From a virus: 64,000 nt of DNA. The notes below the pieces were generated by a model, which did not search any database, had not been told where the DNA came from, and saw only the letters and a list, made by a program, of their open reading frames with translations. Every line of letters begins with the position of its first letter. Position 1 is the stretch's first letter. The position numbers and the translations under genes were made by a program. Location of the stretch: the IMG/VR virus record IMGVR_UViG_3300023174_000145, positions 1-64,000 of that record; one strand, given 5' to 3'. Shown piece after piece: positions 1 to 64,000 of the stretch.

Positions 1-159
1 AAACTCGGCAGTAAAATTATTGATTTTATGTGGTCCTGCCGTATATACTTCAATGCGTGGGTCGGTAGGAGTAATATTATCCTCAATAGCCACTACTAAT
101 CCACGCATAAATGTTGCATAATCTTGAAACTTATCTGTTCCATATACTAAAATTCTCAT
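1..159 (-). CDS. Partial protein, possible SLOG-like fold
   Basis: The gene begins at the ATG ending at 159 and runs off the left edge, so only the first 53 residues are visible. The start is preceded by a good ribosome binding site (AGAAAGGA). The N-terminus MRILVYGTDKFQDY resembles a Rossmann-type first strand and loop as in DUF2493/YspA SLOG proteins, which bind nucleotide-like ligands, followed by a helix and a second strand ending in EVYTAGP. I infer a SLOG-like protein only from this start; the active region is outside the window. It has its own promoter at 182-210. Confidence 0.5.
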   Translation of the reverse strand, partial: MRILVYGTDKFQDYATFMRGLVVAIEDNITPTDPRIEVYTAGPHKINNFTAEF

Positions 160-181
160 AGTAAATCCTTTCTGGACTTAT

Positions 182-210
182 ATTATATCAGGTTTTTATG
201 GGGTTGTCTA
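182..210 (-). promoter_or_regulatory. Sigma70-type promoter
   Basis: On the minus strand there is a -35 box TAGACA (205-210), a 17-base spacer and a -10 box TATAAT (182-187) preceded by TGA. It lies in the last codons of the preceding small ORF and points at the gene starting at 159. Confidence 0.6.
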
Positions 211-289
211 TCCCTATGTTAGCATTTTGTAGACAATCACCATACGTTTCATGGTCTTGTGTAGGACAACCTATACGACATTTAGACAT
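188..289 (-). CDS. 33-residue Cys-rich mini-protein
   Basis: This short ORF starts inside the stop codon of the tail fibre gene (TAATG overlap, shared base 289), which suggests translational coupling. Its N-terminus MSKCRIGCPTQDHETYGDCL contains three cysteines in a C-x3-C-x10-C pattern. From memory, actinobacteriophages often carry tiny ORFs with a CPTQDH-x2-Y-x2-C core; the function is unknown to me. The cysteines and histidine could bind zinc. A promoter for the next gene is embedded in its 3' end. Confidence 0.7.
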   Translation of the reverse strand: MSKCRIGCPTQDHETYGDCLQNANIGIDNPIKT

Positions 290-2871
290 TAGGTTAACCT
301 TGCCCAATGAACTGCTGCTGGTGCGACTGATGCTGTAACTGATGTTGCACTAATATCAGTGTTACCTGATGATGCTCCTCCCATCTTAGGGTTAGCGAAC
401 GAGATTGTTGATGCTACTGTTGAACCTGCTATTGATGGAGTTGTCGTGATTGTTCCATTGGAATACCACAAGAACAAAACTGCGTAGGTTGTGCCAGCAG
501 TAAGGTTCACTGTGCTATCGAGTGCAATAGTTGTTAGACCAGTAGCGGTAGCGAAACCAGTAGTTTGTGCAGTCCTTGCCAAAATTGTGTAAGTAGAAGT
601 TCCGTCAAAACTTGCCAAAGCAAACCGACCAAACTCTGTTGTTGAACCAGTTGTAGATTTGGTGGCGGTTACAATCACACTAACGTTGCTGACACTAATG
701 TTTGACATTGGCACAAACGTTGTAGTGCGGATAGTTCCAGAAGTCATGGCAGTACTAGCAGTAGTACCTAAAGCATTAAACCTTGGATACAAGTCCAGAC
801 CTGTTGTTGATCCATTCAAATAACCGTTCAGGTCGTTTTGGCTAATAGCACCGAGATTTGTTCTTGCAGCACTTGGATTAATAGCACCAGTTCCACCATT
901 TGCTACTGGAACGCTAACAACTGTACCTAACAAACCACTAGCAGCATTAGTAACAATACCAGCAGTGTTTAGTCCTGTAGATGTTAAAGTTGTAAATCTT
1001 CCAGTACCTGCTGTTGTTGCACCAATATTAAAGTTATCTATTGTTCCAACAGTTCCACTAGATAAAGATATTGATCCAGGTGATCCATTAGATGTTGCTG
1101 ATGTTGATATATAAATGTTTCCACCAATAGCACCGCCGACCCCTGAAGCTGATGTAAAAATAGAAATATTTCCACCATTAGCATCTCTTAGTGATGATGC
1201 AGTAGCCGTAGATGAAATAGTTATATTGCTTCCAATGGGTCCATTAGCTGCTACATTGGCTGACGCAGACGATGTAATAGAAATAGTTCCACCAGTGGTA
1301 TTTGCAGTTGACATAGAAGATGAAATGTTAAATGGAGATGTTGAAGAAGATGTGCTAACACTTAAAGATGTTAAGCCAGAAAGAGATGTTGCTGTTCCAG
1401 TACCCTGTGAAATAGTAATTGGAGTTGTTCCAATATAAAATGTTTGACCTGTTGTTGCAAGTGTTCCTGTAGATGAAGGTAGTGTAAATGTCAATGCACC
1501 AGTATTAGCATCTGTTGGTTTTATAATTGAAGTTCCTGTTGCAGCAGATTTTAAAGTTATTTGTCCAGTAGTACCATTTAAACCTATGGCAAGAGATGTT
1601 GCAGATAAAACATCTGTTGTATTTATCTTTAATGTTTTACCAGATGCTAAATCAATATTTTCAGATGATGTCCAAGATGAAGTAGAATTAACCCAGTTAA
1701 ATGTTTTATCAGTAGTGCCTTTTAGAGTTATACCACCACCATCTGCGGTGGTATTGGTTGGAGAAGCAACAGATCCTAGTTCAATATTCTTATCATCAAC
1801 CGTTAATGTTGTTGAATTAATGGTAGTTGTTGTTCCATTAATTGTTAAGTCTCCAGAAAGGGTTAAAGATGTTGCAGAAATAGCACCAGTAAATGCAGCC
1901 CCAGAAAGTGGTGCATAACTAGAAAGATCAGATGTTTTTGCAAGTGTTCCAATACCTGTAGGTAATGTTAATGTAGCATTTCCCAATTCAGATGGCATTA
2001 AAGATGTTTGAGTTGCAGCAGCAGTAGTAAATCCTATTGCTGGAGTAAAAGATCCCATACTTCCAAGAAGAACAGCTTTATTTCCTTGCAAATAATCGAC
2101 AGTTATCATATTTTGATTATTTACTTTAACAACTTTTAATGGTTCACCACTTATTGTAGTATCTGATACCGATATTAATCCAGCTTCGGCAGGTGTTTGA
2201 TTTTTCCACAATGTTGTGGCACTGTCATATGCCAATACTTCATTATCTGCAATACTTGCATCGGCTTCTAAACTAACATTATGTAGTTCTTCTAATTCAA
2301 ATCCATTTTGAACGTGAATATATATTTCACCATTACCAGCACTTTTCTTTGTCATTACACCAAGATAAACTAAATGATATGGTGCTGATGGCTTATTTGC
2401 TAATCCATAAATAACACCACCTGCTACTGTTGGAGATAACCACATAGCATCACCAGCATTTGCACCATTAACATTTGTATTTAATCCAGAAAGAATACCA
2501 TCTGTAGCAACATAACCCATACCACTATTTGCAGCAAGATCGGTTTCAAGGAAGCCAAGAGTCTTGCTAGAAAGACCTTCCATATTTGCCTGTGCTAAAT
2601 CAACAGTAACATTTGTTCCATCAGAACCATTAATATAAACTACTGACCCTTTTGGTAATATATTAGATGTACCATTTTTTACATAAATATGAACCTGTGT
2701 AGCATCAGTGGTAGTAGATGTTCCTGATGCCAAACTTCTCCAAGCACCATTAATATATGAACGAATCTGCAAAAGGGTAGTATTAAAATACATATCTCCT
2801 TCTGAACCTGTGGCTGGATCAGAATTAAGATTAACTAAATTAATTGGAACTTGGAACTTTTTATTAGGCAT
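289..2871 (-). CDS. Tail fibre / receptor-binding-type protein
   Basis: An 860-residue Ser/Thr/Gly/Ala-rich protein with the repetitive beta-rich composition of phage fibres. The middle has the fibre signature LTVDDKNIELGSVASPTN followed by GGGITLKGTTDKTFNW, which I know from tail fibres of many phages. Upstream is the 'LHNVSLEADASIADNEVLAYD' type of segment also seen in fibre proteins. The last 150 residues form a compact C-terminal domain ending in HWARLT that could bind the receptor. No Shine-Dalgarno is visible before the ATG; a TAAAAT sequence 6 bases upstream might support a leaderless transcript, but no -35 box is present. It is separated from the main tail cluster by about 26 kb. Confidence 0.85.
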   Translation of the reverse strand: MPNKKFQVPINLVNLNSDPATGSEGDMYFNTTLLQIRSYINGAWRSLASGTSTTTDATQVHIYVKNGTSNILPKGSVVYINGSDGTNVTVDLAQANMEGLSSKTLGFLETDLAANSGMGYVATDGILSGLNTNVNGANAGDAMWLSPTVAGGVIYGLANKPSAPYHLVYLGVMTKKSAGNGEIYIHVQNGFELEELHNVSLEADASIADNEVLAYDSATTLWKNQTPAEAGLISVSDTTISGEPLKVVKVNNQNMITVDYLQGNKAVLLGSMGSFTPAIGFTTAAATQTSLMPSELGNATLTLPTGIGTLAKTSDLSSYAPLSGAAFTGAISATSLTLSGDLTINGTTTTINSTTLTVDDKNIELGSVASPTNTTADGGGITLKGTTDKTFNWVNSTSSWTSSENIDLASGKTLKINTTDVLSATSLAIGLNGTTGQITLKSAATGTSIIKPTDANTGALTFTLPSSTGTLATTGQTFYIGTTPITISQGTGTATSLSGLTSLSVSTSSSTSPFNISSSMSTANTTGGTISITSSASANVAANGPIGSNITISSTATASSLRDANGGNISIFTSASGVGGAIGGNIYISTSATSNGSPGSISLSSGTVGTIDNFNIGATTAGTGRFTTLTSTGLNTAGIVTNAASGLLGTVVSVPVANGGTGAINPSAARTNLGAISQNDLNGYLNGSTTGLDLYPRFNALGTTASTAMTSGTIRTTTFVPMSNISVSNVSVIVTATKSTTGSTTEFGRFALASFDGTSTYTILARTAQTTGFATATGLTTIALDSTVNLTAGTTYAVLFLWYSNGTITTTPSIAGSTVASTISFANPKMGGASSGNTDISATSVTASVAPAAVHWARLT

Positions 2872-2902
2872 ATTTACATTTTACCATAAATCTAGTAAAT
2901 AC

Positions 2903-3112
2903 CTATTTATTCCACTGCTTAAAAGACCTTAAATAAACAATCATATATGCGGTAGCCATTACGATAAATCCATATTGTTTTGTGAATAATGCATAGGCAA
3001 TCCAGATACATTCATTTACTGTTAAAACCAGCCAGCCCCATATTGTTTTTTGACCAACTAGGAATATGCCTGTTACTCCAATTACCGCCAAAATCCAAGA
3101 CCAATAACTCAC
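2903..3112 (-). CDS. Small membrane protein, PnuC-like segments
   Basis: A 69-residue protein made almost entirely of hydrophobic segments (about residues 3-24, 25-44 and 46-62) rich in Trp and Tyr. The start overlaps the stop of the preceding gene by ATGA. Trp/Tyr-rich three-helix proteins like this resemble part of the PnuC fold and are common as small ORFs in actinobacteriophages. A role in the cell envelope, or as a holin-like protein, is possible but not shown. Confidence 0.65.
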   Translation of the reverse strand: MSYWSWILAVIGVTGIFLVGQKTIWGWLVLTVNECIWIAYALFTKQYGFIVMATAYMIVYLRSFKQWNK

Positions 3113-3243
3113 TTGTTATCAGTTTCTTTTTTATAACAATCTGGACATAAATACTTAAAATTAAATGCCTGTGTTTCAAGATTCATTTTATCTTGTAAAG
3201 CATAATATGCATCGTTTTCACATTTATCTATTTGACAAATCAT
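3109..3243 (-). CDS. 44-residue zinc-ribbon-like protein
   Basis: I choose the ATG ending at 3243 because it overlaps the stop of the phosphatase gene as TAATG; a longer reading frame back to 3294 would run inside that gene. Cysteines at residues 3, 8, 35 and 38 (C-x4-C and C-P-D-C) fit a small zinc ribbon. No specific family recognised. The compact overlaps on both sides put it in one operon with the phosphatase and the membrane protein. Confidence 0.65.
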   Translation of the reverse strand: MICQIDKCENDAYYALQDKMNLETQAFNFKYLCPDCYKKETDNK

Positions 3244-3653
3244 TAAAAGTTTCCATAATCTACTTGTAAACAAGTCAAGCCAATAGAACGCCACATATCA
3301 ACAACTCTTTGTCTATCATCAAGCACACAAACTACATCAAAGTTTGGTTTAATTAGTTCTTCATAAATCTCACGCTTAACGACACCATCATTTCTGGTAT
3401 CACCAGTTTTACGCATAAATAATTTCATAAAAGGCGGGCAGTGCAAACGAAGCCATTCAAATGTATCGTCATAACAGATATCATCTCTAGCAGAAACAAA
3501 GATAATTTTATGTCCTGCTTTCCATAAACAGTTTACAACTTCAATTACATCTGGCTTTGGAGCATCATCAAGAACCTTAGAATAATCATATGGATCACGA
3601 TTAGTTCTAGTTGCTACTGTGCCATCAATGTCTACAATTACAGCTTTTTGCAT
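3243..3653 (-). CDS. HAD-family polynucleotide 3'-phosphatase-like protein
   Basis: This 136-residue protein matches the phosphatase half of T4 polynucleotide kinase. The nucleophile motif is DIDGT with Asp8 and Asp10, motif II is VSARD, and motif III/IV is VLDDRQRVVDMWR. The RDPYDY segment after motif I is also typical of PNKP phosphatases. It should remove 3'-phosphates from nicked DNA or RNA ends so they can be ligated. There is no attached kinase domain. The start overlaps the upstream membrane protein gene by 29 bases, and its Shine-Dalgarno is weak. Confidence 0.85.
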   Translation of the reverse strand: MQKAVIVDIDGTVATRTNRDPYDYSKVLDDAPKPDVIEVVNCLWKAGHKIIFVSARDDICYDDTFEWLRLHCPPFMKLFMRKTGDTRNDGVVKREIYEELIKPNFDVVCVLDDRQRVVDMWRSIGLTCLQVDYGNF

Positions 3654-3789
3654 TTTTTCTTTTCTTTCTTTTTTTATTTGCCGAGTACTCTTCTTTTATT
3701 CCTAAAAATAGTGTTCCTATTAAAAAAAATGCGGTTCCACTTAAAAGCAATGTTATAAAACCGCCAAGAACATTATCTACACTACACAT
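3625..3789 (-). CDS. 54-residue single-span membrane protein
   Basis: The ATG ending at 3789 is preceded by a strong ribosome binding site (AAGGAGA), so I prefer it to the longer frame starting at 3915, which would lie within the glycosylase gene. The protein has one hydrophobic segment (about residues 8-30) followed by a very basic tail (KKRKKRKNAK). This is the layout of small inner-membrane phage proteins. The function is unknown. Confidence 0.6.
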   Translation of the reverse strand: MCSVDNVLGGFITLLLSGTAFFLIGTLFLGIKEEYSANKKRKKRKNAKSCNCRH

Positions 3790-4264
3790 TTGTTTTCTCC
3801 TTATGAGTTGTCCAATAATAATTACAACGCTCACAACAAACACTATCACGATATGTATGAAATGCTTCTTCATATTGTGGATAAAGTTCTGGTGCTTTTG
3901 CGTATAGCCGACCACGATGAGTTACAACTACTTTATCAAACTCATCTGTTGACATCCAGTCTGGAAGAATAGCAGATTCCTGATTAGGGAAATGCTGTTT
4001 GTGAACACGCTCAATAACTTCCCAGTTATTTTCCCACTTGTATCCACGTTTTTCCATTTCGTCACGAATAGCAGAAAGGTACATATATAGCACACCCTCT
4101 GAACCTGCGAACATTTTAACCGCAGGATGATTTCTCCAACCTGCCGATTCACCAGAAAGTGTCTGTAAGATCTGACGACCTTCTAGTAATTGCTTAACTA
4201 ATCTTTTAGTATCAAGAACACTTGCACATTCAGCAAATGTATATTCAGATAAAAATACCTGCAT
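3782..4264 (-). CDS. Pyrimidine-dimer DNA glycosylase-like protein (MSMEG_6572 type)
   Basis: A 160-residue protein with the family start MQVFLSEYTFAECASVLDTK, then QLLEGRQIL and GWRNHPAVKMF, the pattern I associate with the actinobacterial proteins related to T4 endonuclease V. Such enzymes excise UV-induced dimers and nick the DNA. The C-terminus has a C-C-x2-C cluster. It has its own consensus promoter (4293-4321) with a normal leader and starts the operon containing the phosphatase, zinc ribbon and membrane proteins. Confidence 0.75.
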   Translation of the reverse strand: MQVFLSEYTFAECASVLDTKRLVKQLLEGRQILQTLSGESAGWRNHPAVKMFAGSEGVLYMYLSAIRDEMEKRGYKWENNWEVIERVHKQHFPNQESAILPDWMSTDEFDKVVVTHRGRLYAKAPELYPQYEEAFHTYRDSVCCERCNYYWTTHKEKTNV

Positions 4265-4292
4265 AACCGTCCTAAGTTTGTTGTGAGATTCT

Positions 4293-4321
4293 AGTATACC
4301 TAATTAATAGGAGAATGTCAA
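4293..4321 (-). promoter_or_regulatory. Consensus sigma70-type promoter
   Basis: The minus strand has TTGACA (4316-4321), a 17-base spacer and TATACT (4293-4298). The ATG of the glycosylase gene follows 28 bases downstream with a TTAGGA binding site. Confidence 0.8.
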
Positions 4322-4839
4322 GAGAGTTTAAGGAATGAGCCATTCCAAATATTGTCAGACTTTGCTGTAGGCTCTACAATTTTTTCTTCTGGGATAATCC
4401 ACATTTTGCATACTGCTTCTGGTTCAATAGCACCCTCTACAATCATACATTGATTGCCTGTATTGTCATTAAAGAAGATACAGTTTTGGCACATAAGACC
4501 TGTAGCCTTAAATGGATTAGCACTTGCAGGTGCATAATGAGCACCATCAGCTTTTGATGTTTGATTAAACATACCATATTCTAAAACTATTTCAAATAGT
4601 GATTCGGCTTGTTCTTGTTGTCTTTCATTAAGACTATCCCATTCATCTGCTTGGTCAGAAGGTTCTGGTGTTTCTGGTACTACCGCTTTTGCTACCTTTG
4701 CTTCTGATGCATACAATGCTCTCTGTTGAGCAATAGCACTTTTGCGGGATTTATGACAAGCAACAACTTCATTAGTTGAGTCTTTAACTACTGCATATCC
4801 CGATCCACATCGTGAATCTTTTTTAACTGACCAAGGCAT
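4318..4839 (-). CDS. Cys-rich phage protein with N-terminal MPWSVKKD module
   Basis: The 173-residue protein has two recognisable parts. Residues 1-46 (MPWSVKKDSRCGSGYAVVKD onwards) match a short module with conserved C-x16-CH spacing often placed at the start of phage head-maturation proteins. The C-terminal part holds C-x2-C-x8-C-x13-C ending in a KMWIIPE motif, which resembles small iron-sulfur (HiPIP-like) or zinc modules. The middle is acidic and low in structure. Here it stands alone next to thioredoxin, so a redox link is conceivable but speculative. Confidence 0.6.
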   Translation of the reverse strand: MPWSVKKDSRCGSGYAVVKDSTNEVVACHKSRKSAIAQQRALYASEAKVAKAVVPETPEPSDQADEWDSLNERQQEQAESLFEIVLEYGMFNQTSKADGAHYAPASANPFKATGLMCQNCIFFNDNTGNQCMIVEGAIEPEAVCKMWIIPEEKIVEPTAKSDNIWNGSFLKLS

Positions 4840-4854
4840 AGTATTATTATACTA

Positions 4855-5145
4855 CTATTCTCCGAATAATGCTTTTTTAAGTGCTGGCTTTGGTTTAGCA
4901 CCAATAACCTGTGCTGTCTTAGAGCCATCAACATATACAGAAATAACAGGAATACTTGTGATATTAAATGCATTTGCAAGTTCCTGATTTTCATCAACAT
5001 TGATCTTTAACAACTTTGCACCAGTTTCCTCTGCAAGTTGCTCCAATACAGGTGTAACCATTTTACAAGGACCACACCATTCTGCCCAGAAATCTACAAT
5101 AGTAGTTCCCTTTTTAACTTCTTCTACAAAGTCTGCAATATTCAT
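4855..5145 (-). CDS. Thioredoxin
   Basis: This 96-residue protein is a complete, slightly short thioredoxin. It has the active site WCGPC (Cys24, Cys27), the buried charged residue region VDFWAEW, and the cis-proline motif SIPV. It reduces disulfides, and in some phages it serves as a polymerase processivity factor or as electron donor for nucleotide reduction; neither partner is identified in this window. The start has a strong AAGGAGA site. A structured RNA element lies just upstream at 5169-5267. Confidence 0.93.
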   Translation of the reverse strand: MNIADFVEEVKKGTTIVDFWAEWCGPCKMVTPVLEQLAEETGAKLLKINVDENQELANAFNITSIPVISVYVDGSKTAQVIGAKPKPALKKALFGE

Positions 5146-5168
5146 AACTTTCTCCTTTTTAATATAAC

Positions 5169-5267
5169 GGTGACAGGAAGACCTTTATTTACCTACACTG
5201 GCAAACGTGTCTCTCTGGACTCGTAACTGTAACTATCAACCATCACTAAGGACGACTTCCTGCCACC
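5169..5267 (-). ncRNA. Structured RNA element with 12-bp closing stem
   Basis: On the minus strand GGUGGCAGGAAG (5256-5267) pairs over 12 positions with CUUCCUGUCACC (5169-5180). The single non-Watson-Crick pair is G-U in the minus-strand RNA but would be A-C on the other strand, which supports an RNA made in the direction of the neighbouring genes. Further pairing inside is plausible (CCUU with AAGG; ACAC with GUGU). It lies between tRNA-Thr and the thioredoxin ribosome binding site, so it could be a leader regulator, a separate small RNA or a processing signal. It does not fold as a tRNA and I recognise no known family. Confidence 0.55.
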
Positions 5268-5270
5268 AAG

Positions 5271-5342
5271 AGCCTCGTATCCGATTTGAACGGATGACCC
5301 TCGCTTTACAAGAGCGATGCTCTACCACTGAGCTAACAAGGC
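5271..5342 (-). tRNA. tRNA-Thr (UGU)
   Basis: A full cloverleaf is visible: acceptor GCCTTGT pairs with ACGAGGC, D-arm GCTCAGTGGTAGAGC, anticodon loop CTTGTAA with anticodon TGT, and T-arm with TTCAAAT. CCA is not encoded. Confidence 0.9.
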
Positions 5343-5355
5343 GTGTTTGAAAAAA

Positions 5356-5463
5356 TTACTTTTTCCAAAACTTTTTAAAATTAGGATGCAAAAATGCCAG
5401 ACCAACTACTCCAGAAAGTCCAGTAATAATTTTCTTTATTGTGTAATGCCTACCCTTATTCAT
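5356..5463 (-). CDS. 35-residue basic amphipathic peptide
   Basis: A very strong ribosome binding site (AGGAGGCGTT) precedes the ATG ending at 5463. The product has basic ends (MNKGRHYTIKK and KKFWKK) around a short hydrophobic stretch (IITGLSGVVGLAFL). Small membrane-active phage proteins look like this, and it is close to the lysis genes, but no function can be assigned. Confidence 0.55.
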   Translation of the reverse strand: MNKGRHYTIKKIITGLSGVVGLAFLHPNFKKFWKK

Positions 5464-5474
5464 AACGCCTCCTA

Positions 5475-5705
5475 TTATTCTACTACAATATCAACTACAC
5501 CTGCGGTACGCAGATAGTTAAAAGTAGCCGCTAAATATTCACGAGTATGACAAACGTGACAACCACAATACAATGCTACATCGTCAAGATACTCTGGTAA
5601 ATCTTCACCTTCATAATCAATTACTTCATAGCAACGATCCATATGTGAGTCTACAGCATTTTGTAGTGCTGTTGCCTGTCCATCTGTTAAACTAATTTTT
5701 ATCAT
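5475..5705 (-). CDS. Conserved-looking 76-residue hypothetical protein
   Basis: The protein is acidic, with a CGCHVCH motif near residues 47-53 that could bind a metal. It has no usable Shine-Dalgarno. Instead a consensus promoter places the expected transcription start on the ATG, so the mRNA is probably leaderless. No family recognised. Confidence 0.65.
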   Translation of the reverse strand: MIKISLTDGQATALQNAVDSHMDRCYEVIDYEGEDLPEYLDDVALYCGCHVCHTREYLAATFNYLRTAGVVDIVVE

Positions 5706-5711
5706 AACTAT

Positions 5712-5740
5712 ATGGTATCAAATCTAATCGATTTTGTCAA
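5712..5740 (-). promoter_or_regulatory. Promoter with leaderless geometry
   Basis: TTGACA (5735-5740), a 17-base spacer ending in TTTGA, and -10 TACCAT (5712-5717). The ATG at 5705 begins 6 bases after the -10 box, at the expected +1. Confidence 0.7.
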
Positions 5741-5742
5741 TA

Positions 5743-6189
5743 CTAATCTGATGTTTCTTTTACGACTGCACCTAGCATCCAATGCCATCTTTGGTGCATA
5801 TCCTGACGCTCTGCAAAGAAGTTTGCCAAAGCATTTTGCTTCAATTCTGTGGCTAAATCAAAACCTCTAATAAGTTTGACAGTCACAGCATCATTTGCAG
5901 CCAATAGGTCTGAAGCCATAGAAACTGGATCTGAAGTTACATCTGTTTCTGGAAGGTCAGAATATGCAATAAATCTAGAAAGTTTATATGGTGCATAATC
6001 ACCAAGTTTTCTCAACCATTCAGCAAAGGTGTCAATAGAGCTATCATAATCTTGATAGATATCTTCAAAAAACTCGTGATACTGAGGGAAATCATCGCCC
6101 TCTACATTCCAATGATAACCGTGTGCCTTAAACTTAAGAGCAACCATATCAGATAGGGCAACTCTAAGTATTTGCAACAATTCTTCCAT
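5743..6189 (-). CDS. dps: Dps-like ferritin
   Basis: This 148-residue protein has the Dps ferroxidase ligands at the correct spacing: His26 (in HWNVEG), His38, Asp53 and Glu57, matching the 12/15/4 spacing of His31, His43, Asp58 and Glu62 in the Listeria protein. The C-terminal FFAERQDMHQRWHWML helix is also typical. Dps proteins store iron and protect DNA from peroxide, usually as dodecamers. It may protect phage DNA during infection. The start has an AAGGAGA site, and tRNA genes lie immediately upstream in the transcript. Confidence 0.9.
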   Translation of the reverse strand: MEELLQILRVALSDMVALKFKAHGYHWNVEGDDFPQYHEFFEDIYQDYDSSIDTFAEWLRKLGDYAPYKLSRFIAYSDLPETDVTSDPVSMASDLLAANDAVTVKLIRGFDLATELKQNALANFFAERQDMHQRWHWMLGAVVKETSD

Positions 6190-6231
6190 TTCAGTCTCCT
6201 TAGATTTATAATATTATTATACATTATTTTG

Positions 6232-6302
6232 CTCCCCACCGTAGATTCGAACTACGATTGCTAGTGCCAAAAACTAGAGTCCTGCCATTAGACGAATGGG
6301 GA
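6232..6302 (-). tRNA. tRNA-Gln (UUG)
   Basis: Acceptor TCCCCAT pairs with GTGGGGA. The anticodon stem CTAGT/ACTAG encloses a loop with anticodon TTG, and the T-arm is CGTAG TTCGAAT CTACG. The sequence closely follows bacterial tRNA-Gln. Confidence 0.92.
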
Positions 6303-6306
6303 TTAG

Positions 6307-6379
6307 TGGAGAATAGGCGACTTGAACGCCTAACCCCTGCCTTGCAAAAGCAGTGCTCTACCGATTGAGCTAATTCCCC
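6307..6379 (-). tRNA. tRNA-Ala (UGC)
   Basis: Acceptor GGGGAAT pairs with ATTCTCC. Anticodon loop TTTGCAA carries TGC, and the T-loop is TTCAAGT. It is only 4 bases from tRNA-Gln, so processing of the cluster must be tight. Confidence 0.92.
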
Positions 6380-6383
6380 TTTG

Positions 6384-6456
6384 TACCCCCAGTAGGACTT
6401 GAACCTACGACCCACAGATTAAAAGTCTGCTGTTCTACCAACTGAACTATGGAGGC
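6384..6456 (-). tRNA. tRNA-Lys (UUU)
   Basis: Acceptor GCCTCCA pairs with TGGGGGT (first pair and one internal pair are G-U). Anticodon loop CTTTTAA carries TTT, with a normal D-arm and a T-arm with TTCAAGT. Confidence 0.92.
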
Positions 6457-6460
6457 TTGG

Positions 6461-6534
6461 TACAGGTAGGTGGACTTGAACCACCGACCCCCACATTATC
6501 AGTGTGGTGCTCTAACCGACTGAGCCATACCTGT
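6461..6534 (-). tRNA. tRNA-Ile (GAU)
   Basis: Acceptor ACAGGTA pairs with TACCTGT. Anticodon loop CTGATAA carries GAT, and the D-arm GCTCAGTCGGTTAGAGC is typical of Ile. Confidence 0.92.
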
Positions 6535-6537
6535 ATA

Positions 6538-6690
6538 TTATAGATTAGTTATTAATGTGTAACCAACCCATAAACCAACAATACCCATAACGCCAGACAT
6601 TACTGGCGGTGCAGGAACTGGAAGTTTAAGCAATGCAAATACAATACCACAAACAGAACCTGTCAATGTTGATAAAATAATTTCTTTCAT
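6538..6690 (-). CDS. XapX-domain-like small membrane protein
   Basis: This 50-residue ORF sits between tRNA-Asn and tRNA-Ile. The ATG ending at 6690 follows a good AAAAGGA site. It has two hydrophobic helices around the motif LKLPVPAPP and then GIVGLWVGY, which is the XapX (DUF1427) signature. The function of XapX proteins is unknown; in a phage a small two-helix protein like this is a candidate holin or envelope modifier. Confidence 0.75.
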   Translation of the reverse strand: MKEIILSTLTGSVCGIVFALLKLPVPAPPVMSGVMGIVGLWVGYTLITNL

Positions 6691-6708
6691 TTTTTCCTTT
6701 TCTCTACG

Positions 6709-6781
6709 CTCTCCCTACTGGACTTGAACCAATAACACTTCGATTAACAGTCGAATGCTCTGCCGATTGAGCTAAGGGAGA
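6709..6781 (-). tRNA. tRNA-Asn (GUU)
   Basis: Acceptor TCTCCCT pairs with AGGGAGA. Anticodon loop CTGTTAA carries GTT, and the T-loop is TTCAAGT. Confidence 0.92.
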
Positions 6782-6818
6782 TTGTGAGCAGTTTAGTGTC
6801 TTACTCAGGAACTTTTAT

Positions 6819-7289
6819 TTAGTACCAGCCTTTGCGGTTCCAGAAGGACAAAGCGGAACAAGGTGTTCCATAACGAGCCTTAATGTATTTCAATCCCCAT
6901 TTGATTTGTGTATGAGGATCGTTATACCAATTAGGACCTGCGCTTGCCATTTTATTTCCTGGAAGTGATTGTGGGATACCGTGAGCACCAGATGATGGGT
7001 TATGAGCATTTACTCTCCAACCGCTTTCTCTGTTCCACAACGTTACTAAACAAGTATATTGACTACCACACCAGCCATATTTATTAGCCATATAGGTTTT
7101 AGCAAAACGCTTATTGTAAGCAGGTTTTGCATAGGGCAGCCTTTGATAACTCCGTGATGCTGTTTTAGAAACAACACACCGAGTATGTCTTTCATTAGCG
7201 TTGGCTTGACTCTGGGCTATTGGTAGCGATACAAGTAAACTTGCAAGAAGCGCAATAGCGGGAATCAAAACCTTGGTTTTGAATCGCAT
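6819..7289 (-). CDS. Secreted lytic transglycosylase-like protein
   Basis: This 156-residue protein has a clear Sec signal peptide (basic MRFKTK, hydrophobic core to about residue 25, AQSQANA cleavage area). The mature part has an SLT-like domain with WNRESGW (probable catalytic Glu88) and GAHGIPQSLPG, as in actinobacterial secreted transglycosylases. It would cleave peptidoglycan glycan strands. A signal peptide means it could act without the holin. It has no Shine-Dalgarno; a consensus promoter puts +1 at the ATG. Confidence 0.85.
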   Translation of the reverse strand: MRFKTKVLIPAIALLASLLVSLPIAQSQANANERHTRCVVSKTASRSYQRLPYAKPAYNKRFAKTYMANKYGWCGSQYTCLVTLWNRESGWRVNAHNPSSGAHGIPQSLPGNKMASAGPNWYNDPHTQIKWGLKYIKARYGTPCSALSFWNRKGWY

Positions 7290-7295
7290 ATATCT

Positions 7296-7324
7296 AGTCT
7301 ATCATAGATAGACAGTAAAGTCAA
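7296..7324 (-). promoter_or_regulatory. Promoter with leaderless geometry
   Basis: TTGACT (7319-7324), a 17-base spacer ending in ATGA, and -10 TAGACT (7296-7301). Six bases separate the -10 box from the ATG at 7289. Confidence 0.75.
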
Positions 7325-7327
7325 TAG

Positions 7328-7468
7328 TTATCTTCTACCAGAACCACGTTTTACATATCCAGTTTTCTTTTTATTCATACTTCCTGGAGTATTGTATCCA
7401 CTTTTATTTGGTGTATTCTTAATTCTAATTTCAAGTGATTCTTTAATTTTGTCGTGGTGTTTGCCCAT
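7328..7468 (-). CDS. 46-residue basic hypothetical protein
   Basis: A short, highly basic ORF (MGKHHDKIKESLEIR at the start, KKKTGYVKRGSGRR at the end). It overlaps the end of the upstream ORF by 26 bases, and its binding site (GGAAGT) is weak. It may bind nucleic acid. No family recognised. Confidence 0.45.
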   Translation of the reverse strand: MGKHHDKIKESLEIRIKNTPNKSGYNTPGSMNKKKTGYVKRGSGRR

Positions 7469-7601
7469 TATTTTCTACTTCCGTCCAAAAATCCATAGTT
7501 TCTTCAATCTTCATCATAGCATCTGAAAATGAAAGATCAGCTAAGTCTTCATAATCTAGACCTATTTTATTTACAAGTCTTAAAAGTTTATGCGTTATCA
7601 T
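7443..7601 (-). CDS. 52-residue acidic hypothetical protein
   Basis: The ATG ending at 7601 follows TTGGAGTAAAG at good spacing and overlaps the previous gene by 14 bases. The product is helical and acidic. No family recognised, but the operon-like overlaps support it as a gene. Confidence 0.5.
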   Translation of the reverse strand: MITHKLLRLVNKIGLDYEDLADLSFSDAMMKIEETMDFWTEVENNGQTPRQN

Positions 7602-7788
7602 TTTTCTTTACTCCAAATAAAAAGAACTTAATCAGCCCAATAAAGAAGTTAAGAATAACTACTTCTAAATATCCAAGAGCAGGTACTACTGGTAAAAATG
7701 AGTGTACAACACCTGCCGTAATCATAAACACCCAAAATAAAAATACTGTAGCAATTAATGCTGGTACAAAATAGTTATTGTTTTTCAT
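7588..7788 (-). CDS. Two-helix membrane protein, holin candidate
   Basis: I choose the ATG ending at 7788, just inside the end of the preceding ORF, with GGA as binding site. The 66-residue product has two strong hydrophobic segments (about residues 7-27 and 38-59) separated by a short turn (PVVPALGY) and ends in the charged tail KKNDNA. This is a class II holin layout, and the gene lies between a transglycosylase and two M23 endolysins. The holin role is inferred from position and topology only. Confidence 0.6.
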   Translation of the reverse strand: MKNNNYFVPALIATVFLFWVFMITAGVVHSFLPVVPALGYLEVVILNFFIGLIKFFLFGVKKNDNA

Positions 7789-7879
7789 TGTTTTTCCATT
7801 CATTTGCTTTATATCCAAGAAGAACAGCAAGTATAGTGGCAACCTGACCAACTATAAATCCAAAAATAAAATTAATCAT
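7775..7879 (-). CDS. 34-residue single-span membrane protein
   Basis: The ORF starts 8 bases before the stop of the upstream gene and ends 14 bases inside the next one. Nearly all of residues 2-23 is hydrophobic (FIFGFIVGQVATILAVLLG), followed by a short charged tail. It could be a second holin component or an antiholin. Function is not known. Confidence 0.5.
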   Translation of the reverse strand: MINFIFGFIVGQVATILAVLLGYKANEWKNNEKQ

Positions 7880-8093
7880 TTAATACACTCACTGTAATTA
7901 GAAATGCTTCTGCAAAAGCCGCATTTTCTACTGCAAGATCTTCAACGTGACCTACATCTAATGTTCTACGAGCAAGATATTCCTGTAACCCAAAAGTATA
8001 TTTAGTAATAAAATCATCTACTGAAATAAACTTATTAGATTCTTTTTTAGATTCTTTTGACACTTTTTCAAATTTCCATTCGTTATAACTCAT
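7872..8093 (-). CDS. 73-residue conserved-type hypothetical protein
   Basis: The start at 8093 has an AAGGA site. A longer frame to 8126 would begin inside the tmRNA 3' end and is rejected. The N-terminal part is highly charged (KFEKVSKESKKESNK), and the C-terminal part is an amphipathic helix rich in Ala, Val and Leu. No family recognised. Confidence 0.65.
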   Translation of the reverse strand: MSYNEWKFEKVSKESKKESNKFISVDDFITKYTFGLQEYLARRTLDVGHVEDLAVENAAFAEAFLITVSVLND

Positions 8094-8105
8094 TATTATC
8101 CTTTG

Positions 8106-8353
8106 TGGAGATGGGCGGATTTGCACCGCCGTCCTTTATATTTTCCATTATACAGTATGTCAGCAGTTTTGTCTAGCGTTTTTTCTTACTTTTTATACGA
8201 CTTTCTGTTCCTATCTAGTCGTCAGACGGCTTTAGTTTATGCAGCTAAAGCGAGAGCGTTTTGTGTTGCGCCATTTGTTTTTATTTAGTTTTACAAGTTA
8301 CTGTCTTGTGCTGCTGTATAAAGTTCCATATAAAGTCGAAACTATACATCCCC
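8106..8353 (-). ncRNA. ssrA: tmRNA (transfer-messenger RNA), compact
   Basis: The 5' end GGGGATG pairs with the 3' CATCTCC to make a 7-bp acceptor (one G-U). The 3' half has the T-arm GGCGG TGCAAAT CCGCC, and the 5' part carries the conserved TTCGAC. A tag reading frame ends at the TAA at 8237-8239 and encodes NGATQNALALAA, possibly preceded by Thr; the ALAA end is the classic proteolysis tag. At about 248 nt it is much shorter than the usual 350-400 nt, so some pseudoknots must be missing or small. CCA is not encoded. It would rescue stalled ribosomes and tag their products. Confidence 0.88.
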
Positions 8354-8361
8354 AAGATTGT

Positions 8362-8790
8362 TTAGCAATCTAATAGTGGTTGTGGATCAATATCACTTGT
8401 AGTGTTCCAGTAAGGTGTTGTATGAACCTCAAAATGAAGATGTGGTCCAGTTACATTTCCTTCTTTACCAGAAAGAGCGATTACTTGACCCTTCTTTACT
8501 CTTTGTCCAACCTTTACCTTTGCTTCAGAACAATGTGCATAGATAGCCCATACTGGTTTTGTACCAATACCGTGTGTTTTCTTTACTCTATGAACAACAA
8601 GAACTGAATGGTGTCCAAAGTTTGGACCCCAAGGTGCACCTACTGCTACAACCCGACCAGACTTTGCAGCCAATACAGGTGTACCAACCTTACAAGGGAA
8701 GTCTACTCCCTGATGATGACCTGCTGACCAGATCTTTCCAGGCTTACCATAAGGTGTGCCAATCTTTCCATCTTTAATAGGCAATGCCAT
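8362..8790 (-). CDS. M23-family peptidase endolysin (copy 1)
   Basis: A 142-residue protein that is essentially one LytM/M23 domain. The zinc ligands are His26 and Asp30 in HQGVD and His119 in GPHLHFE; His86 (IYAH) and His117 are the catalytic histidines. It should cut peptidoglycan cross-bridges or stems. There is no signal peptide, so it needs a holin. It has a strong GGAGG site and follows its paralogue almost directly. Confidence 0.9.
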   Translation of the reverse strand: MALPIKDGKIGTPYGKPGKIWSAGHHQGVDFPCKVGTPVLAAKSGRVVAVGAPWGPNFGHHSVLVVHRVKKTHGIGTKPVWAIYAHCSEAKVKVGQRVKKGQVIALSGKEGNVTGPHLHFEVHTTPYWNTTSDIDPQPLLDC

Positions 8791-8791
8791 T

Positions 8792-9238
8792 TTACTTTCC
8801 TCCGATTTTTTTAATTAGTTTTGTTAAAGGATTCTTACCTGTATATGAGATAAGATGCTTAGGATCTTTGGATCCGCCAACCTGCCAAAATTGTGTTGGC
8901 TGTGCTTCAAGGTGTAGATGTGGATCATTTCTCTTCATACCTTCTCTACCTACATCAGCGATATGCTGTCCTAGTTTTACCTTATCACCTATTTTTACAT
9001 ATACCGCAGAAACGTGACCATAAACTACATACCATTTTCCGTGTTTTATTACTGGTGCATATTGACCAAAAGATGGTCCCCAAATGCCTACCCCAATAAC
9101 AACACCATCAGCAACAGCGTGTACTGGTGTTCCTATCTTTGCACCAAAGTCAATGCCTTGATGCCAACCACTCATCCACTGGGGACCTCTGGTTCCATAG
9201 GCACAAATAACTGGTGCACCTTTAATTGGTTTTGCCAT
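8792..9238 (-). CDS. M23-family peptidase endolysin (copy 2)
   Basis: I choose the ATG ending at 9238 because an AAAAGGAGA site precedes it; the frame remains open to 9286, but that part overlaps the tRNA-Arg end. The 148-residue protein has the same domain as the next gene: His26 and Asp30 (HQGID), His75 (YGH), His107 and His109 (PHLHLE). The C-terminus carries an extra basic tail (LTKLIKKIGGK). The two tandem copies are diverged, so they are an old duplication or were acquired separately. Confidence 0.9.
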   Translation of the reverse strand: MAKPIKGAPVICAYGTRGPQWMSGWHQGIDFGAKIGTPVHAVADGVVIGVGIWGPSFGQYAPVIKHGKWYVVYGHVSAVYVKIGDKVKLGQHIADVGREGMKRNDPHLHLEAQPTQFWQVGGSKDPKHLISYTGKNPLTKLIKKIGGK

Positions 9239-9283
9239 AATAATTCTCCTTTTACTAAGTTCAATTTTATTATAACATATTTG

Positions 9284-9356
9284 CACCCCCAGAGAGATTC
9301 GAACTCCCGACCTGTAGGGTAGAAACCTATCGCTCTATCCACTGAGCTATGGGGGC
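9284..9356 (-). tRNA. tRNA-Arg (UCU)
   Basis: Acceptor GCCCCCA pairs with TGGGGGT (first pair G-U). Anticodon loop TTTCTAC carries TCT. The outermost anticodon-stem pair is an A-C mismatch, the only irregularity. The T-loop is TTCGAAT. Confidence 0.88.
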
Positions 9357-9360
9357 AAAG

Positions 9361-9434
9361 TGGGGTGTGTGGGACTTGAACCCACGACTGGCAGATTATG
9401 AGTCTGCTGCTCTGACCTACTGAGCTAACACCCC
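9361..9434 (-). tRNA. tRNA-Met (CAU)
   Basis: Acceptor GGGGTGT pairs with ACACCCC. Anticodon loop CTCATAA carries CAT, and the T-arm is GTGGG TTCAAGT CCCAC. It has a fully paired first base pair, so it is elongator Met or a lysidine-modified Ile2 type rather than a clear initiator. Confidence 0.88.
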
Positions 9435-9440
9435 AAGCAA

Positions 9441-9665
9441 TTAGTTGCTTGAAGATGATTTCTCGTTGATATATTGTCTTTCGTCAATAATTTCATATGC
9501 AAATTTTTCTAATGCTTTTTCATTCTCAGCATAGTCGTGTCCACAAAAATAAAGTTCTCCGCTCACACCTTTAACAATAACGAACGCCTGTGAGCCACAC
9601 TTGTCGCAACGATCTGCGATTTTTAATTTACGTTCATTTTCAGTAGTTTCCATTATAGTATTCAT
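9441..9665 (-). CDS. DUF7455-like zinc-ribbon protein
   Basis: A 74-residue protein with RCDKCGSQAF, GELYFCGHDY and a charged helix. The C-x2-C and C-x-H pairs form a probable zinc site. This arrangement is typical of a small family common in actinobacteria and their phages; its role is unknown. The AGGAG site supports the first ATG. Confidence 0.75.
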   Translation of the reverse strand: MNTIMETTENERKLKIADRCDKCGSQAFVIVKGVSGELYFCGHDYAENEKALEKFAYEIIDERQYINEKSSSSN

Positions 9666-9689
9666 TATACTCCTATGGTAGTAGTGGTT

Positions 9690-9730
9690 AAAAGAGGAAG
9701 TGGACTGTCGTGAGAGAAATCCACTTCCTC
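9690..9730 (-). terminator. Rho-independent terminator after gmd
   Basis: An 11-bp perfect stem (GAGGAAGTGGA with TCCACTTCCTC), a 15-base loop, and TTTT directly after the stem on the minus strand. Confidence 0.8.
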
Positions 9731-9762
9731 TATAAATATATTATAGCACTTTTATATAGAAA

Positions 9763-10773
9763 TTACAAGGATTTTGTAATACTTTTACACATATCTTCCA
9801 CAAGTTGCTCAAAAGATAGTTTAGGTTCCCATCCAAGCTTTGTGATTGCTTTTGAGATATTGCCAACTAAAAGATCTACTTCTGCTGGTCTAAAAAACTG
9901 TGGGCTAATTCGAATAACAGTTTGTCCTGTATTAGTATCAATACCTACTTCATCTAAACCCTCACCCTGCCATTCAATATTCATACCAAAATAGTTTGAT
10001 GCGATATTAATAAAGTGCCGTACTGAATTGGTTTGACCTGTTGCAATAACAAAATCATCTGGTTCATCTTGTTGGAGAATCATCCACATAGCCTCAACAA
10101 AGTCTTTAGCGTGACCCCAATCACGCATAGCATCAATGTTGCCGAGATACAAACAATCTTGTTCTTTATTTGATATAGCGTGTAAACCCTTTACAATCTT
10201 TTGTGTAACAAAGTTATCACCACGCCGAGGTGATTCGTGATTAAAAAGAATTCCAGAACAAGCAAACATTCCATATGATTCACGATAGTTTTTTGTAATC
10301 CAATAAGCATAAAGCTTTGCTACACCATATGGAGAGCGTGGATAAAAGTCTGTTGTTTCTGATTGCGGTATCTCTTGTACCTTACCAAACATTTCAGATG
10401 TTGATGCCTGATAAAACTTTGTATTAAGACCAAGTAATCTAATAGCCTCAAGAATACGAAGTGCTCCTAATGCATTAATATCTGCGGTTGTTTCTGCAAA
10501 ATCAAAAGATAGACCAACGTGTGACTGTGCACCAAGATTATAAATCTCATCTGGTTTAATTGAATCAATAATGCGTGTAAGAGATCCAGAATCTGTTAGA
10601 TCTCCATCGTGCATAAAAAAGTTTGGTGTTCCAATTAGGTGATTAATTCTACCACCATTTGGAGTAGATGTTCTACGATTAAGTCCGTGAACCTCGTATC
10701 CTTTTTCTAAAAGAAACTCTACAAGATAAGAACCATCTTGTCCAGTAACTCCAGTGATTAATGCTTTTTTCAT
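9763..10773 (-). CDS. gmd: GDP-mannose 4,6-dehydratase
   Basis: This 336-residue protein is a full-length Gmd of the short-chain dehydrogenase/reductase superfamily. It has the NADP-binding motif [11 protein letters not shown], the catalytic YxxxK (SPYGVAK), STSEMFG and the NHESPRRG segment. It converts GDP-mannose to GDP-4-keto-6-deoxymannose, the first step to GDP-fucose, GDP-rhamnose or perosamine. No second-step enzyme is visible here, so the host may finish the pathway. Terminators flank the gene on both sides, making it a transcription unit of its own or a read-through cassette. A glycosyltransferase is encoded about 5 kb upstream. Confidence 0.95.
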
Positions 10774-10787
10774 TTAAATCCTTATCT

Positions 10788-10819
10788 AAAAAGCCCCCAC
10801 AGTAATCCTGTGGGGGGGC
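10788..10819 (-). terminator. Rho-independent terminator before gmd
   Basis: A GC-rich stem (CCCCCACAG with CTGTGGGGG, extended by a further G/C) around a 5-base loop, followed by CTTTTT on the minus strand. It ends the transcript of the gene at 10826-11167. Confidence 0.88.
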
Positions 10820-10825
10820 AATTAA

Positions 10826-11167
10826 TTAGTTTGCAGTTTTCTTAGAAGCAGTTTTCTTAACTGGCTTAACTTCTTCTGCTGGTGTCTCAGGGATTTCTGT
10901 TTCAACCTGCGGATCACCAAATACAGCAACTAGAACGTCATAAGATTCTTCAATCCAATTACGAGCAGTATCTGTTTTTGCTTCAATGTCTCCATTGAAA
11001 AGTGCTAGTGCGATTGCACCAGCCATATCGTGCCGATTGAAGATGGTACGAAGAACTGCTGGATACTCATTGGTAGTATCAAACCCTTCTTCTAGGTCAT
11101 CATAACGGCGGTAGTACGATGTTGCCACATAAGCAACCTTGCTATCAAATGTTGTATCTTTTGTCAT
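10826..11167 (-). CDS. Hypothetical protein with Lys/Pro-rich tail
   Basis: A 113-residue protein with a folded-looking N-terminal 90 residues (Tyr-rich, helical) and a tail of alternating Pro, Glu and Lys-Lys-Thr-Ala repeats. It is a single-gene unit between a consensus leaderless-type promoter and a strong terminator, which suggests high, separate expression. No family recognised. Confidence 0.7.
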   Translation of the reverse strand: MTKDTTFDSKVAYVATSYYRRYDDLEEGFDTTNEYPAVLRTIFNRHDMAGAIALALFNGDIEAKTDTARNWIEESYDVLVAVFGDPQVETEIPETPAEEVKPVKKTASKKTAN

Positions 11168-11173
11168 ATGTAT

Positions 11174-11202
11174 ATATTATCCTATTTCTGATCGATTGTC
11201 AA
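11174..11202 (-). promoter_or_regulatory. Promoter with leaderless geometry
   Basis: TTGACA (11197-11202), a 17-base spacer ending in AGGA, and -10 TAATAT (11174-11179). The ATG at 11167 begins 6 bases after the -10 box. Confidence 0.8.
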
Positions 11203-11216
11203 TAGTTTTTTAACTA

Positions 11217-11576
11217 TTATTCTTCTATATCTTGTGGTAAATCTACTTTTTTCATAGACTTAATATTGTTCCACTTTTGTCTTGCAAATGAGAAACCTGC
11301 ATCGCCACCCCAAAGATCCCAAGCAACTCTGCCTGGACTTGGATAGCCTTTTTCTCCAGCATTAAAGCCTTCAGCTTTTTTATCAACTTCGTGGCGGGAA
11401 AAGAAAGAAAACATTCTAGCAATAGTAGATTCACTTAATGATTCACCATTTACTATTTGATTTGCTCTAGCAAGACCTACTGATGTTCCACCACGCTTAC
11501 CTTCTTTATGCCATTTTAATGCTCTTGCAGCAGCAGTTTTCATACCTGCCGTTGCCTTATATCCATTTTCTGCCAT
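11217..11576 (-). CDS. Conserved phage protein with SFFSRHEVDKK motif
   Basis: This 119-residue protein has a pattern I know from many phages: an N-terminal helix (AAARALKWHKEG), GGTSVGLARANQI, then RMFSFFSRHEVDKKAEGF and GRVAWDLWGGDAGFSFARQK. It often occurs beside or fused to head morphogenesis genes. The conserved Trp/Gly and basic residues suggest binding to DNA or a structural partner. The function is not known. It follows the terminase operon here. Confidence 0.7.
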   Translation of the reverse strand: MAENGYKATAGMKTAAARALKWHKEGKRGGTSVGLARANQIVNGESLSESTIARMFSFFSRHEVDKKAEGFNAGEKGYPSPGRVAWDLWGGDAGFSFARQKWNNIKSMKKVDLPQDIEE

Positions 11577-11582
11577 AACTAT

Positions 11583-11620
11583 ATTATATCAGGATTTCTG
11601 CCTAATATAATTAATTAGGC
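11583..11620 (-). promoter_or_regulatory. Possible promoter with palindrome at -35
   Basis: TGATATAAT (-10 box at 11583-11588) lies 6 bases before the ATG at 11576, as in the leaderless promoters. The -35 position instead holds part of a 7-bp palindrome (GCCTAAT/ATTAGGC, 11600-11620), which could bind a regulator or act as a weak hairpin. Confidence 0.35.
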
Positions 11621-11933
11621 TTCTTTGTTGCTTTGTTAGGCTTTCTAGATTACAAGAATATGTATTATTATTTGGCATAACAATCCACTCATTAATTTCT
11701 TCCTTGACCGTCATATCTATAAGCCCCATATTCCAAAGCTGAAAAATCACTTCATTTGTTTCTTTAATTTGTTCTTCATAAAACTCTGGAAAAGTAGATC
11801 TAAACTTTTTGGTGGTTTGATACAATGGTTCATCGTTTTCATCATAACCCATTTTTATTAAATACCCATCTTTGACAAGTTGATTAATTATTTCAGTCAT
11901 TTCATCATCGTCATTATTAAATACATCAAACAT
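11589..11933 (-). CDS. Hypothetical protein downstream of terminase
   Basis: A 114-residue acidic protein that starts in the stop of the terminase gene (TAATG). It has a helix-turn-helix-like pattern at residues 12-45 (EIINQLVKDGYLIKMGYDEN) reminiscent of a winged-helix domain. I infer a link with packaging from the coupling only. Confidence 0.6.
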   Translation of the reverse strand: MFDVFNNDDDEMTEIINQLVKDGYLIKMGYDENDEPLYQTTKKFRSTFPEFYEEQIKETNEVIFQLWNMGLIDMTVKEEINEWIVMPNNNTYSCNLESLTKQQRSLINYIRQKS

Positions 11934-13726
11934 TAGACCATCCCCATTCTACTTAAATACTCTCCAAGGTCTTGAGTGGTTTCACTTATTTTATGCCTAT
12001 ATGGTGCTTCAATAACATTGTCTCCAGATTGCTTTATTTCATTTACTTTAAAGTCTCCAAAACTATGTATTTCTATTTCTCTTTCACCCACATTTTTTGG
12101 AGTACCTGCAATAGCATTATAGATTGATCCACAAACAGCATCTGCAAGATCTTTAGAGCCTTTTCTTGGATGATCGACTTTATCTCTAATTAATCTTAGT
12201 TGTAATAATTCTTCTGTTAACAGTGGAATAGCTGGACCAAGTATTCTTTCTTCCGCCACAAGCATAGCCATATCCTCATAATGTTTTTTGGCAACAGATA
12301 ATGTTTCAGTATTCATACCCAAAGATTTTAGTTCATTCATAATATCTAAACTATTCCATCTATCAAATGTTACCTTACGAATGTTAAATCCTCTAGCCCT
12401 AAGTTCTAGAATATAATTTTTTACATCTTTAAATTCTACAGTTTTATCTGCGGTTGGTGTCCACCATCTAACAGCATCTACAACAACATATGGATTAACA
12501 ACATCGTAATCATTAAATGTATTTACCTTTACCCATTTATCAACGTGTGCTAAAGACACCGCACAGTGATCGTGCTTTTGTGCAAGATCAACGTGAACAA
12601 AATATTGTTTTTCTGGATTTGGTTGGAACCATTCTGCAAATCTACCCTCATCATTTACAGCAAGACTAGGACTTCTAAAACAAGCCTCAATCTTTTCTTT
12701 TGAACGGAAGAAAGCATCTACAGCATCTGGTGGCATACAAGCAAAACGAGAAAGGGCATCAATAGGGTTGGTATAGAAGGCAATCTTAAAATCCTCTATT
12801 TTTCTAGTAGGATTAATCTCCCAAGTTGGTCTGCGTAAAGCAAAAACTTTAGGAAAATGATAAGACTCAATTATGTCTTCTTCCCACTGGACAGTAAAAT
12901 AATTGTCTTCTCTGTCTTCTTCTATGTCTTCATCAAGTTTAAAAGTGTGTTCTCTTGTAAGAACATCTTTTGTTGCCACCACCGCATTGTATCTTTGCTG
13001 AATATAATCATTACGATAACGAGGAAATGAAAGCAGAACTACTTTACCAAAATCTGGAAAGCGGGAATCTACAGATGCACGATACATATCATACAGACCC
13101 TGAGCGGTTTTAGCTTGGTCGTGACCAGACGTAGACTCTGTAGCAAAACCAGAAATCTCATCAAGAATTACACAGAGTACGTTATAACCTTCCCAAGACT
13201 CTCTTTCAGAGTGACCAGAGTGACAAGTAATATTTTTATCAAACTTAATAGCACCAGCGGTTGGTGTATACTTTCCTAAAAACCAAGGGGACTTTTCAAT
13301 TCTAGTCTTAAAGCCCTTAAAGAAAACATTCTGTGCCTGTTGAGCATTGATAGCGATATTAAGAATATCAATAGAGTCGCCTGGAGGCTTGCCATAATAT
13401 TTGGCTGGATCTTTAAGACATAACAAAAGATAAACCATATAGGTAACAGCGATGGTAGACATATAATCTTTACCAGAACCTTTACCAAGTTGAAGGATTA
13501 CTTCATTGCAAGTTTGCTTCCATCTTTTATTACCTTCATCTTCACCATAAAGATTAAGCAATGTTTGTTTTTTATAAATCTGACTCATAGCACGAATAGA
13601 TTGATACTGATAATCAGATAGCGGTGGTAGACCAAGATATTCATCAGACACAACAAACTCTTCTAGCATAACTGGTTTTTCATCAAACTCGTCACCGCCG
13701 AGAAGGTCTAGTACGTCTTCAAACAT
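11933..13726 (-). CDS. terL: Terminase large subunit
   Basis: This 597-residue protein is the DNA packaging motor. The ATPase has a Walker A (LGKGSGKD, residues 80-87) and a Walker B followed by the catalytic Glu (VLCVILDE, Asp189-Glu190). The C-terminal RNase H-like nuclease begins with YFVHVDLAQKHDH near residue 375. It converts ATP energy into DNA translocation and cuts concatemers. It overlaps the small-subunit candidate by one base. Placement about 46 kb away from the portal, after the replication genes, is unusual. Confidence 0.93.
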   Translation of the reverse strand: MFEDVLDLLGGDEFDEKPVMLEEFVVSDEYLGLPPLSDYQYQSIRAMSQIYKKQTLLNLYGEDEGNKRWKQTCNEVILQLGKGSGKDYMSTIAVTYMVYLLLCLKDPAKYYGKPPGDSIDILNIAINAQQAQNVFFKGFKTRIEKSPWFLGKYTPTAGAIKFDKNITCHSGHSERESWEGYNVLCVILDEISGFATESTSGHDQAKTAQGLYDMYRASVDSRFPDFGKVVLLSFPRYRNDYIQQRYNAVVATKDVLTREHTFKLDEDIEEDREDNYFTVQWEEDIIESYHFPKVFALRRPTWEINPTRKIEDFKIAFYTNPIDALSRFACMPPDAVDAFFRSKEKIEACFRSPSLAVNDEGRFAEWFQPNPEKQYFVHVDLAQKHDHCAVSLAHVDKWVKVNTFNDYDVVNPYVVVDAVRWWTPTADKTVEFKDVKNYILELRARGFNIRKVTFDRWNSLDIMNELKSLGMNTETLSVAKKHYEDMAMLVAEERILGPAIPLLTEELLQLRLIRDKVDHPRKGSKDLADAVCGSIYNAIAGTPKNVGEREIEIHSFGDFKVNEIKQSGDNVIEAPYRHKISETTQDLGEYLSRMGMV

Positions 13727-14241
13727 TAGATAGGCTCTGCCTTATTATTAATCTTAGATAACCTTTCTGCCACCTGCATTTTACAATGATCACAATCAGA
13801 AACAACGTCACGAATAACTGACATAATTACTTCTTGTTTTTCTTCAGACTCAATAATTCTTTCTGCCATTTCATTGTTATCCAGCATACCTGCTTTTTGT
13901 AGCATATCTATTTGCTTTTGCTGAATATCAGCAATTAATTTAAGAGCAGTAGTTTTTTGATTTAGTTGTGCCGATTGTGTTGCTTCTTCGACAACAGACC
14001 AAGCCTCTTTAATAAGCATAGAGTAATGCTGATCAGCTCCTGTGAGAGCCTCTCTAGCACGAATCTGAACCTGTCTATCGCTTTTAATAACATAACGCCA
14101 TTCCTCTAAGTATTCAACAACGTCTGCCCTTTTAAAACCAGTTAACTTGGCAATATCAGTAGGGTTTGTGTTACCCTTCAAAAATTCGGAAGCAACAACA
14201 TTGATGCGTTCCCAGCGGTCAGCAAGTTCTAATTCAGACAT
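13726..14241 (-). CDS. Probable terminase small subunit
   Basis: A 171-residue protein with an N-terminal helix-turn-helix (NPTDIAKLTGFKRADVVEYL) and a long helical C-terminal region, as in DNA-recognition subunits of terminases. The start/stop overlap with the large subunit gene supports the assignment. No sequence motif alone proves it; another HTH protein is possible. Confidence 0.7.
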   Translation of the reverse strand: MSELELADRWERINVVASEFLKGNTNPTDIAKLTGFKRADVVEYLEEWRYVIKSDRQVQIRAREALTGADQHYSMLIKEAWSVVEEATQSAQLNQKTTALKLIADIQQKQIDMLQKAGMLDNNEMAERIIESEEKQEVIMSVIRDVVSDCDHCKMQVAERLSKINNKAEPI

Positions 14242-14503
14242 TTTTCTTTTTCCTTTTTCTCTTAGGTTTAATTATACCCTTTAATTGTTCTGGATAAAAG
14301 GAACGGTATCCAGTAGGACCAATAACATCAATCCATTCTGTTCTTGTTTTTGAATTAATTACATACTTCTCAAACTTATATATTCCACGTTCGTATTTGA
14401 TCTTTACTTCTGTTCCTGGAACGAGAATATCTTTTCCGTGTTTATATTCATACCAAATAGTCCAATTAGGATTATATTGGATTTCTATCTTTTTCTTAGC
14501 CAT
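14234..14503 (-). CDS. Small basic hypothetical protein, SH3-like
   Basis: I choose the ATG ending at 14503, one base after the stop of the upstream zinc-ribbon gene. The 89-residue protein has short beta strands (PGTEVKIKYERGIYKFEKYV) followed by an SFYPEQLKGII segment and a poly-Lys/Arg tail (KPKRKRKKK). It may bind nucleic acids. The function is unknown. Confidence 0.6.
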   Translation of the reverse strand: MAKKKIEIQYNPNWTIWYEYKHGKDILVPGTEVKIKYERGIYKFEKYVINSKTRTEWIDVIGPTGYRSFYPEQLKGIIKPKRKRKKKNV

Positions 14504-14504
14504 T

Positions 14505-14681
14505 TTAGCCACCTGTACTGTAAAATCCTGGACCATTAAATGTAATGGTAGGAGAGTTGAATGTTCTTTTCATTGGTTTTGAGCATTGCTCACATAAGAC
14601 TTCATTGTCTCTTTCATCAACAGTTCTTTTTAGTTCTTGTGATGAATCACAATCACCACAAACATACTGATATGTTGGCAT
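14505..14681 (-). CDS. FmdB-type zinc-ribbon protein
   Basis: A 58-residue protein starting MPTYQYVCGDCDSSQE with a second pair LCEQCSKPMKR. The two C-x2-C pairs and the MPTY-x-Y start define the FmdB/CxxC-CxxC-SSSS zinc ribbon family, thought to be regulatory. It is coupled to its neighbours by TAATG upstream and a one-base gap downstream. Confidence 0.85.
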   Translation of the reverse strand: MPTYQYVCGDCDSSQELKRTVDERDNEVLCEQCSKPMKRTFNSPTITFNGPGFYSTGG

Positions 14682-15025
14682 TAAATATCTTCCTTAAGTT
14701 GATTTTTAATTGCTATCTTTAATAATATTAAATACCCTAGAATATCATCTACAGCATCAATCATACCCTCATTTTCAAAGGTCTGATTATTCTTAATTCT
14801 ATTTAGTTTATCGTCAAGTCTTGCTGATAACTGCTCTACCGCCGTACCTTTACTAAAAATAGATGCAGGATATAGAGCAGAGTTTCCATAAGAGATATTT
14901 TTTTGGATCAGCATCTTAGTAACATATATGGCTTCTGCAAGGATTTCTTTACCTGCTGGTGCCTCTAGAGCAAACTCAACTAGGTCATTTAATCCATAGT
15001 CATTCTTGCCATTATACTCATACAT
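14681..15025 (-). CDS. Nucleotide-modification-associated protein (DUF1599/Nmad1-like)
   Basis: A 114-residue helical protein with the motifs ISYGNSALYPASIFSK, SARLDDKLNRIKN and AVDDILGYLILLKIA. This matches the Nmad1 family, often encoded by phages with modified DNA bases and related in fold to dUTPase/MazG-like proteins. No base-modification enzyme is recognised nearby, so whether this phage DNA is modified is open. Confidence 0.75.
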   Translation of the reverse strand: MYEYNGKNDYGLNDLVEFALEAPAGKEILAEAIYVTKMLIQKNISYGNSALYPASIFSKGTAVEQLSARLDDKLNRIKNNQTFENEGMIDAVDDILGYLILLKIAIKNQLKEDI

Positions 15026-16055
15026 TATTTAACTCCTTATTTATCTTTTTAATTCTAGGGATATGATATTGCTCTACAACACTTTCCCAATTCCATTTTC
15101 TATGAATGTCAAATGACTTTAAAAATGACTCTTCTATGTCGCTCAAGTGATTTTCATAAGCCTTCCTCATATTATACCGCATAGATTCAGTTTTGGGAAG
15201 ATATTTTTCACCAAAATATATTCTTTTTAAACTTTCATCTATAATATTTTCCTGAGCATCTACAAGATCACTATCTATTTTATATTTAATATCATCTTTA
15301 TATTCTGCCCATTCCCAAGTTGAAATAACTGGAATGCCTGTTGCCATAGCTTCAAGGGGTATCATTCCAAATCCTTCGCCCCAAGAAGGATAAACCAAAC
15401 AGTTAACTCTATGTAATATTTTAAGATATTCATTTTGAGTAATATCATTTTCAATGATAATTATATTTTTATAAATTTCTCGGGGATCTACTAAACTACC
15501 GTTTCCATCATCAATTCTTATTGTATGCCCACCTTCATATGCTTTGATTAAAAGTATAACATTTGGATCGTGACCAAATTCTTGAATAAAAGCATCTACA
15601 GTTTGTTGACCACCTTTTCTAACTGATGGTTCTCCACAATGAAAAAAAATAAATTTTTCAGTTACTCTTCTTTTTGCTGGCAACCAATGCCCAGAAACAC
15701 CAAGAGGCATAACATAGACTGGTCTATCTACAGTTTTTCTAAAAGTATCTGCAACCCAAGTTGAAGATGCCCAAACTTCATCTGCTTTATTTAAACATTT
15801 AGTCCATTTATCAGAAAGCATAGTTGTTTCGTGACAAGAATATAAAACATTATATGCACCAGAAAACATTATATGAAGCTCTGGATTGCTATAGGATATG
15901 TTTAATGGAATATTTGGGTTTGCGACTGCAACAGTTATATCATTTTTTTCCATAGCATTAATCATATATTTTGCAGATAAAGCATATCCAGTTATTGGAT
16001 CTTTATATTGCTCTAGTTGAGTAACACCAGAAAAACTTATTATTTCTTTTTCCAA
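15018..16055 (-). CDS. Family 4-type glycosyltransferase
   Basis: A GT-B glycosyltransferase. The C-terminal half has the donor-binding region FFHCGEPSVRKGGQQ and YPSWGEGFGMIPLEAMATG with the E-x7-E motif, followed by GIPVIS. It would transfer a sugar from a nucleotide donor to DNA, protein or a surface glycan. The frame is open back to 16124, but that would overlap the whole end of the HTH gene. A TTG at 16055 with AAGGG/AAAGG upstream reduces the overlap to 16 bases and is my preferred start. It could use the GDP-sugar made by Gmd, but that is only an inference. Confidence 0.85.
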   Translation of the reverse strand: MEKEIISFSGVTQLEQYKDPITGYALSAKYMINAMEKNDITVAVANPNIPLNISYSNPELHIMFSGAYNVLYSCHETTMLSDKWTKCLNKADEVWASSTWVADTFRKTVDRPVYVMPLGVSGHWLPAKRRVTEKFIFFHCGEPSVRKGGQQTVDAFIQEFGHDPNVILLIKAYEGGHTIRIDDGNGSLVDPREIYKNIIIIENDITQNEYLKILHRVNCLVYPSWGEGFGMIPLEAMATGIPVISTWEWAEYKDDIKYKIDSDLVDAQENIIDESLKRIYFGEKYLPKTESMRYNMRKAYENHLSDIEESFLKSFDIHRKWNWESVVEQYHIPRIKKINKELNNV

Positions 16056-16204
16056 GACCTTTGATCCCTTACTAATCCAAACTCTACTAAATATCTGTAG
16101 ATAGTTTGATGACTTGTACCACATTCTTTTGCAATATCATCAATACTCATTCTATCAACTAGATACCGTTTTGTCAACCATTTTTTAGACTGATATAGTT
16201 TCAT
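16040..16204 (-). CDS. 54-residue helix-turn-helix protein
   Basis: The ORF starts directly after the resolvase stop (TAAATG). Its middle is a clear helix-turn-helix of resolvase/transposase type: SIDDIAKECGTSHQTIYRYL followed by EFGLV. The product is basic at both ends and probably a small DNA-binding regulator. It contains a promoter-like sequence in its own N-terminal coding region. Confidence 0.75.
   Translation of the reverse strand: MKLYQSKKWLTKRYLVDRMSIDDIAKECGTSHQTIYRYLVEFGLVRDQRSWKKK
16149..16177 (-). promoter_or_regulatory. Consensus promoter inside HTH gene
   Basis: TTGACA (16172-16177), a 17-base spacer ending in TTGA, and -10 TAGAAT (16149-16154). It matches the other promoters of this phage. 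It would drive the glycosyltransferase-to-terminase operon. Confidence 0.6.
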
Positions 16205-16771
16205 TTATCTCTCCGTCAAGTTCTTATATGCATAATAAGCAATACCCATAGAGTCACCGACATCATTATCGGTTACATCTACTCCATAATTATTGATGAA
16301 ATAGTCCATAGTTTTTTGCTTCCGCCGATTTCTCATCTCTGCTTTATACCAAGAAACGCTTTTTCCTGGAATCTCTTTTTCAAGTGCTGCCTTGTCTGCC
16401 TTTGTTGGATTTTTATTGCCAATAAATGCTTGCCACTGAACAGGAGCAACAGTGATTACCTTTGTGTGCGGGCGCAAAAGTCTAGCAAGAACCGCACCAA
16501 CAATCATAGCAATCTTTAATCCAGCATCAGCAGACCTAACCATTATAGCAGATTCGACTGCAACATAGTCTGGTTCAACAAGTGAAGCAATTACTTGTGC
16601 TTTTTTATTTGCATCTTTGATCTTTTCATAAATGTCAGCACCCTCTATTGGAAGCTTTCCAAACTTTACTGGATTACCATCTTGAAATAAGCAAAAGGCA
16701 ATAGATGCCGTTGATGCATCTATACCTAATACTTTATTTGCTTTAGTTTTTGCTAATTTTGCTAATGACAT
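16205..16771 (-). CDS. RuvC-like Holliday junction resolvase
   Basis: The 188-residue protein has the four acidic residues of a RuvC RNase H fold: Asp18 in GIDAST, Glu73 in AVESA, and Asp170 and Asp173 in DNDVGDSMGIA. It should cut four-way junctions or branched DNA during recombination and before packaging. It overlaps the upstream zinc protein gene by 29 bases. Together with RecA and the Cas4-like and Hjc-like nucleases it completes a recombination set. Confidence 0.85.
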   Translation of the reverse strand: MSLAKLAKTKANKVLGIDASTASIAFCLFQDGNPVKFGKLPIEGADIYEKIKDANKKAQVIASLVEPDYVAVESAIMVRSADAGLKIAMIVGAVLARLLRPHTKVITVAPVQWQAFIGNKNPTKADKAALEKEIPGKSVSWYKAEMRNRRKQKTMDYFINNYGVDVTDNDVGDSMGIAYYAYKNLTER

Positions 16772-17039
16772 TTAAAATCTCATCCCTTGCTATATTTGCT
16801 TTATTTTTCTTTTTTGCAGTCTGACAGTCTTGACAGATTACATCTGGATTATACCGACTTAACTTATTGCTACAAGTAGAACAAAGTCTTACTTCACCAG
16901 CAAGCCTAGCTTTTTTGGCATAATATTTTTCCATAATCTTTTTATTTGTTGATAACCTACAGCAATCTTTTGAACAATATTTTTGATTATGTGTTTTGTA
17001 TTCAAACTGATTGCCACACTGAATACAGGCTTTGGTCAC
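16743..17039 (-). CDS. Double zinc-ribbon protein
   Basis: A 98-residue basic protein with an N-terminal zinc knuckle (CIQCGNQFEYKTHNQKYCSK, then DCC) and a second one (LCSTCSNKL and ICQDC). Such proteins accompany phage replication genes and probably bind DNA or RNA. The ATGA overlap with the Cas4-like gene shows they are co-translated. Confidence 0.7.
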   Translation of the reverse strand: MTKACIQCGNQFEYKTHNQKYCSKDCCRLSTNKKIMEKYYAKKARLAGEVRLCSTCSNKLSRYNPDVICQDCQTAKKKNKANIARDEILNVISKISKN

Positions 17040-17809
17040 GAACGAACCTCCAAAGGTTCAATCTTTGTCCTACCGTCTGATGCAGACCAACAATCACCTT
17101 TTACTGGACAATAATTGCAGTTAGAACTATTTTCTTTGAATGGTCGCTTAATGTTTTTCTTATCCTGCCAAGCAGAATAAACTCCACGCATCCAATCCAA
17201 AATATACTCAACATATTTCTTATTTTCATCAGACATTACGATGGGTATAACTGCAATCTCGTGACTATTTTTATTTTCATATAAGAAATAGCCTTCTTGC
17301 AAATCCATAACATACATATAAATCAATAGCTGAACAACGTGACTATCAGAACCTGTAGACGTATCTTTACGGATATCAAAACCCTCTGACTTAATTGTTT
17401 TTATTTCACCGACAATCTCTTCACCGTCAACTTCTGAAATCATATCTGCAAATCCACGAATAGGTGGATCTTCACATAATACTTCACGCTCAAGTTCTTT
17501 TACTAAGCCAGCCTTAAGCAAAGCACCCTGTATTCTATCGTGTGCTTGAGTACCAGCATTCATTGCAGCCATACCTTGTGCAGTAAAACTTGTTTTAAAG
17601 TTTGCACCAGTAAATGCTAGATTCCAATATCTAGGACAGGTTCCATAACCATATCCAATAGTGGATGGCGAAAATGTTTTTTTGACCATAAAGTTGGTTC
17701 CATTTTTGCCATCTAAGTATGCCTTGCCAACGGCAAGTCTAAACTTCTTTGGGTCTATCTTTGTGTCTCTTGGCTTTGTTGTCAAAGTTCCAATTAAATT
17801 TTTTACCAT
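17036..17809 (-). CDS. Cas4-like PD-(D/E)XK exonuclease
   Basis: A 257-residue nuclease with a probable Fe-S cluster: Cys58 (GTCPRYW) and Cys231, Cys234 and Cys240 (CNYCPVKGDC). The nuclease core shows His90, Asp122 (GFADM), and Glu135 with Lys137 (GEIKT). This is the Cas4/AddB-type arrangement. The enzyme probably resects DNA ends for RecA-mediated recombination. No Cas1, Cas2 or CRISPR array is in the window, so a role in spacer acquisition is not supported. Confidence 0.88.
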   Translation of the reverse strand: MVKNLIGTLTTKPRDTKIDPKKFRLAVGKAYLDGKNGTNFMVKKTFSPSTIGYGYGTCPRYWNLAFTGANFKTSFTAQGMAAMNAGTQAHDRIQGALLKAGLVKELEREVLCEDPPIRGFADMISEVDGEEIVGEIKTIKSEGFDIRKDTSTGSDSHVVQLLIYMYVMDLQEGYFLYENKNSHEIAVIPIVMSDENKKYVEYILDWMRGVYSAWQDKKNIKRPFKENSSNCNYCPVKGDCWSASDGRTKIEPLEVRS

Positions 17810-18144
17810 TATGCTCCTAAGTTATATCGTGCTACATACTTGAGAGCATCTACCATTTTGTCGATAGAATCTTTCATTGTATAATACACATTCTTTTTTG
17901 TATTATTAATACTACCAGAAGGTCCTTTTTCAACAGTAGAATACCAAGTTGCCAATACACCAAACTTAGCACTCATTGCTTGCATCTTGTTGATAAGTGC
18001 AACAGCCTGAACAGACGGAATATCTGGCTTCATCATAACCTTGACGATAAGTGCCAATGCTTCGTCTAAGTCTTCATCTTTCATAAATTCGTGCAGGTCA
18101 TTAAACTCTGTCACCTGATTAATATAATCAAGGGTTGATTCCAT
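17809..18144 (-). CDS. Hypothetical helical protein of recombination operon
   Basis: A 111-residue, mostly helical protein, acidic at the N-terminus (EFMKDEDLDEALALIVKVMM) and basic later (VYYTMKDSIDKMVDALKYV). It is coupled to the Cas4-like gene by TAATG. I recognise no family; the setting suggests a recombination or nuclease accessory protein. Confidence 0.65.
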   Translation of the reverse strand: MESTLDYINQVTEFNDLHEFMKDEDLDEALALIVKVMMKPDIPSVQAVALINKMQAMSAKFGVLATWYSTVEKGPSGSINNTKKNVYYTMKDSIDKMVDALKYVARYNLGA

Positions 18145-18433
18145 TTGCTCTCTCCAATAAATCTTCTAGGGCAGCCCATTCAATGACTGCTAATCTTATC
18201 TTTTGTGTTTCACCGATTGCCAATAATAGGGCTGGATATTTATCTTTGCTTGTTTTAAGCGTATCGGTAACTATCTTAGCCCATACCTCTTGGTTTATGG
18301 TGAAACTTTTAGATGCTTCTTTTACATCTACAACAAACTCATCTGTAGAACCATCAGCTTTTTGATATTGTCCACGACCAGAGTTTTTATGTGCCTTTGC
18401 ACCGATCTTTTTTAATTCACCACGTTCACTCAT
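18128..18433 (-). CDS. Hjc/RecB-type PD-(D/E)XK nuclease-like protein
   Basis: A 101-residue protein with early E-L-K-K-I-G-A, then NSGRGQYQKADGSTDEFVVDVKEA. The D...D-x-K-E pattern matches small Holliday junction resolvase or endonuclease folds (Hjc type). It lies between RecA and the Cas4-like nuclease. If correct, it is a second junction nuclease beside the RuvC-like one, or it acts on another branched structure. Confidence 0.6.
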   Translation of the reverse strand: MSERGELKKIGAKAHKNSGRGQYQKADGSTDEFVVDVKEASKSFTINQEVWAKIVTDTLKTSKDKYPALLLAIGETQKIRLAVIEWAALEDLLERANGINP

Positions 18434-18621
18434 AGGGTAGCCTTATTAATATGTCCTTGTGGACATACATATTTAAGAATCATATTATCTTCATCAAGTG
18501 ATGCAGAATTAACATTTGCAAAACATTCACCACATATAAAATTTCCACCCATTGTTACTTCATCTTCTTTCTCTACTTCTTGTTCTTTTTTACCGCCGAC
18601 AAACTCTCTTGGATCTATCAT
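18430..18621 (-). CDS. 63-residue zinc-finger protein
   Basis: A small acidic protein with a CGEC pair and a CPQGH pair at its C-terminal half, forming a C2CH zinc site. ATGA overlaps link it to recA upstream and the Hjc-like gene downstream. No known function. Confidence 0.6.
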   Translation of the reverse strand: MIDPREFVGGKKEQEVEKEDEVTMGGNFICGECFANVNSASLDEDNMILKYVCPQGHINKATL

Positions 18622-19625
18622 ATCTTTGCATACACCATACTTTCTAGAGTATCAAATACTTCAGGGTTAGTCCGAACATACTCTACGACCTTTGCACGAC
18701 CCTGTAAACGCTGGTCTAGGATTGTGTACCAAGCACCGCCACGCTCAATGATGCCCATAAGTTCTGCAACGTCAACAAGGTCTGCGACTTTATCTACACC
18801 AACGTGACCGCCCTGAAAATAGAAATCATATGAGCCGTTAATAAACTGTGGACCAGTTTTATTATAGTCAATACTCCAGTTTACTGGACGACCAACTTTT
18901 TGCTCAATTAGTCTATCTCCTACAGCAATCTTATCTTTAATAGAGTTTGCCTCTGCTTCAGAAGACCATAGTTTTACAATAGTGCTACTAAAGAACTTTA
19001 CAGCCATACCACCTGTTGGAATATGTGTAGCGTGCATAGATCCAAAACTATTGCGTTGCTGTGAAATAAGAATAAGCAAAGTGTTTTCATTTGCATAATT
19101 AAGCATCTTAACTGCGTGAGTCATATCCTTTGCTTCTGCACCAATCTGTTTGGTGTCTTGAAGTTCTTTAAGTTCACTTCCATCTTTCTCAAAATAGATT
19201 GCAGGAAGCAAAGCAGAGATAGAATCAACTACAATAATATCTACACCAGCTTTCATCAAATCTACACCAACATCAACCATATCATTGATAGTTTTTGCTG
19301 GAGAGTAAATAAGTTTTTCTGAATCAACACCTAATTGTTCAGCCCATTCTGGAGAATATGATTGCTCAGAATCAATCCAGGCACAAACCTTTCCATTTTT
19401 TTGGGCTTCACCAATCATCTGTAAACAAAATGATGATTTACCCGCTGACTTATTTCCCCATACAAGAACTTGGCGACCATATCCTAGTCCACCCTTTAGT
19501 CCAACATTAAGACTAAGACTTGGTGTTGGTTGTTTTTCTATTTCTACTTCTGTTGCTGACTGTACCCTTTTTCTTGTCTTTGGGTCTAGCCTCGCTAAGA
19601 TGTCTTCCATCTTTGTTTCTGTCAT
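18618..19625 (-). CDS. recA: RecA-like recombinase
   Basis: The 335-residue protein has Walker A GNKSAGKS (57-64), Walker B DIIVVDSISALLP, the ISQQRNSFG L1/L2-region motif and GGMAVKFFSS. It is a strand-exchange ATPase, intermediate in appearance between bacterial RecA and phage UvsX. It should drive recombination-dependent replication and repair together with the Cas4-like, Hjc-like and RuvC-like nucleases. The gene start overlaps an upstream ORF by 113 bases. Confidence 0.93.
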   Translation of the reverse strand: MTETKMEDILARLDPKTRKRVQSATEVEIEKQPTPSLSLNVGLKGGLGYGRQVLVWGNKSAGKSSFCLQMIGEAQKNGKVCAWIDSEQSYSPEWAEQLGVDSEKLIYSPAKTINDMVDVGVDLMKAGVDIIVVDSISALLPAIYFEKDGSELKELQDTKQIGAEAKDMTHAVKMLNYANENTLLILISQQRNSFGSMHATHIPTGGMAVKFFSSTIVKLWSSEAEANSIKDKIAVGDRLIEQKVGRPVNWSIDYNKTGPQFINGSYDFYFQGGHVGVDKVADLVDVAELMGIIERGGAWYTILDQRLQGRAKVVEYVRTNPEVFDTLESMVYAKI

Positions 19626-19779
19626 TAAAATGCATCTCCAATATCTTTGCTAAATCTTTTATTTCTTCTTCTCGCATTGTTTCAATCTTTTTAATAATTG
19701 AATACATTTGCTCTTCATTATAGCTTCTTATTACAAGTAGAAGTTCTCCGTCTACCCCTTCTAAAAAGTATCCCTGCAT
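19513..19779 (-). CDS. 88-residue hypothetical protein overlapping recA
   Basis: The N-terminal 50 residues look like a folded helical unit (GYFLEGVDGELLLVIRSYNE). The C-terminal 38 residues are basic and low-complexity, and they are encoded in the first 113 bases of recA in another frame. Either both genes are real with a long overlap, or recA starts later. Its position upstream of recA fills the gap in the operon. Confidence 0.55.
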   Translation of the reverse strand: MQGYFLEGVDGELLLVIRSYNEEQMYSIIKKIETMREEEIKDLAKILEMHFNDRNKDGRHLSEARPKDKKKGTVSNRSRNRKTTNTKS

Positions 19780-19785
19780 ATTATA

Positions 19786-20124
19786 TCATCCCAATACGTT
19801 ATGCATTTTTGGTCTATTTTGATTAACCAATGTTTTACTAATTAATGTGTCTTCAAGCGATGCATCAACTTCACCTGCAACACGAAGACCTTCATACAAA
19901 TCAACAACACGAATAATAATGTCTGCTAATTCTTCAACTACTTCATCTTTGCCCTTGCTTTTACGCAAAGCCTCTAAAACTTCTGTTGCTTCCGAATGGA
20001 TCATAGCAATCTGTTTTGCATAAAAGATAAAAGTTTCTGATGTTGGTACTGGATACATATAGTCCCAGAAACCCTTGTCTTTTGCATTGTCGTGGACACT
20101 CTTTGCTAAATTATCTAGATTCAT
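19786..20124 (-). CDS. MazG-like nucleotide pyrophosphohydrolase
   Basis: A 112-residue all-helical protein with the metal-binding pattern IHSEATEVLEAL followed by EEVVEELADIIIRVVDL (E-x2-E ... E-x2-D). This is the MazG/dUTPase-like fold, which hydrolyses NTPs or dNTPs and, in phages, can affect nucleotide pools or stress alarmones. It overlaps the polymerase gene by ATGA. Confidence 0.8.
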   Translation of the reverse strand: MNLDNLAKSVHDNAKDKGFWDYMYPVPTSETFIFYAKQIAMIHSEATEVLEALRKSKGKDEVVEELADIIIRVVDLYEGLRVAGEVDASLEDTLISKTLVNQNRPKMHNVLG

Positions 20125-23100
20125 ACTCTCTCAAACTCCTTTACTGTAGTACTACCTGATTGTGTTTCCTGTAAAACTGGTTTACATTTATTTCCTGGCT
20201 TCAAACTTGCCAACGCTTGTCCATACATATTAGGAAAGATTACGATAGACTTCAAATCTTTATCGGAATCTGCAATAACTGCGTTAGCCATTTTCTGTCC
20301 AGTTTTAGTCTTTCTTGGCGTAAAGCTGATAGTAAAATATTCTCCATCTGCCAAAGGCATTGACTTAGCCTGTAAGTATTTAATGAAAGGATCTTTAGTA
20401 TCCTTCATATTATCCGCCGTTGCATAAGCACCAATACGATTATCTGCAACTAAGAAGATATAGATTTTTCCTGGTTCGATTGTTGTGTCCGACCTGTCAA
20501 AGATGCCAACAGAGCCAGTCTTGTCAACGATTTCGATGCGTGACCAACCGTCTCCTCGTTTGATGGATTTGACCATAGCAATAACGAGAAAGCATCCTTC
20601 TTCGGAGTAATCTTCAAGTGGTTTTGCATAAGCCTCAATCCAGCGTGGCATATCACTTGTAAACTCAGGGATATTAAGGTATTCGTAATAATTTTCTTTT
20701 TCATTTCCAGTCCTTAGATTGTCATTAAATGCTGCCGCACCAACTTTATTAAGTGCATCTATAGCCCTGTTATTTATACCAGAACCTTTTTCACTAGCAA
20801 CTTCTCTTAAATGCTCATAACTTTGATATGGTCTATTAGCAATAATCTTGCTACCAATATTTTCAGAAATGAACTTAATATTACCTAATCCAAATCGGAT
20901 AGAATCACCGTCAAGAGTAAAGTCAATATCTGATTCATTAACGTGTGGAAGTTTAATCGAAATACCCATACGTTTTGCTTCAATTAGATAATCTGTACGA
21001 GTATCTTTATCTTTTTCATTACGAAGAAGAGAATACATAAACTCGTGTGGGTAATACTTCTTTAGCCAAGCCGACCAATATGAAAGCATTGAGTATGCAA
21101 CAGCGTGTGACTTATTGAATGAATAACCTGCGTGTGCTTCAAAGTCTTTCCATAAACCTTCTGCTTGCTTTTCTGTAATATGCTTGGATGCACCCTTTAC
21201 AAACTGCTCACGATATTTGTCAAACTCTCTAGCATCCTTTTTCTTACCAATAATCTTACGAACTTTATCCGCTTCAACCATAGACATACCGCCTAAGTGA
21301 ACACAGGCAAGCATAACTTGTTCCTGATAAAGAATACATCCATAAGTATCTTGCGTAAAGTCCTTTACGATGTCGTGAATATAAGTCACTGGAGATTTAC
21401 CCTTTTTACGCTTAATGTATTCAGCACCGATAGTATTCATAGCTCCAGGACGTACAAGAGCATTGGATGCAGCAAGTTCATCAAATGAATAAACACCCAT
21501 TTTAACAAGCAGGTTTGTATAAGGTGTTGCTTCTGCTTGAAATACGCCCTTAGTAAATCCTGCGGTTAAGTCTGCATAAACTTCTCTATCATCTAGAGCA
21601 ATGCTTGAAAGATCGATATCCTTGCCTTTGCGCTCTTTAATCATATCCAAAGTATCGTGAATTACTGTAAGAGTTTTTAGACCAAGAGCATCAATCTTAA
21701 TTAGACCAATATCTGCTACCTGTTCCATATCTACTGCAACCACCTGCACCCTATCATCGCTTTGTGTATCTTTACGAGTTTCAATAGGTGCATATTTTGA
21801 AATAGCATCTTTAGAAGCAACAATACCTGCGGCGTGCATACCAGTTCCACGAATACGTCCACGCAACTTCTCAGCATACATTACGACCTCTGGATATTTT
21901 TCACGGAAGTCTTTAGAGATTGATGCTGACATAAACTCATCCCAAGTTTCAACACCCTTTAGTGCCTTATTTACTTCTGGAAGTGGAATATGAAAAGCTC
22001 TAGCAACATCTCGGACAACACCCTTATCTTTGAATGTAAGAAATGTAGCAATAGATGCAACGTGCTGATACTGGTCTGAAAGATATTCTTTAACCTGACT
22101 ACGCTTTCTATCTTCATAGTCCGTATCAATATCTGGAAAGTCATTACGCTCTGGATTAATAAATCGGAAAAACAATAAACCATACTTAATTGGATCTACT
22201 TCTGTAATGCCAAGTGAATAGCATACAAGTGAACCAGCGGCACTACCACGACCTGGACCAACCATAATCTCATTGTTCTTTGACCAGTTAATCATATCTG
22301 CAACAATGATGAAGTATGATGAAAAGTTTTTAGACTTAATAATATCTAATTCTTCATTCAAGCGTTCAATATATTCTGGCTTGTCTGCAAGACCACGCTT
22401 TGCCAAACCTTCTAAGGCAATCTTTTCTAATTGATGGTCTGGGTCACGATATTCGGCAGGAAGTAAATCAAGACCCTGCTTGATTTCATATGAACCAATC
22501 TTTTCACTAATCTCAACAGAGTTTTCATACAAATCATCTCGGTCAATACCTTGATCAAGCATTAGTTGCTTAACATCTTTATGACCCATAAGATAGATTT
22601 CCAAGTCTTTAAATGACATAAACCTATCGCCATATAAATAATCAAGGCGTTCAATTAAATCTTTAATCTTACGACTATCTTCAAACTTTGCTTCTTTACG
22701 GATATTAGGATGTGTACCTAGAATAAGCATAATCTCTTCTGCAATCCTGTCCTCTGGTGAGGCATAATGGCAGTCCAAAGTTACGGTAGATTTGACACCC
22801 ATATCATCTGCTAGTTTAAGCATTTGATGATTAAGTTCGGCAGGATTATGGGGCTGTAATTCCATATAGAAGTTATCCCCAAATACATTCTTGAACCAAT
22901 CTGTGTATTCCACCGCCTTTTCCATATTGCCATTTTGGATAGCCTTAGCAATAATGCCATTCATACATCCAGAAATGACTACTAAGTTTGTGGAATGAGT
23001 TTCAAGCGTTTTAAAATCTATGCGTGGTTTTGAAAAGAACCCTTCGTTCCAACCGATTTCAGACAGTTTTGAGAGGTTCTGGAGCCCATTCTCGTTCTGT

Positions 23101-23384
23101 GCTAGGACAATAAGATGGTTATAAATCTGCTCATCTTCTTCTCGGTCCTTTTTAGACCTCTTATCGGTCATATCTGTGGTGAAATAGGCTTCTAGCCCTA
23201 GAATTGGCTTTACATTGGTATCTTTTGCAGCAATAAGGAAATCACGATGCCCACTCAATGTGCCGTGATCAGTAATAGAAAGTGCTGTCATACCCACTTC
23301 TTCTGCTCTTTTAAGAAGTTCTTCTGGTGAGGAAAATCCGTCTAGTAGGCTGTAGTACGAATGTGAATGATGATTATGATACAT
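20121..23384 (-). CDS. dnaE: DNA polymerase III alpha subunit (DnaE-type)
   Basis: A 1087-residue C-family replicative polymerase. The PHP domain begins at residue 2 (HNHHSHSYYSLLDG, ITDHGT). The palm has GPGRGSAAGSLV near residue 375 and the catalytic PDIDTD near 416-421, with the third acidic residue in KIDALG near 560. A helix-hairpin-helix region and an OB-like C-terminal domain follow. It is somewhat shorter than bacterial DnaE (about 1160). It would make the phage replisome independent of the host polymerase. Its start has GGAG and a dedicated promoter. Confidence 0.95.
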   Translation of the reverse strand: MYHNHHSHSYYSLLDGFSSPEELLKRAEEVGMTALSITDHGTLSGHRDFLIAAKDTNVKPILGLEAYFTTDMTDKRSKKDREEDEQIYNHLIVLAQNENGLQNLSKLSEIGWNEGFFSKPRIDFKTLETHSTNLVVISGCMNGIIAKAIQNGNMEKAVEYTDWFKNVFGDNFYMELQPHNPAELNHQMLKLADDMGVKSTVTLDCHYASPEDRIAEEIMLILGTHPNIRKEAKFEDSRKIKDLIERLDYLYGDRFMSFKDLEIYLMGHKDVKQLMLDQGIDRDDLYENSVEISEKIGSYEIKQGLDLLPAEYRDPDHQLEKIALEGLAKRGLADKPEYIERLNEELDIIKSKNFSSYFIIVADMINWSKNNEIMVGPGRGSAAGSLVCYSLGITEVDPIKYGLLFFRFINPERNDFPDIDTDYEDRKRSQVKEYLSDQYQHVASIATFLTFKDKGVVRDVARAFHIPLPEVNKALKGVETWDEFMSASISKDFREKYPEVVMYAEKLRGRIRGTGMHAAGIVASKDAISKYAPIETRKDTQSDDRVQVVAVDMEQVADIGLIKIDALGLKTLTVIHDTLDMIKERKGKDIDLSSIALDDREVYADLTAGFTKGVFQAEATPYTNLLVKMGVYSFDELAASNALVRPGAMNTIGAEYIKRKKGKSPVTYIHDIVKDFTQDTYGCILYQEQVMLACVHLGGMSMVEADKVRKIIGKKKDAREFDKYREQFVKGASKHITEKQAEGLWKDFEAHAGYSFNKSHAVAYSMLSYWSAWLKKYYPHEFMYSLLRNEKDKDTRTDYLIEAKRMGISIKLPHVNESDIDFTLDGDSIRFGLGNIKFISENIGSKIIANRPYQSYEHLREVASEKGSGINNRAIDALNKVGAAAFNDNLRTGNEKENYYEYLNIPEFTSDMPRWIEAYAKPLEDYSEEGCFLVIAMVKSIKRGDGWSRIEIVDKTGSVGIFDRSDTTIEPGKIYIFLVADNRIGAYATADNMKDTKDPFIKYLQAKSMPLADGEYFTISFTPRKTKTGQKMANAVIADSDKDLKSIVIFPNMYGQALASLKPGNKCKPVLQETQSGSTTVKEFERV

Positions 23385-23402
23385 TTATCTCCAATAATTT
23401 AA

Positions 23403-23433
23403 GGGGGCAGTAATATTATATATTACCGCCCCC
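23403..23433 (-). terminator. Hairpin between ssb and dnaE
   Basis: A 14-bp stem (GGGGGCGGTAATAT with ATATTACTGCCCCC, one G-U) with a 3-base loop. The following sequence is TTAAATTATT rather than a pure T run, so termination may be partial. Confidence 0.65.
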
Positions 23434-23444
23434 GATACTGTCAA
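23415..23444 (-). promoter_or_regulatory. Promoter embedded in terminator, for dnaE
   Basis: TTGACA (23439-23444), an 18-base spacer and TATAAT (23415-23420). The -10 box lies at the loop of the hairpin that follows ssb, so the same sequence can end one transcript and start the next. Confidence 0.6.
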
Positions 23445-23450
23445 GAGTTT

Positions 23451-24104
23451 TTACCACTCAACAGAAGTGGATGCTGTTTCCTCGGCTTCAAGACCCATAT
23501 AAAATGATTCTTGGTCCGCATACTTAATCTGACGAGTTGCAGTTTTTTCTAGGTCATATGTTTCAAGACCTGTGAAATCAAACGGCTTCTCATCTGTGGT
23601 AACAGGGAACAACGAATAGCTAGTCAGCGTACCAGTTCCATTCCGCTTCAATCGCCAAACAACATTTGACACAGAACCTGTATCTGATGCATATTCAATG
23701 ATTGTGGTAGTAGTTGGTGACTTTGGACCAACACCCTGCGACCAAATCGCTGTGTAGGTTTCACCCTGACCTTCATCTACCAACACATTTGTGTAGTAGC
23801 GAAGACGAGCTTTCCAACCAGCCTTTGGATCTTTACGATGCTGTTCGCAACCGTAACATTTTCCTTCATCATCAATAGAGCACAAAGCCTTACGCTTGTA
23901 ATCTTTCGGATTGGTATGTTCTGCGATAACAATCGCAAGACCCAAATCTTTATTATAATTCTTTGAGTCGGGATCTACTTCGTTAAGAAAACGAATCTTT
24001 ACGCTCTGCCCATCTTCTAACTTGAGCCAACGAGCCTTTGGACCGTCTGAACCAGATGGTCGTTCGATTAGATTTTTGATATTTGCTAATCCTGTAATTG
24101 CCAT
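23451..24104 (-). CDS. ssb: gp32-like single-stranded DNA-binding protein
   Basis: A 217-residue protein with the zinc ligands of T4 gp32 at similar spacing: His63, Cys75, Cys83 and Cys86 (CYGC). An OB-fold-like core follows (ARLRYYTNVLVDEG), and the C-terminus is acidic (GLEAEETAS...EW) as in SSBs that recruit partners. It coats ssDNA and should contact the polymerase, helicase and RecA. It has its own consensus promoter and an AAAAGGAGA site, fitting a high-abundance protein. Confidence 0.85.
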   Translation of the reverse strand: MAITGLANIKNLIERPSGSDGPKARWLKLEDGQSVKIRFLNEVDPDSKNYNKDLGLAIVIAEHTNPKDYKRKALCSIDDEGKCYGCEQHRKDPKAGWKARLRYYTNVLVDEGQGETYTAIWSQGVGPKSPTTTTIIEYASDTGSVSNVVWRLKRNGTGTLTSYSLFPVTTDEKPFDFTGLETYDLEKTATRQIKYADQESFYMGLEAEETASTSVEW

Positions 24105-24155
24105 ATTTTATTTCTCCTTTTAATATTCGGTTCTATAGGTGAACCTTGTACATTT

Positions 24156-24184
24156 ATTTTATCATATTGAGAGTGCTAAGTCAA
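24156..24184 (-). promoter_or_regulatory. Consensus promoter for ssb
   Basis: TTGACT (24179-24184), a 17-base spacer ending in ATATGA, and TAAAAT (24156-24161), with a 51-base leader and normal Shine-Dalgarno. The -35 and spacer lie in the last codons of the primase gene. Confidence 0.8.
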
Positions 24185-25115
24185 GTGACTTTATGGAAGA
24201 AAATGCAGACAAAATCTCTTCATCTGTCATATCTCCAATATCCTTTTTACCGTCTGCAATATTCAATACTCTTATATCTTTACCAGATAAGTGCTTGCTT
24301 AGTTTATTTGTCATTTCTGAACCTGCCATATCATTATCTGGTGCAATAATAATTACCTGTGCGTATTTATTTAAAAGTGCTGCTTGGTTTGTACCAATAT
24401 TTGCACCAAGAGTAGCAACGGCAGGAATATCTAATTGCCACAATCTCATAGCATCAAATGACGATTCTACAATAACAATATCATTAAACTTTGAGTTATT
24501 AAGATTAAACAATACTTTGCTTCTGGGTAGTCCATTGGAGTTTTTAAATGATTTACCTTCTACAGACCGCCCCACAAATCCGACACATACACCTGTATGT
24601 GAATAGATTGGAACAGTAACCATATCCTGTTTTTCTGAATATCCTAATTTAAAATGTTTCATTGCATCAACGGTAATATTTCTGCCAAGAAAGTAATTCT
24701 TTGCCCTATCACTTTGCATCAGGGAAGTATGCAAACGGTCAATAAGAGCAGAGTCAAACTCATCAAACTCTTCTTTTGGCTCAATGGACTTTTCAACTTT
24801 TTCTACAAAGTTAATTGACTTTGCTGCATTAGATATAATTCTGGAAGCCTCAAAATAATTACGATTAGTTGTTCTCATAACAAAATCTATAATGGTTCCA
24901 TTTTCACCACAAGAGAAGCAAAGGAATAATCCTTTTTCTTTATCTACTTCACAAGCTGGTGTATGGCGATTATTATGGAATGGACAGAATATTAGATAAT
25001 GTGTTTCTAATTCTGTGCCTATTGTGATTCCGCAGGAAACGATAATTTCTCTGATTTGGTCTGGGTCGTAAGATTCATTGGTATTAGTTTTGTTCCAACC
25101 AGTCCCTTGTAACAT
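24162..25115 (-). CDS. dnaG: DnaG-type DNA primase
   Basis: The protein has an N-terminal CHC2 zinc finger (FCPFHNNRH...LFLCFSCG; residues 44, 47, 66 and 69 from the chosen start) and a TOPRIM domain with VESSFDAMRLW and PDNDMAG. It would make RNA primers for the DnaB-like helicase and DnaE replisome. I choose the ATG ending at 25115 with AAAGG five bases upstream; the frame is open to 25151. Either way it overlaps the upstream gene by about 100 bases. At 317 residues it lacks the long helicase-binding domain of bacterial DnaG. Confidence 0.9.
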   Translation of the reverse strand: MLQGTGWNKTNTNESYDPDQIREIIVSCGITIGTELETHYLIFCPFHNNRHTPACEVDKEKGLFLCFSCGENGTIIDFVMRTTNRNYFEASRIISNAAKSINFVEKVEKSIEPKEEFDEFDSALIDRLHTSLMQSDRAKNYFLGRNITVDAMKHFKLGYSEKQDMVTVPIYSHTGVCVGFVGRSVEGKSFKNSNGLPRSKVLFNLNNSKFNDIVIVESSFDAMRLWQLDIPAVATLGANIGTNQAALLNKYAQVIIIAPDNDMAGSEMTNKLSKHLSGKDIRVLNIADGKKDIGDMTDEEILSAFSSIKSLDLALSI

Positions 25116-25354
25116 TTTGCCTTTGCTTTCCCTAGGTATATTCCATACCAAGTTATTTTAAACTCAAATACATTACCATTATAGTCTATTGTGAAAACTG
25201 GGTCAAGGTCTAAATGTGGAACATATCCTTTTTCTCTCAAATAACTATCCATTATTTGATCATATTGTTCCCTTAAACGCAGAACATCAGCCTCATCATA
25301 GATCTGACCATCTATGGTAAACTTTTTAATTTTCTTATGTCCTGCAAACTCCAT
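25019..25354 (-). CDS. Conserved-type hypothetical protein of replication operon
   Basis: A 111-residue protein with a helical N-terminal half (DEADVLRLREQYDQIMDSYL) and a beta-rich C-terminal half (NVFEFKITWYGIYLGKAKAKCY). From memory, similar ORFs sit beside primase genes in actinobacteriophages. Its last third is encoded in the same DNA as the primase N-terminus in another frame. No function assigned. Confidence 0.65.
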   Translation of the reverse strand: MEFAGHKKIKKFTIDGQIYDEADVLRLREQYDQIMDSYLREKGYVPHLDLDPVFTIDYNGNVFEFKITWYGIYLGKAKAKCYKGLVGTKLIPMNLTTQTKSEKLSFPAESQ

Positions 25355-25368
25355 ATAACCATTATAGA

Positions 25369-26598
25369 TTATAAAGAGTCTGCAGGATCTAACATTTCTT
25401 CAAACTTTCCACTATCAAAATCTGCATCAACAAAGAAGTCACCTAAGAAACCGTGACGATTCTTTCTAAATGCAACTTCCAATACACCTGTATTTTGCTT
25501 ACGACCAAATGCAAGTAGCCAGTCAGCATCGTATGCAATCTGACGTGACCAAGCAACCTGACCAAGCTGTGGCACAGATTCTAAATCGCTTGCATCGTCT
25601 GGTGTAGCAGAAGCAATAGCAACAATAGGAACCTGCTCTGAAATGGCAAGAAGTTTTAGTTCTCGTGATAAGTTTTTAATCTTAACAGTTTCATTACCAC
25701 TTGTACCTGCATTATCCTGCATTAACTGTAGATAATCAATAAATACAATGTCTGGTTTATACTGGTCAATCTTTGCTCTAACAACATTTGGTGTTACTTC
25801 GCTACCACCGTCATTTGAAACAATCTTAAATGGTTGCTTTCCAACTAAAGTCTTGTCTGCCCAGTCCTTAAACTCTTCCTGATTTACACGACCAGAAGAA
25901 AGATTACGATGGGAGAACTTTCCGTCACCGAGAATAGTAAAAATACGGTTACGAACTTCTTGTTCTGTCATTTCAAGTGATAGAATCATTGGCACACGAC
26001 CATTCTTCCAAGCCTGAACCGCAAGATACAGAGCCATCCAAGACTTACCAATAGCAGGATAAGCAAGAAGTACACCTAACTGTCCTTTAGCAATACCCAT
26101 CGGTAGACAGATATCAAATGCCACTAGACCTGTACGAATACCAACATCACCATTCATTGCTGACTGACGAGTCTTTTCAAAATGATGTAATGCATCTTCA
26201 ACATCTGTTACATCTAGGTCACGAACCTTGGCGGTAATTCTTGACAATGAAGAAATATCCGTACTCATTGTTGCTAATGCTTTACTAGATTGATTATCCT
26301 GTAAGTGCTGTGCTGCTTTACGAACAGTAGCCCTCAAAGATTCATCAAGAAATGTTTCTTTCAATCTATTAATATGATAAATGGTTGGTCCAGCTTCAAC
26401 CGTCTCAAAATCTCTAAATCTTGTTGTTAAAAGATCGGCAGTTGGAACTTGACGAGTTTCATTGTAATATTCTTTTACAAAGTCCCATACATCGCCACAC
26501 GATTGCATAAGATAATCAACATTGTTTTCAAATAAAACGTGAATATCTTTATTCTCACATACGGCAGATAATACTTCTACTTCTTCACGCATTCCCAT
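25369..26598 (-). CDS. dnaB: DnaB-like replicative helicase
   Basis: A 409-residue RecA-fold helicase. The N-terminal helical domain (1-125) is followed by Walker A (AYPAIGKS, 179-186), LSLEMTEQEVRNRIF, Walker B (DIVFIDYLQLMQD) and the arginine-finger region near AFRKNRHG. It unwinds the fork and binds the primase. It overlaps the next small gene by 14 bases, which may encode a loader-like partner. Confidence 0.92.
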   Translation of the reverse strand: MGMREEVEVLSAVCENKDIHVLFENNVDYLMQSCGDVWDFVKEYYNETRQVPTADLLTTRFRDFETVEAGPTIYHINRLKETFLDESLRATVRKAAQHLQDNQSSKALATMSTDISSLSRITAKVRDLDVTDVEDALHHFEKTRQSAMNGDVGIRTGLVAFDICLPMGIAKGQLGVLLAYPAIGKSWMALYLAVQAWKNGRVPMILSLEMTEQEVRNRIFTILGDGKFSHRNLSSGRVNQEEFKDWADKTLVGKQPFKIVSNDGGSEVTPNVVRAKIDQYKPDIVFIDYLQLMQDNAGTSGNETVKIKNLSRELKLLAISEQVPIVAIASATPDDASDLESVPQLGQVAWSRQIAYDADWLLAFGRKQNTGVLEVAFRKNRHGFLGDFFVDADFDSGKFEEMLDPADSL

Positions 26599-26920
26599 TT
26601 AACCACTCTTCTCTCAACTTTGCTAGTTCTGCTCTACGTTCAGCCCTTAACTTTTTATCTAATTCATTTGCATTTACTGTGTCTTTTAATTTATCAAAAT
26701 TATTAAACAACCAAGTCAGTGGGTGACCATCTTTTGACAAGGTGAAGTAATAATCTATAATTGATTTTGCTTCATCAAAGTTGAAGTCCTGCAAGATATC
26801 TCCAGCAGCCCACTTTTCTTTATATTTATTTATATTTGGTTGCTTCCCATAGCGTTCTTTATATTTGCTTGCATAATAAGACAACAATGCAAATGCTAAA
26901 CTTGCGCTATCTTTGGTCAA
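26585..26920 (-). CDS. Hypothetical protein, possible helicase partner
   Basis: A 111-residue basic helical protein (AFALLSYYASKYKERYGKQP; DYYFTLSKDGHPLTWLFNNF; then a charged coiled-coil-like tail). Its position directly before the helicase gene, with overlap, resembles loader or assembly factors, but I see no ATPase motif. The function is inferred from position only. Confidence 0.6.
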   Translation of the reverse strand: MTKDSASLAFALLSYYASKYKERYGKQPNINKYKEKWAAGDILQDFNFDEAKSIIDYYFTLSKDGHPLTWLFNNFDKLKDTVNANELDKKLRAERRAELAKLREEWLNGNA

Positions 26921-27123
26921 CTTTTTAGTCCCTTTTCAATCTCTCCGACTTTTTCTACAACCTTTGCTTCTACAAACTTATACACTCTGTCCATAGCAGC
27001 ATTAGTGTTTTCATCCGTTTCACGAACAAAATCCTCTACGCCTAGTTCAACGTGTACGCTTTCATAGTTTCCAAGATTGCGAACAAACTTTAGATTTACT
27101 TTTACTACTGTTTTATCACTCAT
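26917..27123 (-). CDS. 68-residue hypothetical protein
   Basis: A small alpha/beta protein (VKVNLKFVRNLGNYESVHVELGVED) with a C-terminal helix. ATGA overlap downstream and an 8-base overlap upstream place it in the helicase operon. From memory, similar small ORFs precede helicase genes in actinobacteriophages. Function unknown. Confidence 0.6.
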   Translation of the reverse strand: MSDKTVVKVNLKFVRNLGNYESVHVELGVEDFVRETDENTNAAMDRVYKFVEAKVVEKVGEIEKGLKS

Positions 27124-27385
27124 CTATATCTCCTGACAATGGAATAAATCCAAATGGTACTGTTTCGTGTACTTCATCTTCTGAAGTAATGGCTACATAT
27201 AAGTCTAGCCATTTATCCGATAATTTAATTAATGTTTCAGAATCTTTCTTTTTCTTTGCTATATGAAAAACCTCATCCAAACATTTCATACTAGCAATGA
27301 TAGCAGCTTCGTCTAGGAATGTAAAGTTCTTTTTTTGACTATTTTCTTCTACATACTTTTTAGTATGCCGACCTTTGTTTTTCAA
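27116..27385 (-). CDS. 89-residue hypothetical protein
   Basis: A protein with a basic N-terminus (KNKGRHTKKYVEENSQKK) and a helical middle. It overlaps both neighbours and is probably co-translated with them. No family recognised. Confidence 0.55.
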   Translation of the reverse strand: MKNKGRHTKKYVEENSQKKNFTFLDEAAIIASMKCLDEVFHIAKKKKDSETLIKLSDKWLDLYVAITSEDEVHETVPFGFIPLSGDIDE

Positions 27386-27912
27386 CTAAACTCCTCTGCT
27401 TTCCATACAGGAACAAAGTTCCCATCTTTGGTTTTTATATATAGCATTTCTTTGCCCTCAAGTATATCCTGTAATTCTCTTTTGGTTGGTATATCTTTAC
27501 CCGCTGTAGTAGCACCGTCATTTCTTGGTCTACCAATATGAACGGTAGCAAAATATTCTCTGATCTCATAAATATCTTTTTCGCTAAAGTAATATATACC
27601 ATTAGTTAGTTTATCTAAAATGAAGGGTTTTTTAATACTACCCTCATTTATGGCTGCCCTAATTCTTGCAGGGTGTCTATTAAACATTTTGGCAACTATA
27701 GATATGGTATACGCTGGCTTCTTAAGTCTTTTATATTCAGTAAAGAGATAGGTTAATTCCTCTTTCTGAATATAGTTATAAGCACGACAAATGTTATTTG
27801 TTCTATCAGCCTGAATAAGCCTATGAAGTTCGTTATTCAAAAAGAATAACTTACTTTTACTTCTTTTTAACCTTTGTATATCTTCTTGTACCGTTGTTTT
27901 TGTTTTAGCCAT
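27382..27912 (-). CDS. MerR-like DNA-binding protein
   Basis: A 176-residue protein with an N-terminal helical region and a winged-helix segment at about residues 65-115: YTISIVAKMFNRHPARIRAA, then FYFSEKDIYEIREYF-like spacing. This is the pattern of MerR/excisionase-type domains. It starts the helicase-primase operon (AAGGG site) and could regulate it or act in replication initiation. Confidence 0.7.
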   Translation of the reverse strand: MAKTKTTVQEDIQRLKRSKSKLFFLNNELHRLIQADRTNNICRAYNYIQKEELTYLFTEYKRLKKPAYTISIVAKMFNRHPARIRAAINEGSIKKPFILDKLTNGIYYFSEKDIYEIREYFATVHIGRPRNDGATTAGKDIPTKRELQDILEGKEMLYIKTKDGNFVPVWKAEEFS

Positions 27913-27955
27913 AATATGTACCCTTACATCTTATCTGCTAATTATAGCCTATAAA

Positions 27956-28765
27956 CTATACCTTAAACAGTTTTCCGTCAACAACACAAGTATAATCTGG
28001 TGAGACGTGAACTAACTGAATGTGTGGATATATTCCATTTTCAATATGAGCAATCGCAAAAGCTTTCTGCCAATTATGATTATTTGTATACATCATACCT
28101 GTTGACTTTTCATCACACATATGACCGATTTCGTAACCACGAAGAGTTTCACCTTTACCGCCATTACGAAGTTCATATGTATTAAAATAAACACCTGCAC
28201 GATGTGAGTGTCCACGAATAAGAGAAACGCCAAAGTTATCTACATCTTTGCGTACAGACTCACCTGCATTTTGTGAGATAGCATTTCCGTGATGAACGTG
28301 AATATCACCAAAGCGTAACTTAGGTGGCTCGTTATAATAAATATAATCATAGCCCAGTGAATCAAGACCCCATAAAGACTCTGGGGTGACAAACTCAATG
28401 TGTTCTGGCAACTTTGCATCTACATAATCAAATACCCGAATATCGTGGTTTCCTAAAGCAGAAAATAACTGTGCCTTTTTTGCAACCTGTCTAGTCCGAG
28501 CATAAAACTCTTTAGCAAGTTTTGCTTCGTGTTGCATTAACGGCACAATCTGATCTCCATTATTATCTTTATACATCTTCAAAAACTCTGCGGAACGACC
28601 TTCTGTATATTTACTATAACAAGCCTGATCGTCTGTGTCGCCTAAATAGTCAACTACATCTGGTTTAAACCATTTCATTACCTTGAACCAAAGTTCAATC
28701 ATCTTATCGTCTTGATAAGGGAATTGCTGGTCAGACGACAGCATCCACTTTAAATCGTTACCCAT
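27956..28765 (-). CDS. Calcineurin-like metallophosphoesterase
   Basis: The start at 28765 has an AAAAGGA site; upstream codons in the same frame lie in the HNH gene and are rejected. The protein has the metal-binding motifs VDYLGDTDD, ALGNHD, VHHGN and GHSHRAG in the right order, with the first motif at SSDQQFP. Such phage enzymes act as nucleases or phosphatases (for example SbcD-like or Mre11-like nucleases). No partner ATPase (SbcC/gp46) is seen, so the substrate is open. Confidence 0.85.
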   Translation of the reverse strand: MGNDLKWMLSSDQQFPYQDDKMIELWFKVMKWFKPDVVDYLGDTDDQACYSKYTEGRSAEFLKMYKDNNGDQIVPLMQHEAKLAKEFYARTRQVAKKAQLFSALGNHDIRVFDYVDAKLPEHIEFVTPESLWGLDSLGYDYIYYNEPPKLRFGDIHVHHGNAISQNAGESVRKDVDNFGVSLIRGHSHRAGVYFNTYELRNGGKGETLRGYEIGHMCDEKSTGMMYTNNHNWQKAFAIAHIENGIYPHIQLVHVSPDYTCVVDGKLFKV

Positions 28766-28781
28766 TAAAATCCTTTTTCTA

Positions 28782-29237
28782 TTAAGCGGCTTTTGCTCTA
28801 AGACGACATATCTTAGAACAGTATTTATAATGCTTCTCTGAAGCCGCTGGTATACTATATACATTATCGCAGTATAGACAAGTTTTGTCAATACTTTTTT
28901 TATTCTTACATTGAGAATTACATCTTTTTCTTTTCTTTATTACCGACTCTGAACCATAAAATAAAACCCCGCAAGATTCACATTTTTTAGATTTCCAGTT
29001 TGGTTTGAGTTTAAATAAAGATACATTCTTCATACCGTGTGCCTTATCGTGTTCAAGGCGGGTACAAACAAAAAGATTCTCTATTCTGTTATCAGTTTTT
29101 ATTTCATTTATATGGTGAACTGATTCACCTGATCTTAGGTATCTTCCTAAGTATTGTTCAGCAACAATAATGTGTTCCCAGTAAAGCCCCGCTTTGTTCT
29201 TTTTAGGATGCTGTGGGGCTTTTACTAGGACATACAT
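28782..29237 (-). CDS. HNH homing-type endonuclease
   Basis: A 151-residue protein with a classic HNH core (VHHINEIKTDNRIENL) and AHGM further on, followed by two C-terminal zinc knuckles (KKCESCG and KTCLYCD...KYCSKIC) for DNA binding. It sits at the border between tail genes and replication genes, a common place for free-standing homing endonucleases. The gene directly abuts its upstream neighbour (TAAATG). Confidence 0.88.
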   Translation of the reverse strand: MYVLVKAPQHPKKNKAGLYWEHIIVAEQYLGRYLRSGESVHHINEIKTDNRIENLFVCTRLEHDKAHGMKNVSLFKLKPNWKSKKCESCGVLFYGSESVIKKRKRCNSQCKNKKSIDKTCLYCDNVYSIPAASEKHYKYCSKICRLRAKAA

Positions 29238-29666
29238 TTATGATACAGATGATCCTATTGCCAAATAATTAACAGAAATATTTAAAGATTTACTAGAAGC
29301 TTTTCCATATTGCTGTATTTTTAAAACACAACTATTTTTATTAATTTGTGTTGGAGTAACAATACCTACAAAATTCATATCGGCTGAAGAATTAATTTGT
29401 GCAAAAACAACAACACCAGCCATAGCAAAGGCTGGACTAAAAGTTACTTTTGCTTCTCCTTTACCATCTTTTACAGTAATACTTTGAGTACCAGTTAAAA
29501 ATTGTACGGTTGAGGCAGTTTTAGTTCCTTTAGTATTTGTAAAGAAATTAAACTTTTTTTGTTTTTTATTTGAAGAAAGCATATCTGTTGCATCTTTTAA
29601 TTCTGAAGCTAAAAGATTTAACCAATCGTATGTTAATGGATTGCCATCTGAAAGTGGACTAACCAT
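29238..29666 (-). CDS. Small structural-type protein at end of tail cluster
   Basis: I choose the second ATG (29666) because AAAAGG precedes it. The 142-residue protein has an N-terminal helix (YDWLNLLASELKDATDML) and a beta-rich C-terminal domain (STVQFLTGTQSITVKDGKGE) resembling small tail decoration or fibre proteins. It overlaps the coiled-coil gene by 8 bases. No family recognised. Confidence 0.6.
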   Translation of the reverse strand: MVSPLSDGNPLTYDWLNLLASELKDATDMLSSNKKQKKFNFFTNTKGTKTASTVQFLTGTQSITVKDGKGEAKVTFSPAFAMAGVVVFAQINSSADMNFVGIVTPTQINKNSCVLKIQQYGKASSKSLNISVNYLAIGSSVS

Positions 29667-29838
29667 TTGCCTTTTCATCTTCTTCCGTCAAAGCTTTAAT
29701 TTCTGCATCTTTTGCTTCGATAGCCTGATTTGCCTGTGCTTTGAGCACCGCCATTTGTGTTTCATATTGGCTGGTAATCTGACCAATACGGCTTTGAAGT
29801 TCCTGAACAACTAGTTCTAGTGTCTTATCCTGTGACAT
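29659..29838 (-). CDS. 59-residue coiled-coil protein
   Basis: A short ORF with a near-optimal AAAGGAGA site. The product is one long heptad-like helix (LELVVQELQSRIGQITSQYE and further). It could be a tail-associated oligomeriser or chaperone for its neighbours. No function assigned. Confidence 0.65.
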   Translation of the reverse strand: MSQDKTLELVVQELQSRIGQITSQYETQMAVLKAQANQAIEAKDAEIKALTEEDEKANG

Positions 29839-29895
29839 ATTTTCTCCTTTGTGTCTCTTGTATATTATACTATTTATCTTCTAATAAAGCAATAG

Positions 29896-32838
29896 TTATT
29901 CTATAGCTAACCAATGAATCGTTATTGTTGCGCTTGAGACTGCCCCACTTTGACCCCATAATCTTACACTAGCCCCTGTTGAAGTCGGCGCAGATGCTGA
30001 GTTTAAAGCAAGAAAATATGGTGTTGATCCTAGTGATGGAGTTAAAATAACTGTTGATGGTGTGAATGGCAAAGTTGATCCAAAAGATAGTGTTGCAGTA
30101 CCACTTGAAAATACAACACTAGCAACTCCATTTGCTTGTCTTTTTACTGTACTTCCATTTAAAGTTATCTTTGGACTAAAAAAATTTCCTTCATCATCTA
30201 TATATGTTTTTAGTGAATTATTTACTTTTGTTTCTAATAAATTTATTAAATCAGATGCGCCTGTTTTTAATGTTATTGATTGATTTAGATTACTACTAAA
30301 TACCGAATCTGTTGGGTATCCATCACCTATTTGTGGTGCTGTAAAATATATTGTATATACGGGGCTTGGGGTATTTCCAGTCCAACTATATGAACTTTCA
30401 TCTATAATAATAAATTCATAATAAGCTCCAGAAACTGCACTTAGTTGAGTAGATAGTTGAGTATATTCTCCACTAGAACTAACGGTATATGAGCCACCAG
30501 TAGATGTATAAAGTAAATTTCCACCTGTTGCAGCATCATATATTTTTACATCAACTCTTGCTGAGATAGAACCTGCTTGAAATGCTCTAGCAAAAACAGA
30601 AAAGGTATATGTTTTACCATTCAGTAAGCCTAATTGCGTATTACTAAATCTTGATGGAGTTGTTCCATTTGTTGTCCATAATGCTTGTATGCCACTAATA
30701 TTTGATGCACCAAATGCTGATGTTTTAATATATCCTAATTGATAAACACCTACATTATAGTTATTTATAATTGTACTTCCATTACTAATAATAGTTGGAT
30801 TAGCACTAAGAGAAGATGCATATCCAGCTTTCCAATATGTAGATGGAGCTAAAGAAAAAGTAACATCATATGGTTGCATATAATTTCTATTGTATGTTGA
30901 TGATATAGAATTTTGACTTAATGTAAATCCTCCAATTTTTCCAGTTATAGCATTAACTGTTCCATTAAATGTTCCACTAGTTGCATTAATTTCACCAGTA
31001 ACAGTTAATTTATCTACACCAGAATCATATTTCATAAAATTATTAGCACTGCCAACTTTAAATTTTGAAACTTGACCATACGAAGATATATAACCTAATG
31101 TATTATTATAAGTTCCAGAAGGAAGCCTTTCTGTTTTTATAGTTATAGATGTTGAATTTGATGACTCTATTTTAAATGTTCCATTTAAACTTGAATTATC
31201 AAAACTAGATAAATTAACATATGAATTTTGAGCAAATATATTATTAGGGATAGAAGAAAAATTTAATGTACAAAGTGAAGAATTAACTGTCTCTGCTACT
31301 TTAAATAATTTAATATTTTGTATATATAAAATTTTATTTAAACCAAAGTTTTCAATTATACCGCCAGTACCAGTAATTGGTTGTGTTAAATTAACATATG
31401 GAGTAATCTCTAGGTTGAGCTTTACTGTTAAGGTATTCTTTTTTCTTACAGTAGAATTAATTGTATTTGTGTTTAATGATATATCTCCACTAGTAGATGT
31501 GGTAATTGTAAATGTATTATCTGTTTTAGTTAAAACTTTCCAGTTTGCACTTGTATCTAATATTCCAAGTGGAGTATTTAATGACTCATTTATTCCATAA
31601 AAACCTTCTAAGCAAACAATATCTCCAACAGACAAATTATGACCTGGAGCAGTAATTGTTGCATTATTTCCAGTTCTTGAAACTGTGGTTACGTCTGTAT
31701 TTAATATCAAAAATCCATTATTAAAAGATGCAAGATTTTGAATTGGATAATTTTCAAGATCTGTTTCTGAAAGTGTATCTGAAACCTGACTAATATCAAT
31801 AGCTGTATTTTTTAATAAATAGTTTCCAGCATCATCACCAAAATCACCTTCAATTCCATCAGAATAGGTTATTGTTGCATAATATTTGTAGTAGGAGGTA
31901 GATGTAGTATCTGAAAGAGTAAATGTACTTGGAGTATATGTTGTGTTCTTATTAAAAGTAAATAAGTAATTATTGTCATCTATAAATAATCCGTGAGCCT
32001 CTGTACCTGCTTCTATAGTTGTTGCAGGTAAAGTATCTGTATCAGAAAATCCAACATTTCCAAAAAGATTTCTTCCTATCGATATAGATGCTTTTTCATT
32101 TCCAGCCGTTATAACACCATCAAATTTTCCATCTGTTGCTTCTATTGTTCCTCTAACAAAAACATTAGAAAAAATAGCATTTCCAGAATTACTAATCTTC
32201 CAACCTTCATTTCCAATAACAATATCTTCTACTGCATCTGTTGTTACATATAATGTAGAGTATTGATTATACCCTCCATAATAATTTTCATTAGAAAACT
32301 GAGAATCTAAATAATCAGAGTTATAGGTATATTGTACTTCACCCGCAGAATCATCTAAATAATAAAATAAATAAACATCTACTTCTCCATTTAAAACAAT
32401 AGAAGTATTATTCAATGCACTTGTAGTTTTTAAAGATAATGTAACTTGACCATTATCATTATTAACAGAAGATATTATGGTTCCATCTTGTATTCCAGAA
32501 CCAGATATAGTCATATTTTTAACAACATCAGTAACGTCATTAATGGTTATTATTGTTGATCCACTTGTACCAGTAGCCGTTTTATCTGTAATGGTGTATT
32601 CAATAGGCGCAGATTCTATTGATGTTACTAAATGCATTCTTGCTGAATATGCTGGATTAGAATCATAAATTATATCACCCTTTGATATATCTTTTGCCAT
32701 TTTTACTATTGTTTTTTTAGGTATTTCACCATCAAAATTTAAAGATTGTAATCCATCAGAAATTAGCGTTTTTGAGCCATTATCTGTAGTATATGTTTTC
32801 AATGAGTCAAACTGCTTTAATGAATGTAAGTTTTCCAT
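29896..32838 (-). CDS. Minor tail / central fibre protein
   Basis: A 980-residue, beta-rich, Asn/Ser/Thr-rich protein. Around residues 210-245 is the segment WKISNSGNAIFSNVFVRGTI followed by EATDGKFDG, a motif of tail-tip and fibre proteins that repeats near residue 615 (TVTGEINATSGTFNGTVNAI). The C-terminal region (about 690-830) resembles a galactose-binding or carbohydrate-binding beta sandwich. It begins in the stop of the preceding tail gene (shared base 32838). It probably forms part of the host-recognition tail tip. Confidence 0.8.
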   Translation of the reverse strand: MENLHSLKQFDSLKTYTTDNGSKTLISDGLQSLNFDGEIPKKTIVKMAKDISKGDIIYDSNPAYSARMHLVTSIESAPIEYTITDKTATGTSGSTIITINDVTDVVKNMTISGSGIQDGTIISSVNNDNGQVTLSLKTTSALNNTSIVLNGEVDVYLFYYLDDSAGEVQYTYNSDYLDSQFSNENYYGGYNQYSTLYVTTDAVEDIVIGNEGWKISNSGNAIFSNVFVRGTIEATDGKFDGVITAGNEKASISIGRNLFGNVGFSDTDTLPATTIEAGTEAHGLFIDDNNYLFTFNKNTTYTPSTFTLSDTTSTSYYKYYATITYSDGIEGDFGDDAGNYLLKNTAIDISQVSDTLSETDLENYPIQNLASFNNGFLILNTDVTTVSRTGNNATITAPGHNLSVGDIVCLEGFYGINESLNTPLGILDTSANWKVLTKTDNTFTITTSTSGDISLNTNTINSTVRKKNTLTVKLNLEITPYVNLTQPITGTGGIIENFGLNKILYIQNIKLFKVAETVNSSLCTLNFSSIPNNIFAQNSYVNLSSFDNSSLNGTFKIESSNSTSITIKTERLPSGTYNNTLGYISSYGQVSKFKVGSANNFMKYDSGVDKLTVTGEINATSGTFNGTVNAITGKIGGFTLSQNSISSTYNRNYMQPYDVTFSLAPSTYWKAGYASSLSANPTIISNGSTIINNYNVGVYQLGYIKTSAFGASNISGIQALWTTNGTTPSRFSNTQLGLLNGKTYTFSVFARAFQAGSISARVDVKIYDAATGGNLLYTSTGGSYTVSSSGEYTQLSTQLSAVSGAYYEFIIIDESSYSWTGNTPSPVYTIYFTAPQIGDGYPTDSVFSSNLNQSITLKTGASDLINLLETKVNNSLKTYIDDEGNFFSPKITLNGSTVKRQANGVASVVFSSGTATLSFGSTLPFTPSTVILTPSLGSTPYFLALNSASAPTSTGASVRLWGQSGAVSSATITIHWLAIE

Positions 32839-34070
32839 TATGTTGCACCTATAATTTCTGTAGCAGATAATATTTTTGAAGCATTTTTTTCATTATTTGC
32901 TGGCAACCATTTTCCAACAAATTGTTTATTACTGTATGTATATCTTGCAACAGCAAATCTGACATATGTTTTTTTAGCACCAAAAGAAGGAGTTATTGTC
33001 TGAGTATCACTTGTTAATTTTTCAACAGTATCTGTTGCATAATAAATACTACAATATGCTGAGTCTGGTCTTTTTTTTAATTGACTTGCACTTAATTTTG
33101 GTGGGCTTGCTGTTGGGTCAAAAACTCCATTTTCTCCTTTAAGTTTTGAACCAGAATCTGAAGTAGATGGTTTAATGCCCTTTCCAGTATCATTAAAATA
33201 ATACCAGTTTTTATTATCTTGTGAAACAAAAAAGAAATAATAATCTACACAACAATCTTCATCGTTTCTAAATTGATTTATAGTTGCTGCCTGTATTGAA
33301 TCTGGAACTTTAGAATATAAAGTACTAGATAGCCTAAATGTTGTTTTAGTTTTAGATTCAGTCGTTATTGAGTCATGATATACAGCTGGTGGATTATATT
33401 CAAAGTATGCACCTTTCCAAAAATTATTACATTTAGAATTACTTTTGTCTTTATATATATCTTTTAATGCAACAAATATTGGATAGTCCCAAAATCCCCA
33501 TTCATTATTTCTTTTTGTTACTGGTGCTAATGCTCCATAAATTCCAATATTTGGATCTAAAACTCCAAGATTAGTACGAATTATTATTTTTTGACCACTT
33601 ATTTCTCCATCAGATATATTTAAATTTAAACTGCTAAAAGATTGATTAAAATTTTCTAGTTGAGTAATGTGTTCTTTTTTTAAATCTTTATCAAATGTCA
33701 ATTCTATTGTTACTTTTAATTTAAATGGATCTGCGGTAGAATCATTTCCACCAGTTACAGTACTTGTTAAATTAGCTTTTTTTAAAGTACTAATTCCTAT
33801 AACTTTGAAAGCACTGTTTCCTTTTAAAGCATAACGTATATTTGTTTCTGTATAGTATCCTGGAGTAGTAATTTTTGGAGTTATTTGAATTTCTTTACTA
33901 ACATCTTTTGATACCCTAGAAGATGTCATATAAGAAGACATTTCTGATGGAAAATTTGGAGTTTCTATAATAAATGATTCTTTTGTGTATGGATCATCAG
34001 CTAGCGATAGCGTTACCCTATATTTTGTATTAACAAATAAATTATTACCAATCAAAGACTTGCTAGCCAT
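32838..34070 (-). CDS. Minor tail protein
   Basis: A 410-residue beta-rich protein encoded in a run of start/stop-overlapping tail genes. It contains segments such as YCSIYYATDTVEKL and KKTYVRFAVARYTYS typical of Fn3-like strands. No enzymatic motif. The role in the tail tip is inferred from position and composition. Confidence 0.7.
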   Translation of the reverse strand: MASKSLIGNNLFVNTKYRVTLSLADDPYTKESFIIETPNFPSEMSSYMTSSRVSKDVSKEIQITPKITTPGYYTETNIRYALKGNSAFKVIGISTLKKANLTSTVTGGNDSTADPFKLKVTIELTFDKDLKKEHITQLENFNQSFSSLNLNISDGEISGQKIIIRTNLGVLDPNIGIYGALAPVTKRNNEWGFWDYPIFVALKDIYKDKSNSKCNNFWKGAYFEYNPPAVYHDSITTESKTKTTFRLSSTLYSKVPDSIQAATINQFRNDEDCCVDYYFFFVSQDNKNWYYFNDTGKGIKPSTSDSGSKLKGENGVFDPTASPPKLSASQLKKRPDSAYCSIYYATDTVEKLTSDTQTITPSFGAKKTYVRFAVARYTYSNKQFVGKWLPANNEKNASKILSATEIIGAT

Positions 34071-35239
34071 TATGTATCCAAATTAACTGCTAAAACATAT
34101 TCTATATCAATAATTGATCCAGAATCTTTTTCTATAGGATCTGTTAAAACTGTTCTAGACAGCAACCCCTCTGTATTGTCAATAACTTGCTTAGGTTTTA
34201 TCTTAAGACCATCTAATATTATATAGCCAGTAGAATTTGAAGATATTGATATTTTTGCTATTTGTTCCCAATCTAAATTATTATATGATGTGTTTGATTT
34301 TTGTTCTAATGAAACAACATTATATCCAGAAACAAAATTAAAAACATATGAAATAGAAACATTTGCTATGTCGGTAAATGTTAAAGTTACTGTTTTTGAT
34401 GCAGATGACCAGCCAGCAAAAACAAAGTTATCGTATGGATTTATATTTGACAAATCTAATAATTGTTCATCATAAAAAACTGTACCAGCACCAGTTATCT
34501 TTAAAGCATTATTACCAATTCTATAATCATTACTTGTGTCTGATAAAAACAATGATTTTCTTTGAGCTGGGAAAGAAGTATCTGTTACATATACCAAAGA
34601 AGGATTTATTGTTACACTACCAAGAGAAGCCGAAACTCCAGTGCCATTAATACTGGTAGATAGATTAAAAGTATTTGTTTGAGAGTTTACAACATAATAT
34701 GTTGTATTTAATAATAATCCACTTGGCATAGTTCCTGTAAGAGTAACGGCATCTCCATTAGATAATAAATGACTATTTGAAGTAAATACAGATGGACTTG
34801 CAGCACTTACTGAAGCACTAAATGTTGATGGCAATTCTTTTAATAAATCACCCTCTTCAAAATTAAAAACTGTTAATGAATCAATATTTGCAGATTCTGT
34901 TATTACATTTGAAAATACACCAACCTCATATATCTTATATCTTTTTTCATCTTTTATTCTTGCAGAATAAACTAATCCATCACTAGTACCAACATTTCCA
35001 AGAGTTGATGTAAATATTGGATATTTACCAACAGTAAAATCTAAATCATCCATACTTAAAAACGTATCTGTACCATTTGATTTAGTTGAAATTCCGATAC
35101 CTAAAGAATTTGCAAAATATTGATTTTGACCAAGTAAAGATTTTAAAATGTTTGATCTTCCTAAAACTGTTAATTTATTCTTTTGCTCTACTTCAAGTTT
35201 TCCATTTTTATATATTCTATATACTCCATACATACTCAT
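34070..35239 (-). CDS. Minor tail protein with C-terminal beta-sandwich
   Basis: A 389-residue protein. The N-terminal part (MSMYGVYRIYKNGKLEVEQK; LLGQNQYFANSLGIGI; YKIYEVGVFS) resembles tail-tip proteins with a collar-like fold. The C-terminal part from about residue 215 (IGNNALKITGAGTVFYD...FVFAGW) looks like a galactose-binding-type domain. It could bind sugars on the host surface. Confidence 0.7.
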   Translation of the reverse strand: MSMYGVYRIYKNGKLEVEQKNKLTVLGRSNILKSLLGQNQYFANSLGIGISTKSNGTDTFLSMDDLDFTVGKYPIFTSTLGNVGTSDGLVYSARIKDEKRYKIYEVGVFSNVITESANIDSLTVFNFEEGDLLKELPSTFSASVSAASPSVFTSNSHLLSNGDAVTLTGTMPSGLLLNTTYYVVNSQTNTFNLSTSINGTGVSASLGSVTINPSLVYVTDTSFPAQRKSLFLSDTSNDYRIGNNALKITGAGTVFYDEQLLDLSNINPYDNFVFAGWSSASKTVTLTFTDIANVSISYVFNFVSGYNVVSLEQKSNTSYNNLDWEQIAKISISSNSTGYIILDGLKIKPKQVIDNTEGLLSRTVLTDPIEKDSGSIIDIEYVLAVNLDT

Positions 35240-35250
35240 TATTATACCAC

Positions 35251-36318
35251 CTAAATCTCATCAAATTCTATATTTATTTCATAGTTTTGATATTCTTGTT
35301 TTAAAACATATCTAAAGTCTATAGTATTTCCAGAACTAACACCAACAGAAAACTTATAAGCAGATTTATTGGTTTCAGCGGATATTTTTCCAAAATATTT
35401 ACTCTTTCTAATAAATTTATTAGAACCAAAAATTTCTTGAAGTTCTGCTTTTAATGAACTTAAAATTTCCGCTTTATGAGATACCTCATCTTCTTCTTTA
35501 TTTGTATTCATATCATCAAAATCTGAAAGAGAAAAATCTATAGGCAAGTAGTTGCCAGATTGGTCTTTAACTTGAATCTCATAATCTGGAAGATAATCAA
35601 TGCTTTCATAATTAAAATCAGTTAATAAATCATCACCAGCCTGAATAAGACTTAATTCCATTTTTTCTATAAGTGCATCATCAATAGCTTGATATTCTAG
35701 TGAATTAAATAAAACATCATAGCTTTTAGGTAAAGATTTTATTTCTTTTGGGTATTCTTTTATTGGTTTACTAGATCCGCCAACATACGTTTTTTTTGTT
35801 TTTATAAATCCACTAACATTAGTATATGTTTTGTTTGTTGGTGGTGTTGGTGGGTTAACAGTTTTTGGCTTTTCATATTTAAGTATTGGTGGTGGTTCCA
35901 TTTGATAACTAGAAGGTTTTCCATTAATTTCCCATTTAGATGTTTCAATATTCCAATTTTGTGCAAAACCATGATCGGGATTAGTTTCATCAAAATTAAT
36001 ACCTATCCAAGTTCCTTCTGATGTTGTACCATATTGTTGCATTCCATCTTTTGAAGTCCAAGTTTGTGGTTTATAATTTGATTCAGTAAATGGCTGTATT
36101 CCTAAAGTACTTGGATCAGCATCTCTTGTAGATGGATATAATGGATCATTTCTTGTTTGTAAAATTTGTGGCATTGATAAGTCTTCTTGATACTTTGCAA
36201 TCTTTGTATGTGCTTTATCTAAATACCACTTATTGTCGGAAACATTCCAAAACAAAACTTTTCCATATTGATCTTTATGTTTTTTATTATAATCATATAT
36301 TTGAAAAAAATCTGACAT
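35251..36318 (-). CDS. Minor tail protein with Trp-rich and Pro-rich parts
   Basis: A 355-residue protein with several Trp-containing repeats in the first half (VLFWNVSDNKWYLDKAH; QNWNIETSKWEINGKP), a Pro-rich hinge (VNPPTPPTN near residue 160) and an acidic C-terminal half. The W-x(5-8)-W repeats resemble small carbohydrate-binding or tail-attachment modules. It is placed between the hub protein and fibre genes. Confidence 0.65.
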   Translation of the reverse strand: MSDFFQIYDYNKKHKDQYGKVLFWNVSDNKWYLDKAHTKIAKYQEDLSMPQILQTRNDPLYPSTRDADPSTLGIQPFTESNYKPQTWTSKDGMQQYGTTSEGTWIGINFDETNPDHGFAQNWNIETSKWEINGKPSSYQMEPPPILKYEKPKTVNPPTPPTNKTYTNVSGFIKTKKTYVGGSSKPIKEYPKEIKSLPKSYDVLFNSLEYQAIDDALIEKMELSLIQAGDDLLTDFNYESIDYLPDYEIQVKDQSGNYLPIDFSLSDFDDMNTNKEEDEVSHKAEILSSLKAELQEIFGSNKFIRKSKYFGKISAETNKSAYKFSVGVSSGNTIDFRYVLKQEYQNYEINIEFDEI

Positions 36319-36319
36319 A

Positions 36320-39300
36320 TTATATACACTCCTTAAGAGTCAAAGTCATTTCAGGTCCATTATTCTTTACAGAATATGATATACCTGTAATTGTGTATGT
36401 TGATGATTCATCATTATAATATTTATCTGAATATAATAAACCTATTTTATCTCCAAGTTTTAATAAAGGATTTGGAAAAACGCCAACACTTAATGTTTTT
36501 CTTTCTTTTGATAGATTATCAATTACCCACTTTGCCAAATGTTTTGCCTGTTCTCTATCATTAATAAACTGTCCACTAAGTTGTAATTCCTGTGTACCAT
36601 ATAATTTTCTATTAGCATTATATTTATCGTTTATATCAAGTTCATAGTTTTCCTTTTCTAAAAATTCTTTAGATTTAATTGTTCCAGGACTTCTTTCTTT
36701 TAATGGAAAACCAATAATAAATAATGGTGTTCCATTTTCTGTATCTAATTTTATTGAAGAGTTTCCAGTATTATGTACCCAAAAGGTGCCACCGTGATTT
36801 GATAAATTAACATCAGATACTTGATAGTATTTACTTGTTTCCGATAGAGATATAATTTTTGGTGTTAAACCAACGTCTTCAAATCGTATATCAAATTTTT
36901 TAACTTCTCTAGCTAATTTTCCAAAATCTTCAAAATATAAGTAGCTTCCCTTTCCATTTGTTTGTCTTCTATAATTAATTCCAGGTGGCAAGTAACATCT
37001 ATTAAAATCATTTTTTATTTCAGAGAAGTATGATATATCATCTTCGTCATCTTTTCTAGGAACAATTCCCTCTGCACCAGAATAAGCAAATAAATGTTCA
37101 AATATTGCAGATGACTGACCTCTAACAAAAAGACCTATTGTTGATTTTGTATCTGATGTTGAAGTAATTTTATTTTTACTATCCACCGCAGTCATTACAT
37201 TCTGACCTTCCCAAAAAATATCAAACTGGTTTGAACCATTAGAACGAGTTATTGAAATATCTAAGTCAAAAATTATAGCCTGTGATTTTCCATCTTTTTG
37301 TCCTTGTTGTTCTAAACCAGACCAACTTGTATTTGAAACATTTACCCAAGTTTCTGCAATTACTGTTGGAATATACTTTCCATTGTCCTGAGTTATTTTG
37401 TATAGCCTCATATTTCCAAAGTTTGCAGATGCAAGTTGATTGCCATTAATAGTTCCAACATCTTCTACTTCTAAAAAGTATCCAGTAATTCCATTCTTTT
37501 TTACACTAACGTCCCAAGACACACCAGCAATCATGCCAGAGTTTATTGGCTTGTCACCCTTACTTACATTTTTAGGAACATCATATACAAGTTTCATTCT
37601 AGTACCAAACCTATTTACAACAACTTTTGTACCATTTTTATTTTTTATTTGTTTAAAAATTCCAGTAATAATATTTTCTGATGGATCTGATGAAGGTAAT
37701 AAGTTTTTATTAGTTGAACTATATTTTCTATTTTGGGTAACTGTTCCTTTACATTTTGGACCACTAAGTTTTAAGTTTCCAGTATATCCTTGCAAAAACT
37801 TGGTTGTTCTCATAGTTTGATTATTAAAAAATGTTTCTGTTTTATTTGAAACAGTAAGATTGTTAGTTAACATATCTATATTTGCACCCACTCCATACAA
37901 CCTAACTCCAGATCTTTTCCAGTCAGGATTTTGTTCCAAGAATGACTTATGTGTATTTACACCTTTATGTTCAGAAACCTCTGTATTATTTATTCCTCTT
38001 CCATCACCAGTTACTAAAATATCTATTTTTTCTTCATCTAAAGAATTTTGTGTTTCTTCTGTTTGTATATCTAAAATTAAAGCTAAAGGCTCTAATGAGC
38101 TTCCTTGTTTCAAACTTGATTTTGTATAGTTATACTCTTCTGAACTAAATATTATTTTTGTTTTATATGAATTATATTTTGGATTACTAACCAAAAACAT
38201 AATTCCATTATATTTAATTATTTCTTGATCAATTCTTATATAACCTTTATAGGATGATGTAGCAAAAGTATGAATGTAGTTACTATCTAATTTTATCAAC
38301 ATTCTTTTTCTTATATCGTCAGTAGTATGTTCTGCTAAAAATTTAATTAACTGTTCTTTATTTTTTTTAGATTCAAAAGTTAGTAGATTATTATTGTTTA
38401 AATAATCATATATACCAGTAACTGGAATATCCTGTACTAATATTGCTGCACATAAAACATTTTCTGTTTTATCTTTTTTATTACTAGCCTCCCATAAGAT
38501 ACCAAAAGAATTTCTAAAATTTGTATCTGCTAAAGACAAAGAAAATGATGGATCTTCTAGTGCTTTTTTTACAGACTCATTTACATCGCTTTTAGTTATA
38601 AGAGCAGCACTTGGTTGTTTTGCAATGCCAATATCATTATATGCAACATTAATATCTGTAATTGGAGGTTCAAATGTTTCGTTAAAAGACGATATATTGC
38701 TTATGTATGTAATATCATCTTTTATCAAAGAGTTGTCATTTCCATATAACCAAAAATCTTTTGTTTTTTGTTTTGCAATAACTCTTTCTTTAGTCATAGC
38801 TACAAGGTTATTACTTTCATCCATATACATAGATGTTTGTGTTGAAACAGCAAGAGACTCTAAAACCTCCATAACATTTTGTTCTTTTTTTGAATAGAAA
38901 AAATCTAAAATTACATCTTCTTTATCAGCATTTTCATCTGTACCAGTTTTTTCAAAAATAAAATTGTTATATCCTATATTGTCTAAAAGAGTTAACATTG
39001 CAACAGATGTTGGTACACCAGATTTATTTGCAATAAGTAAGTCTGGGGCAGCTCTTTCTTTAAAAAATTTAAAATAATCTTGTAATGATACATTAACTGT
39101 AGAGTTATCTCCTTCATTCCATATGTCTGTATACAATGTTTTTAAAGGAAACCTATATGTTTTATTATCTACAATAACTTTTTGATAAATTTTTACTTCT
39201 ACATTTGGCTTTAATACATCGCATATAATTGAATATGTATTATTTTTACTAAATGCACCATCTGTATTAGAAATTGTTATTGTTCCTGATGTAGAGGCAA

Positions 39301-40276
39301 TAGATCCGACTGGCAGACCATATGCAGAATTAGCCATTTCAGAATCAATATTAAAATCTACCACTGAATTAGTTATGTCAGAAACTAATCTAGGACTAAT
39401 TTCAATTACCTCTAATGGAATATATGCTGAAGACATTTTTGTTGCTTTAAATCTTATACCCTTAATTTTTATTGCACCGCTTACAGAATTATTATATGCA
39501 AGAAAATCAAATACTGTTTTTTCATCTGGTTGATCAACAGCATTAATATAGGCATCCCAACTATTTGATAATGAATCATAATAAATATCTAATACGCCAT
39601 CACTTAAAAGATTTGATGATGTTTTTGTAAATATTGTTTTCCAAGTATCATCAATATAAACATCAATATCAAAATTGGTGGCATATCCTAAATGTTTTTG
39701 TGTTTTTATTGATATTTTATTAATCCATATATCATTTTTATAAATAACATAAGGTGCTGCAAAATCAATATAATTTTGAGAATTTGATGTACCAACAGAA
39801 TATCCTGCTTTTTTTCTACCAGAAGACCAATATTTAAAACTTGATTCATTTCCCATAGGATATAATCTTGGCGATGATGTATTAATATCAAAGATATTTT
39901 TTATTTCTAAGGTGGATGATTGTCCAGATATTGTTTTCTCTTTACCAATCATTGAATCTAAATAAATAGATTTAATAATTCCAGGATTTGGTCTATTTGT
40001 CTCAAATATACTATAAAGAGGAGAATGTTTTTCTCTTACAATATCTTTTACTATATGATCCGTAGAATATTTTATATCTTGGCAACCAGAATCTTTTTCA
40101 TTATAATTATTATATGATCCTATTTCTAATATTGGAGTATATGCATTGTAGTTCCATTCAACAATTATTTGATGATTAGAATCTATTGTAGAATTTGCAG
40201 CAAATTCTTTTTGAATATCTTTATATGTTTCTGGATGAGAAGTAATAAATTTATCGATAGTTTTATTAGTTAACAT
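36320..40276 (-). CDS. Tail hub / baseplate-type minor tail protein
   Basis: A 1318-residue protein. Residues about 130-290 look like a discoidin/galactose-binding sandwich. The middle (about 380-520) has LQDYFKFFKERAAPDLLIAN and VMEVLESLAVSTQTSMYMDE, the pattern of tail hub proteins related to gp27/Tal. Residues about 900-1070 resemble a concanavalin-like lectin domain (ISITRSNGSNQFDIFWEG). The C-terminus (RKLYGTQELQLSGQFINDRE and ITGISYSVKNNGPEMTLTL) is typical of hub C-terminal domains. It should sit at the tail tip behind the tape measure protein and may include host-binding parts. Confidence 0.8.
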   Translation of the reverse strand: MLTNKTIDKFITSHPETYKDIQKEFAANSTIDSNHQIIVEWNYNAYTPILEIGSYNNYNEKDSGCQDIKYSTDHIVKDIVREKHSPLYSIFETNRPNPGIIKSIYLDSMIGKEKTISGQSSTLEIKNIFDINTSSPRLYPMGNESSFKYWSSGRKKAGYSVGTSNSQNYIDFAAPYVIYKNDIWINKISIKTQKHLGYATNFDIDVYIDDTWKTIFTKTSSNLLSDGVLDIYYDSLSNSWDAYINAVDQPDEKTVFDFLAYNNSVSGAIKIKGIRFKATKMSSAYIPLEVIEISPRLVSDITNSVVDFNIDSEMANSAYGLPVGSIASTSGTITISNTDGAFSKNNTYSIICDVLKPNVEVKIYQKVIVDNKTYRFPLKTLYTDIWNEGDNSTVNVSLQDYFKFFKERAAPDLLIANKSGVPTSVAMLTLLDNIGYNNFIFEKTGTDENADKEDVILDFFYSKKEQNVMEVLESLAVSTQTSMYMDESNNLVAMTKERVIAKQKTKDFWLYGNDNSLIKDDITYISNISSFNETFEPPITDINVAYNDIGIAKQPSAALITKSDVNESVKKALEDPSFSLSLADTNFRNSFGILWEASNKKDKTENVLCAAILVQDIPVTGIYDYLNNNNLLTFESKKNKEQLIKFLAEHTTDDIRKRMLIKLDSNYIHTFATSSYKGYIRIDQEIIKYNGIMFLVSNPKYNSYKTKIIFSSEEYNYTKSSLKQGSSLEPLALILDIQTEETQNSLDEEKIDILVTGDGRGINNTEVSEHKGVNTHKSFLEQNPDWKRSGVRLYGVGANIDMLTNNLTVSNKTETFFNNQTMRTTKFLQGYTGNLKLSGPKCKGTVTQNRKYSSTNKNLLPSSDPSENIITGIFKQIKNKNGTKVVVNRFGTRMKLVYDVPKNVSKGDKPINSGMIAGVSWDVSVKKNGITGYFLEVEDVGTINGNQLASANFGNMRLYKITQDNGKYIPTVIAETWVNVSNTSWSGLEQQGQKDGKSQAIIFDLDISITRSNGSNQFDIFWEGQNVMTAVDSKNKITSTSDTKSTIGLFVRGQSSAIFEHLFAYSGAEGIVPRKDDEDDISYFSEIKNDFNRCYLPPGINYRRQTNGKGSYLYFEDFGKLAREVKKFDIRFEDVGLTPKIISLSETSKYYQVSDVNLSNHGGTFWVHNTGNSSIKLDTENGTPLFIIGFPLKERSPGTIKSKEFLEKENYELDINDKYNANRKLYGTQELQLSGQFINDREQAKHLAKWVIDNLSKERKTLSVGVFPNPLLKLGDKIGLLYSDKYYNDESSTYTITGISYSVKNNGPEMTLTLKECI

Positions 40277-40803
40277 TATACTTCCACCAAACTAAGATTT
40301 ATATCCCAAAGATCTGTATCTATGCCCCTAGTTATAATATTATATGAAAAGTTTTCAAAAAATACATTTACTATTTCTACATTTGTTTTAATTTCTGACT
40401 TTAATACTGAAGGATCATTGTCATAAACAAACAATGCCCAAAAACTTCCAGTATGATTGTTATACCAATCTAATATTTGTTGACCACCACCAAACTGATT
40501 TCTTGTATTTGAATATTCAGTTACATAGTCTTTTCTAGATGGAAGTCTTTTCCAAGAAGTAGAATATGTTTTTTTATCTGCAATATGATATGAACGCATT
40601 GTTCCATTTATCATACGTTGTCTATGTTCTATTCTTTCAAAAGCAATAGCAAGATCTGAACGATTATCATCAGATAGATATAAATAATTTGTTCCAAGAT
40701 CCCATTTTCCAGCTCTAGAACCTACACCTTCTACTGGCTTATCTTCTGTAAAAATAATTAATGATGGTCTAGAATATTTTTCTTGTAAGTATCCATATGA
40801 CAT
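40276..40803 (-). CDS. Distal tail (Dit-like) protein
   Basis: A 175-residue protein between the tape measure and hub genes, the usual place of Dit or tail-tip ring proteins. It contains YSTSWKRLPSRKDYVTEY, ILDWYNNHTGSFWALFVYDN and a final strand pair (DTDLWDINLSLVEV). The match is by position and style only. It is linked to both neighbours by one-base overlaps. Confidence 0.65.
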   Translation of the reverse strand: MSYGYLQEKYSRPSLIIFTEDKPVEGVGSRAGKWDLGTNYLYLSDDNRSDLAIAFERIEHRQRMINGTMRSYHIADKKTYSTSWKRLPSRKDYVTEYSNTRNQFGGGQQILDWYNNHTGSFWALFVYDNDPSVLKSEIKTNVEIVNVFFENFSYNIITRGIDTDLWDINLSLVEV

Positions 40804-43800
40804 TAACAGTAAACACCTCTTGAGTTATTACCTATTGTACCACCCATAGCCTTATTAACGTGACCCATAACCATATCCATACCTGCACCATTAAAGTTAA
40901 AGTGATAAGTTGGGGCATTTGTGTTACCTTCTGCATATCCACCGCCATTATATTGTGCAATAGATGCTATACCAGATGGAGAAATGGATGGTGTTGAAGG
41001 AATACTATATGTAGGAGAAGATGGAACTGAGGTTCGTGGCATTACTCCAACACCACCCCCACCTGCATATCTTCCAGCATTAACAGCATTCATAAATGGA
41101 ACGCCATACTTTGCTACAGAAGAAGCCTTTACTACATATTCCCCATTTGACAACATCGCTGGTATAGAATCGGAAGTTGTGCTTCCTGGACCAACCATAT
41201 GTCCACCATTAGCGGCATATTTAAACCAAGGGAAAAGTCTATGAGTTATTCTAGAACCACCATAATTTGTTACGTTTGAATAATCTTCGCCCTCACCTTT
41301 ACCTGTTAAAATATTGAATAGTGATTGAGCAGAGTCAAATTGATCCAGTTTTTCCGCTGCCTCTGGAACATATTTTTTGGCTGCTTTTCCAACAGGTTTT
41401 GCAGCATTTAATACCGACCTTACTCTATTGCTTTCAATTATTGATTTAATTTTATTAGACTCTGAAAAAGTTTTTAGTTTATTAACATCTGTAACTAAAT
41501 CTATAAGTGTTCCACTAGCATAAACAGCATTTTTTGCATCTATTGTTTTTGACAATAATCCAGCAACTCTAGATGCTTTTGACGCAATAGATGCAATTCT
41601 TCCAACCTGAGCAAATTTTGCAAGCATAGCAGCCTGACCAGCTCCTGGAACAAACATAAGGGCGGTGGTGCCTAATTCTAATAATCCACCACCAAGTGAT
41701 TTAAATCCAGCCTTAAATTCACCTTTTCTAAAATGCCTATACATACTAGTAAAATCATCAACACCCAGTAAATTATTTGCAATTCCAGAGCCAATACCCT
41801 TAATAAACTTTTTAGGATCTTTCATTGTAGATATTGCAAAATTTTCAACAGTATCTGAGATGTCAGAGACGGTGCTTCTTGCTCCATTCCATAAACGTTT
41901 AACCAATCCACCAAATGCAAAGTGTTGAGAATTTATAGAATCTAAGAAAGGTTTTCCATACTTTGATACAGATGATGCTTTAACTACATATTCTCCATCA
42001 GATAACATAGCTGGAATTGAGTCAGATGTTGCTGTTCCTGGACCTGAGATATATCCACCATCTGCCCAATATTTCCATTGTGTAACAGGAGTTTTTGATG
42101 GATCTGTTTTAAGTGCTTTTTTATTGTATGGAGATCCATCAGCATATTGCCATTTTCCACCAACTTCGTAAATTCTTGTTCCATCTTGAGCATATCCAGA
42201 TTTTGCAGTTGATGGTGGGCTTGTTTGTGGAGTTGTTGGTGGATTTGTAATTCCAGGCAAACCATTTTCATTAAGTGTTATGGCATAAGCAAAAGCTGCA
42301 ACAGCTTCTGTAACTCCAGGAGCAGGTGGTTTTTGCAAAAGACCAAATACATCCTTATAGGCTTTAGATGTTTCTGGATCAATACCCTGTGATTGAAATA
42401 TCTTTTTTACATTTGTACTTGCAGCATTTAATCTATCTACTGCATCCATCGTGTCTCCAGCCATAATAGCAACAGCATCATTAAAACCTGATTTTGCAGT
42501 GTTAAATGATTTGATTATACTTTGATCTTTAGTATTAATAGTCAATCCAGTTCCAGCAGAAATTCCTGTCTTTTCTGCTTTATCTGCAGCAGATTGTGCA
42601 GCAAGTATTGCTTTCTGCCAGCCTGGAGTACCAATAGACATACCCTGAGCTTTTTCAATCAAATCTAATGCTTGAGTTATTTGACCAACAGCTTGTGATT
42701 CTTTTTTGCGAAGCAAATCTATTTCTGCATTAATATTATCTATCTCAGCCTGATGTCTGGTATCTTCTGCTTTCTTTCTGTCATCAATAGCCTTTAATGA
42801 ATCATCAAGTTTCTTTTGTTCTGCATCGGCGGTGTCTTGAATATTTTGCATAGACAAATCTCTACCATATTGATCTGCTGCACTTGCTGCCTCTATTTGA
42901 GAACCAATAAATCCAAATACATCTCCAGATGCTATAGCCTTTAATCCAGTTAAACCAGTTTGTCTTTGCTTTGCATAAAAATCCTCTGCTTCTTTTTCTT
43001 TTTGTAATTGCTTTAAATAGTAATCGGTATTTTCTTGCAATATACCTTTTTTGTTATTAATTCTTTCTGCTTCAAGATCTAGATTTTCTAATGCCTTTTC
43101 GTGTCTTTTATCTTCAGTTTCAAGTTCTGCCTGTTTTGCCTCTATTGCAACATCAAATACTTTTTGAATACCTTCTTTTAATTGATTTAGTTGTTTTGCG
43201 GTATCTTCTAGTTGAAGGTCAACATCAGTTTCTATTTTTACAAGAGACATTCTTTTTGCTAATTCTTCTGGAATTTTTTTGCCAAGGTCTGCCTCTATTG
43301 TTCCATTTAAAATTGCTGCACTAAGGTCTTGACCCATACCATTACCTAGAGCAAGAAGTGCAGCTTTTTGTTTTGATTTATCTAGTTTAAAGAAAGCACC
43401 ATCTTTTCCAAAAAAATCAAACAGTGCGCTTCCTTCTCCAAAACCTGCATCTTTAACCATTTGTTGTAGTTGATCTGACAATTTTCCTATATCAGCATTT
43501 TTAAATTCAGAAACTATTAAATTTACTGCTTCTGTGGAAGCAGTTGGATTTTCCGCAGCCATTGCAAATGCAGATTTTAATGTTGCACCTAACTGTGATG
43601 CAATTTGAGTTTTAACTTTATTATCAATTAATACTGGTGCAATTAATGATGTAATCTGCGCTCCACCAAGATAGCCCCAAACACCTTTTGTTCCAAAAAT
43701 TCCCCTTAAGAATTTATCCTTAAGACCATTTCCAGTTGCACCAAGTGCTTCAAACATTACTCTTTGATTTTCAGCACCAGACTTCATAAGTTGGTCCCAA

Positions 43801-46800
43801 CTCTGACCATTCCATTGTGCTTTAACACCAAATTCATTAGATCTCTGTTGTAATAAAGCTGTTTGATTTTTTAATGTTAATATTTGTTGAGCCAGAGCAT
43901 CTGGTGCTGTTTTTATTGTTTTAAGTCTTTCAACTACACTAGCATAAGAATCTAAGGCTTGTCCTTGTCTTGCAATTTCTGCCGTTATTTCTCTTGCTTC
44001 TTTAGCCTTTATACCTCTTTGAATTAAATTGCTATAAACATTAACAAGCTGATTATTCTTTTCTTGCAAACTTTTTGTACTTTTTAATGTGTCAATCAAT
44101 GGACTAAAATCTGTTTTAACTGTTTTTTCAAAAGCTTTATTGTATGCACCAATGCCTTGATCTAAACCAGAAATATTTTGAGCAACTTTATTAAATTTTT
44201 CTACAGCATCTGTTGTAGATTTTAACTGAATACCTAACAATTTTGCAGTTTCTGTAGGTTCAGCAAAAGCTGCTTTTCCAGCCTGTCTTGCTTTTTCCAT
44301 TTCAGCATTATAAATTTCAATACCTTTTTGAATCCCAGTAATTGCAAGATCAATTCCCATACTAACTATAGGATTACTTAAAGCACTTGCAAGTTTGCCC
44401 ATACCAGACCCAACTCCAGATAGTCCCTTTCCAATAAATCTTTTAATAGGACTATTAACAGCTTTTCTAGTTTTAATATCGTAGATATCGGCACTCATTT
44501 CGTCACCTTTATCTTTTAAGGTTTGTCCAAAAGTACCCATACCACTATTTGCAAAGTATTTTAGTCCTTGTGTAGCAGCAGCAATTCCAGCAACCCATTT
44601 TTGTCTGCCATTTTGAACATCAGATGTGAATTGATCCAATACAAACTTCATTTGAAAACCTGATGTTGCCATCATACTGAAAGCTGCAGCAAACTTACCC
44701 ATACTTCCTGGTTGAATATCTCCCATATATACTGGTTCTGTAAAATCTGCCGATGTGCTGTCAAAGTTGTTTGCTCTAAAGTTTTTACCACGAATTAATG
44801 ATGTTCCAAATGGATGAACAATTCTCTTTCTTGCTTCATCTCCTGGACTTGTAACACCTGCTACTCTGCCATCTGGAGTAACCGCCAAAAGTTCACGGCT
44901 TGAAACAGCCATTGGATGACCACTTGCAGATGTGACCAACATATCATCAATAGTGCTTGAAAGAATCTTACCATCAGGAGATACATTAACGGTAGCACCT
45001 GTACCACTAATTCTGTCTCCACCGCCAGCAAATGATGGATAAATAATTTTTGATTTAGAAACTCCACTTGGCATAACAACACCACTTCTTGATTGTGGAG
45101 TTTTTGCATCTTCGTTATATGAAATAACTTTAACTGTTGGCAAGCCTGGTGGCAATGCTCTAGATTGAAGTGTTTCATAGAAGTCACCCTTTAGTCTTTC
45201 TTGCAAACCTGCAACTACCGCAATAGGAATACCTTTTCCATCTTTTGTATTTCTTGGAAACATTCTTGCAAGTTCAAGCATAGTCATAGCACCTTGGCGG
45301 GTAGTTGGATGAATACCCTTAGAAAGATTAGTTAACTGTTCAATTACAACATTCTTTGGTAATCCTGTTTGTGACATAACTGCATCAATAACATATGGTG
45401 CTAATAATCCACCACGACTTTGAATATCGCCTCTGCTTTTAAGTGTTTCAAGGAATGTATTATATACCTGAGATTCTTTTATTAGATTTGCTGCTTCCCA
45501 TATCTTTGTATACACTTCTCCAGTATTTGTTGTTGCAGGATTAATGTGCGCTAATACGTCTAGCATATAATACATAGCTTTTTTATCTGGATTTTCAAGA
45601 CCAGCATCAATTAATGCTTGCATAATTGCTCGTGACTCTGCACCCTTTGTAGCCCAATCAGGCAGTGATCTTAAAACAGTTTCATATTGTTTTGGTGCAG
45701 ATCCCTTTTTGTCCCATTTATGAGTTGCTTCTTTCATAGAGTCTTCTGCAAAATTATTCACTCTGCCGCCAGATTGTAGATGTTCTGGATTTAATAAATG
45801 TGAAACTCCAGTAATGTTTTTACCAGTAAGTTCATCTGTAACGCCAAAAAGTTTTGCAAGAGCAATTTCAATTATATTTGGATAAACTTTTGTTCCTGGA
45901 TTTTTAGCCCTTCTGCGCTCCGTATTATCTCTAGTTTTTGCAAGAGTGCCACCAATTCCCTCAGCCGCTGTTTGAAAAACTGTATAATCAGCTTTTTTCC
46001 TTTGATAAATTTTTTCAGGTAATGGAAAACCTTTAAGTTTTGCTGGCAAATTTTTTAAAGTATATGACCCATCTTTTTCTAGTACATATCCCAAAGCATC
46101 AAATGCTTTATCTACACCAAATGCTCCTAAGTCTGTTCTAACATCAGAAAACTCTCCTCGTTTTTTAAAGTCTTCTATTAGCGACTGAACCTTTTTTGAC
46201 ATTAAAGTTTTTTGATAAAGTTCTGGATCATTAATCATATCGTTTGGATCTGTTTTATTTAATTTGTTAGAAACAAAAGACTGTATTTCTTTAGGATTAA
46301 TTGTTGTTCCAATTTTATTAAACAATGCAGTCATTGTATTTAAAGCTTTTGGTGCATTTATATAATTATACAAATCCATTTCTTTTGCTGATGACTTAGA
46401 AAGCTCACTATTTAATGTTTTTGGTATGTCAAATCCAATAGGATAAAGCAATCTACTTGCTCCAAAACTCATATAAGGTACAGTATGTGCAAATGCTAAA
46501 TTATTAGATTTATATTCTTTTTGATACAAAGATTTATCAGCAAAATTATTTACTCTTCCACCAGATTGCAGCATCCAAGTTGGGAAACCTGCATCTATTG
46601 CCTGTTGACGCTCTGCTGCATCTGCTGCTTTCTTTTCTAATGCTTTTGCTGTAGGAGCAGATTTTGGCTTAACTGGTTCTGGTTTAATGCCAACGTGATG
46701 AGCGTGTATTTCTTTCCAATTAATTTTACTTGCTGCTGACAAATCACCAATAAGTAATTGATACATTGCTTTTTCTTCAGGTGTTAGATTTTGAAGAGCA

Positions 46801-49800
46801 CCAATAGCACCACCAGCATTTGCCTGTGCCTCAGCAATAGCATTTAAGAAACCAGCCTCATATTGCTCTGGTGTCATTGATGCTGCTATACCTGCTGTTG
46901 CTTCTGCAAACCATCTACGAGCACCACCTTTTTGCATAAGGAAATTAATTCTTGCTTGTGTAGCAACATCATACTTTTTACCACTTAATGTTCTTGGCTG
47001 TGATGCTCTATCTGAAACATATGCAGCACCTGTATCTGTAACAATGCTATCAAATAAATTATCTGCTTGAAGGTCGGCATCCCCACGAATAATTGCTGCA
47101 AGTGCTTGTTTAAAGAATGCTTCTGGTGCAATCTGTCCAGATGTTTTAGCAAATCTTGAATCAAACGGTGAACGAACACCAAACATTTGCTGACCAGTTT
47201 GTGGATGTAAGAATTTAATTAGTTCTTGTTGTGGTGTGGTCAAACCAAACATATCTTGAGTTAATTGTGTTCCTCTAGATTCAATAAGGGCGGAATCAAG
47301 TGTGTTATGACCCTTAACAATAAACTTTTGACCATTAATTTCATAAACACCATTAACTCCAGGAATAGCAGAACTAAATCCGCCCATACCACTTTGTCTT
47401 TGACCAACATCAGTTATTGGCATACCAGCAAATCTTCCAGTAGTTGCTTCTAGATGAGCAAGGGCAAGCATTTCTTCAATAGCTGCTTGTTTGTCTGCAT
47501 ATTTTTGTGGCATTAATGATTTAGATTCAAAGTTGTTTACTCTTCCACCTTTTAGATATCCAACTGGACTAAGATCTGGTATATGAGCTGGATATGGTTG
47601 TTTTAGCTGTACATAGTCGCTATTCTCTTCATCCCAAATATCATAGATTGCTTTATTAGATATTGGAGATAGACTAATTCCATCTCTACCAATATTAAAG
47701 TTTGTTATAGTTGCAGGAGACCATTTGATACCTTGATATCCTTCTTTAACTAAATATTCAAAAAATGGGGAGCCAGGACCACTATGTTCTGCTGCACTTG
47801 CTGCATCTCTAAGCCAATGATTTTTATTAAAGGATGGTCCATAATAATCTCTGTCCTGCATTGCTTCTTTTCCAGATTTTGTTCTAGAAAAAGAATTAAT
47901 AAGTTGTATTAATTGTTTACTTGGTTCGTGAAAATCTGTTGTTTCATCATATGCTTCAATATAGCCTTTTCCTCTAGCAACTTTTCTAAAAGCTTCTCTT
48001 GTTTTTGAAATAGTATATTTGAAGCCTCCTGCATAACTATCCCAGCCTTCATCGTGTGTCTTTAAGTTTGATGAAAAATATGTTCCAGGACCTTCCATTT
48101 GAGCTGACCCTCTATCATACTTTTCCATAGTTTGAATACGACTTGGATCTATGGCAAGCATTTGGTCTCCAGCGTGAACCATAAACATTTCCATAAGAGC
48201 TGCTTTCATTCCTGGACTTAACTGATTTGGATCAGTAATATTAAACATACTCATATATCTTCTTAGTATATTTAATTGTGTTTTTTCTTCTTCTGACCGA
48301 CCAACAGCATTAGGAAGCAAAATATGAAGTGCAGTATTTAAAGGATTTGATCCCCATATTTCATCATCTGGATATGGTCTTCTTTTTTCAGACCTTCCAC
48401 GACCAAAACCTTTAAAATTATGAGACTGTAACTCTGTATCTATATATTGAGAAGAAGCCTTTTTTATTTCTTCTTCTGTCCAGCCAACCTCAGCACTCTG
48501 TATTCTTCCACCATTTTGTTTAAAATTAAGAACATAAGGGAATAAATGCTTTTGCTCGTCATAGGCTTTTTGACCACCTCTGAAACTAGATGGCGGTGCC
48601 CACATTTGAGAAACAGAATCTAATACCCCAGAAGTTGTAGCTGTTGCTATTTCTCTTTCCTTTAACTGCTCTCCCATATATTCAGTGCTTTGTGCTATTT
48701 GTGATATAGGAAGCATTGATGTGCCTTTACCAAACAATCTTTCAATCATAACTGTTTGAGGCTCTACACCCATAGGAAGTTGGCTTTGAAGTTCATTCTT
48801 TACCGCCTGAACAGTTTCTTCTCTGGCTCTTCTACCACGATCTATAGCATCTTCAGTAATTGGATCGGTAGGAGATAAACCAATTCTTTTTTGTAAATCT
48901 TCTATTACAAATGGATTATTTGGTTCTCTTCTAAACATATCAACAACATAATTAAATGCATCTAGATTCTTTTGTTTTCTAAGCAAGTCTTCTTGAATAA
49001 AACTTCTACCAGAAAGAGGATTGCTAAATTGTTTTCCAACTAGCCAGTCAAGTGCGTGTTCGCTATATGATTGTGGAGAACCATTAAAGTTAATTTTTCT
49101 TCCAGCAAGACTTAAGAAATCTCCAGATTCTAGTGCTTGCAAAATAGCAAGTTGGTCTGCGTCTGGTATTTCTCCAGGAAGTCCCAAAGATGTTTTTCTT
49201 CTAAGAGTCATCGGGTCTTTAGATGGCTCAAAGTATGACATAAATTTTTGAAGTCTTTCTGGATCTTGTCTTAGATATTGAGTGCTTTGTTGCCAAGATT
49301 CTACTAATGATAATAATTCTGGTGATACTGATTTATCAGCGTAGTTATTTACTCTACCGCCAGACTGGAATATAGGAACTTCACGACCATTTATATTTTT
49401 AGTTGCTCCTGGAAGAACAGAATGAAGCATAAGCATTCTTGTTTTAAGGTCACTACCATATCCAGTAATTGGAATACTCATTCCACCAGGAAGAATAAAC
49501 TCACCTTCATTGCCCCATTGAGTTGTACCTTGAAAAAGTGACTGAACATCTATGCCACCAATATTATTTCCTTTACCAGTCCAAAGGTCGTGTATCCAAG
49601 GAATTAATTCTCCAGCATCTAGTTTTCTTTGACGAGAATCAGAAACCCTTTTATTTTTTGGATCTTGAAATGTTTTAATAAATCTTTTGTAAAATTCTGT
49701 ATCTTGAATATCACTGTATGAAGTAAACCTATCTAATCTTTGCTGATATGGTGCATTTGCCCAATTCAATCTTACATCTCCACGACCACCACGACTGGTA

Positions 49801-52247
49801 AGCCACATAAGAGTTTCCCATATTTGTCTTACTTCTGGAGTATGTCTATTTTTATCATCATATAATTCTGCTCGCATTAAATGCTTGTTTTCTAATGAAG
49901 TTGAGCCAGAAACGTCATTAAAAATATCTCTAAAAAATCCTGGATACTTTTCTCCCATTGGAGAGATTCTACCAATTCCAGGAGAACCAGCATTTGCATC
50001 AAATGGTCTACGACCAGCAAGAACTGGATTTATCCAAGCCCTTAATGCAAGTTGTAAATCTTCTGGAGTATATGATGTATTAGCATATCCATTTATTCTA
50101 CCACCCGATTGAAAGCGAGGTGCTTGTTTAAAGTTAATCTCATCAAGAAGACCAGAATGTTGCTGTGCTGCTTTTTTATTTACAACATATTCTCCAGGCT
50201 CAAGCATTGCTGGAACCTTATCTCCGTCTCCACTTCCTGGCACCCAAGGAGAACCACCTCTTTGGAATTTTGCTCTTGGTGGGCTTCCAGTAGTAGTCTG
50301 AGCAGCAACTTGTTGATTAACAAATCCTGGATTTAATGTAATAGCCTCACTAAGATGTTTTTTATAAACTGCAAGAACTTGATTAAGTTTTTCAACACTA
50401 GTTTTTTGTTGCTCAAAAGCCATAGATAGAGCATCTGTTGATTTTTGTGCCATAAGTTGTGTGTCATCAAGCATCTTAAATTTTTCAACAGGGATACCAG
50501 ACATTCTTCTACCAAGGTTAACAATACCCATAGCACCTTTAGCAATATAACCAATAAAGTTAGAAAATACACCAGCAACCATAATTATTGGACCAGCAAT
50601 TACAGCCAATCCAGTCGCTACTTTAATAAAAGATTTTACAGGAGATGGAAGTTTTTCAAAAAATTTGATTACTTGTCCAATTTTTTTAGTCACGTTTTCA
50701 ATAATTGGAGTAATTGCACTTGTAATAGAACCACCAATATCAATAAACTGTGATTTAATAGATTCTGTTGCTCTTTGGAATCTTTTAGCACCACTATTCA
50801 TAAGTGTATCCATTTCAAGATATGAATTAGCAGCAAGTTCTTTTTGAGACTTACCCATCAATTCCATAACTTGCATAGTCTGTGAACTTGATGCATTTAG
50901 ATTATCAAACAGTGCAGATATACGAGCAAACTGATATTTACCAAATATGTTTTCAATAACTTGTGCTTTACCAAAATCATCAAGTAGCTGTAATTGTTTT
51001 TGAAATTCAATAATTGTTGGCATAAGTTGTCCACGATTTGCTTGAACAATCTTGTTAATATCTATTCCATATTGTGCAGCAACTTCAGTTGCTCTCTTAG
51101 TTGGATTAATAAGAGATGCCATACCAGATTTAATTGCGTTAGCACCTTCTGCCGCAGATATACCACCTTCTTTAAGAGCAACCATAAGAAGCGAAAGATC
51201 TTTAACGTCTCCACCAAGTGCTTTAATAACAGGACCAGCTTTTGGAATTGCTGTTGTTAAGTCTTGCAAAGAAAGAGATGTTTGGTTTTCTACAGCATTT
51301 AAAAAGTCAACAGAGTGAGCAAGTTCATCTGTACTAACTTTAAATGCATTTTGAATAGATAGCGTTGCTTTCATAGCATCTGCTCTATCTACATCACCAA
51401 GAGTTGCTAAACGAGTAGTTTCTCTAATTGAATTTAAAAGTTTTTGCCCTTCAAGACCTGTTGCCGCAAGGTCTGCGGCTAGTGATGCGGTATCTTTTAC
51501 AGCAATACCCATAGTTTTTGCAAACTCAATACCTAGTTGCTTTACATTTTCAGTCATTTTAATTGTTTCAGCGTCACCAGATGACATAAGACCAGAACCA
51601 TAAACTTTTTGGAATCTTGTTAATTCTTCATTTACTTCACGGAAAATCTTTGACATTTGATTTCCCCACATAGTTAGTGGTACAGTAAGACCAACAGTAA
51701 TCTGTCTACCAGCCCATTGTGTATTTTTACCAAAATTAATAAGTTTGGTTGTTCCATCTTGAACTATAGAATTAAATATATCAAACTGTTTTCTAGAAAC
51801 AGCAAGTTTTGTGTTAAAATCATTAAGATTAATATTTTGTGGGGTAATCATCATCCCCAGTTGCTTGCCACTCTTTTCACCAAGAATAGCAAGTTGTGAC
51901 ATTTCACGAGCAACTTCACGAACTGCTAATTTATGTGCATTTGATGATTTTGTAAATGCACCAATTCCTTCTTTTGCATATTGTTTTAGGCTTAGTTCCT
52001 GTTTTTCAAGGGCTTTTCCAAAAGAAGTTACATTATCAGTGAGCTCTATTACCTTTGTGTTCCAGCCACCCATCTTTCCAATATCACTAGAAAGTGCGTC
52101 ACCAAGACTTAGTTTTAATGCAGATGCTTGTTTATCAAAATTTTGAAGTGTTTGATTTAAAAGATTTGCTTGCGTTTGCAATAAACGCATCTGATTAATG
52201 ACTGGACCAAAATCAGCATTATACTTAAAATAAGCATCAATACTCAT
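40803..52247 (-). CDS. Giant modular tape measure protein
   Basis: A 3814-residue tape measure protein. Residues about 200-450 form a TP901-type tape measure domain (DLAATGLEGQKLLNSIRETT, EGANAIKSGMASLI); residues about 540-572 are hydrophobic membrane-active helices. From about 661 a PAML-x2-GEYVV hairpin starts an array of roughly six globular modules reaching to about 2400, separated by GGRVNNFADKS-like linkers. Residues about 3010-3096 and 3136-3183 are coiled coils. Two more GEYVV hairpins lie near 3391-3437 and 3676-3719. It sets tail length and may carry effector domains into the host. If fully helical it would span about 570 nm, but the modules make the real tail shorter. Confidence 0.93.
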   Translation of the reverse strand: MSIDAYFKYNADFGPVINQMRLLQTQANLLNQTLQNFDKQASALKLSLGDALSSDIGKMGGWNTKVIELTDNVTSFGKALEKQELSLKQYAKEGIGAFTKSSNAHKLAVREVAREMSQLAILGEKSGKQLGMMITPQNINLNDFNTKLAVSRKQFDIFNSIVQDGTTKLINFGKNTQWAGRQITVGLTVPLTMWGNQMSKIFREVNEELTRFQKVYGSGLMSSGDAETIKMTENVKQLGIEFAKTMGIAVKDTASLAADLAATGLEGQKLLNSIRETTRLATLGDVDRADAMKATLSIQNAFKVSTDELAHSVDFLNAVENQTSLSLQDLTTAIPKAGPVIKALGGDVKDLSLLMVALKEGGISAAEGANAIKSGMASLINPTKRATEVAAQYGIDINKIVQANRGQLMPTIIEFQKQLQLLDDFGKAQVIENIFGKYQFARISALFDNLNASSSQTMQVMELMGKSQKELAANSYLEMDTLMNSGAKRFQRATESIKSQFIDIGGSITSAITPIIENVTKKIGQVIKFFEKLPSPVKSFIKVATGLAVIAGPIIMVAGVFSNFIGYIAKGAMGIVNLGRRMSGIPVEKFKMLDDTQLMAQKSTDALSMAFEQQKTSVEKLNQVLAVYKKHLSEAITLNPGFVNQQVAAQTTTGSPPRAKFQRGGSPWVPGSGDGDKVPAMLEPGEYVVNKKAAQQHSGLLDEINFKQAPRFQSGGRINGYANTSYTPEDLQLALRAWINPVLAGRRPFDANAGSPGIGRISPMGEKYPGFFRDIFNDVSGSTSLENKHLMRAELYDDKNRHTPEVRQIWETLMWLTSRGGRGDVRLNWANAPYQQRLDRFTSYSDIQDTEFYKRFIKTFQDPKNKRVSDSRQRKLDAGELIPWIHDLWTGKGNNIGGIDVQSLFQGTTQWGNEGEFILPGGMSIPITGYGSDLKTRMLMLHSVLPGATKNINGREVPIFQSGGRVNNYADKSVSPELLSLVESWQQSTQYLRQDPERLQKFMSYFEPSKDPMTLRRKTSLGLPGEIPDADQLAILQALESGDFLSLAGRKINFNGSPQSYSEHALDWLVGKQFSNPLSGRSFIQEDLLRKQKNLDAFNYVVDMFRREPNNPFVIEDLQKRIGLSPTDPITEDAIDRGRRAREETVQAVKNELQSQLPMGVEPQTVMIERLFGKGTSMLPISQIAQSTEYMGEQLKEREIATATTSGVLDSVSQMWAPPSSFRGGQKAYDEQKHLFPYVLNFKQNGGRIQSAEVGWTEEEIKKASSQYIDTELQSHNFKGFGRGRSEKRRPYPDDEIWGSNPLNTALHILLPNAVGRSEEEKTQLNILRRYMSMFNITDPNQLSPGMKAALMEMFMVHAGDQMLAIDPSRIQTMEKYDRGSAQMEGPGTYFSSNLKTHDEGWDSYAGGFKYTISKTREAFRKVARGKGYIEAYDETTDFHEPSKQLIQLINSFSRTKSGKEAMQDRDYYGPSFNKNHWLRDAASAAEHSGPGSPFFEYLVKEGYQGIKWSPATITNFNIGRDGISLSPISNKAIYDIWDEENSDYVQLKQPYPAHIPDLSPVGYLKGGRVNNFESKSLMPQKYADKQAAIEEMLALAHLEATTGRFAGMPITDVGQRQSGMGGFSSAIPGVNGVYEINGQKFIVKGHNTLDSALIESRGTQLTQDMFGLTTPQQELIKFLHPQTGQQMFGVRSPFDSRFAKTSGQIAPEAFFKQALAAIIRGDADLQADNLFDSIVTDTGAAYVSDRASQPRTLSGKKYDVATQARINFLMQKGGARRWFAEATAGIAASMTPEQYEAGFLNAIAEAQANAGGAIGALQNLTPEEKAMYQLLIGDLSAASKINWKEIHAHHVGIKPEPVKPKSAPTAKALEKKAADAAERQQAIDAGFPTWMLQSGGRVNNFADKSLYQKEYKSNNLAFAHTVPYMSFGASRLLYPIGFDIPKTLNSELSKSSAKEMDLYNYINAPKALNTMTALFNKIGTTINPKEIQSFVSNKLNKTDPNDMINDPELYQKTLMSKKVQSLIEDFKKRGEFSDVRTDLGAFGVDKAFDALGYVLEKDGSYTLKNLPAKLKGFPLPEKIYQRKKADYTVFQTAAEGIGGTLAKTRDNTERRRAKNPGTKVYPNIIEIALAKLFGVTDELTGKNITGVSHLLNPEHLQSGGRVNNFAEDSMKEATHKWDKKGSAPKQYETVLRSLPDWATKGAESRAIMQALIDAGLENPDKKAMYYMLDVLAHINPATTNTGEVYTKIWEAANLIKESQVYNTFLETLKSRGDIQSRGGLLAPYVIDAVMSQTGLPKNVVIEQLTNLSKGIHPTTRQGAMTMLELARMFPRNTKDGKGIPIAVVAGLQERLKGDFYETLQSRALPPGLPTVKVISYNEDAKTPQSRSGVVMPSGVSKSKIIYPSFAGGGDRISGTGATVNVSPDGKILSSTIDDMLVTSASGHPMAVSSRELLAVTPDGRVAGVTSPGDEARKRIVHPFGTSLIRGKNFRANNFDSTSADFTEPVYMGDIQPGSMGKFAAAFSMMATSGFQMKFVLDQFTSDVQNGRQKWVAGIAAATQGLKYFANSGMGTFGQTLKDKGDEMSADIYDIKTRKAVNSPIKRFIGKGLSGVGSGMGKLASALSNPIVSMGIDLAITGIQKGIEIYNAEMEKARQAGKAAFAEPTETAKLLGIQLKSTTDAVEKFNKVAQNISGLDQGIGAYNKAFEKTVKTDFSPLIDTLKSTKSLQEKNNQLVNVYSNLIQRGIKAKEAREITAEIARQGQALDSYASVVERLKTIKTAPDALAQQILTLKNQTALLQQRSNEFGVKAQWNGQSWDQLMKSGAENQRVMFEALGATGNGLKDKFLRGIFGTKGVWGYLGGAQITSLIAPVLIDNKVKTQIASQLGATLKSAFAMAAENPTASTEAVNLIVSEFKNADIGKLSDQLQQMVKDAGFGEGSALFDFFGKDGAFFKLDKSKQKAALLALGNGMGQDLSAAILNGTIEADLGKKIPEELAKRMSLVKIETDVDLQLEDTAKQLNQLKEGIQKVFDVAIEAKQAELETEDKRHEKALENLDLEAERINNKKGILQENTDYYLKQLQKEKEAEDFYAKQRQTGLTGLKAIASGDVFGFIGSQIEAASAADQYGRDLSMQNIQDTADAEQKKLDDSLKAIDDRKKAEDTRHQAEIDNINAEIDLLRKKESQAVGQITQALDLIEKAQGMSIGTPGWQKAILAAQSAADKAEKTGISAGTGLTINTKDQSIIKSFNTAKSGFNDAVAIMAGDTMDAVDRLNAASTNVKKIFQSQGIDPETSKAYKDVFGLLQKPPAPGVTEAVAAFAYAITLNENGLPGITNPPTTPQTSPPSTAKSGYAQDGTRIYEVGGKWQYADGSPYNKKALKTDPSKTPVTQWKYWADGGYISGPGTATSDSIPAMLSDGEYVVKASSVSKYGKPFLDSINSQHFAFGGLVKRLWNGARSTVSDISDTVENFAISTMKDPKKFIKGIGSGIANNLLGVDDFTSMYRHFRKGEFKAGFKSLGGGLLELGTTALMFVPGAGQAAMLAKFAQVGRIASIASKASRVAGLLSKTIDAKNAVYASGTLIDLVTDVNKLKTFSESNKIKSIIESNRVRSVLNAAKPVGKAAKKYVPEAAEKLDQFDSAQSLFNILTGKGEGEDYSNVTNYGGSRITHRLFPWFKYAANGGHMVGPGSTTSDSIPAMLSNGEYVVKASSVAKYGVPFMNAVNAGRYAGGGGVGVMPRTSVPSSPTYSIPSTPSISPSGIASIAQYNGGGYAEGNTNAPTYHFNFNGAGMDMVMGHVNKAMGGTIGNNSRGVYC
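45740..50265 (-). other. Module array inside the tape measure protein
   Basis: Six short related linkers of the form [G]GGR(V/I)NN(F/Y)A-x-(K/D)S start different globular segments at about residues 714, 961, 1244 (variant GGRIQSAEVGW), 1564, 1893 and 2156. The segments between them are 250-330 residues long and not similar to each other. Segment 3 looks like an ADP-ribosyltransferase fold and segment 4 like a kinase fold; segment 1 has a weaker transferase-like pattern. Confidence 0.7.
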
Positions 52248-52249
52248 TA

Positions 52250-52618
52250 TTAATTAACTCCAATCATTCCATAGGAAAGACCATCATCTTCACTAATACC
52301 AAAAGCAATAGCATTTGCCTGAGTCATATCTCCAGTAACCCTTGCAGCAGCTCTTGCTTGAATTTCTTCTAGTGTTGTCACTTTTTCACTTTGTTGCGTT
52401 TGTGAATCTGATAAATCAATGCCCTGAATTGCAGCAAGGAATTTATTTTGACGATTTTCTTTTTCATGCATAGCACCTAATGTAGCTATAAGCTCAGACA
52501 TTGACAAACTATTCTCTAGTTCTTCATAGTCTTTCCAGTGACCTAATAGGAATACTTCTGCTTCCAAGGCAGCCAGGTCTAGTTCGTTCCAGCTAGTTCC
52601 TGAGCTGCCGCTAGTAGG
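52250..52618 (-). CDS. Tail assembly chaperone, -1 frame extension (gpT-like)
   Basis: This frame has no convincing start of its own. It becomes translated when ribosomes slip at CCCAAAC (52618-52624), giving a fusion of 98 residues from the upstream chaperone plus 122 residues from this frame. The sequence WNELDLAALEAEVFLLGHW after the junction is typical of gpT-like extensions. The long form chaperones the tape measure protein, whose gene follows 3 bases later. Confidence 0.85.
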   Translation of the reverse strand, partial: PTSGSSGTSWNELDLAALEAEVFLLGHWKDYEELENSLSMSELIATLGAMHEKENRQNKFLAAIQGIDLSDSQTQQSEKVTTLEEIQARAAARVTGDMTQANAIAFGISEDDGLSYGMIGVN

Positions 52619-52911
52619 TTTGGGTCGTTAAGCTTAATATCTGCAGCAACCTCCAATATTTTATACATAGTCTGAAGATCTAAAACCTCTTCAAGTTTTT
52701 CGACCTCCGAAAGTTCTGGTGCGAACTGCTTCATAGCAATTGATGTACATTCAATGAGGGTCTCCAAGAAACCATCTTCACTATCCTTAGTTTCGATTTC
52801 TTTCCACTTTTTCATTACTTCTCTTAAGTTTTTAAGATTGAGTGGTTTAACGGTTATTACTGTACCGTCCTGTAATTCCATCTCAATTGATTCATATATT
52901 TTTGTAGCCAT
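52579..52911 (-). CDS. Tail assembly chaperone (gpG-like)
   Basis: A 110-residue acidic helical protein (EVMKKWKEIETKDSEDGFLE) between the major tail protein and the tape measure protein, the classic place for gpG. Its last 13 codons contain the slippery site. It has a good AGGAG site. The short form should be much more abundant than the frameshift product. Confidence 0.88.
   Translation of the reverse strand: MATKIYESIEMELQDGTVITVKPLNLKNLREVMKKWKEIETKDSEDGFLETLIECTSIAMKQFAPELSEVEKLEEVLDLQTMYKILEVAADIKLNDPNLLAAAQELAGTN
52618..52624 (-). promoter_or_regulatory. Programmed -1 ribosomal frameshift site
   Basis: The heptamer C CCA AAC fits X XXY YYZ exactly in the reading frame of the upstream chaperone. 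Slippage to CCC AAA opens the frame of the downstream gene. Confidence 0.85.
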
Positions 52912-52964
52912 TTTTCTCCTAATGTCCTCTTTTATATTATAGCCTAATTTTGTTTATATATAGC

Positions 52965-52994
52965 AATGTGATGGGTATTTCTACCCATCACATT
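52965..52994 (-). terminator. Perfect 13-bp hairpin after major tail protein gene
   Basis: AATGTGATGGGTA and its exact complement around a 4-base loop. No T run follows on the minus strand (GCTATATATAAA), so it may be a partial terminator or an mRNA-stabilising 3' end that keeps major tail protein mRNA higher than that of the downstream tail genes. Confidence 0.6.
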
Positions 52995-53017
52995 ACATTA
53001 AGTTATTTGTATGTAAC

Positions 53018-53716
53018 TTAAGCAGTTACATATAGACGATCAATGATCTTTCCATAAAGTTGGTTTGCACCAGCACCAGCATTATTGAACTGTGATGAAG
53101 CCAAGAGACGGAATGTTACAGGGAATACTGTAGCTTCATTTCTCTTAATTGCAACCGAAGCAGCTTCCATAGAAACAGCACGATAACCAATGTAGATACG
53201 CTCTGAGTATTTTTCGTTATTAACAGCTGTTCCAATTTCTGGACCTGGACCAACAATAAGAATTGAACGCTCCAAAGGAGTAAGACCTAGAGCACCACCA
53301 TTAATCTCGAACCTTTTGATTGTTCCAGATGATGTCGGACTTGATGTAGCCTGAAGATCTGTTGACTGTGAACCAACAACAGCGTAAAGGTTTTCAAGAC
53401 TTGCCTCTGCAAAAGTTGTCTTAACCATTGCTTTCTGACCTTGCTTGTAAATCTTTGCAACATCAAGAAGCTGATCAACATTTACTTCACCATAATCTGG
53501 GGTAAAGTCAAATGTAACACCTTCAGATGTGTAACCAACGTGTCTCCACTTATCTGTAGCTTCTTGAACATTGCTTGGTTTTTGATAACTACCAGCGGTA
53601 TTTGCAGTCCAAATTGCTTCAGTTTTAGCAATACTAGTTTCTGTCAATTCTTGACCAACAGCACCAACGTAGAAAACGCCAGCACCAACAATAATATTTT
53701 TTGAATTGTTTGCCAT
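53018..53716 (-). CDS. Major tail protein
   Basis: A 232-residue protein (ANNSKNIIVGAGVFYVGAVG at the start; WRHVGYTSEGVTFDFTPDYG) that follows the pattern of siphovirus tail tube subunits. A strong AAGGAGG site and a hairpin after the gene both fit high expression. It polymerises into the tail tube whose length is set by the tape measure protein. Confidence 0.88.
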   Translation of the reverse strand: MANNSKNIIVGAGVFYVGAVGQELTETSIAKTEAIWTANTAGSYQKPSNVQEATDKWRHVGYTSEGVTFDFTPDYGEVNVDQLLDVAKIYKQGQKAMVKTTFAEASLENLYAVVGSQSTDLQATSSPTSSGTIKRFEINGGALGLTPLERSILIVGPGPEIGTAVNNEKYSERIYIGYRAVSMEAASVAIKRNEATVFPVTFRLLASSQFNNAGAGANQLYGKIIDRLYVTA

Positions 53717-53787
53717 ATTTTTTTTGCACCTCCTTGCATTTTTGAATTAGCTTTGGGGGCTTCCTCATTAATATAATACCACATATT

Positions 53788-54279
53788 CTATTTTCTAGTA
53801 TACTCATAAGTTAAATAAAGAGTAGAAATATAAAGTCCAGATTCAAGGCTAACTGGTGCTTTTTCATTTATTGAATAATTGTCTTGCCTTACCTTAATAC
53901 ATTTAAAATTAATTTCTTGATCCATTAAATGATTATTCATAGCCTGAGCAGATATATCAAATTGGCTCAAAACATCATAAATAAAGTTTTTAATTGGATA
54001 TAGTTCATTCCAGGGAGCAACAATAGAAAGGGTGGCTTCTTCTTTAATCATTGGAAATGTTTTAGTATCCACACCAGTATATACATAGTCATATAAAATA
54101 TATGGAGTTTTGTCAGTTATAGCATTAGAATCATTAATAGCAAAAATAGGGGGTGTAATTGTATACTGGTCTACATTCCAAACGCTTGTAGGTAGTTTAG
54201 AAGCCCCAGAAATGGCACCTCTAGCCCTATCCCAAAGATAGTTTCCAATAAGAATAATTGGTAGTTTTGTATAATCCAT
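53788..54279 (-). CDS. Tail terminator / completion-type protein
   Basis: A 163-residue protein starting MDYTKLPIILIGNYLWDRAR, placed just before the major tail protein, the normal position for the protein that caps the tail tube (gpU-like). The core has helix-strand alternation (WNELYPIKNFIYDVLSQFD). The assignment is by position and size. Confidence 0.7.
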   Translation of the reverse strand: MDYTKLPIILIGNYLWDRARGAISGASKLPTSVWNVDQYTITPPIFAINDSNAITDKTPYILYDYVYTGVDTKTFPMIKEEATLSIVAPWNELYPIKNFIYDVLSQFDISAQAMNNHLMDQEINFKCIKVRQDNYSINEKAPVSLESGLYISTLYLTYEYTRK

Positions 54280-54280
54280 A

Positions 54281-54949
54281 TTAAGTCATTGCCCTTCTAG
54301 TTATTTTCTTTGCCGATTGTTGTGCAAGACCAGAACCATTAAGATTTCCTTTATTGATACTTGAAATAGCTATATCTGATTCAATCTTTATTCCATCATT
54401 AATTCTATCATAAAAACCAATGTCTGTCAAAATCTGATTAGCATTGTTTTGCATAAATGAATCAAATGCTGATTTAAATGAACCTGCTACTCTTGTACCG
54501 CCAGGATTTGGTACAAATACTTTTTTAGAAAAAACTTGTTCTCCATTTACCTGAAATGCTAAAAATTTTCCAGCCTTTGGAACAATAGTTAAAGATTTTC
54601 CATCTTCCATAACAAAGGCTTTTCTTTTAAAAACGTCACCACTTTTTTCTGGCTTTGTTGCTTCAGTAAAATTATAGGTTATCTTTGATCCAGATATTGT
54701 ATATTTAAATAATCTAGCATTTTCATTTCCAGACTGTCCAGTTTCATAAACGTGGTGAAAAGACATATGATCTCTTCTTGCTAGGTTATCCAAATACAAT
54801 CCAAAATGTTTTCCAATTATTTCAAGACCATATTTAATTATTGAATCTTTATTGCTAGATTTTTCGTGTAATTCGGTTAAAAGCTGTGAATGATATTGTG
54901 CTACCGCCATAATTTTTTCTGGCATTTTTCCAGTATCTACTTTGCCCAT
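54281..54949 (-). CDS. Neck / head-tail connector protein (HK97 gp10-like)
   Basis: A 222-residue protein with a helical N-terminus (AVAQYHSQLLTELHEKSSNK) and later basic and beta segments. It overlaps the upstream stopper gene by one base. Location and size fit the minor neck protein that joins head and tail. Confidence 0.65.
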   Translation of the reverse strand: MGKVDTGKMPEKIMAVAQYHSQLLTELHEKSSNKDSIIKYGLEIIGKHFGLYLDNLARRDHMSFHHVYETGQSGNENARLFKYTISGSKITYNFTEATKPEKSGDVFKRKAFVMEDGKSLTIVPKAGKFLAFQVNGEQVFSKKVFVPNPGGTRVAGSFKSAFDSFMQNNANQILTDIGFYDRINDGIKIESDIAISSINKGNLNGSGLAQQSAKKITRRAMT

Positions 54950-55392
54950 TATAGACCTTCAAGTTCTTGTATTTCTTGTCTTTGTAAAACAGTTTCATAC
55001 TCTATGATTGAGCCATCAAAGTTTAGTATAGGTGTAGATCCACGAGGTTCAAATATTGTTGCACCATCTACGCCGCCTTTACTATTTGCAATATAGTCTT
55101 CTGTCCAAATAACATTTGACCCAGATCTTATTGCAACAACTCTATTTGTTGACACAATAGGGCTTTTTGTTCGGATTTTAATAAAATCTTTATTTATAAC
55201 TATTTGATCTTTTATATCTATGTTTGCAGAGTTGTTTCCCATCTTAGAGCCTAACAAACCACGAGCAACACAAGATATTGTTTCTTGTAGTGTCCAAGTT
55301 TTTGAAACCATTCCATTTGTAGCATTTCTAGTTACAGAAGGGGTGTAAACATCTGCCTTCATACTATATACCGATGCTGCTAGGCAAGACAT
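54949..55392 (-). CDS. Head-tail stopper-type protein
   Basis: A 147-residue beta-rich protein (ADVYTPSVTRNATNGMVSKT; VVAIRSGSNVIWTEDYIAN) in the place of head-closure proteins, directly after the adaptor. It has no sequence motif that proves the role. Confidence 0.65.
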   Translation of the reverse strand: MSCLAASVYSMKADVYTPSVTRNATNGMVSKTWTLQETISCVARGLLGSKMGNNSANIDIKDQIVINKDFIKIRTKSPIVSTNRVVAIRSGSNVIWTEDYIANSKGGVDGATIFEPRGSTPILNFDGSIIEYETVLQRQEIQELEGL

Positions 55393-56637
55393 TTAAATCG
55401 CCCGCAAATCCCATCGCTTATATGGTTCAAGCAATGAATCAACATATAGATTTCCTGTGCTATTAAGAATACCATCTTGGAATGTAATATCAAACGAATC
55501 ATTTTTAATTGACTTAAATCCTTTATTACGATATACAAAATCAGAGCATAATAGATCTACAAATAGTTCCATAGTTGCTTGTTTGATTGCATCTGGAACA
55601 TACTTCCATCCATATTCACCACGAACATTGAATGAACTATTTTGTCCAAAAAATGCTGGCATAGCAATAGGGTTAATATCCAACCATTCAGCAATATTTA
55701 CACCTTGCTGATATGTTCTAAGTCCATAATGACTTTCTGTAATAACAAGTGGTAAGGATAAATTATCTACTGTTTCATATAAAGAACTATCATAATAAAC
55801 GATGTCATCTGAAGTTATTTTGTCATATGACTCAATTCTTTCACCTAAGTGCAAAAGGTCGGCTCCAAGTCCAAGAGTAGACACAGTTTTATATTCAAAA
55901 TTAAATTTATCATTTGTTCTAGCATTTATTAAAAGTCTTGCTTTCTTTTCAAACTTTTCAAATGTTGATTGATTTAGATGTGTAGAGTCTTCATCTTGAT
56001 GAGAAACAAAAGAAATTTTTTGAGAAACACCACCAAAGGCTGGTCCAAAATCTATAAACTTTACTGTAATACTATAATCTTTTTCTATATGAGTTATTAC
56101 TGCAATACCATAATTTGTTTCTGAATTATCTGGAATACTTACAGCTGAAATCCTTACTTTATCTCCAACAATATAAGAACCAGTATATGGATCTGTTCCA
56201 ATATTATTAAAACCTATATATTTTTTAGGAGAATAAAAAGTATATCCGTTGCTAACAATATCTTGATTTAGATAACCATATCCCCAATATAAATCATAGT
56301 CCCCAATGCTAGGGTCTGGTAACAAATTAATTCCAGAATATTCAGCTAGTTCTAGTGCTGTTGCATAAGGTCTTATAAGACTTATATACAATTCATCTGT
56401 ATATGAATTATTTGATTGTATTCCTTGAATCTCAATCTTTAATTGACGATCATATGCGGTGGTATTTGAATCTAATAAAATACCTGCAATATTATTTTCA
56501 ATATTATTTGTTTGATCATATTGAATATATTGATCATTTACTAAATCATATACACTATATACTATAGATACTGTGTTTGATTTTGTTGTGTATGGAATAT
56601 TTAAACTAGATCCATCTGTTCTTATATATTCTTTCAC
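55393..56637 (-). CDS. Head-tail adaptor, extended
   Basis: A 414-residue protein. The C-terminal 200 residues have the adaptor pattern of helices (FEKFEKKARLLINARTNDKF, WKYVPDAIKQATMELFVDLLCSDFVYRNKGF). The N-terminal 200 residues form an extra beta-rich domain not found in short adaptors such as HK97 gp6, perhaps an outward-facing decoration. Confidence 0.7.
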   Translation of the reverse strand: MKEYIRTDGSSLNIPYTTKSNTVSIVYSVYDLVNDQYIQYDQTNNIENNIAGILLDSNTTAYDRQLKIEIQGIQSNNSYTDELYISLIRPYATALELAEYSGINLLPDPSIGDYDLYWGYGYLNQDIVSNGYTFYSPKKYIGFNNIGTDPYTGSYIVGDKVRISAVSIPDNSETNYGIAVITHIEKDYSITVKFIDFGPAFGGVSQKISFVSHQDEDSTHLNQSTFEKFEKKARLLINARTNDKFNFEYKTVSTLGLGADLLHLGERIESYDKITSDDIVYYDSSLYETVDNLSLPLVITESHYGLRTYQQGVNIAEWLDINPIAMPAFFGQNSSFNVRGEYGWKYVPDAIKQATMELFVDLLCSDFVYRNKGFKSIKNDSFDITFQDGILNSTGNLYVDSLLEPYKRWDLRAI

Positions 56638-56639
56638 TT

Positions 56640-57038
56640 TTATTCACCATTTTCAAAAGCATATACTTCTGCTGGTGTAGCCTCCCTGACCTCATTTGAT
56701 TCTGCTTTCAAGATTTCTCTTGCAAGATCTGCATCTACAAGAATAAAAGGCTCATCCATATCAAAATGTAGGTTTCCTACTTGTAGTGCTGCTCTTTTAT
56801 GTACCATAGTTAGCCAAACATTATCTTTTAGGCTATCTTCTTTTGCCACCTTAATTTCCTCTTTTTCCTTGTTTGTAAAGTTTGTTAGTGATTGAGAAGA
56901 GTTTTCATAATCTTCCCAACTAATACCAGCCTCTTTAATAACATCAATTATATCCTGTTTTCTTGCATTTTTTGTATATTCAATGTCAAAAGCCTGACAC
57001 AAATCTTTTAATTCTGTAATTGTTTTTGTATTTAACAC
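56640..57038 (-). CDS. SAP/Rho-N-like protein near capsid gene
   Basis: The first 40 residues (KTITELKDLCQAFDIEYTKN, KQDIIDVIKEAG) form a helix-extended loop-helix as in SAP or Rho N-terminal domains, which bind nucleic acid. The second half is acidic and ends in a conserved-looking EVREATPAEVYAFENG segment. In many phages this position holds a small head protein with a Rho-N domain. Confidence 0.7.
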   Translation of the reverse strand: MLNTKTITELKDLCQAFDIEYTKNARKQDIIDVIKEAGISWEDYENSSQSLTNFTNKEKEEIKVAKEDSLKDNVWLTMVHKRAALQVGNLHFDMDEPFILVDADLAREILKAESNEVREATPAEVYAFENGE

Positions 57039-57074
57039 AAATCCTCCTATCTATTTATTATACACTAAAAAGTA

Positions 57075-57104
57075 AATAAGGGTCGCATTGCTGCGACCCT
57101 TATT
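57075..57104 (-). terminator. Terminator after major capsid protein gene
   Basis: A perfect 13-bp stem (AATAAGGGTCGCA and its complement), GCAA loop on the minus strand, followed by TACTTTTTAG. Confidence 0.85.
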
Positions 57105-57117
57105 TTAAATTGTCCTA

Positions 57118-58167
57118 TTAGGAAGACAACTGCTTGCCGTAGGCAATAGCTGACTTCTCTTCCAAAGCAAGACCCATACGGACATACACTGTGTATTCCA
57201 ATGAATCTTTGCGAGGAACGAAGAACTTGTGTACAGTAACGTCTCTCTGGAAACCCCAAATTCTGTTCTGTGGCAACGTAATGTCTACGAAACCATCTGG
57301 ATACAATGGAACTTCCTGAATTGGAAGACCAAATACAGAATACTGAGCACCTGCTGGACCACCAACACGAGGAGTTACGCCATCAAGAACACGAGTAGCA
57401 ACTTCGTAAGGAACAGACTTTGTAGCCTGATTTACTGTGCGAAGTTCTGTCAATAGTTCCTGAATATGCTTGCTGTTCATATAAACCTTCAGCTGATCAC
57501 GCTTTGCCTTGAACTTACGAGGCAATGCGTTGTAGATTGCTTCAAGTGCATCTAGGCTGAACTTGGTTGTACCTGCAGAGGCACTGTTCCAAATACCAGT
57601 CATTGTTGCAGAAGCTGCAGCAGCTTCGTGACCTGTAGCACTTACGTCAAGAGTCTGACGGTAGAAACCATCAATCGTATTGTCATAGGTACCAGCTCCA
57701 TTATTACCAGCTCGACCATTAATAGCAATGTCCTCAAGATCGTTACCAAACTGAGTAGCCATCAAGCGTACAACGTGATCCTCAAGGGAGCCGCCTTCAA
57801 TTGAATCTTCTAGAGATTCTGTTGAAAGTTCGTAATCTAGACGGAACTTTGTTGTTACAAGGTTAATCTTTGTAAAGATTGCAGCTCTATTAGTTGCTGT
57901 GTTTTCTGCCTGTGAAGCAACAGATGTAAGTCTTGTACCAACACGAATCTTGTCAAGTTCCATTGTGTTTCCACGCATAATAACTTTACGACCATCATTA
58001 GCCAAAACCATCTGATCAAAAACATAATCAATAAACTGTGCTGACTGTGTTGGGTTAAGAACACCACCGTTTGAGTTAGTATCACCCTGCGACAACATTG
58101 CGCCTGGAGATGTTAGTGGAGAAATAACTGTGCCACTAGCAGCAGCTTTATTTAAAATATCACTCAT
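57118..58167 (-). CDS. Major capsid protein (HK97 fold)
   Basis: A 349-residue capsid protein from the ATG ending at 58167; a GTG four codons earlier is less likely because it overlaps the AGGTAGGTG binding site. The sequence has an N-terminal arm, an E-loop region (LRLDYELSTESLEDSIEGG-like) and a C-terminal part with PLYPDGFVDITLPQNRIWGF and RKDSLEYTVYVRMG, the style of HK97-type shell proteins. It forms the capsid after cleavage or loss of the scaffold encoded upstream. A strong terminator follows. Confidence 0.9.
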   Translation of the reverse strand: MSDILNKAAASGTVISPLTSPGAMLSQGDTNSNGGVLNPTQSAQFIDYVFDQMVLANDGRKVIMRGNTMELDKIRVGTRLTSVASQAENTATNRAAIFTKINLVTTKFRLDYELSTESLEDSIEGGSLEDHVVRLMATQFGNDLEDIAINGRAGNNGAGTYDNTIDGFYRQTLDVSATGHEAAAASATMTGIWNSASAGTTKFSLDALEAIYNALPRKFKAKRDQLKVYMNSKHIQELLTELRTVNQATKSVPYEVATRVLDGVTPRVGGPAGAQYSVFGLPIQEVPLYPDGFVDITLPQNRIWGFQRDVTVHKFFVPRKDSLEYTVYVRMGLALEEKSAIAYGKQLSS

Positions 58168-58199
58168 TTTTATTTTCACCTACCTTTTCTTTTTTTATT

Positions 58200-59939
58200 T
58201 TAGTTTAAGTATTGAGCGGAGCCGAGGAAGCGTCCCCCCCATAGAGATTCTGATTTCTCTATAGTTGTTTCTGAAGAACCGTCAAGCTCTCCAGACTTTT
58301 TAACAGCAGTATCATTTTCTACTGATTCAAGTCTTCCATTAACCTGAGTCAGAGCAGTAACAATATCTGCCAAACCTTTGTTTAACTCTTCATAACGATT
58401 TTCTGTTTCTGTTAGTTTATCTGTAAGAGCTTTTGTAACTTCTGCCAATGTATTTGCAACATTAGATACAGCCTCAACATTAGCATCAGCATTCTTTACG
58501 AGTGCCTCGCCAACAAAATTTTTGATTTCGTTTAGTGTTTTTTCAAGGTCAGTCGCTTCACCTGAATCGGTGGAAGCGTCAACTGCTTCTGCAGTTTCTT
58601 CGACTGTTTCTTCGTTAACTTCTACTGCAGCCTCTTCTGCAGGAGCCTCTGCTGGAACTTCATCAGCTGCCTCTACAGCAACCTCTTCTGCCTCAACAAC
58701 TTCGTCAACAATTACTTCTTCTACTACTTCTGTAGCCTCTGTGTTGTCAGTCATTTCAACACCTCCTTCATTATTTTGGGTGGCAACCGACATATCCTTG
58801 TTAATTGCCATATCTACTGAATCATTGTCCAGTAAAATCTCTGTATCTGATGGAATAAAGAATTTTTTAACTCTAGTAGACCATCCCTTCAAACTGCTCA
58901 TTTTATGTCCTACAAGTGTTTGTGATGGTTTCCAAGAATCTCCATCTTTTTGATAAACTCTGATAACAACGGCTGGATCTTCTTTAGTTCCAGTTACAGT
59001 AAAATCAGAGTTTGGTACTTTAATTTTACCATTAGTTATTACTCTTGTTATCTTTCCTCTTGCTGTACCGCCAGAAGATCCCCACTGTACATAATCTCCA
59101 ACACCATATGATGCCTTAGTAGCAAGAGTTTCTGGTGTTTTTCTTTTAGGATTTTGTTTTGGATATCTATTAATTGTTTCTTCATTTGTAATAGTTCCAG
59201 CATTATCTGCCTTTTTAATAGCATCAACTAATTCTGATATTGCTTTTTCAATATCTGCTTTTTCAATCTCATCTACCCATCCGACAGCAACCAAATCATT
59301 ATTACAATTAACACAAGTATATTTATCTTCAGTAGATGTAAATGCAATATCATCTTCTTCACACCAGAATACATTTTGAATGTGTGATTTATTAAAAATA
59401 CCAGTCGCTACATCGCCATCAATAGTCTTTTGAATAGAAAAAATATTAGCAAGTTGATTTGCTGGAGAATCGACAAGGGATAGTTCAACCAAGTCATATT
59501 CTTTAATTACACGAACTGTTTTATTTAAATCTTCGTCAAACTCGTTTTCTGCATCTTTTACAGCACCACCGATTGAAAAACCAGTAAGTGTTCCATCTAA
59601 AACCATTTCCCAAATGTCAGATGCACCCTTAGAAATATATGCATCTACATAAACACCATTATATGTTTTCTGAGTTTGTGTATCAAAAAATGAATCTGTC
59701 CTAAATGAAACTATTTTACCAGCGGGAATTGGCTGATGCATCAATCTTACATTACCACGAAAATTAGCAAATGCTTTTTCTGATGCAGATGATTCTACAC
59801 GATCTCCTTGACGATCAATATTATCAAGAGTAGCAAACCCAGAAACAATACGTTTTTCAGCATCAACCTTAGAAATTGGCATTGTCAATGTTACTTGATT
59901 GCCGTTAGTTAATAGGGATGCCTTTTGTATATTTAACAT
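58200..59939 (-). CDS. Prohead protease-TUDOR-scaffold fusion
   Basis: A 579-residue protein in three parts. Residues 1-180 form an HK97-type prohead protease with likely catalytic His68 (RLMHQP) and Ser122 (GFSIGG) and the end motif LVELSLVDSPAN. Residues about 192-225 have a C...C-x2-C zinc-like element, and residues about 275-350 match the HVA1/DUF2945 TUDOR domain (YGVGDYVQWGSSGG, DFTVTGTKEDPAVVIRVY). From about 395 the chain is acidic and coiled coil, as in scaffolds. The protease should mature the capsid; the TUDOR insert may bind a head component. Confidence 0.88.
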   Translation of the reverse strand: MLNIQKASLLTNGNQVTLTMPISKVDAEKRIVSGFATLDNIDRQGDRVESSASEKAFANFRGNVRLMHQPIPAGKIVSFRTDSFFDTQTQKTYNGVYVDAYISKGASDIWEMVLDGTLTGFSIGGAVKDAENEFDEDLNKTVRVIKEYDLVELSLVDSPANQLANIFSIQKTIDGDVATGIFNKSHIQNVFWCEEDDIAFTSTEDKYTCVNCNNDLVAVGWVDEIEKADIEKAISELVDAIKKADNAGTITNEETINRYPKQNPKRKTPETLATKASYGVGDYVQWGSSGGTARGKITRVITNGKIKVPNSDFTVTGTKEDPAVVIRVYQKDGDSWKPSQTLVGHKMSSLKGWSTRVKKFFIPSDTEILLDNDSVDMAINKDMSVATQNNEGGVEMTDNTEATEVVEEVIVDEVVEAEEVAVEAADEVPAEAPAEEAAVEVNEETVEETAEAVDASTDSGEATDLEKTLNEIKNFVGEALVKNADANVEAVSNVANTLAEVTKALTDKLTETENRYEELNKGLADIVTALTQVNGRLESVENDTAVKKSGELDGSSETTIEKSESLWGGRFLGSAQYLN

Positions 59940-59968
59940 AACATTTTAATTATACAATATTTCTTATA

Positions 59969-61591
59969 TTAGGCTTGTTGTCTACCTTCGCCTTGAGGAT
60001 TTCTTTGTCCAGTTTCACCATCACCAGCATTTGCTTGTCTTTGTTGATCACGTTGTCTATTACCAGTAGCTTGAGCAGTTTGATCCGCTGCTTGCTGACC
60101 AGTAAGTTTAACTGGTGTATCTCCACTTGGAATTGGTGGAAGTCCTAATCTAGTTCTAACTTCATTTGGAAGTAATACCTGCATACGAAGATATCTTTCA
60201 TCAATCTTTGATTGAGTATCTTCATCTGTAAGAGTAAGTTCATTAAATACAAGTCTGAAAAGATCAGTTTTTTCAGCAATAATTCCACTAATTTTCTTCT
60301 GTAAAACATCTTGTGCAGGTCTAGTAACTTGTTCCTTAAATGTTTTATCTGCATCTTTAGCAGCGGCAAGTGAAATACCTTCGGCACTACCGATTTTTGA
60401 TTGTGGAACACGGTGAGCCATAAGGATTTCTTCTCTATTTGATTTACGATATTTATCAAAAGAGCCTTCTTGAACCTTATCTTCTACTGCTTCCATCTTA
60501 ACTTCTACCTTGCTACCAGCCTCATCTCCAGGAAGCGGAACAACAAGCGTTCTATGGCTTTGACCACGAAGATTATTTTGGAAAAACTCAAATAGTTTTG
60601 CTTCTGCATCTCTGCTTAATTTAGCACCCTTAACCCAGAAAATATATCTAGGAGTTGCTTTATTTTCAAAATATTCAAGATTATATTTAGCTGCATATTC
60701 ATTACCAGCCATAGCGTTTTGTGCAGTAACAATAGCAGGAATACCATAATAAGTATTTGTTGGAGTGTAATTATAAATATGAATAATCTCATTTGGACGA
60801 GGATCTGCACCTATTGGTGCTGGAATATCTTCTTCATCGTGAAAGTTTTTAAAGAAAGCAAACTTGCCACCCACTAGTTGAACAAAACCATCACGAAGTC
60901 TTCTTACACGCATAGTTGCCGCTGGAATGTGACCAATATAACCAATCTCTCCAGTAGTTTTTCTACCGATTTCAATATATCCATTTCCAGTAGACTCTAA
61001 ATCAAGATACACTTTTGTTAAAGTAGCAGTAAAGGTATCATCATCATTTCTACTATCAAGCCATTCAAGAACTTCTTCTTTTGCGCCTTCAAGTTTACGT
61101 CTTACCTTTGCAACCTTTTCCTGATCACCCATAGATTCAAGTTTTTGTTTTACTGGCAAAGTATATTCTAGACTATATCCAAGACCAACAATGTTTGCTA
61201 CTTTTGCATTAATAGCAGCGTAATTAGTTGATGAAACCTCATAAATTTTTGCCAAAGAAACTGGATTATATGGAGGTTCAATAACATCAAAAAGACCATA
61301 ACCAAACTGTAATGGGATTAACTGTTTTGATTCTGCATCATCTCCACCAATACCATTTGTTGGAGGAATAAACTTTGGAGAAGGACCAACCTGTCCAGCT
61401 TTTTCTAGTTTTCTTTTAATATTTCTTTTAAAGTTTTGACCAATGCCACGATATTTTAAAAGCTCTTCTGTTGGTTTTTTAAATTCATCTTCAAACTCAA
61501 AAGATGAACTATCTCTTGATGTTCCAAGACCTATATCTCTACCAGAAATTATATATTCGTTTTCTTCAGAATTATCCATTCTTACGCTCAT
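59969..61591 (-). CDS. Portal protein
   Basis: A portal protein of about 540 residues with STNYAAINAKVANIVGLGYS, EVLEWLDSRNDDDTFTATL, the wing motif GNGYIEIGRKTTGEIGYIGH, and IIHIYNYTPTNTYYGIPAIV. The C-terminus is Gln-rich and disordered. It forms the dodecameric ring for DNA entry. The ORF is open to 61627; I choose the ATG at 61591 (GGAAGGA upstream), but the ATG at 61579 would give the usual 8-base overlap with the preceding gene. Confidence 0.92.
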   Translation of the reverse strand: MSVRMDNSEENEYIISGRDIGLGTSRDSSSFEFEDEFKKPTEELLKYRGIGQNFKRNIKRKLEKAGQVGPSPKFIPPTNGIGGDDAESKQLIPLQFGYGLFDVIEPPYNPVSLAKIYEVSSTNYAAINAKVANIVGLGYSLEYTLPVKQKLESMGDQEKVAKVRRKLEGAKEEVLEWLDSRNDDDTFTATLTKVYLDLESTGNGYIEIGRKTTGEIGYIGHIPAATMRVRRLRDGFVQLVGGKFAFFKNFHDEEDIPAPIGADPRPNEIIHIYNYTPTNTYYGIPAIVTAQNAMAGNEYAAKYNLEYFENKATPRYIFWVKGAKLSRDAEAKLFEFFQNNLRGQSHRTLVVPLPGDEAGSKVEVKMEAVEDKVQEGSFDKYRKSNREEILMAHRVPQSKIGSAEGISLAAAKDADKTFKEQVTRPAQDVLQKKISGIIAEKTDLFRLVFNELTLTDEDTQSKIDERYLRMQVLLPNEVRTRLGLPPIPSGDTPVKLTGQQAADQTAQATGNRQRDQQRQANAGDGETGQRNPQGEGRQQA

Positions 61592-61910
61592 TTGCAAATA
61601 GTTCCTTCCAGTTTCCAAGATCTCCATATGGAGTTAGACCTTCAGCCATACGATCAATATCTTCTCTAGCCTGACTATCTGTTGCTCTACCAACACCAGC
61701 CATAAATACCGCTTCTCCTTCAGGTTGTCCCCAGTATCTAGCAGCCTCTGTTATAATTTTAATTTTTTCTAAATCATATTTCATAGATGGAATATTTAAG
61801 GTATTACCATCATCGTCCATAAATAATTGTCCATTTGGCAACTTCCAGACATAAAGCCCAAAACTTGAACCATCTTCGACCACACTTAAGCCATTTTTAC
61901 GTTTTTCCAT
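61572..61910 (-). CDS. Small conserved-type protein before portal
   Basis: A 112-residue protein with GLYVWKLPNGQLFMDDDGNT, KIKIITEAARYWGQPEGEAV and SQAREDIDRMAEGLTPYGDL. From memory, ORFs of this style occur before portal genes in actinobacteriophages. Its last 8-20 bases overlap the portal start. The function is unknown; a head or packaging accessory role is possible. Confidence 0.65.
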   Translation of the reverse strand: MEKRKNGLSVVEDGSSFGLYVWKLPNGQLFMDDDGNTLNIPSMKYDLEKIKIITEAARYWGQPEGEAVFMAGVGRATDSQAREDIDRMAEGLTPYGDLGNWKELFANERKNG

Positions 61911-61927
61911 ACCACTATGATACCATT

Positions 61928-64000
61928 TTATAGTTCTTTAACTATAGTTGCAGAAACTTTTGGATCTAAATACAATGTAGCTTTTTCGAATAAAAATGTA
62001 GAATTTGGCTTAGTCAATTTATATCCTTCTGAAATATAGTCATTATTATTTTCAATAAATACATAATTTATATAATTATTTAATTCTTCTTTTGTCAGAG
62101 TAATTATTTTTTGCTTTGTATTTTGATCATAATCTTCTTCTATTTCAGATTGGATTTTATATAAATATTTTAACTTTGAAGTGTCTGAAAAATCTTCAGA
62201 TACTAAAAAATAATCTTCTTTTTTTAAATAAGAATCATTTATTTTTAAATATTGTTCATTTTCTATATTCTCATCATCTCTAAAGTTAATAATATCTCCC
62301 ATTTTTACGTTAATAACATCGCTTAATGTTACTATTGGATGACTTTTAAAAATTATTTTGTTTTTTGATGGTATTGTTTCAAAATTCGTTTTATTAAATG
62401 AGACGGTAACTTTTTTAGTTCCAGAAACAATTCTTGTAACTTTTGCATTAGTAAAATTAAAGCCACTAACGGTAACTGATTGACCAACTTCTATATTTGT
62501 TACATTATTAAGTGTAAAGACAATATTATTTGCTTTCTTTTTTCCATTAATAGCTGATGTTGTTGTTTTTGTAGTTATTAATTGTTCTATTTCTGTAACA
62601 TATAATGGGTCATCTAATATTGTAGTAATTTGATTATTATTGTCAATAGTAGATATTGAGTATATATAAGAGCCATCATTTGAGCCGATTGCCGTATTCT
62701 TATTTAATTTATCAACGCTAGAAACAGTTATTTGGTTTGTTGTTGATGCTTTTATAGATGTTAAATCTTTATTTAATGTTGGAGTATAATTTAAAGTTAT
62801 TGTTTTAGGTGTTGATCCATCTATTAATTTATCATACCAATATTTACTTGCTGTATCTGTTGCTTTTGAATCTATAATATTTGAAAATTGAATTTCTTCT
62901 TTATATATTGTTTCTTTATTTGAATCAATTATTGTTATTCCAAAATCTTCAACCTTTACTGATGGACTATCAGTTAATAAATTATAAAGATTAGTTACAT
63001 TATTTACTGTAAATTTTTTATCAAATATCATTAATTGATCAACATAAAACTCTGATGTTCCAGAAACATTTCCCAATATAATATCTTTAGGAGTTGAGTC
63101 TGTAATGTATACTGGATCAGTAAATACAAAAATTATATTGTTCCAACTATTTGTTTTAATTGTTGACCCAGCAACACCATTTATATATATTGTTGCTCCA
63201 GATAGAGACAGAGTATTTGATGATAATGACATTTGATTTCCGCCAACACTAATAATACTTGCTGATGTAGTTGTAGATGGAATATATAACATAAATGAAA
63301 TTGTTTGTATTCCAGAAGCTATAGACATAATTCCTTTATATTCTTCATTATTTGTATATGAAGAAAATGTTGAAGAATTTGATGTTGGAATACAAATTGT
63401 ATTGTCGCCTGAATAATAATAATAAGATCCATTATAAAGTACCGCATTATTTGTTGAATACTTAGAACTATTACTCCAAGTTGATTTATAATTATAAGAT
63501 GTAATTTGTTGCCATTGAATTGGAATCGTAGGTGGTATCTGAGTTACATATGCACTTGGAAATGGTGGTCCCCAAGGATATCCTGTTTTTTTGTAAAAGC
63601 TATTACTAAAATAAACAATATCATTTGTATTATAATATGTTCCACTAACCCAAGTATAATCTGTAATTTTATTCCATTGCCTAGTTTGTAAAGATGGGTT
63701 TAGATCAATAGTTACAGGGGTAGAAAAATTCCATTGAGTGTCATAATTATTGCTATTATTATAAACTTGAGATACAACTACTTTATCTCCATTAGAAAAA
63801 TTATTTTCATTAAGTGTATAATAAAGAGTAGAGCCAGTTTTTGTTGCAGAATTTATTGTTTGAATTATACTTGGAAAAGTATAGTCTTGTGTTATTTTTA
63901 CATAAGAATCTTTAATTTTTAATCCACTAGAATATCCATTATAAAAAAATGGAAACTCTGTTATATCTGGAGTTGAATACTCATTATTTCTATAATATAT
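61928..64000 (-). CDS. Large LamG / carbohydrate-binding-like structural protein, partial
   Basis: The frame is open from the stop at 61928 to the right edge, so at least 691 codons are present and the start is outside the window. An internal ATG at 63328 is not the start. The upstream part holds Trp/Tyr-rich repeats such as YNTNDIVYFSNSFYKKT and YSTNNAVLYNGSYYYYSGDN, which resemble type 5/12 carbohydrate-binding repeats. Next comes a LamG-like sandwich (SFMLYIPS...IYINGVAGS...WNNIIFVFTD). It is very AT-rich. A surface-exposed, sugar-binding virion protein is the best guess. Confidence 0.75.
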   Translation of the reverse strand: MYYRNNEYSTPDITEFPFFYNGYSSGLKIKDSYVKITQDYTFPSIIQTINSATKTGSTLYYTLNENNFSNGDKVVVSQVYNNSNNYDTQWNFSTPVTIDLNPSLQTRQWNKITDYTWVSGTYYNTNDIVYFSNSFYKKTGYPWGPPFPSAYVTQIPPTIPIQWQQITSYNYKSTWSNSSKYSTNNAVLYNGSYYYYSGDNTICIPTSNSSTFSSYTNNEEYKGIMSIASGIQTISFMLYIPSTTTSASIISVGGNQMSLSSNTLSLSGATIYINGVAGSTIKTNSWNNIIFVFTDPVYITDSTPKDIILGNVSGTSEFYVDQLMIFDKKFTVNNVTNLYNLLTDSPSVKVEDFGITIIDSNKETIYKEEIQFSNIIDSKATDTASKYWYDKLIDGSTPKTITLNYTPTLNKDLTSIKASTTNQITVSSVDKLNKNTAIGSNDGSYIYSISTIDNNNQITTILDDPLYVTEIEQLITTKTTTSAINGKKKANNIVFTLNNVTNIEVGQSVTVSGFNFTNAKVTRIVSGTKKVTVSFNKTNFETIPSKNKIIFKSHPIVTLSDVINVKMGDIINFRDDENIENEQYLKINDSYLKKEDYFLVSEDFSDTSKLKYLYKIQSEIEEDYDQNTKQKIITLTKEELNNYINYVFIENNNDYISEGYKLTKPNSTFLFEKATLYLDPKVSATIVKEL

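What the first reader, a model, noticed from the sequence alone, without database searches (positions are those of the whole stretch)
8106..8353. Compact phage tmRNA with tag NGATQNALALAA
Acceptor pairing, TTCGAC, T-arm and a tag ending in ALAA identify a tmRNA. It is only about 248 nt. Phage tmRNAs are known from a few mycobacteriophage clusters, but one this short, sitting in the lysis/tRNA region, is uncommon. The resume codon and number of pseudoknots are not clear.
Basis: partly seen in the sequence, partly recalled or inferred. Interest (0 to 1): 0.7.

Follow-up and report, generated by a model that had tools for sequence, protein, structure and literature searches.

The report
Compact phage tmRNA, coupled elbow change
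A virus that probably infects actinobacteria carries a very small version of the bacterial "ribosome rescue" RNA (tmRNA); it is real, belongs to a phage family already known to carry tmRNA, and stands out for its small size and for a matched two-base swap in the part that folds like a tRNA.

Summary
The feature is real: a one-piece tmRNA on the minus strand, mature RNA 8106-8353 (248 nt before CCA addition). Rfam RF00023 gives 65.4 bits, E 2.9e-23; ARAGORN agrees. The fold has z -3.8 and the helices show compensatory changes. The resume codon is GGC, so the tag is GATQNALALAA, not NGATQNALALAA. G3-U70, PK1 stem 1, helix 5 and one further hairpin are present; canonical PK3 and PK4 are absent, and no second stem was found that would make the hairpin a PK2. 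CCA is not encoded and no SmpB was found, so host factors must serve it.
Seven other viral contigs carry a close relative (tag G[AT]TQNALALAA).
Two points are less ordinary. (1) The D-loop/T-loop pair G18/U55 is A18/G55 here; in about 200 tmRNAs (many related) the two sites always matched. (2) The mRNA-like half of the Streptomyces-phage relatives scores as two-piece (permuted) tmRNA; in the window's own clade that signal is too weak to call.
Most likely role: trans-translation with host SmpB during infection.

The parts
8106..8353 (-). tmRNA gene, mature RNA 248 nt up to A73; CCA is not encoded (genomic 3' sequence is A-CAA)
   Evidence: RF00023 65.4 bits; ARAGORN; fold z -3.84
8347..8353 (-). 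acceptor stem 5' strand GGGGAUG; pairs with 8107-8113; contains G3 of G3-U70 (alanine identity pair)
   Evidence: sequence; 7 of 7 homologues pair
8107..8113 (-). acceptor stem 3' strand CAUCUCC, followed by A73 at 8106
8342..8343 (-). D-loop dinucleotide A18-G19 (canonical GG), just before U-UUCGAC
8310..8334 (-). helix 2 (a, b, c) 5' strand; pairs with 8135-8164
   Evidence: 4 pairs with changes on both sides among homologues, one of them also mismatched in 3
8287..8309 (-). reduced PK1: stem 1 ACAAG/CUUGU (5 bp), possible stem 2 AGU/ACU (3 bp)
   Evidence: paired in 7 of 7 but invariant, so no covariation support; stem 1 is in the MFE fold
8237..8272 (-). tag reading frame, resume codon GGC at 8270-8272, GATQNALALAA, stop UAA at 8237-8239
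   Evidence: tag differs at 3 of 36 nt and the rest at 35 of 215 from L310
8229..8251 (-). helix 5, GCUUUAG/CUAAAGC, overlapping the tag end and stop codon
8197..8222 (-). hairpin ACGACU/AGUCGU with loop motif GGAACAGAA (8203-8211), in the place of PK2; a 4-bp outer stem GUCU/AGAC encloses it (8224-8227 with 8171-8174)
8135..8164 (-). helix 2 3' strand
8114..8130 (-). T-arm GGCGG-UGCAAAU-CCGCC; G55 of the T-loop is at 8124
8362..8790 (-). upstream gene: M23 peptidase; its stop codon is 8 nt before the tmRNA
   Evidence: Pfam PF01551 E 1e-24
7872..8093 (-). downstream small ORF (MSYNEW...); its AAGGA-like ribosome-binding site abuts the tmRNA 3' end
   Evidence: sequence

Best explanation
It is a functional, compact, one-piece phage tmRNA of the kind carried by Stanwilliamsviridae. 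Host RNase P, 3' processing and CCA-adding enzymes make the mature ends (inferred: CCA is not encoded). Host alanyl-tRNA synthetase charges it through G3-U70 (inferred from identity rules). Host SmpB and EF-Tu bring it to ribosomes stalled on broken mRNA (inferred: no SmpB gene was found in the record). The ribosome switches to GGC and adds Ala-GATQNALALAA, which ends in the LAA signal read by host Clp proteases. During infection this would keep ribosomes free and dispose of truncated proteins. The elbow of the tRNA-like domain is held by an A18-G55 contact in place of G18-U55 (inferred from the coupling). Shown: existence, structure, conserved tag frame, absence of SmpB from the record, coupling of the two elbow sites. 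Not shown: expression, charging, tagging, benefit to the phage.
For: Covariance match and ARAGORN; MFE fold with TLD, helix 2, PK1 stem 1, helix 5 and hairpin, z -3.84; compensatory changes; the tag frame is conserved in 8 sequences of the clade, two of the three tag differences to L310 being synonymous; all distinct tags seen in Streptomyces-phage relatives end in LAA except that of BillNye; G3-U70 kept in 7 of 7; no SmpB in this record or in eight related ones; tmRNA in all 7 Stanwilliamsviridae genomes tested.
Against: No expression or protein data. PK1 stem 2 is only 3 bp and invariant, so PK1, the pseudoknot regarded as most important (general knowledge), is not proven. The record is an incomplete metagenome contig, so SmpB could lie outside it. 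Relatives with 85-86% identical terminase (L003, L004, L010) show no tmRNA in the DNA held, so the gene is dispensable or mobile. The host is not identified.
Confidence: 0.78

Rival explanations
1. A decoy: the RNA titrates host SmpB or occupies stalled ribosomes, inhibiting host trans-translation, as proposed for TLD-only molecules like that of mycobacteriophage DS6A.
For: A TLD-only molecule inhibits tmRNA when expressed (cited in PMC4131195 and PMC11915505); PK1 is minimal here.
Against: Unlike DS6A it keeps a conserved open tag frame ending in ALAA, a stop codon, helix 5 and a resume codon at the family position, none of which a decoy needs.
Confidence: 0.1
2. A decaying relic without function.
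For: Reduced pseudoknots; relatives L003, L004 and L010 lack a detectable tmRNA.
Against: Compensatory base changes, conserved tag frame and the matched two-site elbow change imply selection.
Confidence: 0.05
3. The same working tmRNA, but taken from the actinobacterial host and shortened independently, rather than inherited within the phage family.
For: Hosts of the related phages are actinobacteria.
Against: The two actinobacterial tmRNAs at hand (Arthrobacter and Clavibacter plasmids) are about 390 and 370 nt, have no GGAACAGAA-type motif, and the Clavibacter segment scores with the one-piece model. The motif is in all phage-family sequences and in none of 28 one-piece controls. True aquatic host tmRNAs were not available for comparison.
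Confidence: 0.1

Closest known systems
tmRNA of Stanwilliamsviridae phages (Streptomyces clusters BE1/BE2 and Loccivirinae; Sushi23, Tomas, Moab, Wakanda, Francob)
   Same: One-piece gene, resume codon at the same place after AUAAAU or a near variant, tag ending in ALAA, hairpin with GGAACAGAA, acceptor stem GGGGAUG/CAUCUCC in several, no encoded CCA, no SmpB
   Different: Here 248 nt against 269-298; Gly instead of Ala (or Asp) resume codon; tag GATQNALALAA; A18/G55 instead of G18/U55; PK1 and the PK2-site element reduced
Two-piece (permuted) tmRNAs of alpha/beta type, including aquatic phage forms
   Same: D-loop AG with T-loop UGC; hairpin with an NAACAGAA loop
   Different: Gene is not permuted: 5' and 3' halves are in normal order and no relic acceptor piece was found within 600 nt upstream
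Mycobacteriophage cluster C tmRNA (Stubby, Bixzunavirus)
   Same: Phage-encoded, one-piece, inside a tRNA cluster
   Different: 435 nt, tag ATDTDATVTDAEIEAFFAEEAAALV, canonical elbow, no shared hairpin motif
Mycobacteriophage DS6A TLD-only tmRNA
   Same: Reduced phage tmRNA
   Different: DS6A has no tag frame; this one does (PMC4131195, PMC11915505)

Membership tests
tmRNA (Rfam RF00023) | covariance match above gathering score | tested here: met
   65.4 bits against 47
tmRNA (Rfam RF00023) | tRNA-like domain: 7-bp acceptor with G3-U70, D-loop UUCGAC, T-arm | tested here: met
   elbow bases are A18/G55 instead of G18/U55
tmRNA (Rfam RF00023) | tag reading frame with stop codon in the helix 5 region, conserved in relatives | tested here: met
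tmRNA (Rfam RF00023) | PK1 upstream of the resume codon | tested here: inconclusive
   stem 1 firm (5 bp, in MFE fold); stem 2 only 3 bp and invariant
tmRNA (Rfam RF00023) | PK2, PK3 and PK4 (usual, but not required for membership: their number varies among tmRNAs) | tested here: not met
   a hairpin takes the PK2 place and no PK3/PK4 sequence remains
tmRNA (Rfam RF00023) | alanine charging, SmpB binding, tagging | not testable with these tools
   needs bench work
Stanwilliamsviridae-type phage tmRNA | phage related to Stanwilliamsviridae | tested here: met
   terminase 60-63% identical over the full length
Stanwilliamsviridae-type phage tmRNA | shared internal motif and alignable tmRNA | tested here: met
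   model built from the window clade finds Streptomyces-phage tmRNAs at 34-72 bits; this overlaps some unrelated tmRNAs (up to 46 bits), so the shared motif is the better evidence: in all phage-family sequences, 0 of 28 controls
Two-piece (permuted) tmRNA | circularly permuted gene order | tested here: not met
   halves in standard order; RF04321 below its cut-off
Two-piece (permuted) tmRNA | mRNA-like half scores best with alpha/beta/permuted models | tested here: inconclusive
   7 of 7 Streptomyces-phage relatives score best with a beta, alpha or permuted model; the window clade gives 14 bits or less, not significant

The most novel reading that the evidence does not exclude
The one-piece tmRNAs of this phage family descend from a two-piece (permuted) tmRNA whose halves were joined again in the normal order. 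This would explain their length (about the sum of the two pieces), the missing PK3/PK4, the two-piece-like mRNA half and, in the window's clade, the A18/G55 elbow seen in many two-piece tmRNAs.
Probability: 0.2. Interest if true: 0.72.

Novelty: new variant of a known kind. Interest (0 to 1): 0.42.

Why it matters
Phage tmRNA as such is documented. What this adds is a natural, very compact one-piece tmRNA useful for asking how little is needed for trans-translation, and a matched change at the tRNA-like elbow that gives a clean test of a D-loop/T-loop contact in tmRNA. If the two-piece-like mRNA half reflects ancestry, it would be a case of a permuted RNA gene returning to normal order in a virus; the literature read here mentions one such case, a mitochondrial one (PMC11915505).

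Tried and rejected
Tag with leading N: rejected, because AAU is -3 to -1 of the resume codon and the family alignment puts the resume codon at GGC. Direct blastn of the tmRNA against phages gave only T-arm tips and chance hits. Reading the A18/G55 elbow as proof of alphaproteobacterial origin: rejected, because a one-piece viral tmRNA (L132, and L161 by eye) has it too and the acceptor stem is identical to that of several Streptomyces phages. Sequence-only HMM of the two-piece mRNA half: E. coli scores as well because of the shared tag, so not decisive; a post-stop-only HMM is above shuffles in 6 of 13 Streptomyces-phage tmRNAs and in no window-clade member. Search for a relic acceptor piece upstream: none. 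Hidden tmRNA in relatives L003-L021: none found with the clade model. Genome scan for the tag: one one-piece Parachlamydiales tmRNA with an unrelated body and one Pelagibacteraceae contig without a tmRNA. Comparison with tmRNAs of aquatic actinobacteria could not be made, because no such genome handle was reachable.

Full report
OBSERVATION. The window lies in a 74,408-base virus record. On the minus strand Rfam RF00023 (tmRNA) matches 8103-8353 with 65.4 bits (cut-off 47), E 2.9e-23, and ARAGORN predicts a tmRNA at 8105-8353 with tag GATQNALALAA. The mature RNA is 8106-8353, 248 nt to the discriminator A; the following genomic bases are CAA, so CCA is not encoded. None of the 20 related phage tmRNA sequences listed encodes it either, and only 1 of the 8 tRNAs in the window does.

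ANATOMY. The unconstrained MFE fold of the 248 nt (-56.6 kcal/mol, shuffles -42.4 +/- 3.7, z -3.84, 0 of 200) contains, without prompting, the acceptor stem GGGGAUG/CAUCUCC with G3-U70, the T-arm, helix 2 in three sections with a 3' bulge, the first stem of PK1, helix 5 around the stop codon and a hairpin after it. On seven homologues 99.2% of pair cells are paired and 5 pairs have changes on both sides (3 of 500 shuffles reach this); sliding partners drops pairing to 32-46%. Support is concentrated in helix 2 and the T-stem; PK1, helix 5 and the hairpin are invariant in the clade, so their support comes from the fold and from the wider family. The hairpin stem is ACGACU/AGUCGU here, GUGACU/AGUCAC in Sushi23 and GUAGCU/AGCUAC in Jay2Jay, that is, compensated. 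Canonical PK3 and PK4 are missing, and I found no second stem that would make the hairpin a PK2. PK1 stem 2 would be AGU/ACU only.

TAG. Alignment to the family puts the resume codon at GGC, directly after the AUAAAU-type sequence (ACAAAU here) that precedes GCC, GCA or GCU in most relatives and GAC in Tomas. A glycine resume codon is known elsewhere (Bacillus anthracis, PMC1168896). In L310 the tag differs at 3 of 36 positions and the rest at 35 of 215; two of the three tag changes are synonymous (GTTQNALALAA). All distinct tags seen in Streptomyces-phage relatives end in LAA except that of BillNye.

CONTEXT. The large terminase is 60-63% identical over its full length to those of Streptomyces phages of Stanwilliamsviridae. 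An SLT-like protein (below the Pfam cut-off) and a DUF7455 protein seem compatible with an actinobacterial host; the host itself is not known. The tmRNA sits in a tRNA cluster. In relatives L002 and L022 it follows tRNA-Arg after 15 bases, with a TATAAT-like box just before it; in the window two M23 peptidase genes lie between tRNA-Arg and the tmRNA. No SmpB gene is in this record or in eight related records.

HOW COMMON. Close relatives: L002, L022, L286, L310, L311, L312 and L313, all one-piece with tag G[AT]TQNALALAA. All seven Stanwilliamsviridae genomes tested, from both subfamilies, have a one-piece tmRNA; the family sequences extracted here are 269-298 nt. 86 phage records match the Sushi23 tmRNA. 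BE-cluster announcements list it (PMC5764925). A 2021 survey counts 402 phages with tmRNA among 18,146 (PMC9004378). So the presence of a tmRNA is expected for this phage group; at about 250 nt this clade is the shortest in the family sampled. I did not survey all tmRNAs and do not claim it is the shortest known.

ELBOW COUPLING. The window has D-loop U-A-G-UUUCGAC and T-loop UGCAAAU, where canonical tmRNAs have GG and UUC. I tested this by selecting viral contigs on one site and reading the other. Contigs selected on the D-loop (or, for a few, on the tag): 87 of 87 tmRNAs have UGC. Contigs selected on the T-loop: 49 read AG directly. Of the rest, 27 were re-read by placing the acceptor strand: 26 show AG in the D-loop, at slightly different spacing in some, and one (L128) could not be placed. 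Five rows were not re-read, two of them spurious one-piece predictions. Canonical side: 13 of 13 Streptomyces-phage tmRNAs and 26 of 26 controls with a readable T-loop are GG/UUC. That is about 200 distinct tmRNAs with no mixed combination. Many are close relatives, so this is not a count of independent events. Within the phage family the pair changed together: GG/UUC in Streptomyces phages, AG/UGC in the window clade. The U-to-G change in the T-loop of Caulobacter tmRNA was noted in PMC1168896; I did not find the coupling described in the papers read, but the search was limited to open-licence papers.

TWO-PIECE-LIKE HALF. Internal segments (helix 2 to the hairpin, without the tRNA-like domain) were scored against all Rfam families. 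For all seven Streptomyces-phage segments the best match is a beta (RF01850, up to 36.1 bits), alpha (RF01849) or general permuted (RF04321) model; RF00023 is listed for none. One-piece controls: RF00023 is best for E. coli, five Chlamydiota, an Enterococcus phage, L132 and Clavibacter; mycobacteriophage Stubby and the Arthrobacter segment match nothing. The motif G[GC]NACAGAA occurs in 13 of 13 Streptomyces-phage tmRNAs, in all window-clade members, in 28 of 158 permuted viral tmRNAs and in 0 of 28 one-piece controls. The window clade itself does not score significantly with the two-piece models. Caveats: the sequence-only test is driven partly by the tag, compact RNAs may prefer models with fewer pseudoknots, and no relic of a permuted gene was found. 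I therefore keep rejoining of a two-piece gene as a hypothesis at 0.2.

VERDICT. A real, probably functional, compact phage tmRNA; a new variant within a known kind. The elbow coupling and the two-piece-like half are the parts worth following.

Noticed in passing
L083:1440-1765 (Stenotrophomonas phage BUCTxx99, OR529408): A permuted (two-piece) tmRNA, RF04321 100 bits, tag ANDDVYVVALAA by ARAGORN, not annotated in the deposited record.
   Followed up: partly
L334:1501-1798 (Streptomyces phage BillNye): tmRNA whose predicted tag ADNIDAEYEALCAEYALVTV does not end in LAA, unlike the other Stanwilliamsviridae tags seen.
   Followed up: no
L375:380-730 (Enterococcus phage phiSHEF16) and L374:640-991 (cyanophage S-SSM6a): Unannotated phage tmRNAs, one-piece (RF00023 130 bits) and permuted (ARAGORN) respectively.
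   Followed up: partly
L407:143-532 and L409:163-532: Plasmids of Arthrobacter and Clavibacter capsici carry full-length tmRNA genes with no listed annotation (tags ANATRSDYALAV and AELKRTDHVLVA).
   Followed up: no
window 8354-9286: Two M23 peptidase genes lie between tRNA-Arg and the tmRNA; in L002 and L022 these two RNA genes are only 15 bases apart, and the TATAAT-like box before the tmRNA of relatives is not seen in the window.
   Followed up: partly
L132:7072-7404 and L161:4605-4937: Unrelated one-piece viral tmRNAs with short tags (ANPVRLAA, DEPLLMAA) and the UGC T-loop; L132 and, by eye, L161 have AG in the D-loop, so this elbow is not confined to permuted genes.
   Followed up: partly
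window 40803-52247: A 3814-aa tail-tape-measure-like protein with repeated GGRVNNFADKS-type segments.
   Followed up: no
window 5743-6189, 4855-5145, 9763-10773: Ferritin-like (Dps-type) protein, thioredoxin-like protein and GDP-mannose 4,6-dehydratase encoded near the tRNA cluster (the thioredoxin is by eye).
   Followed up: no
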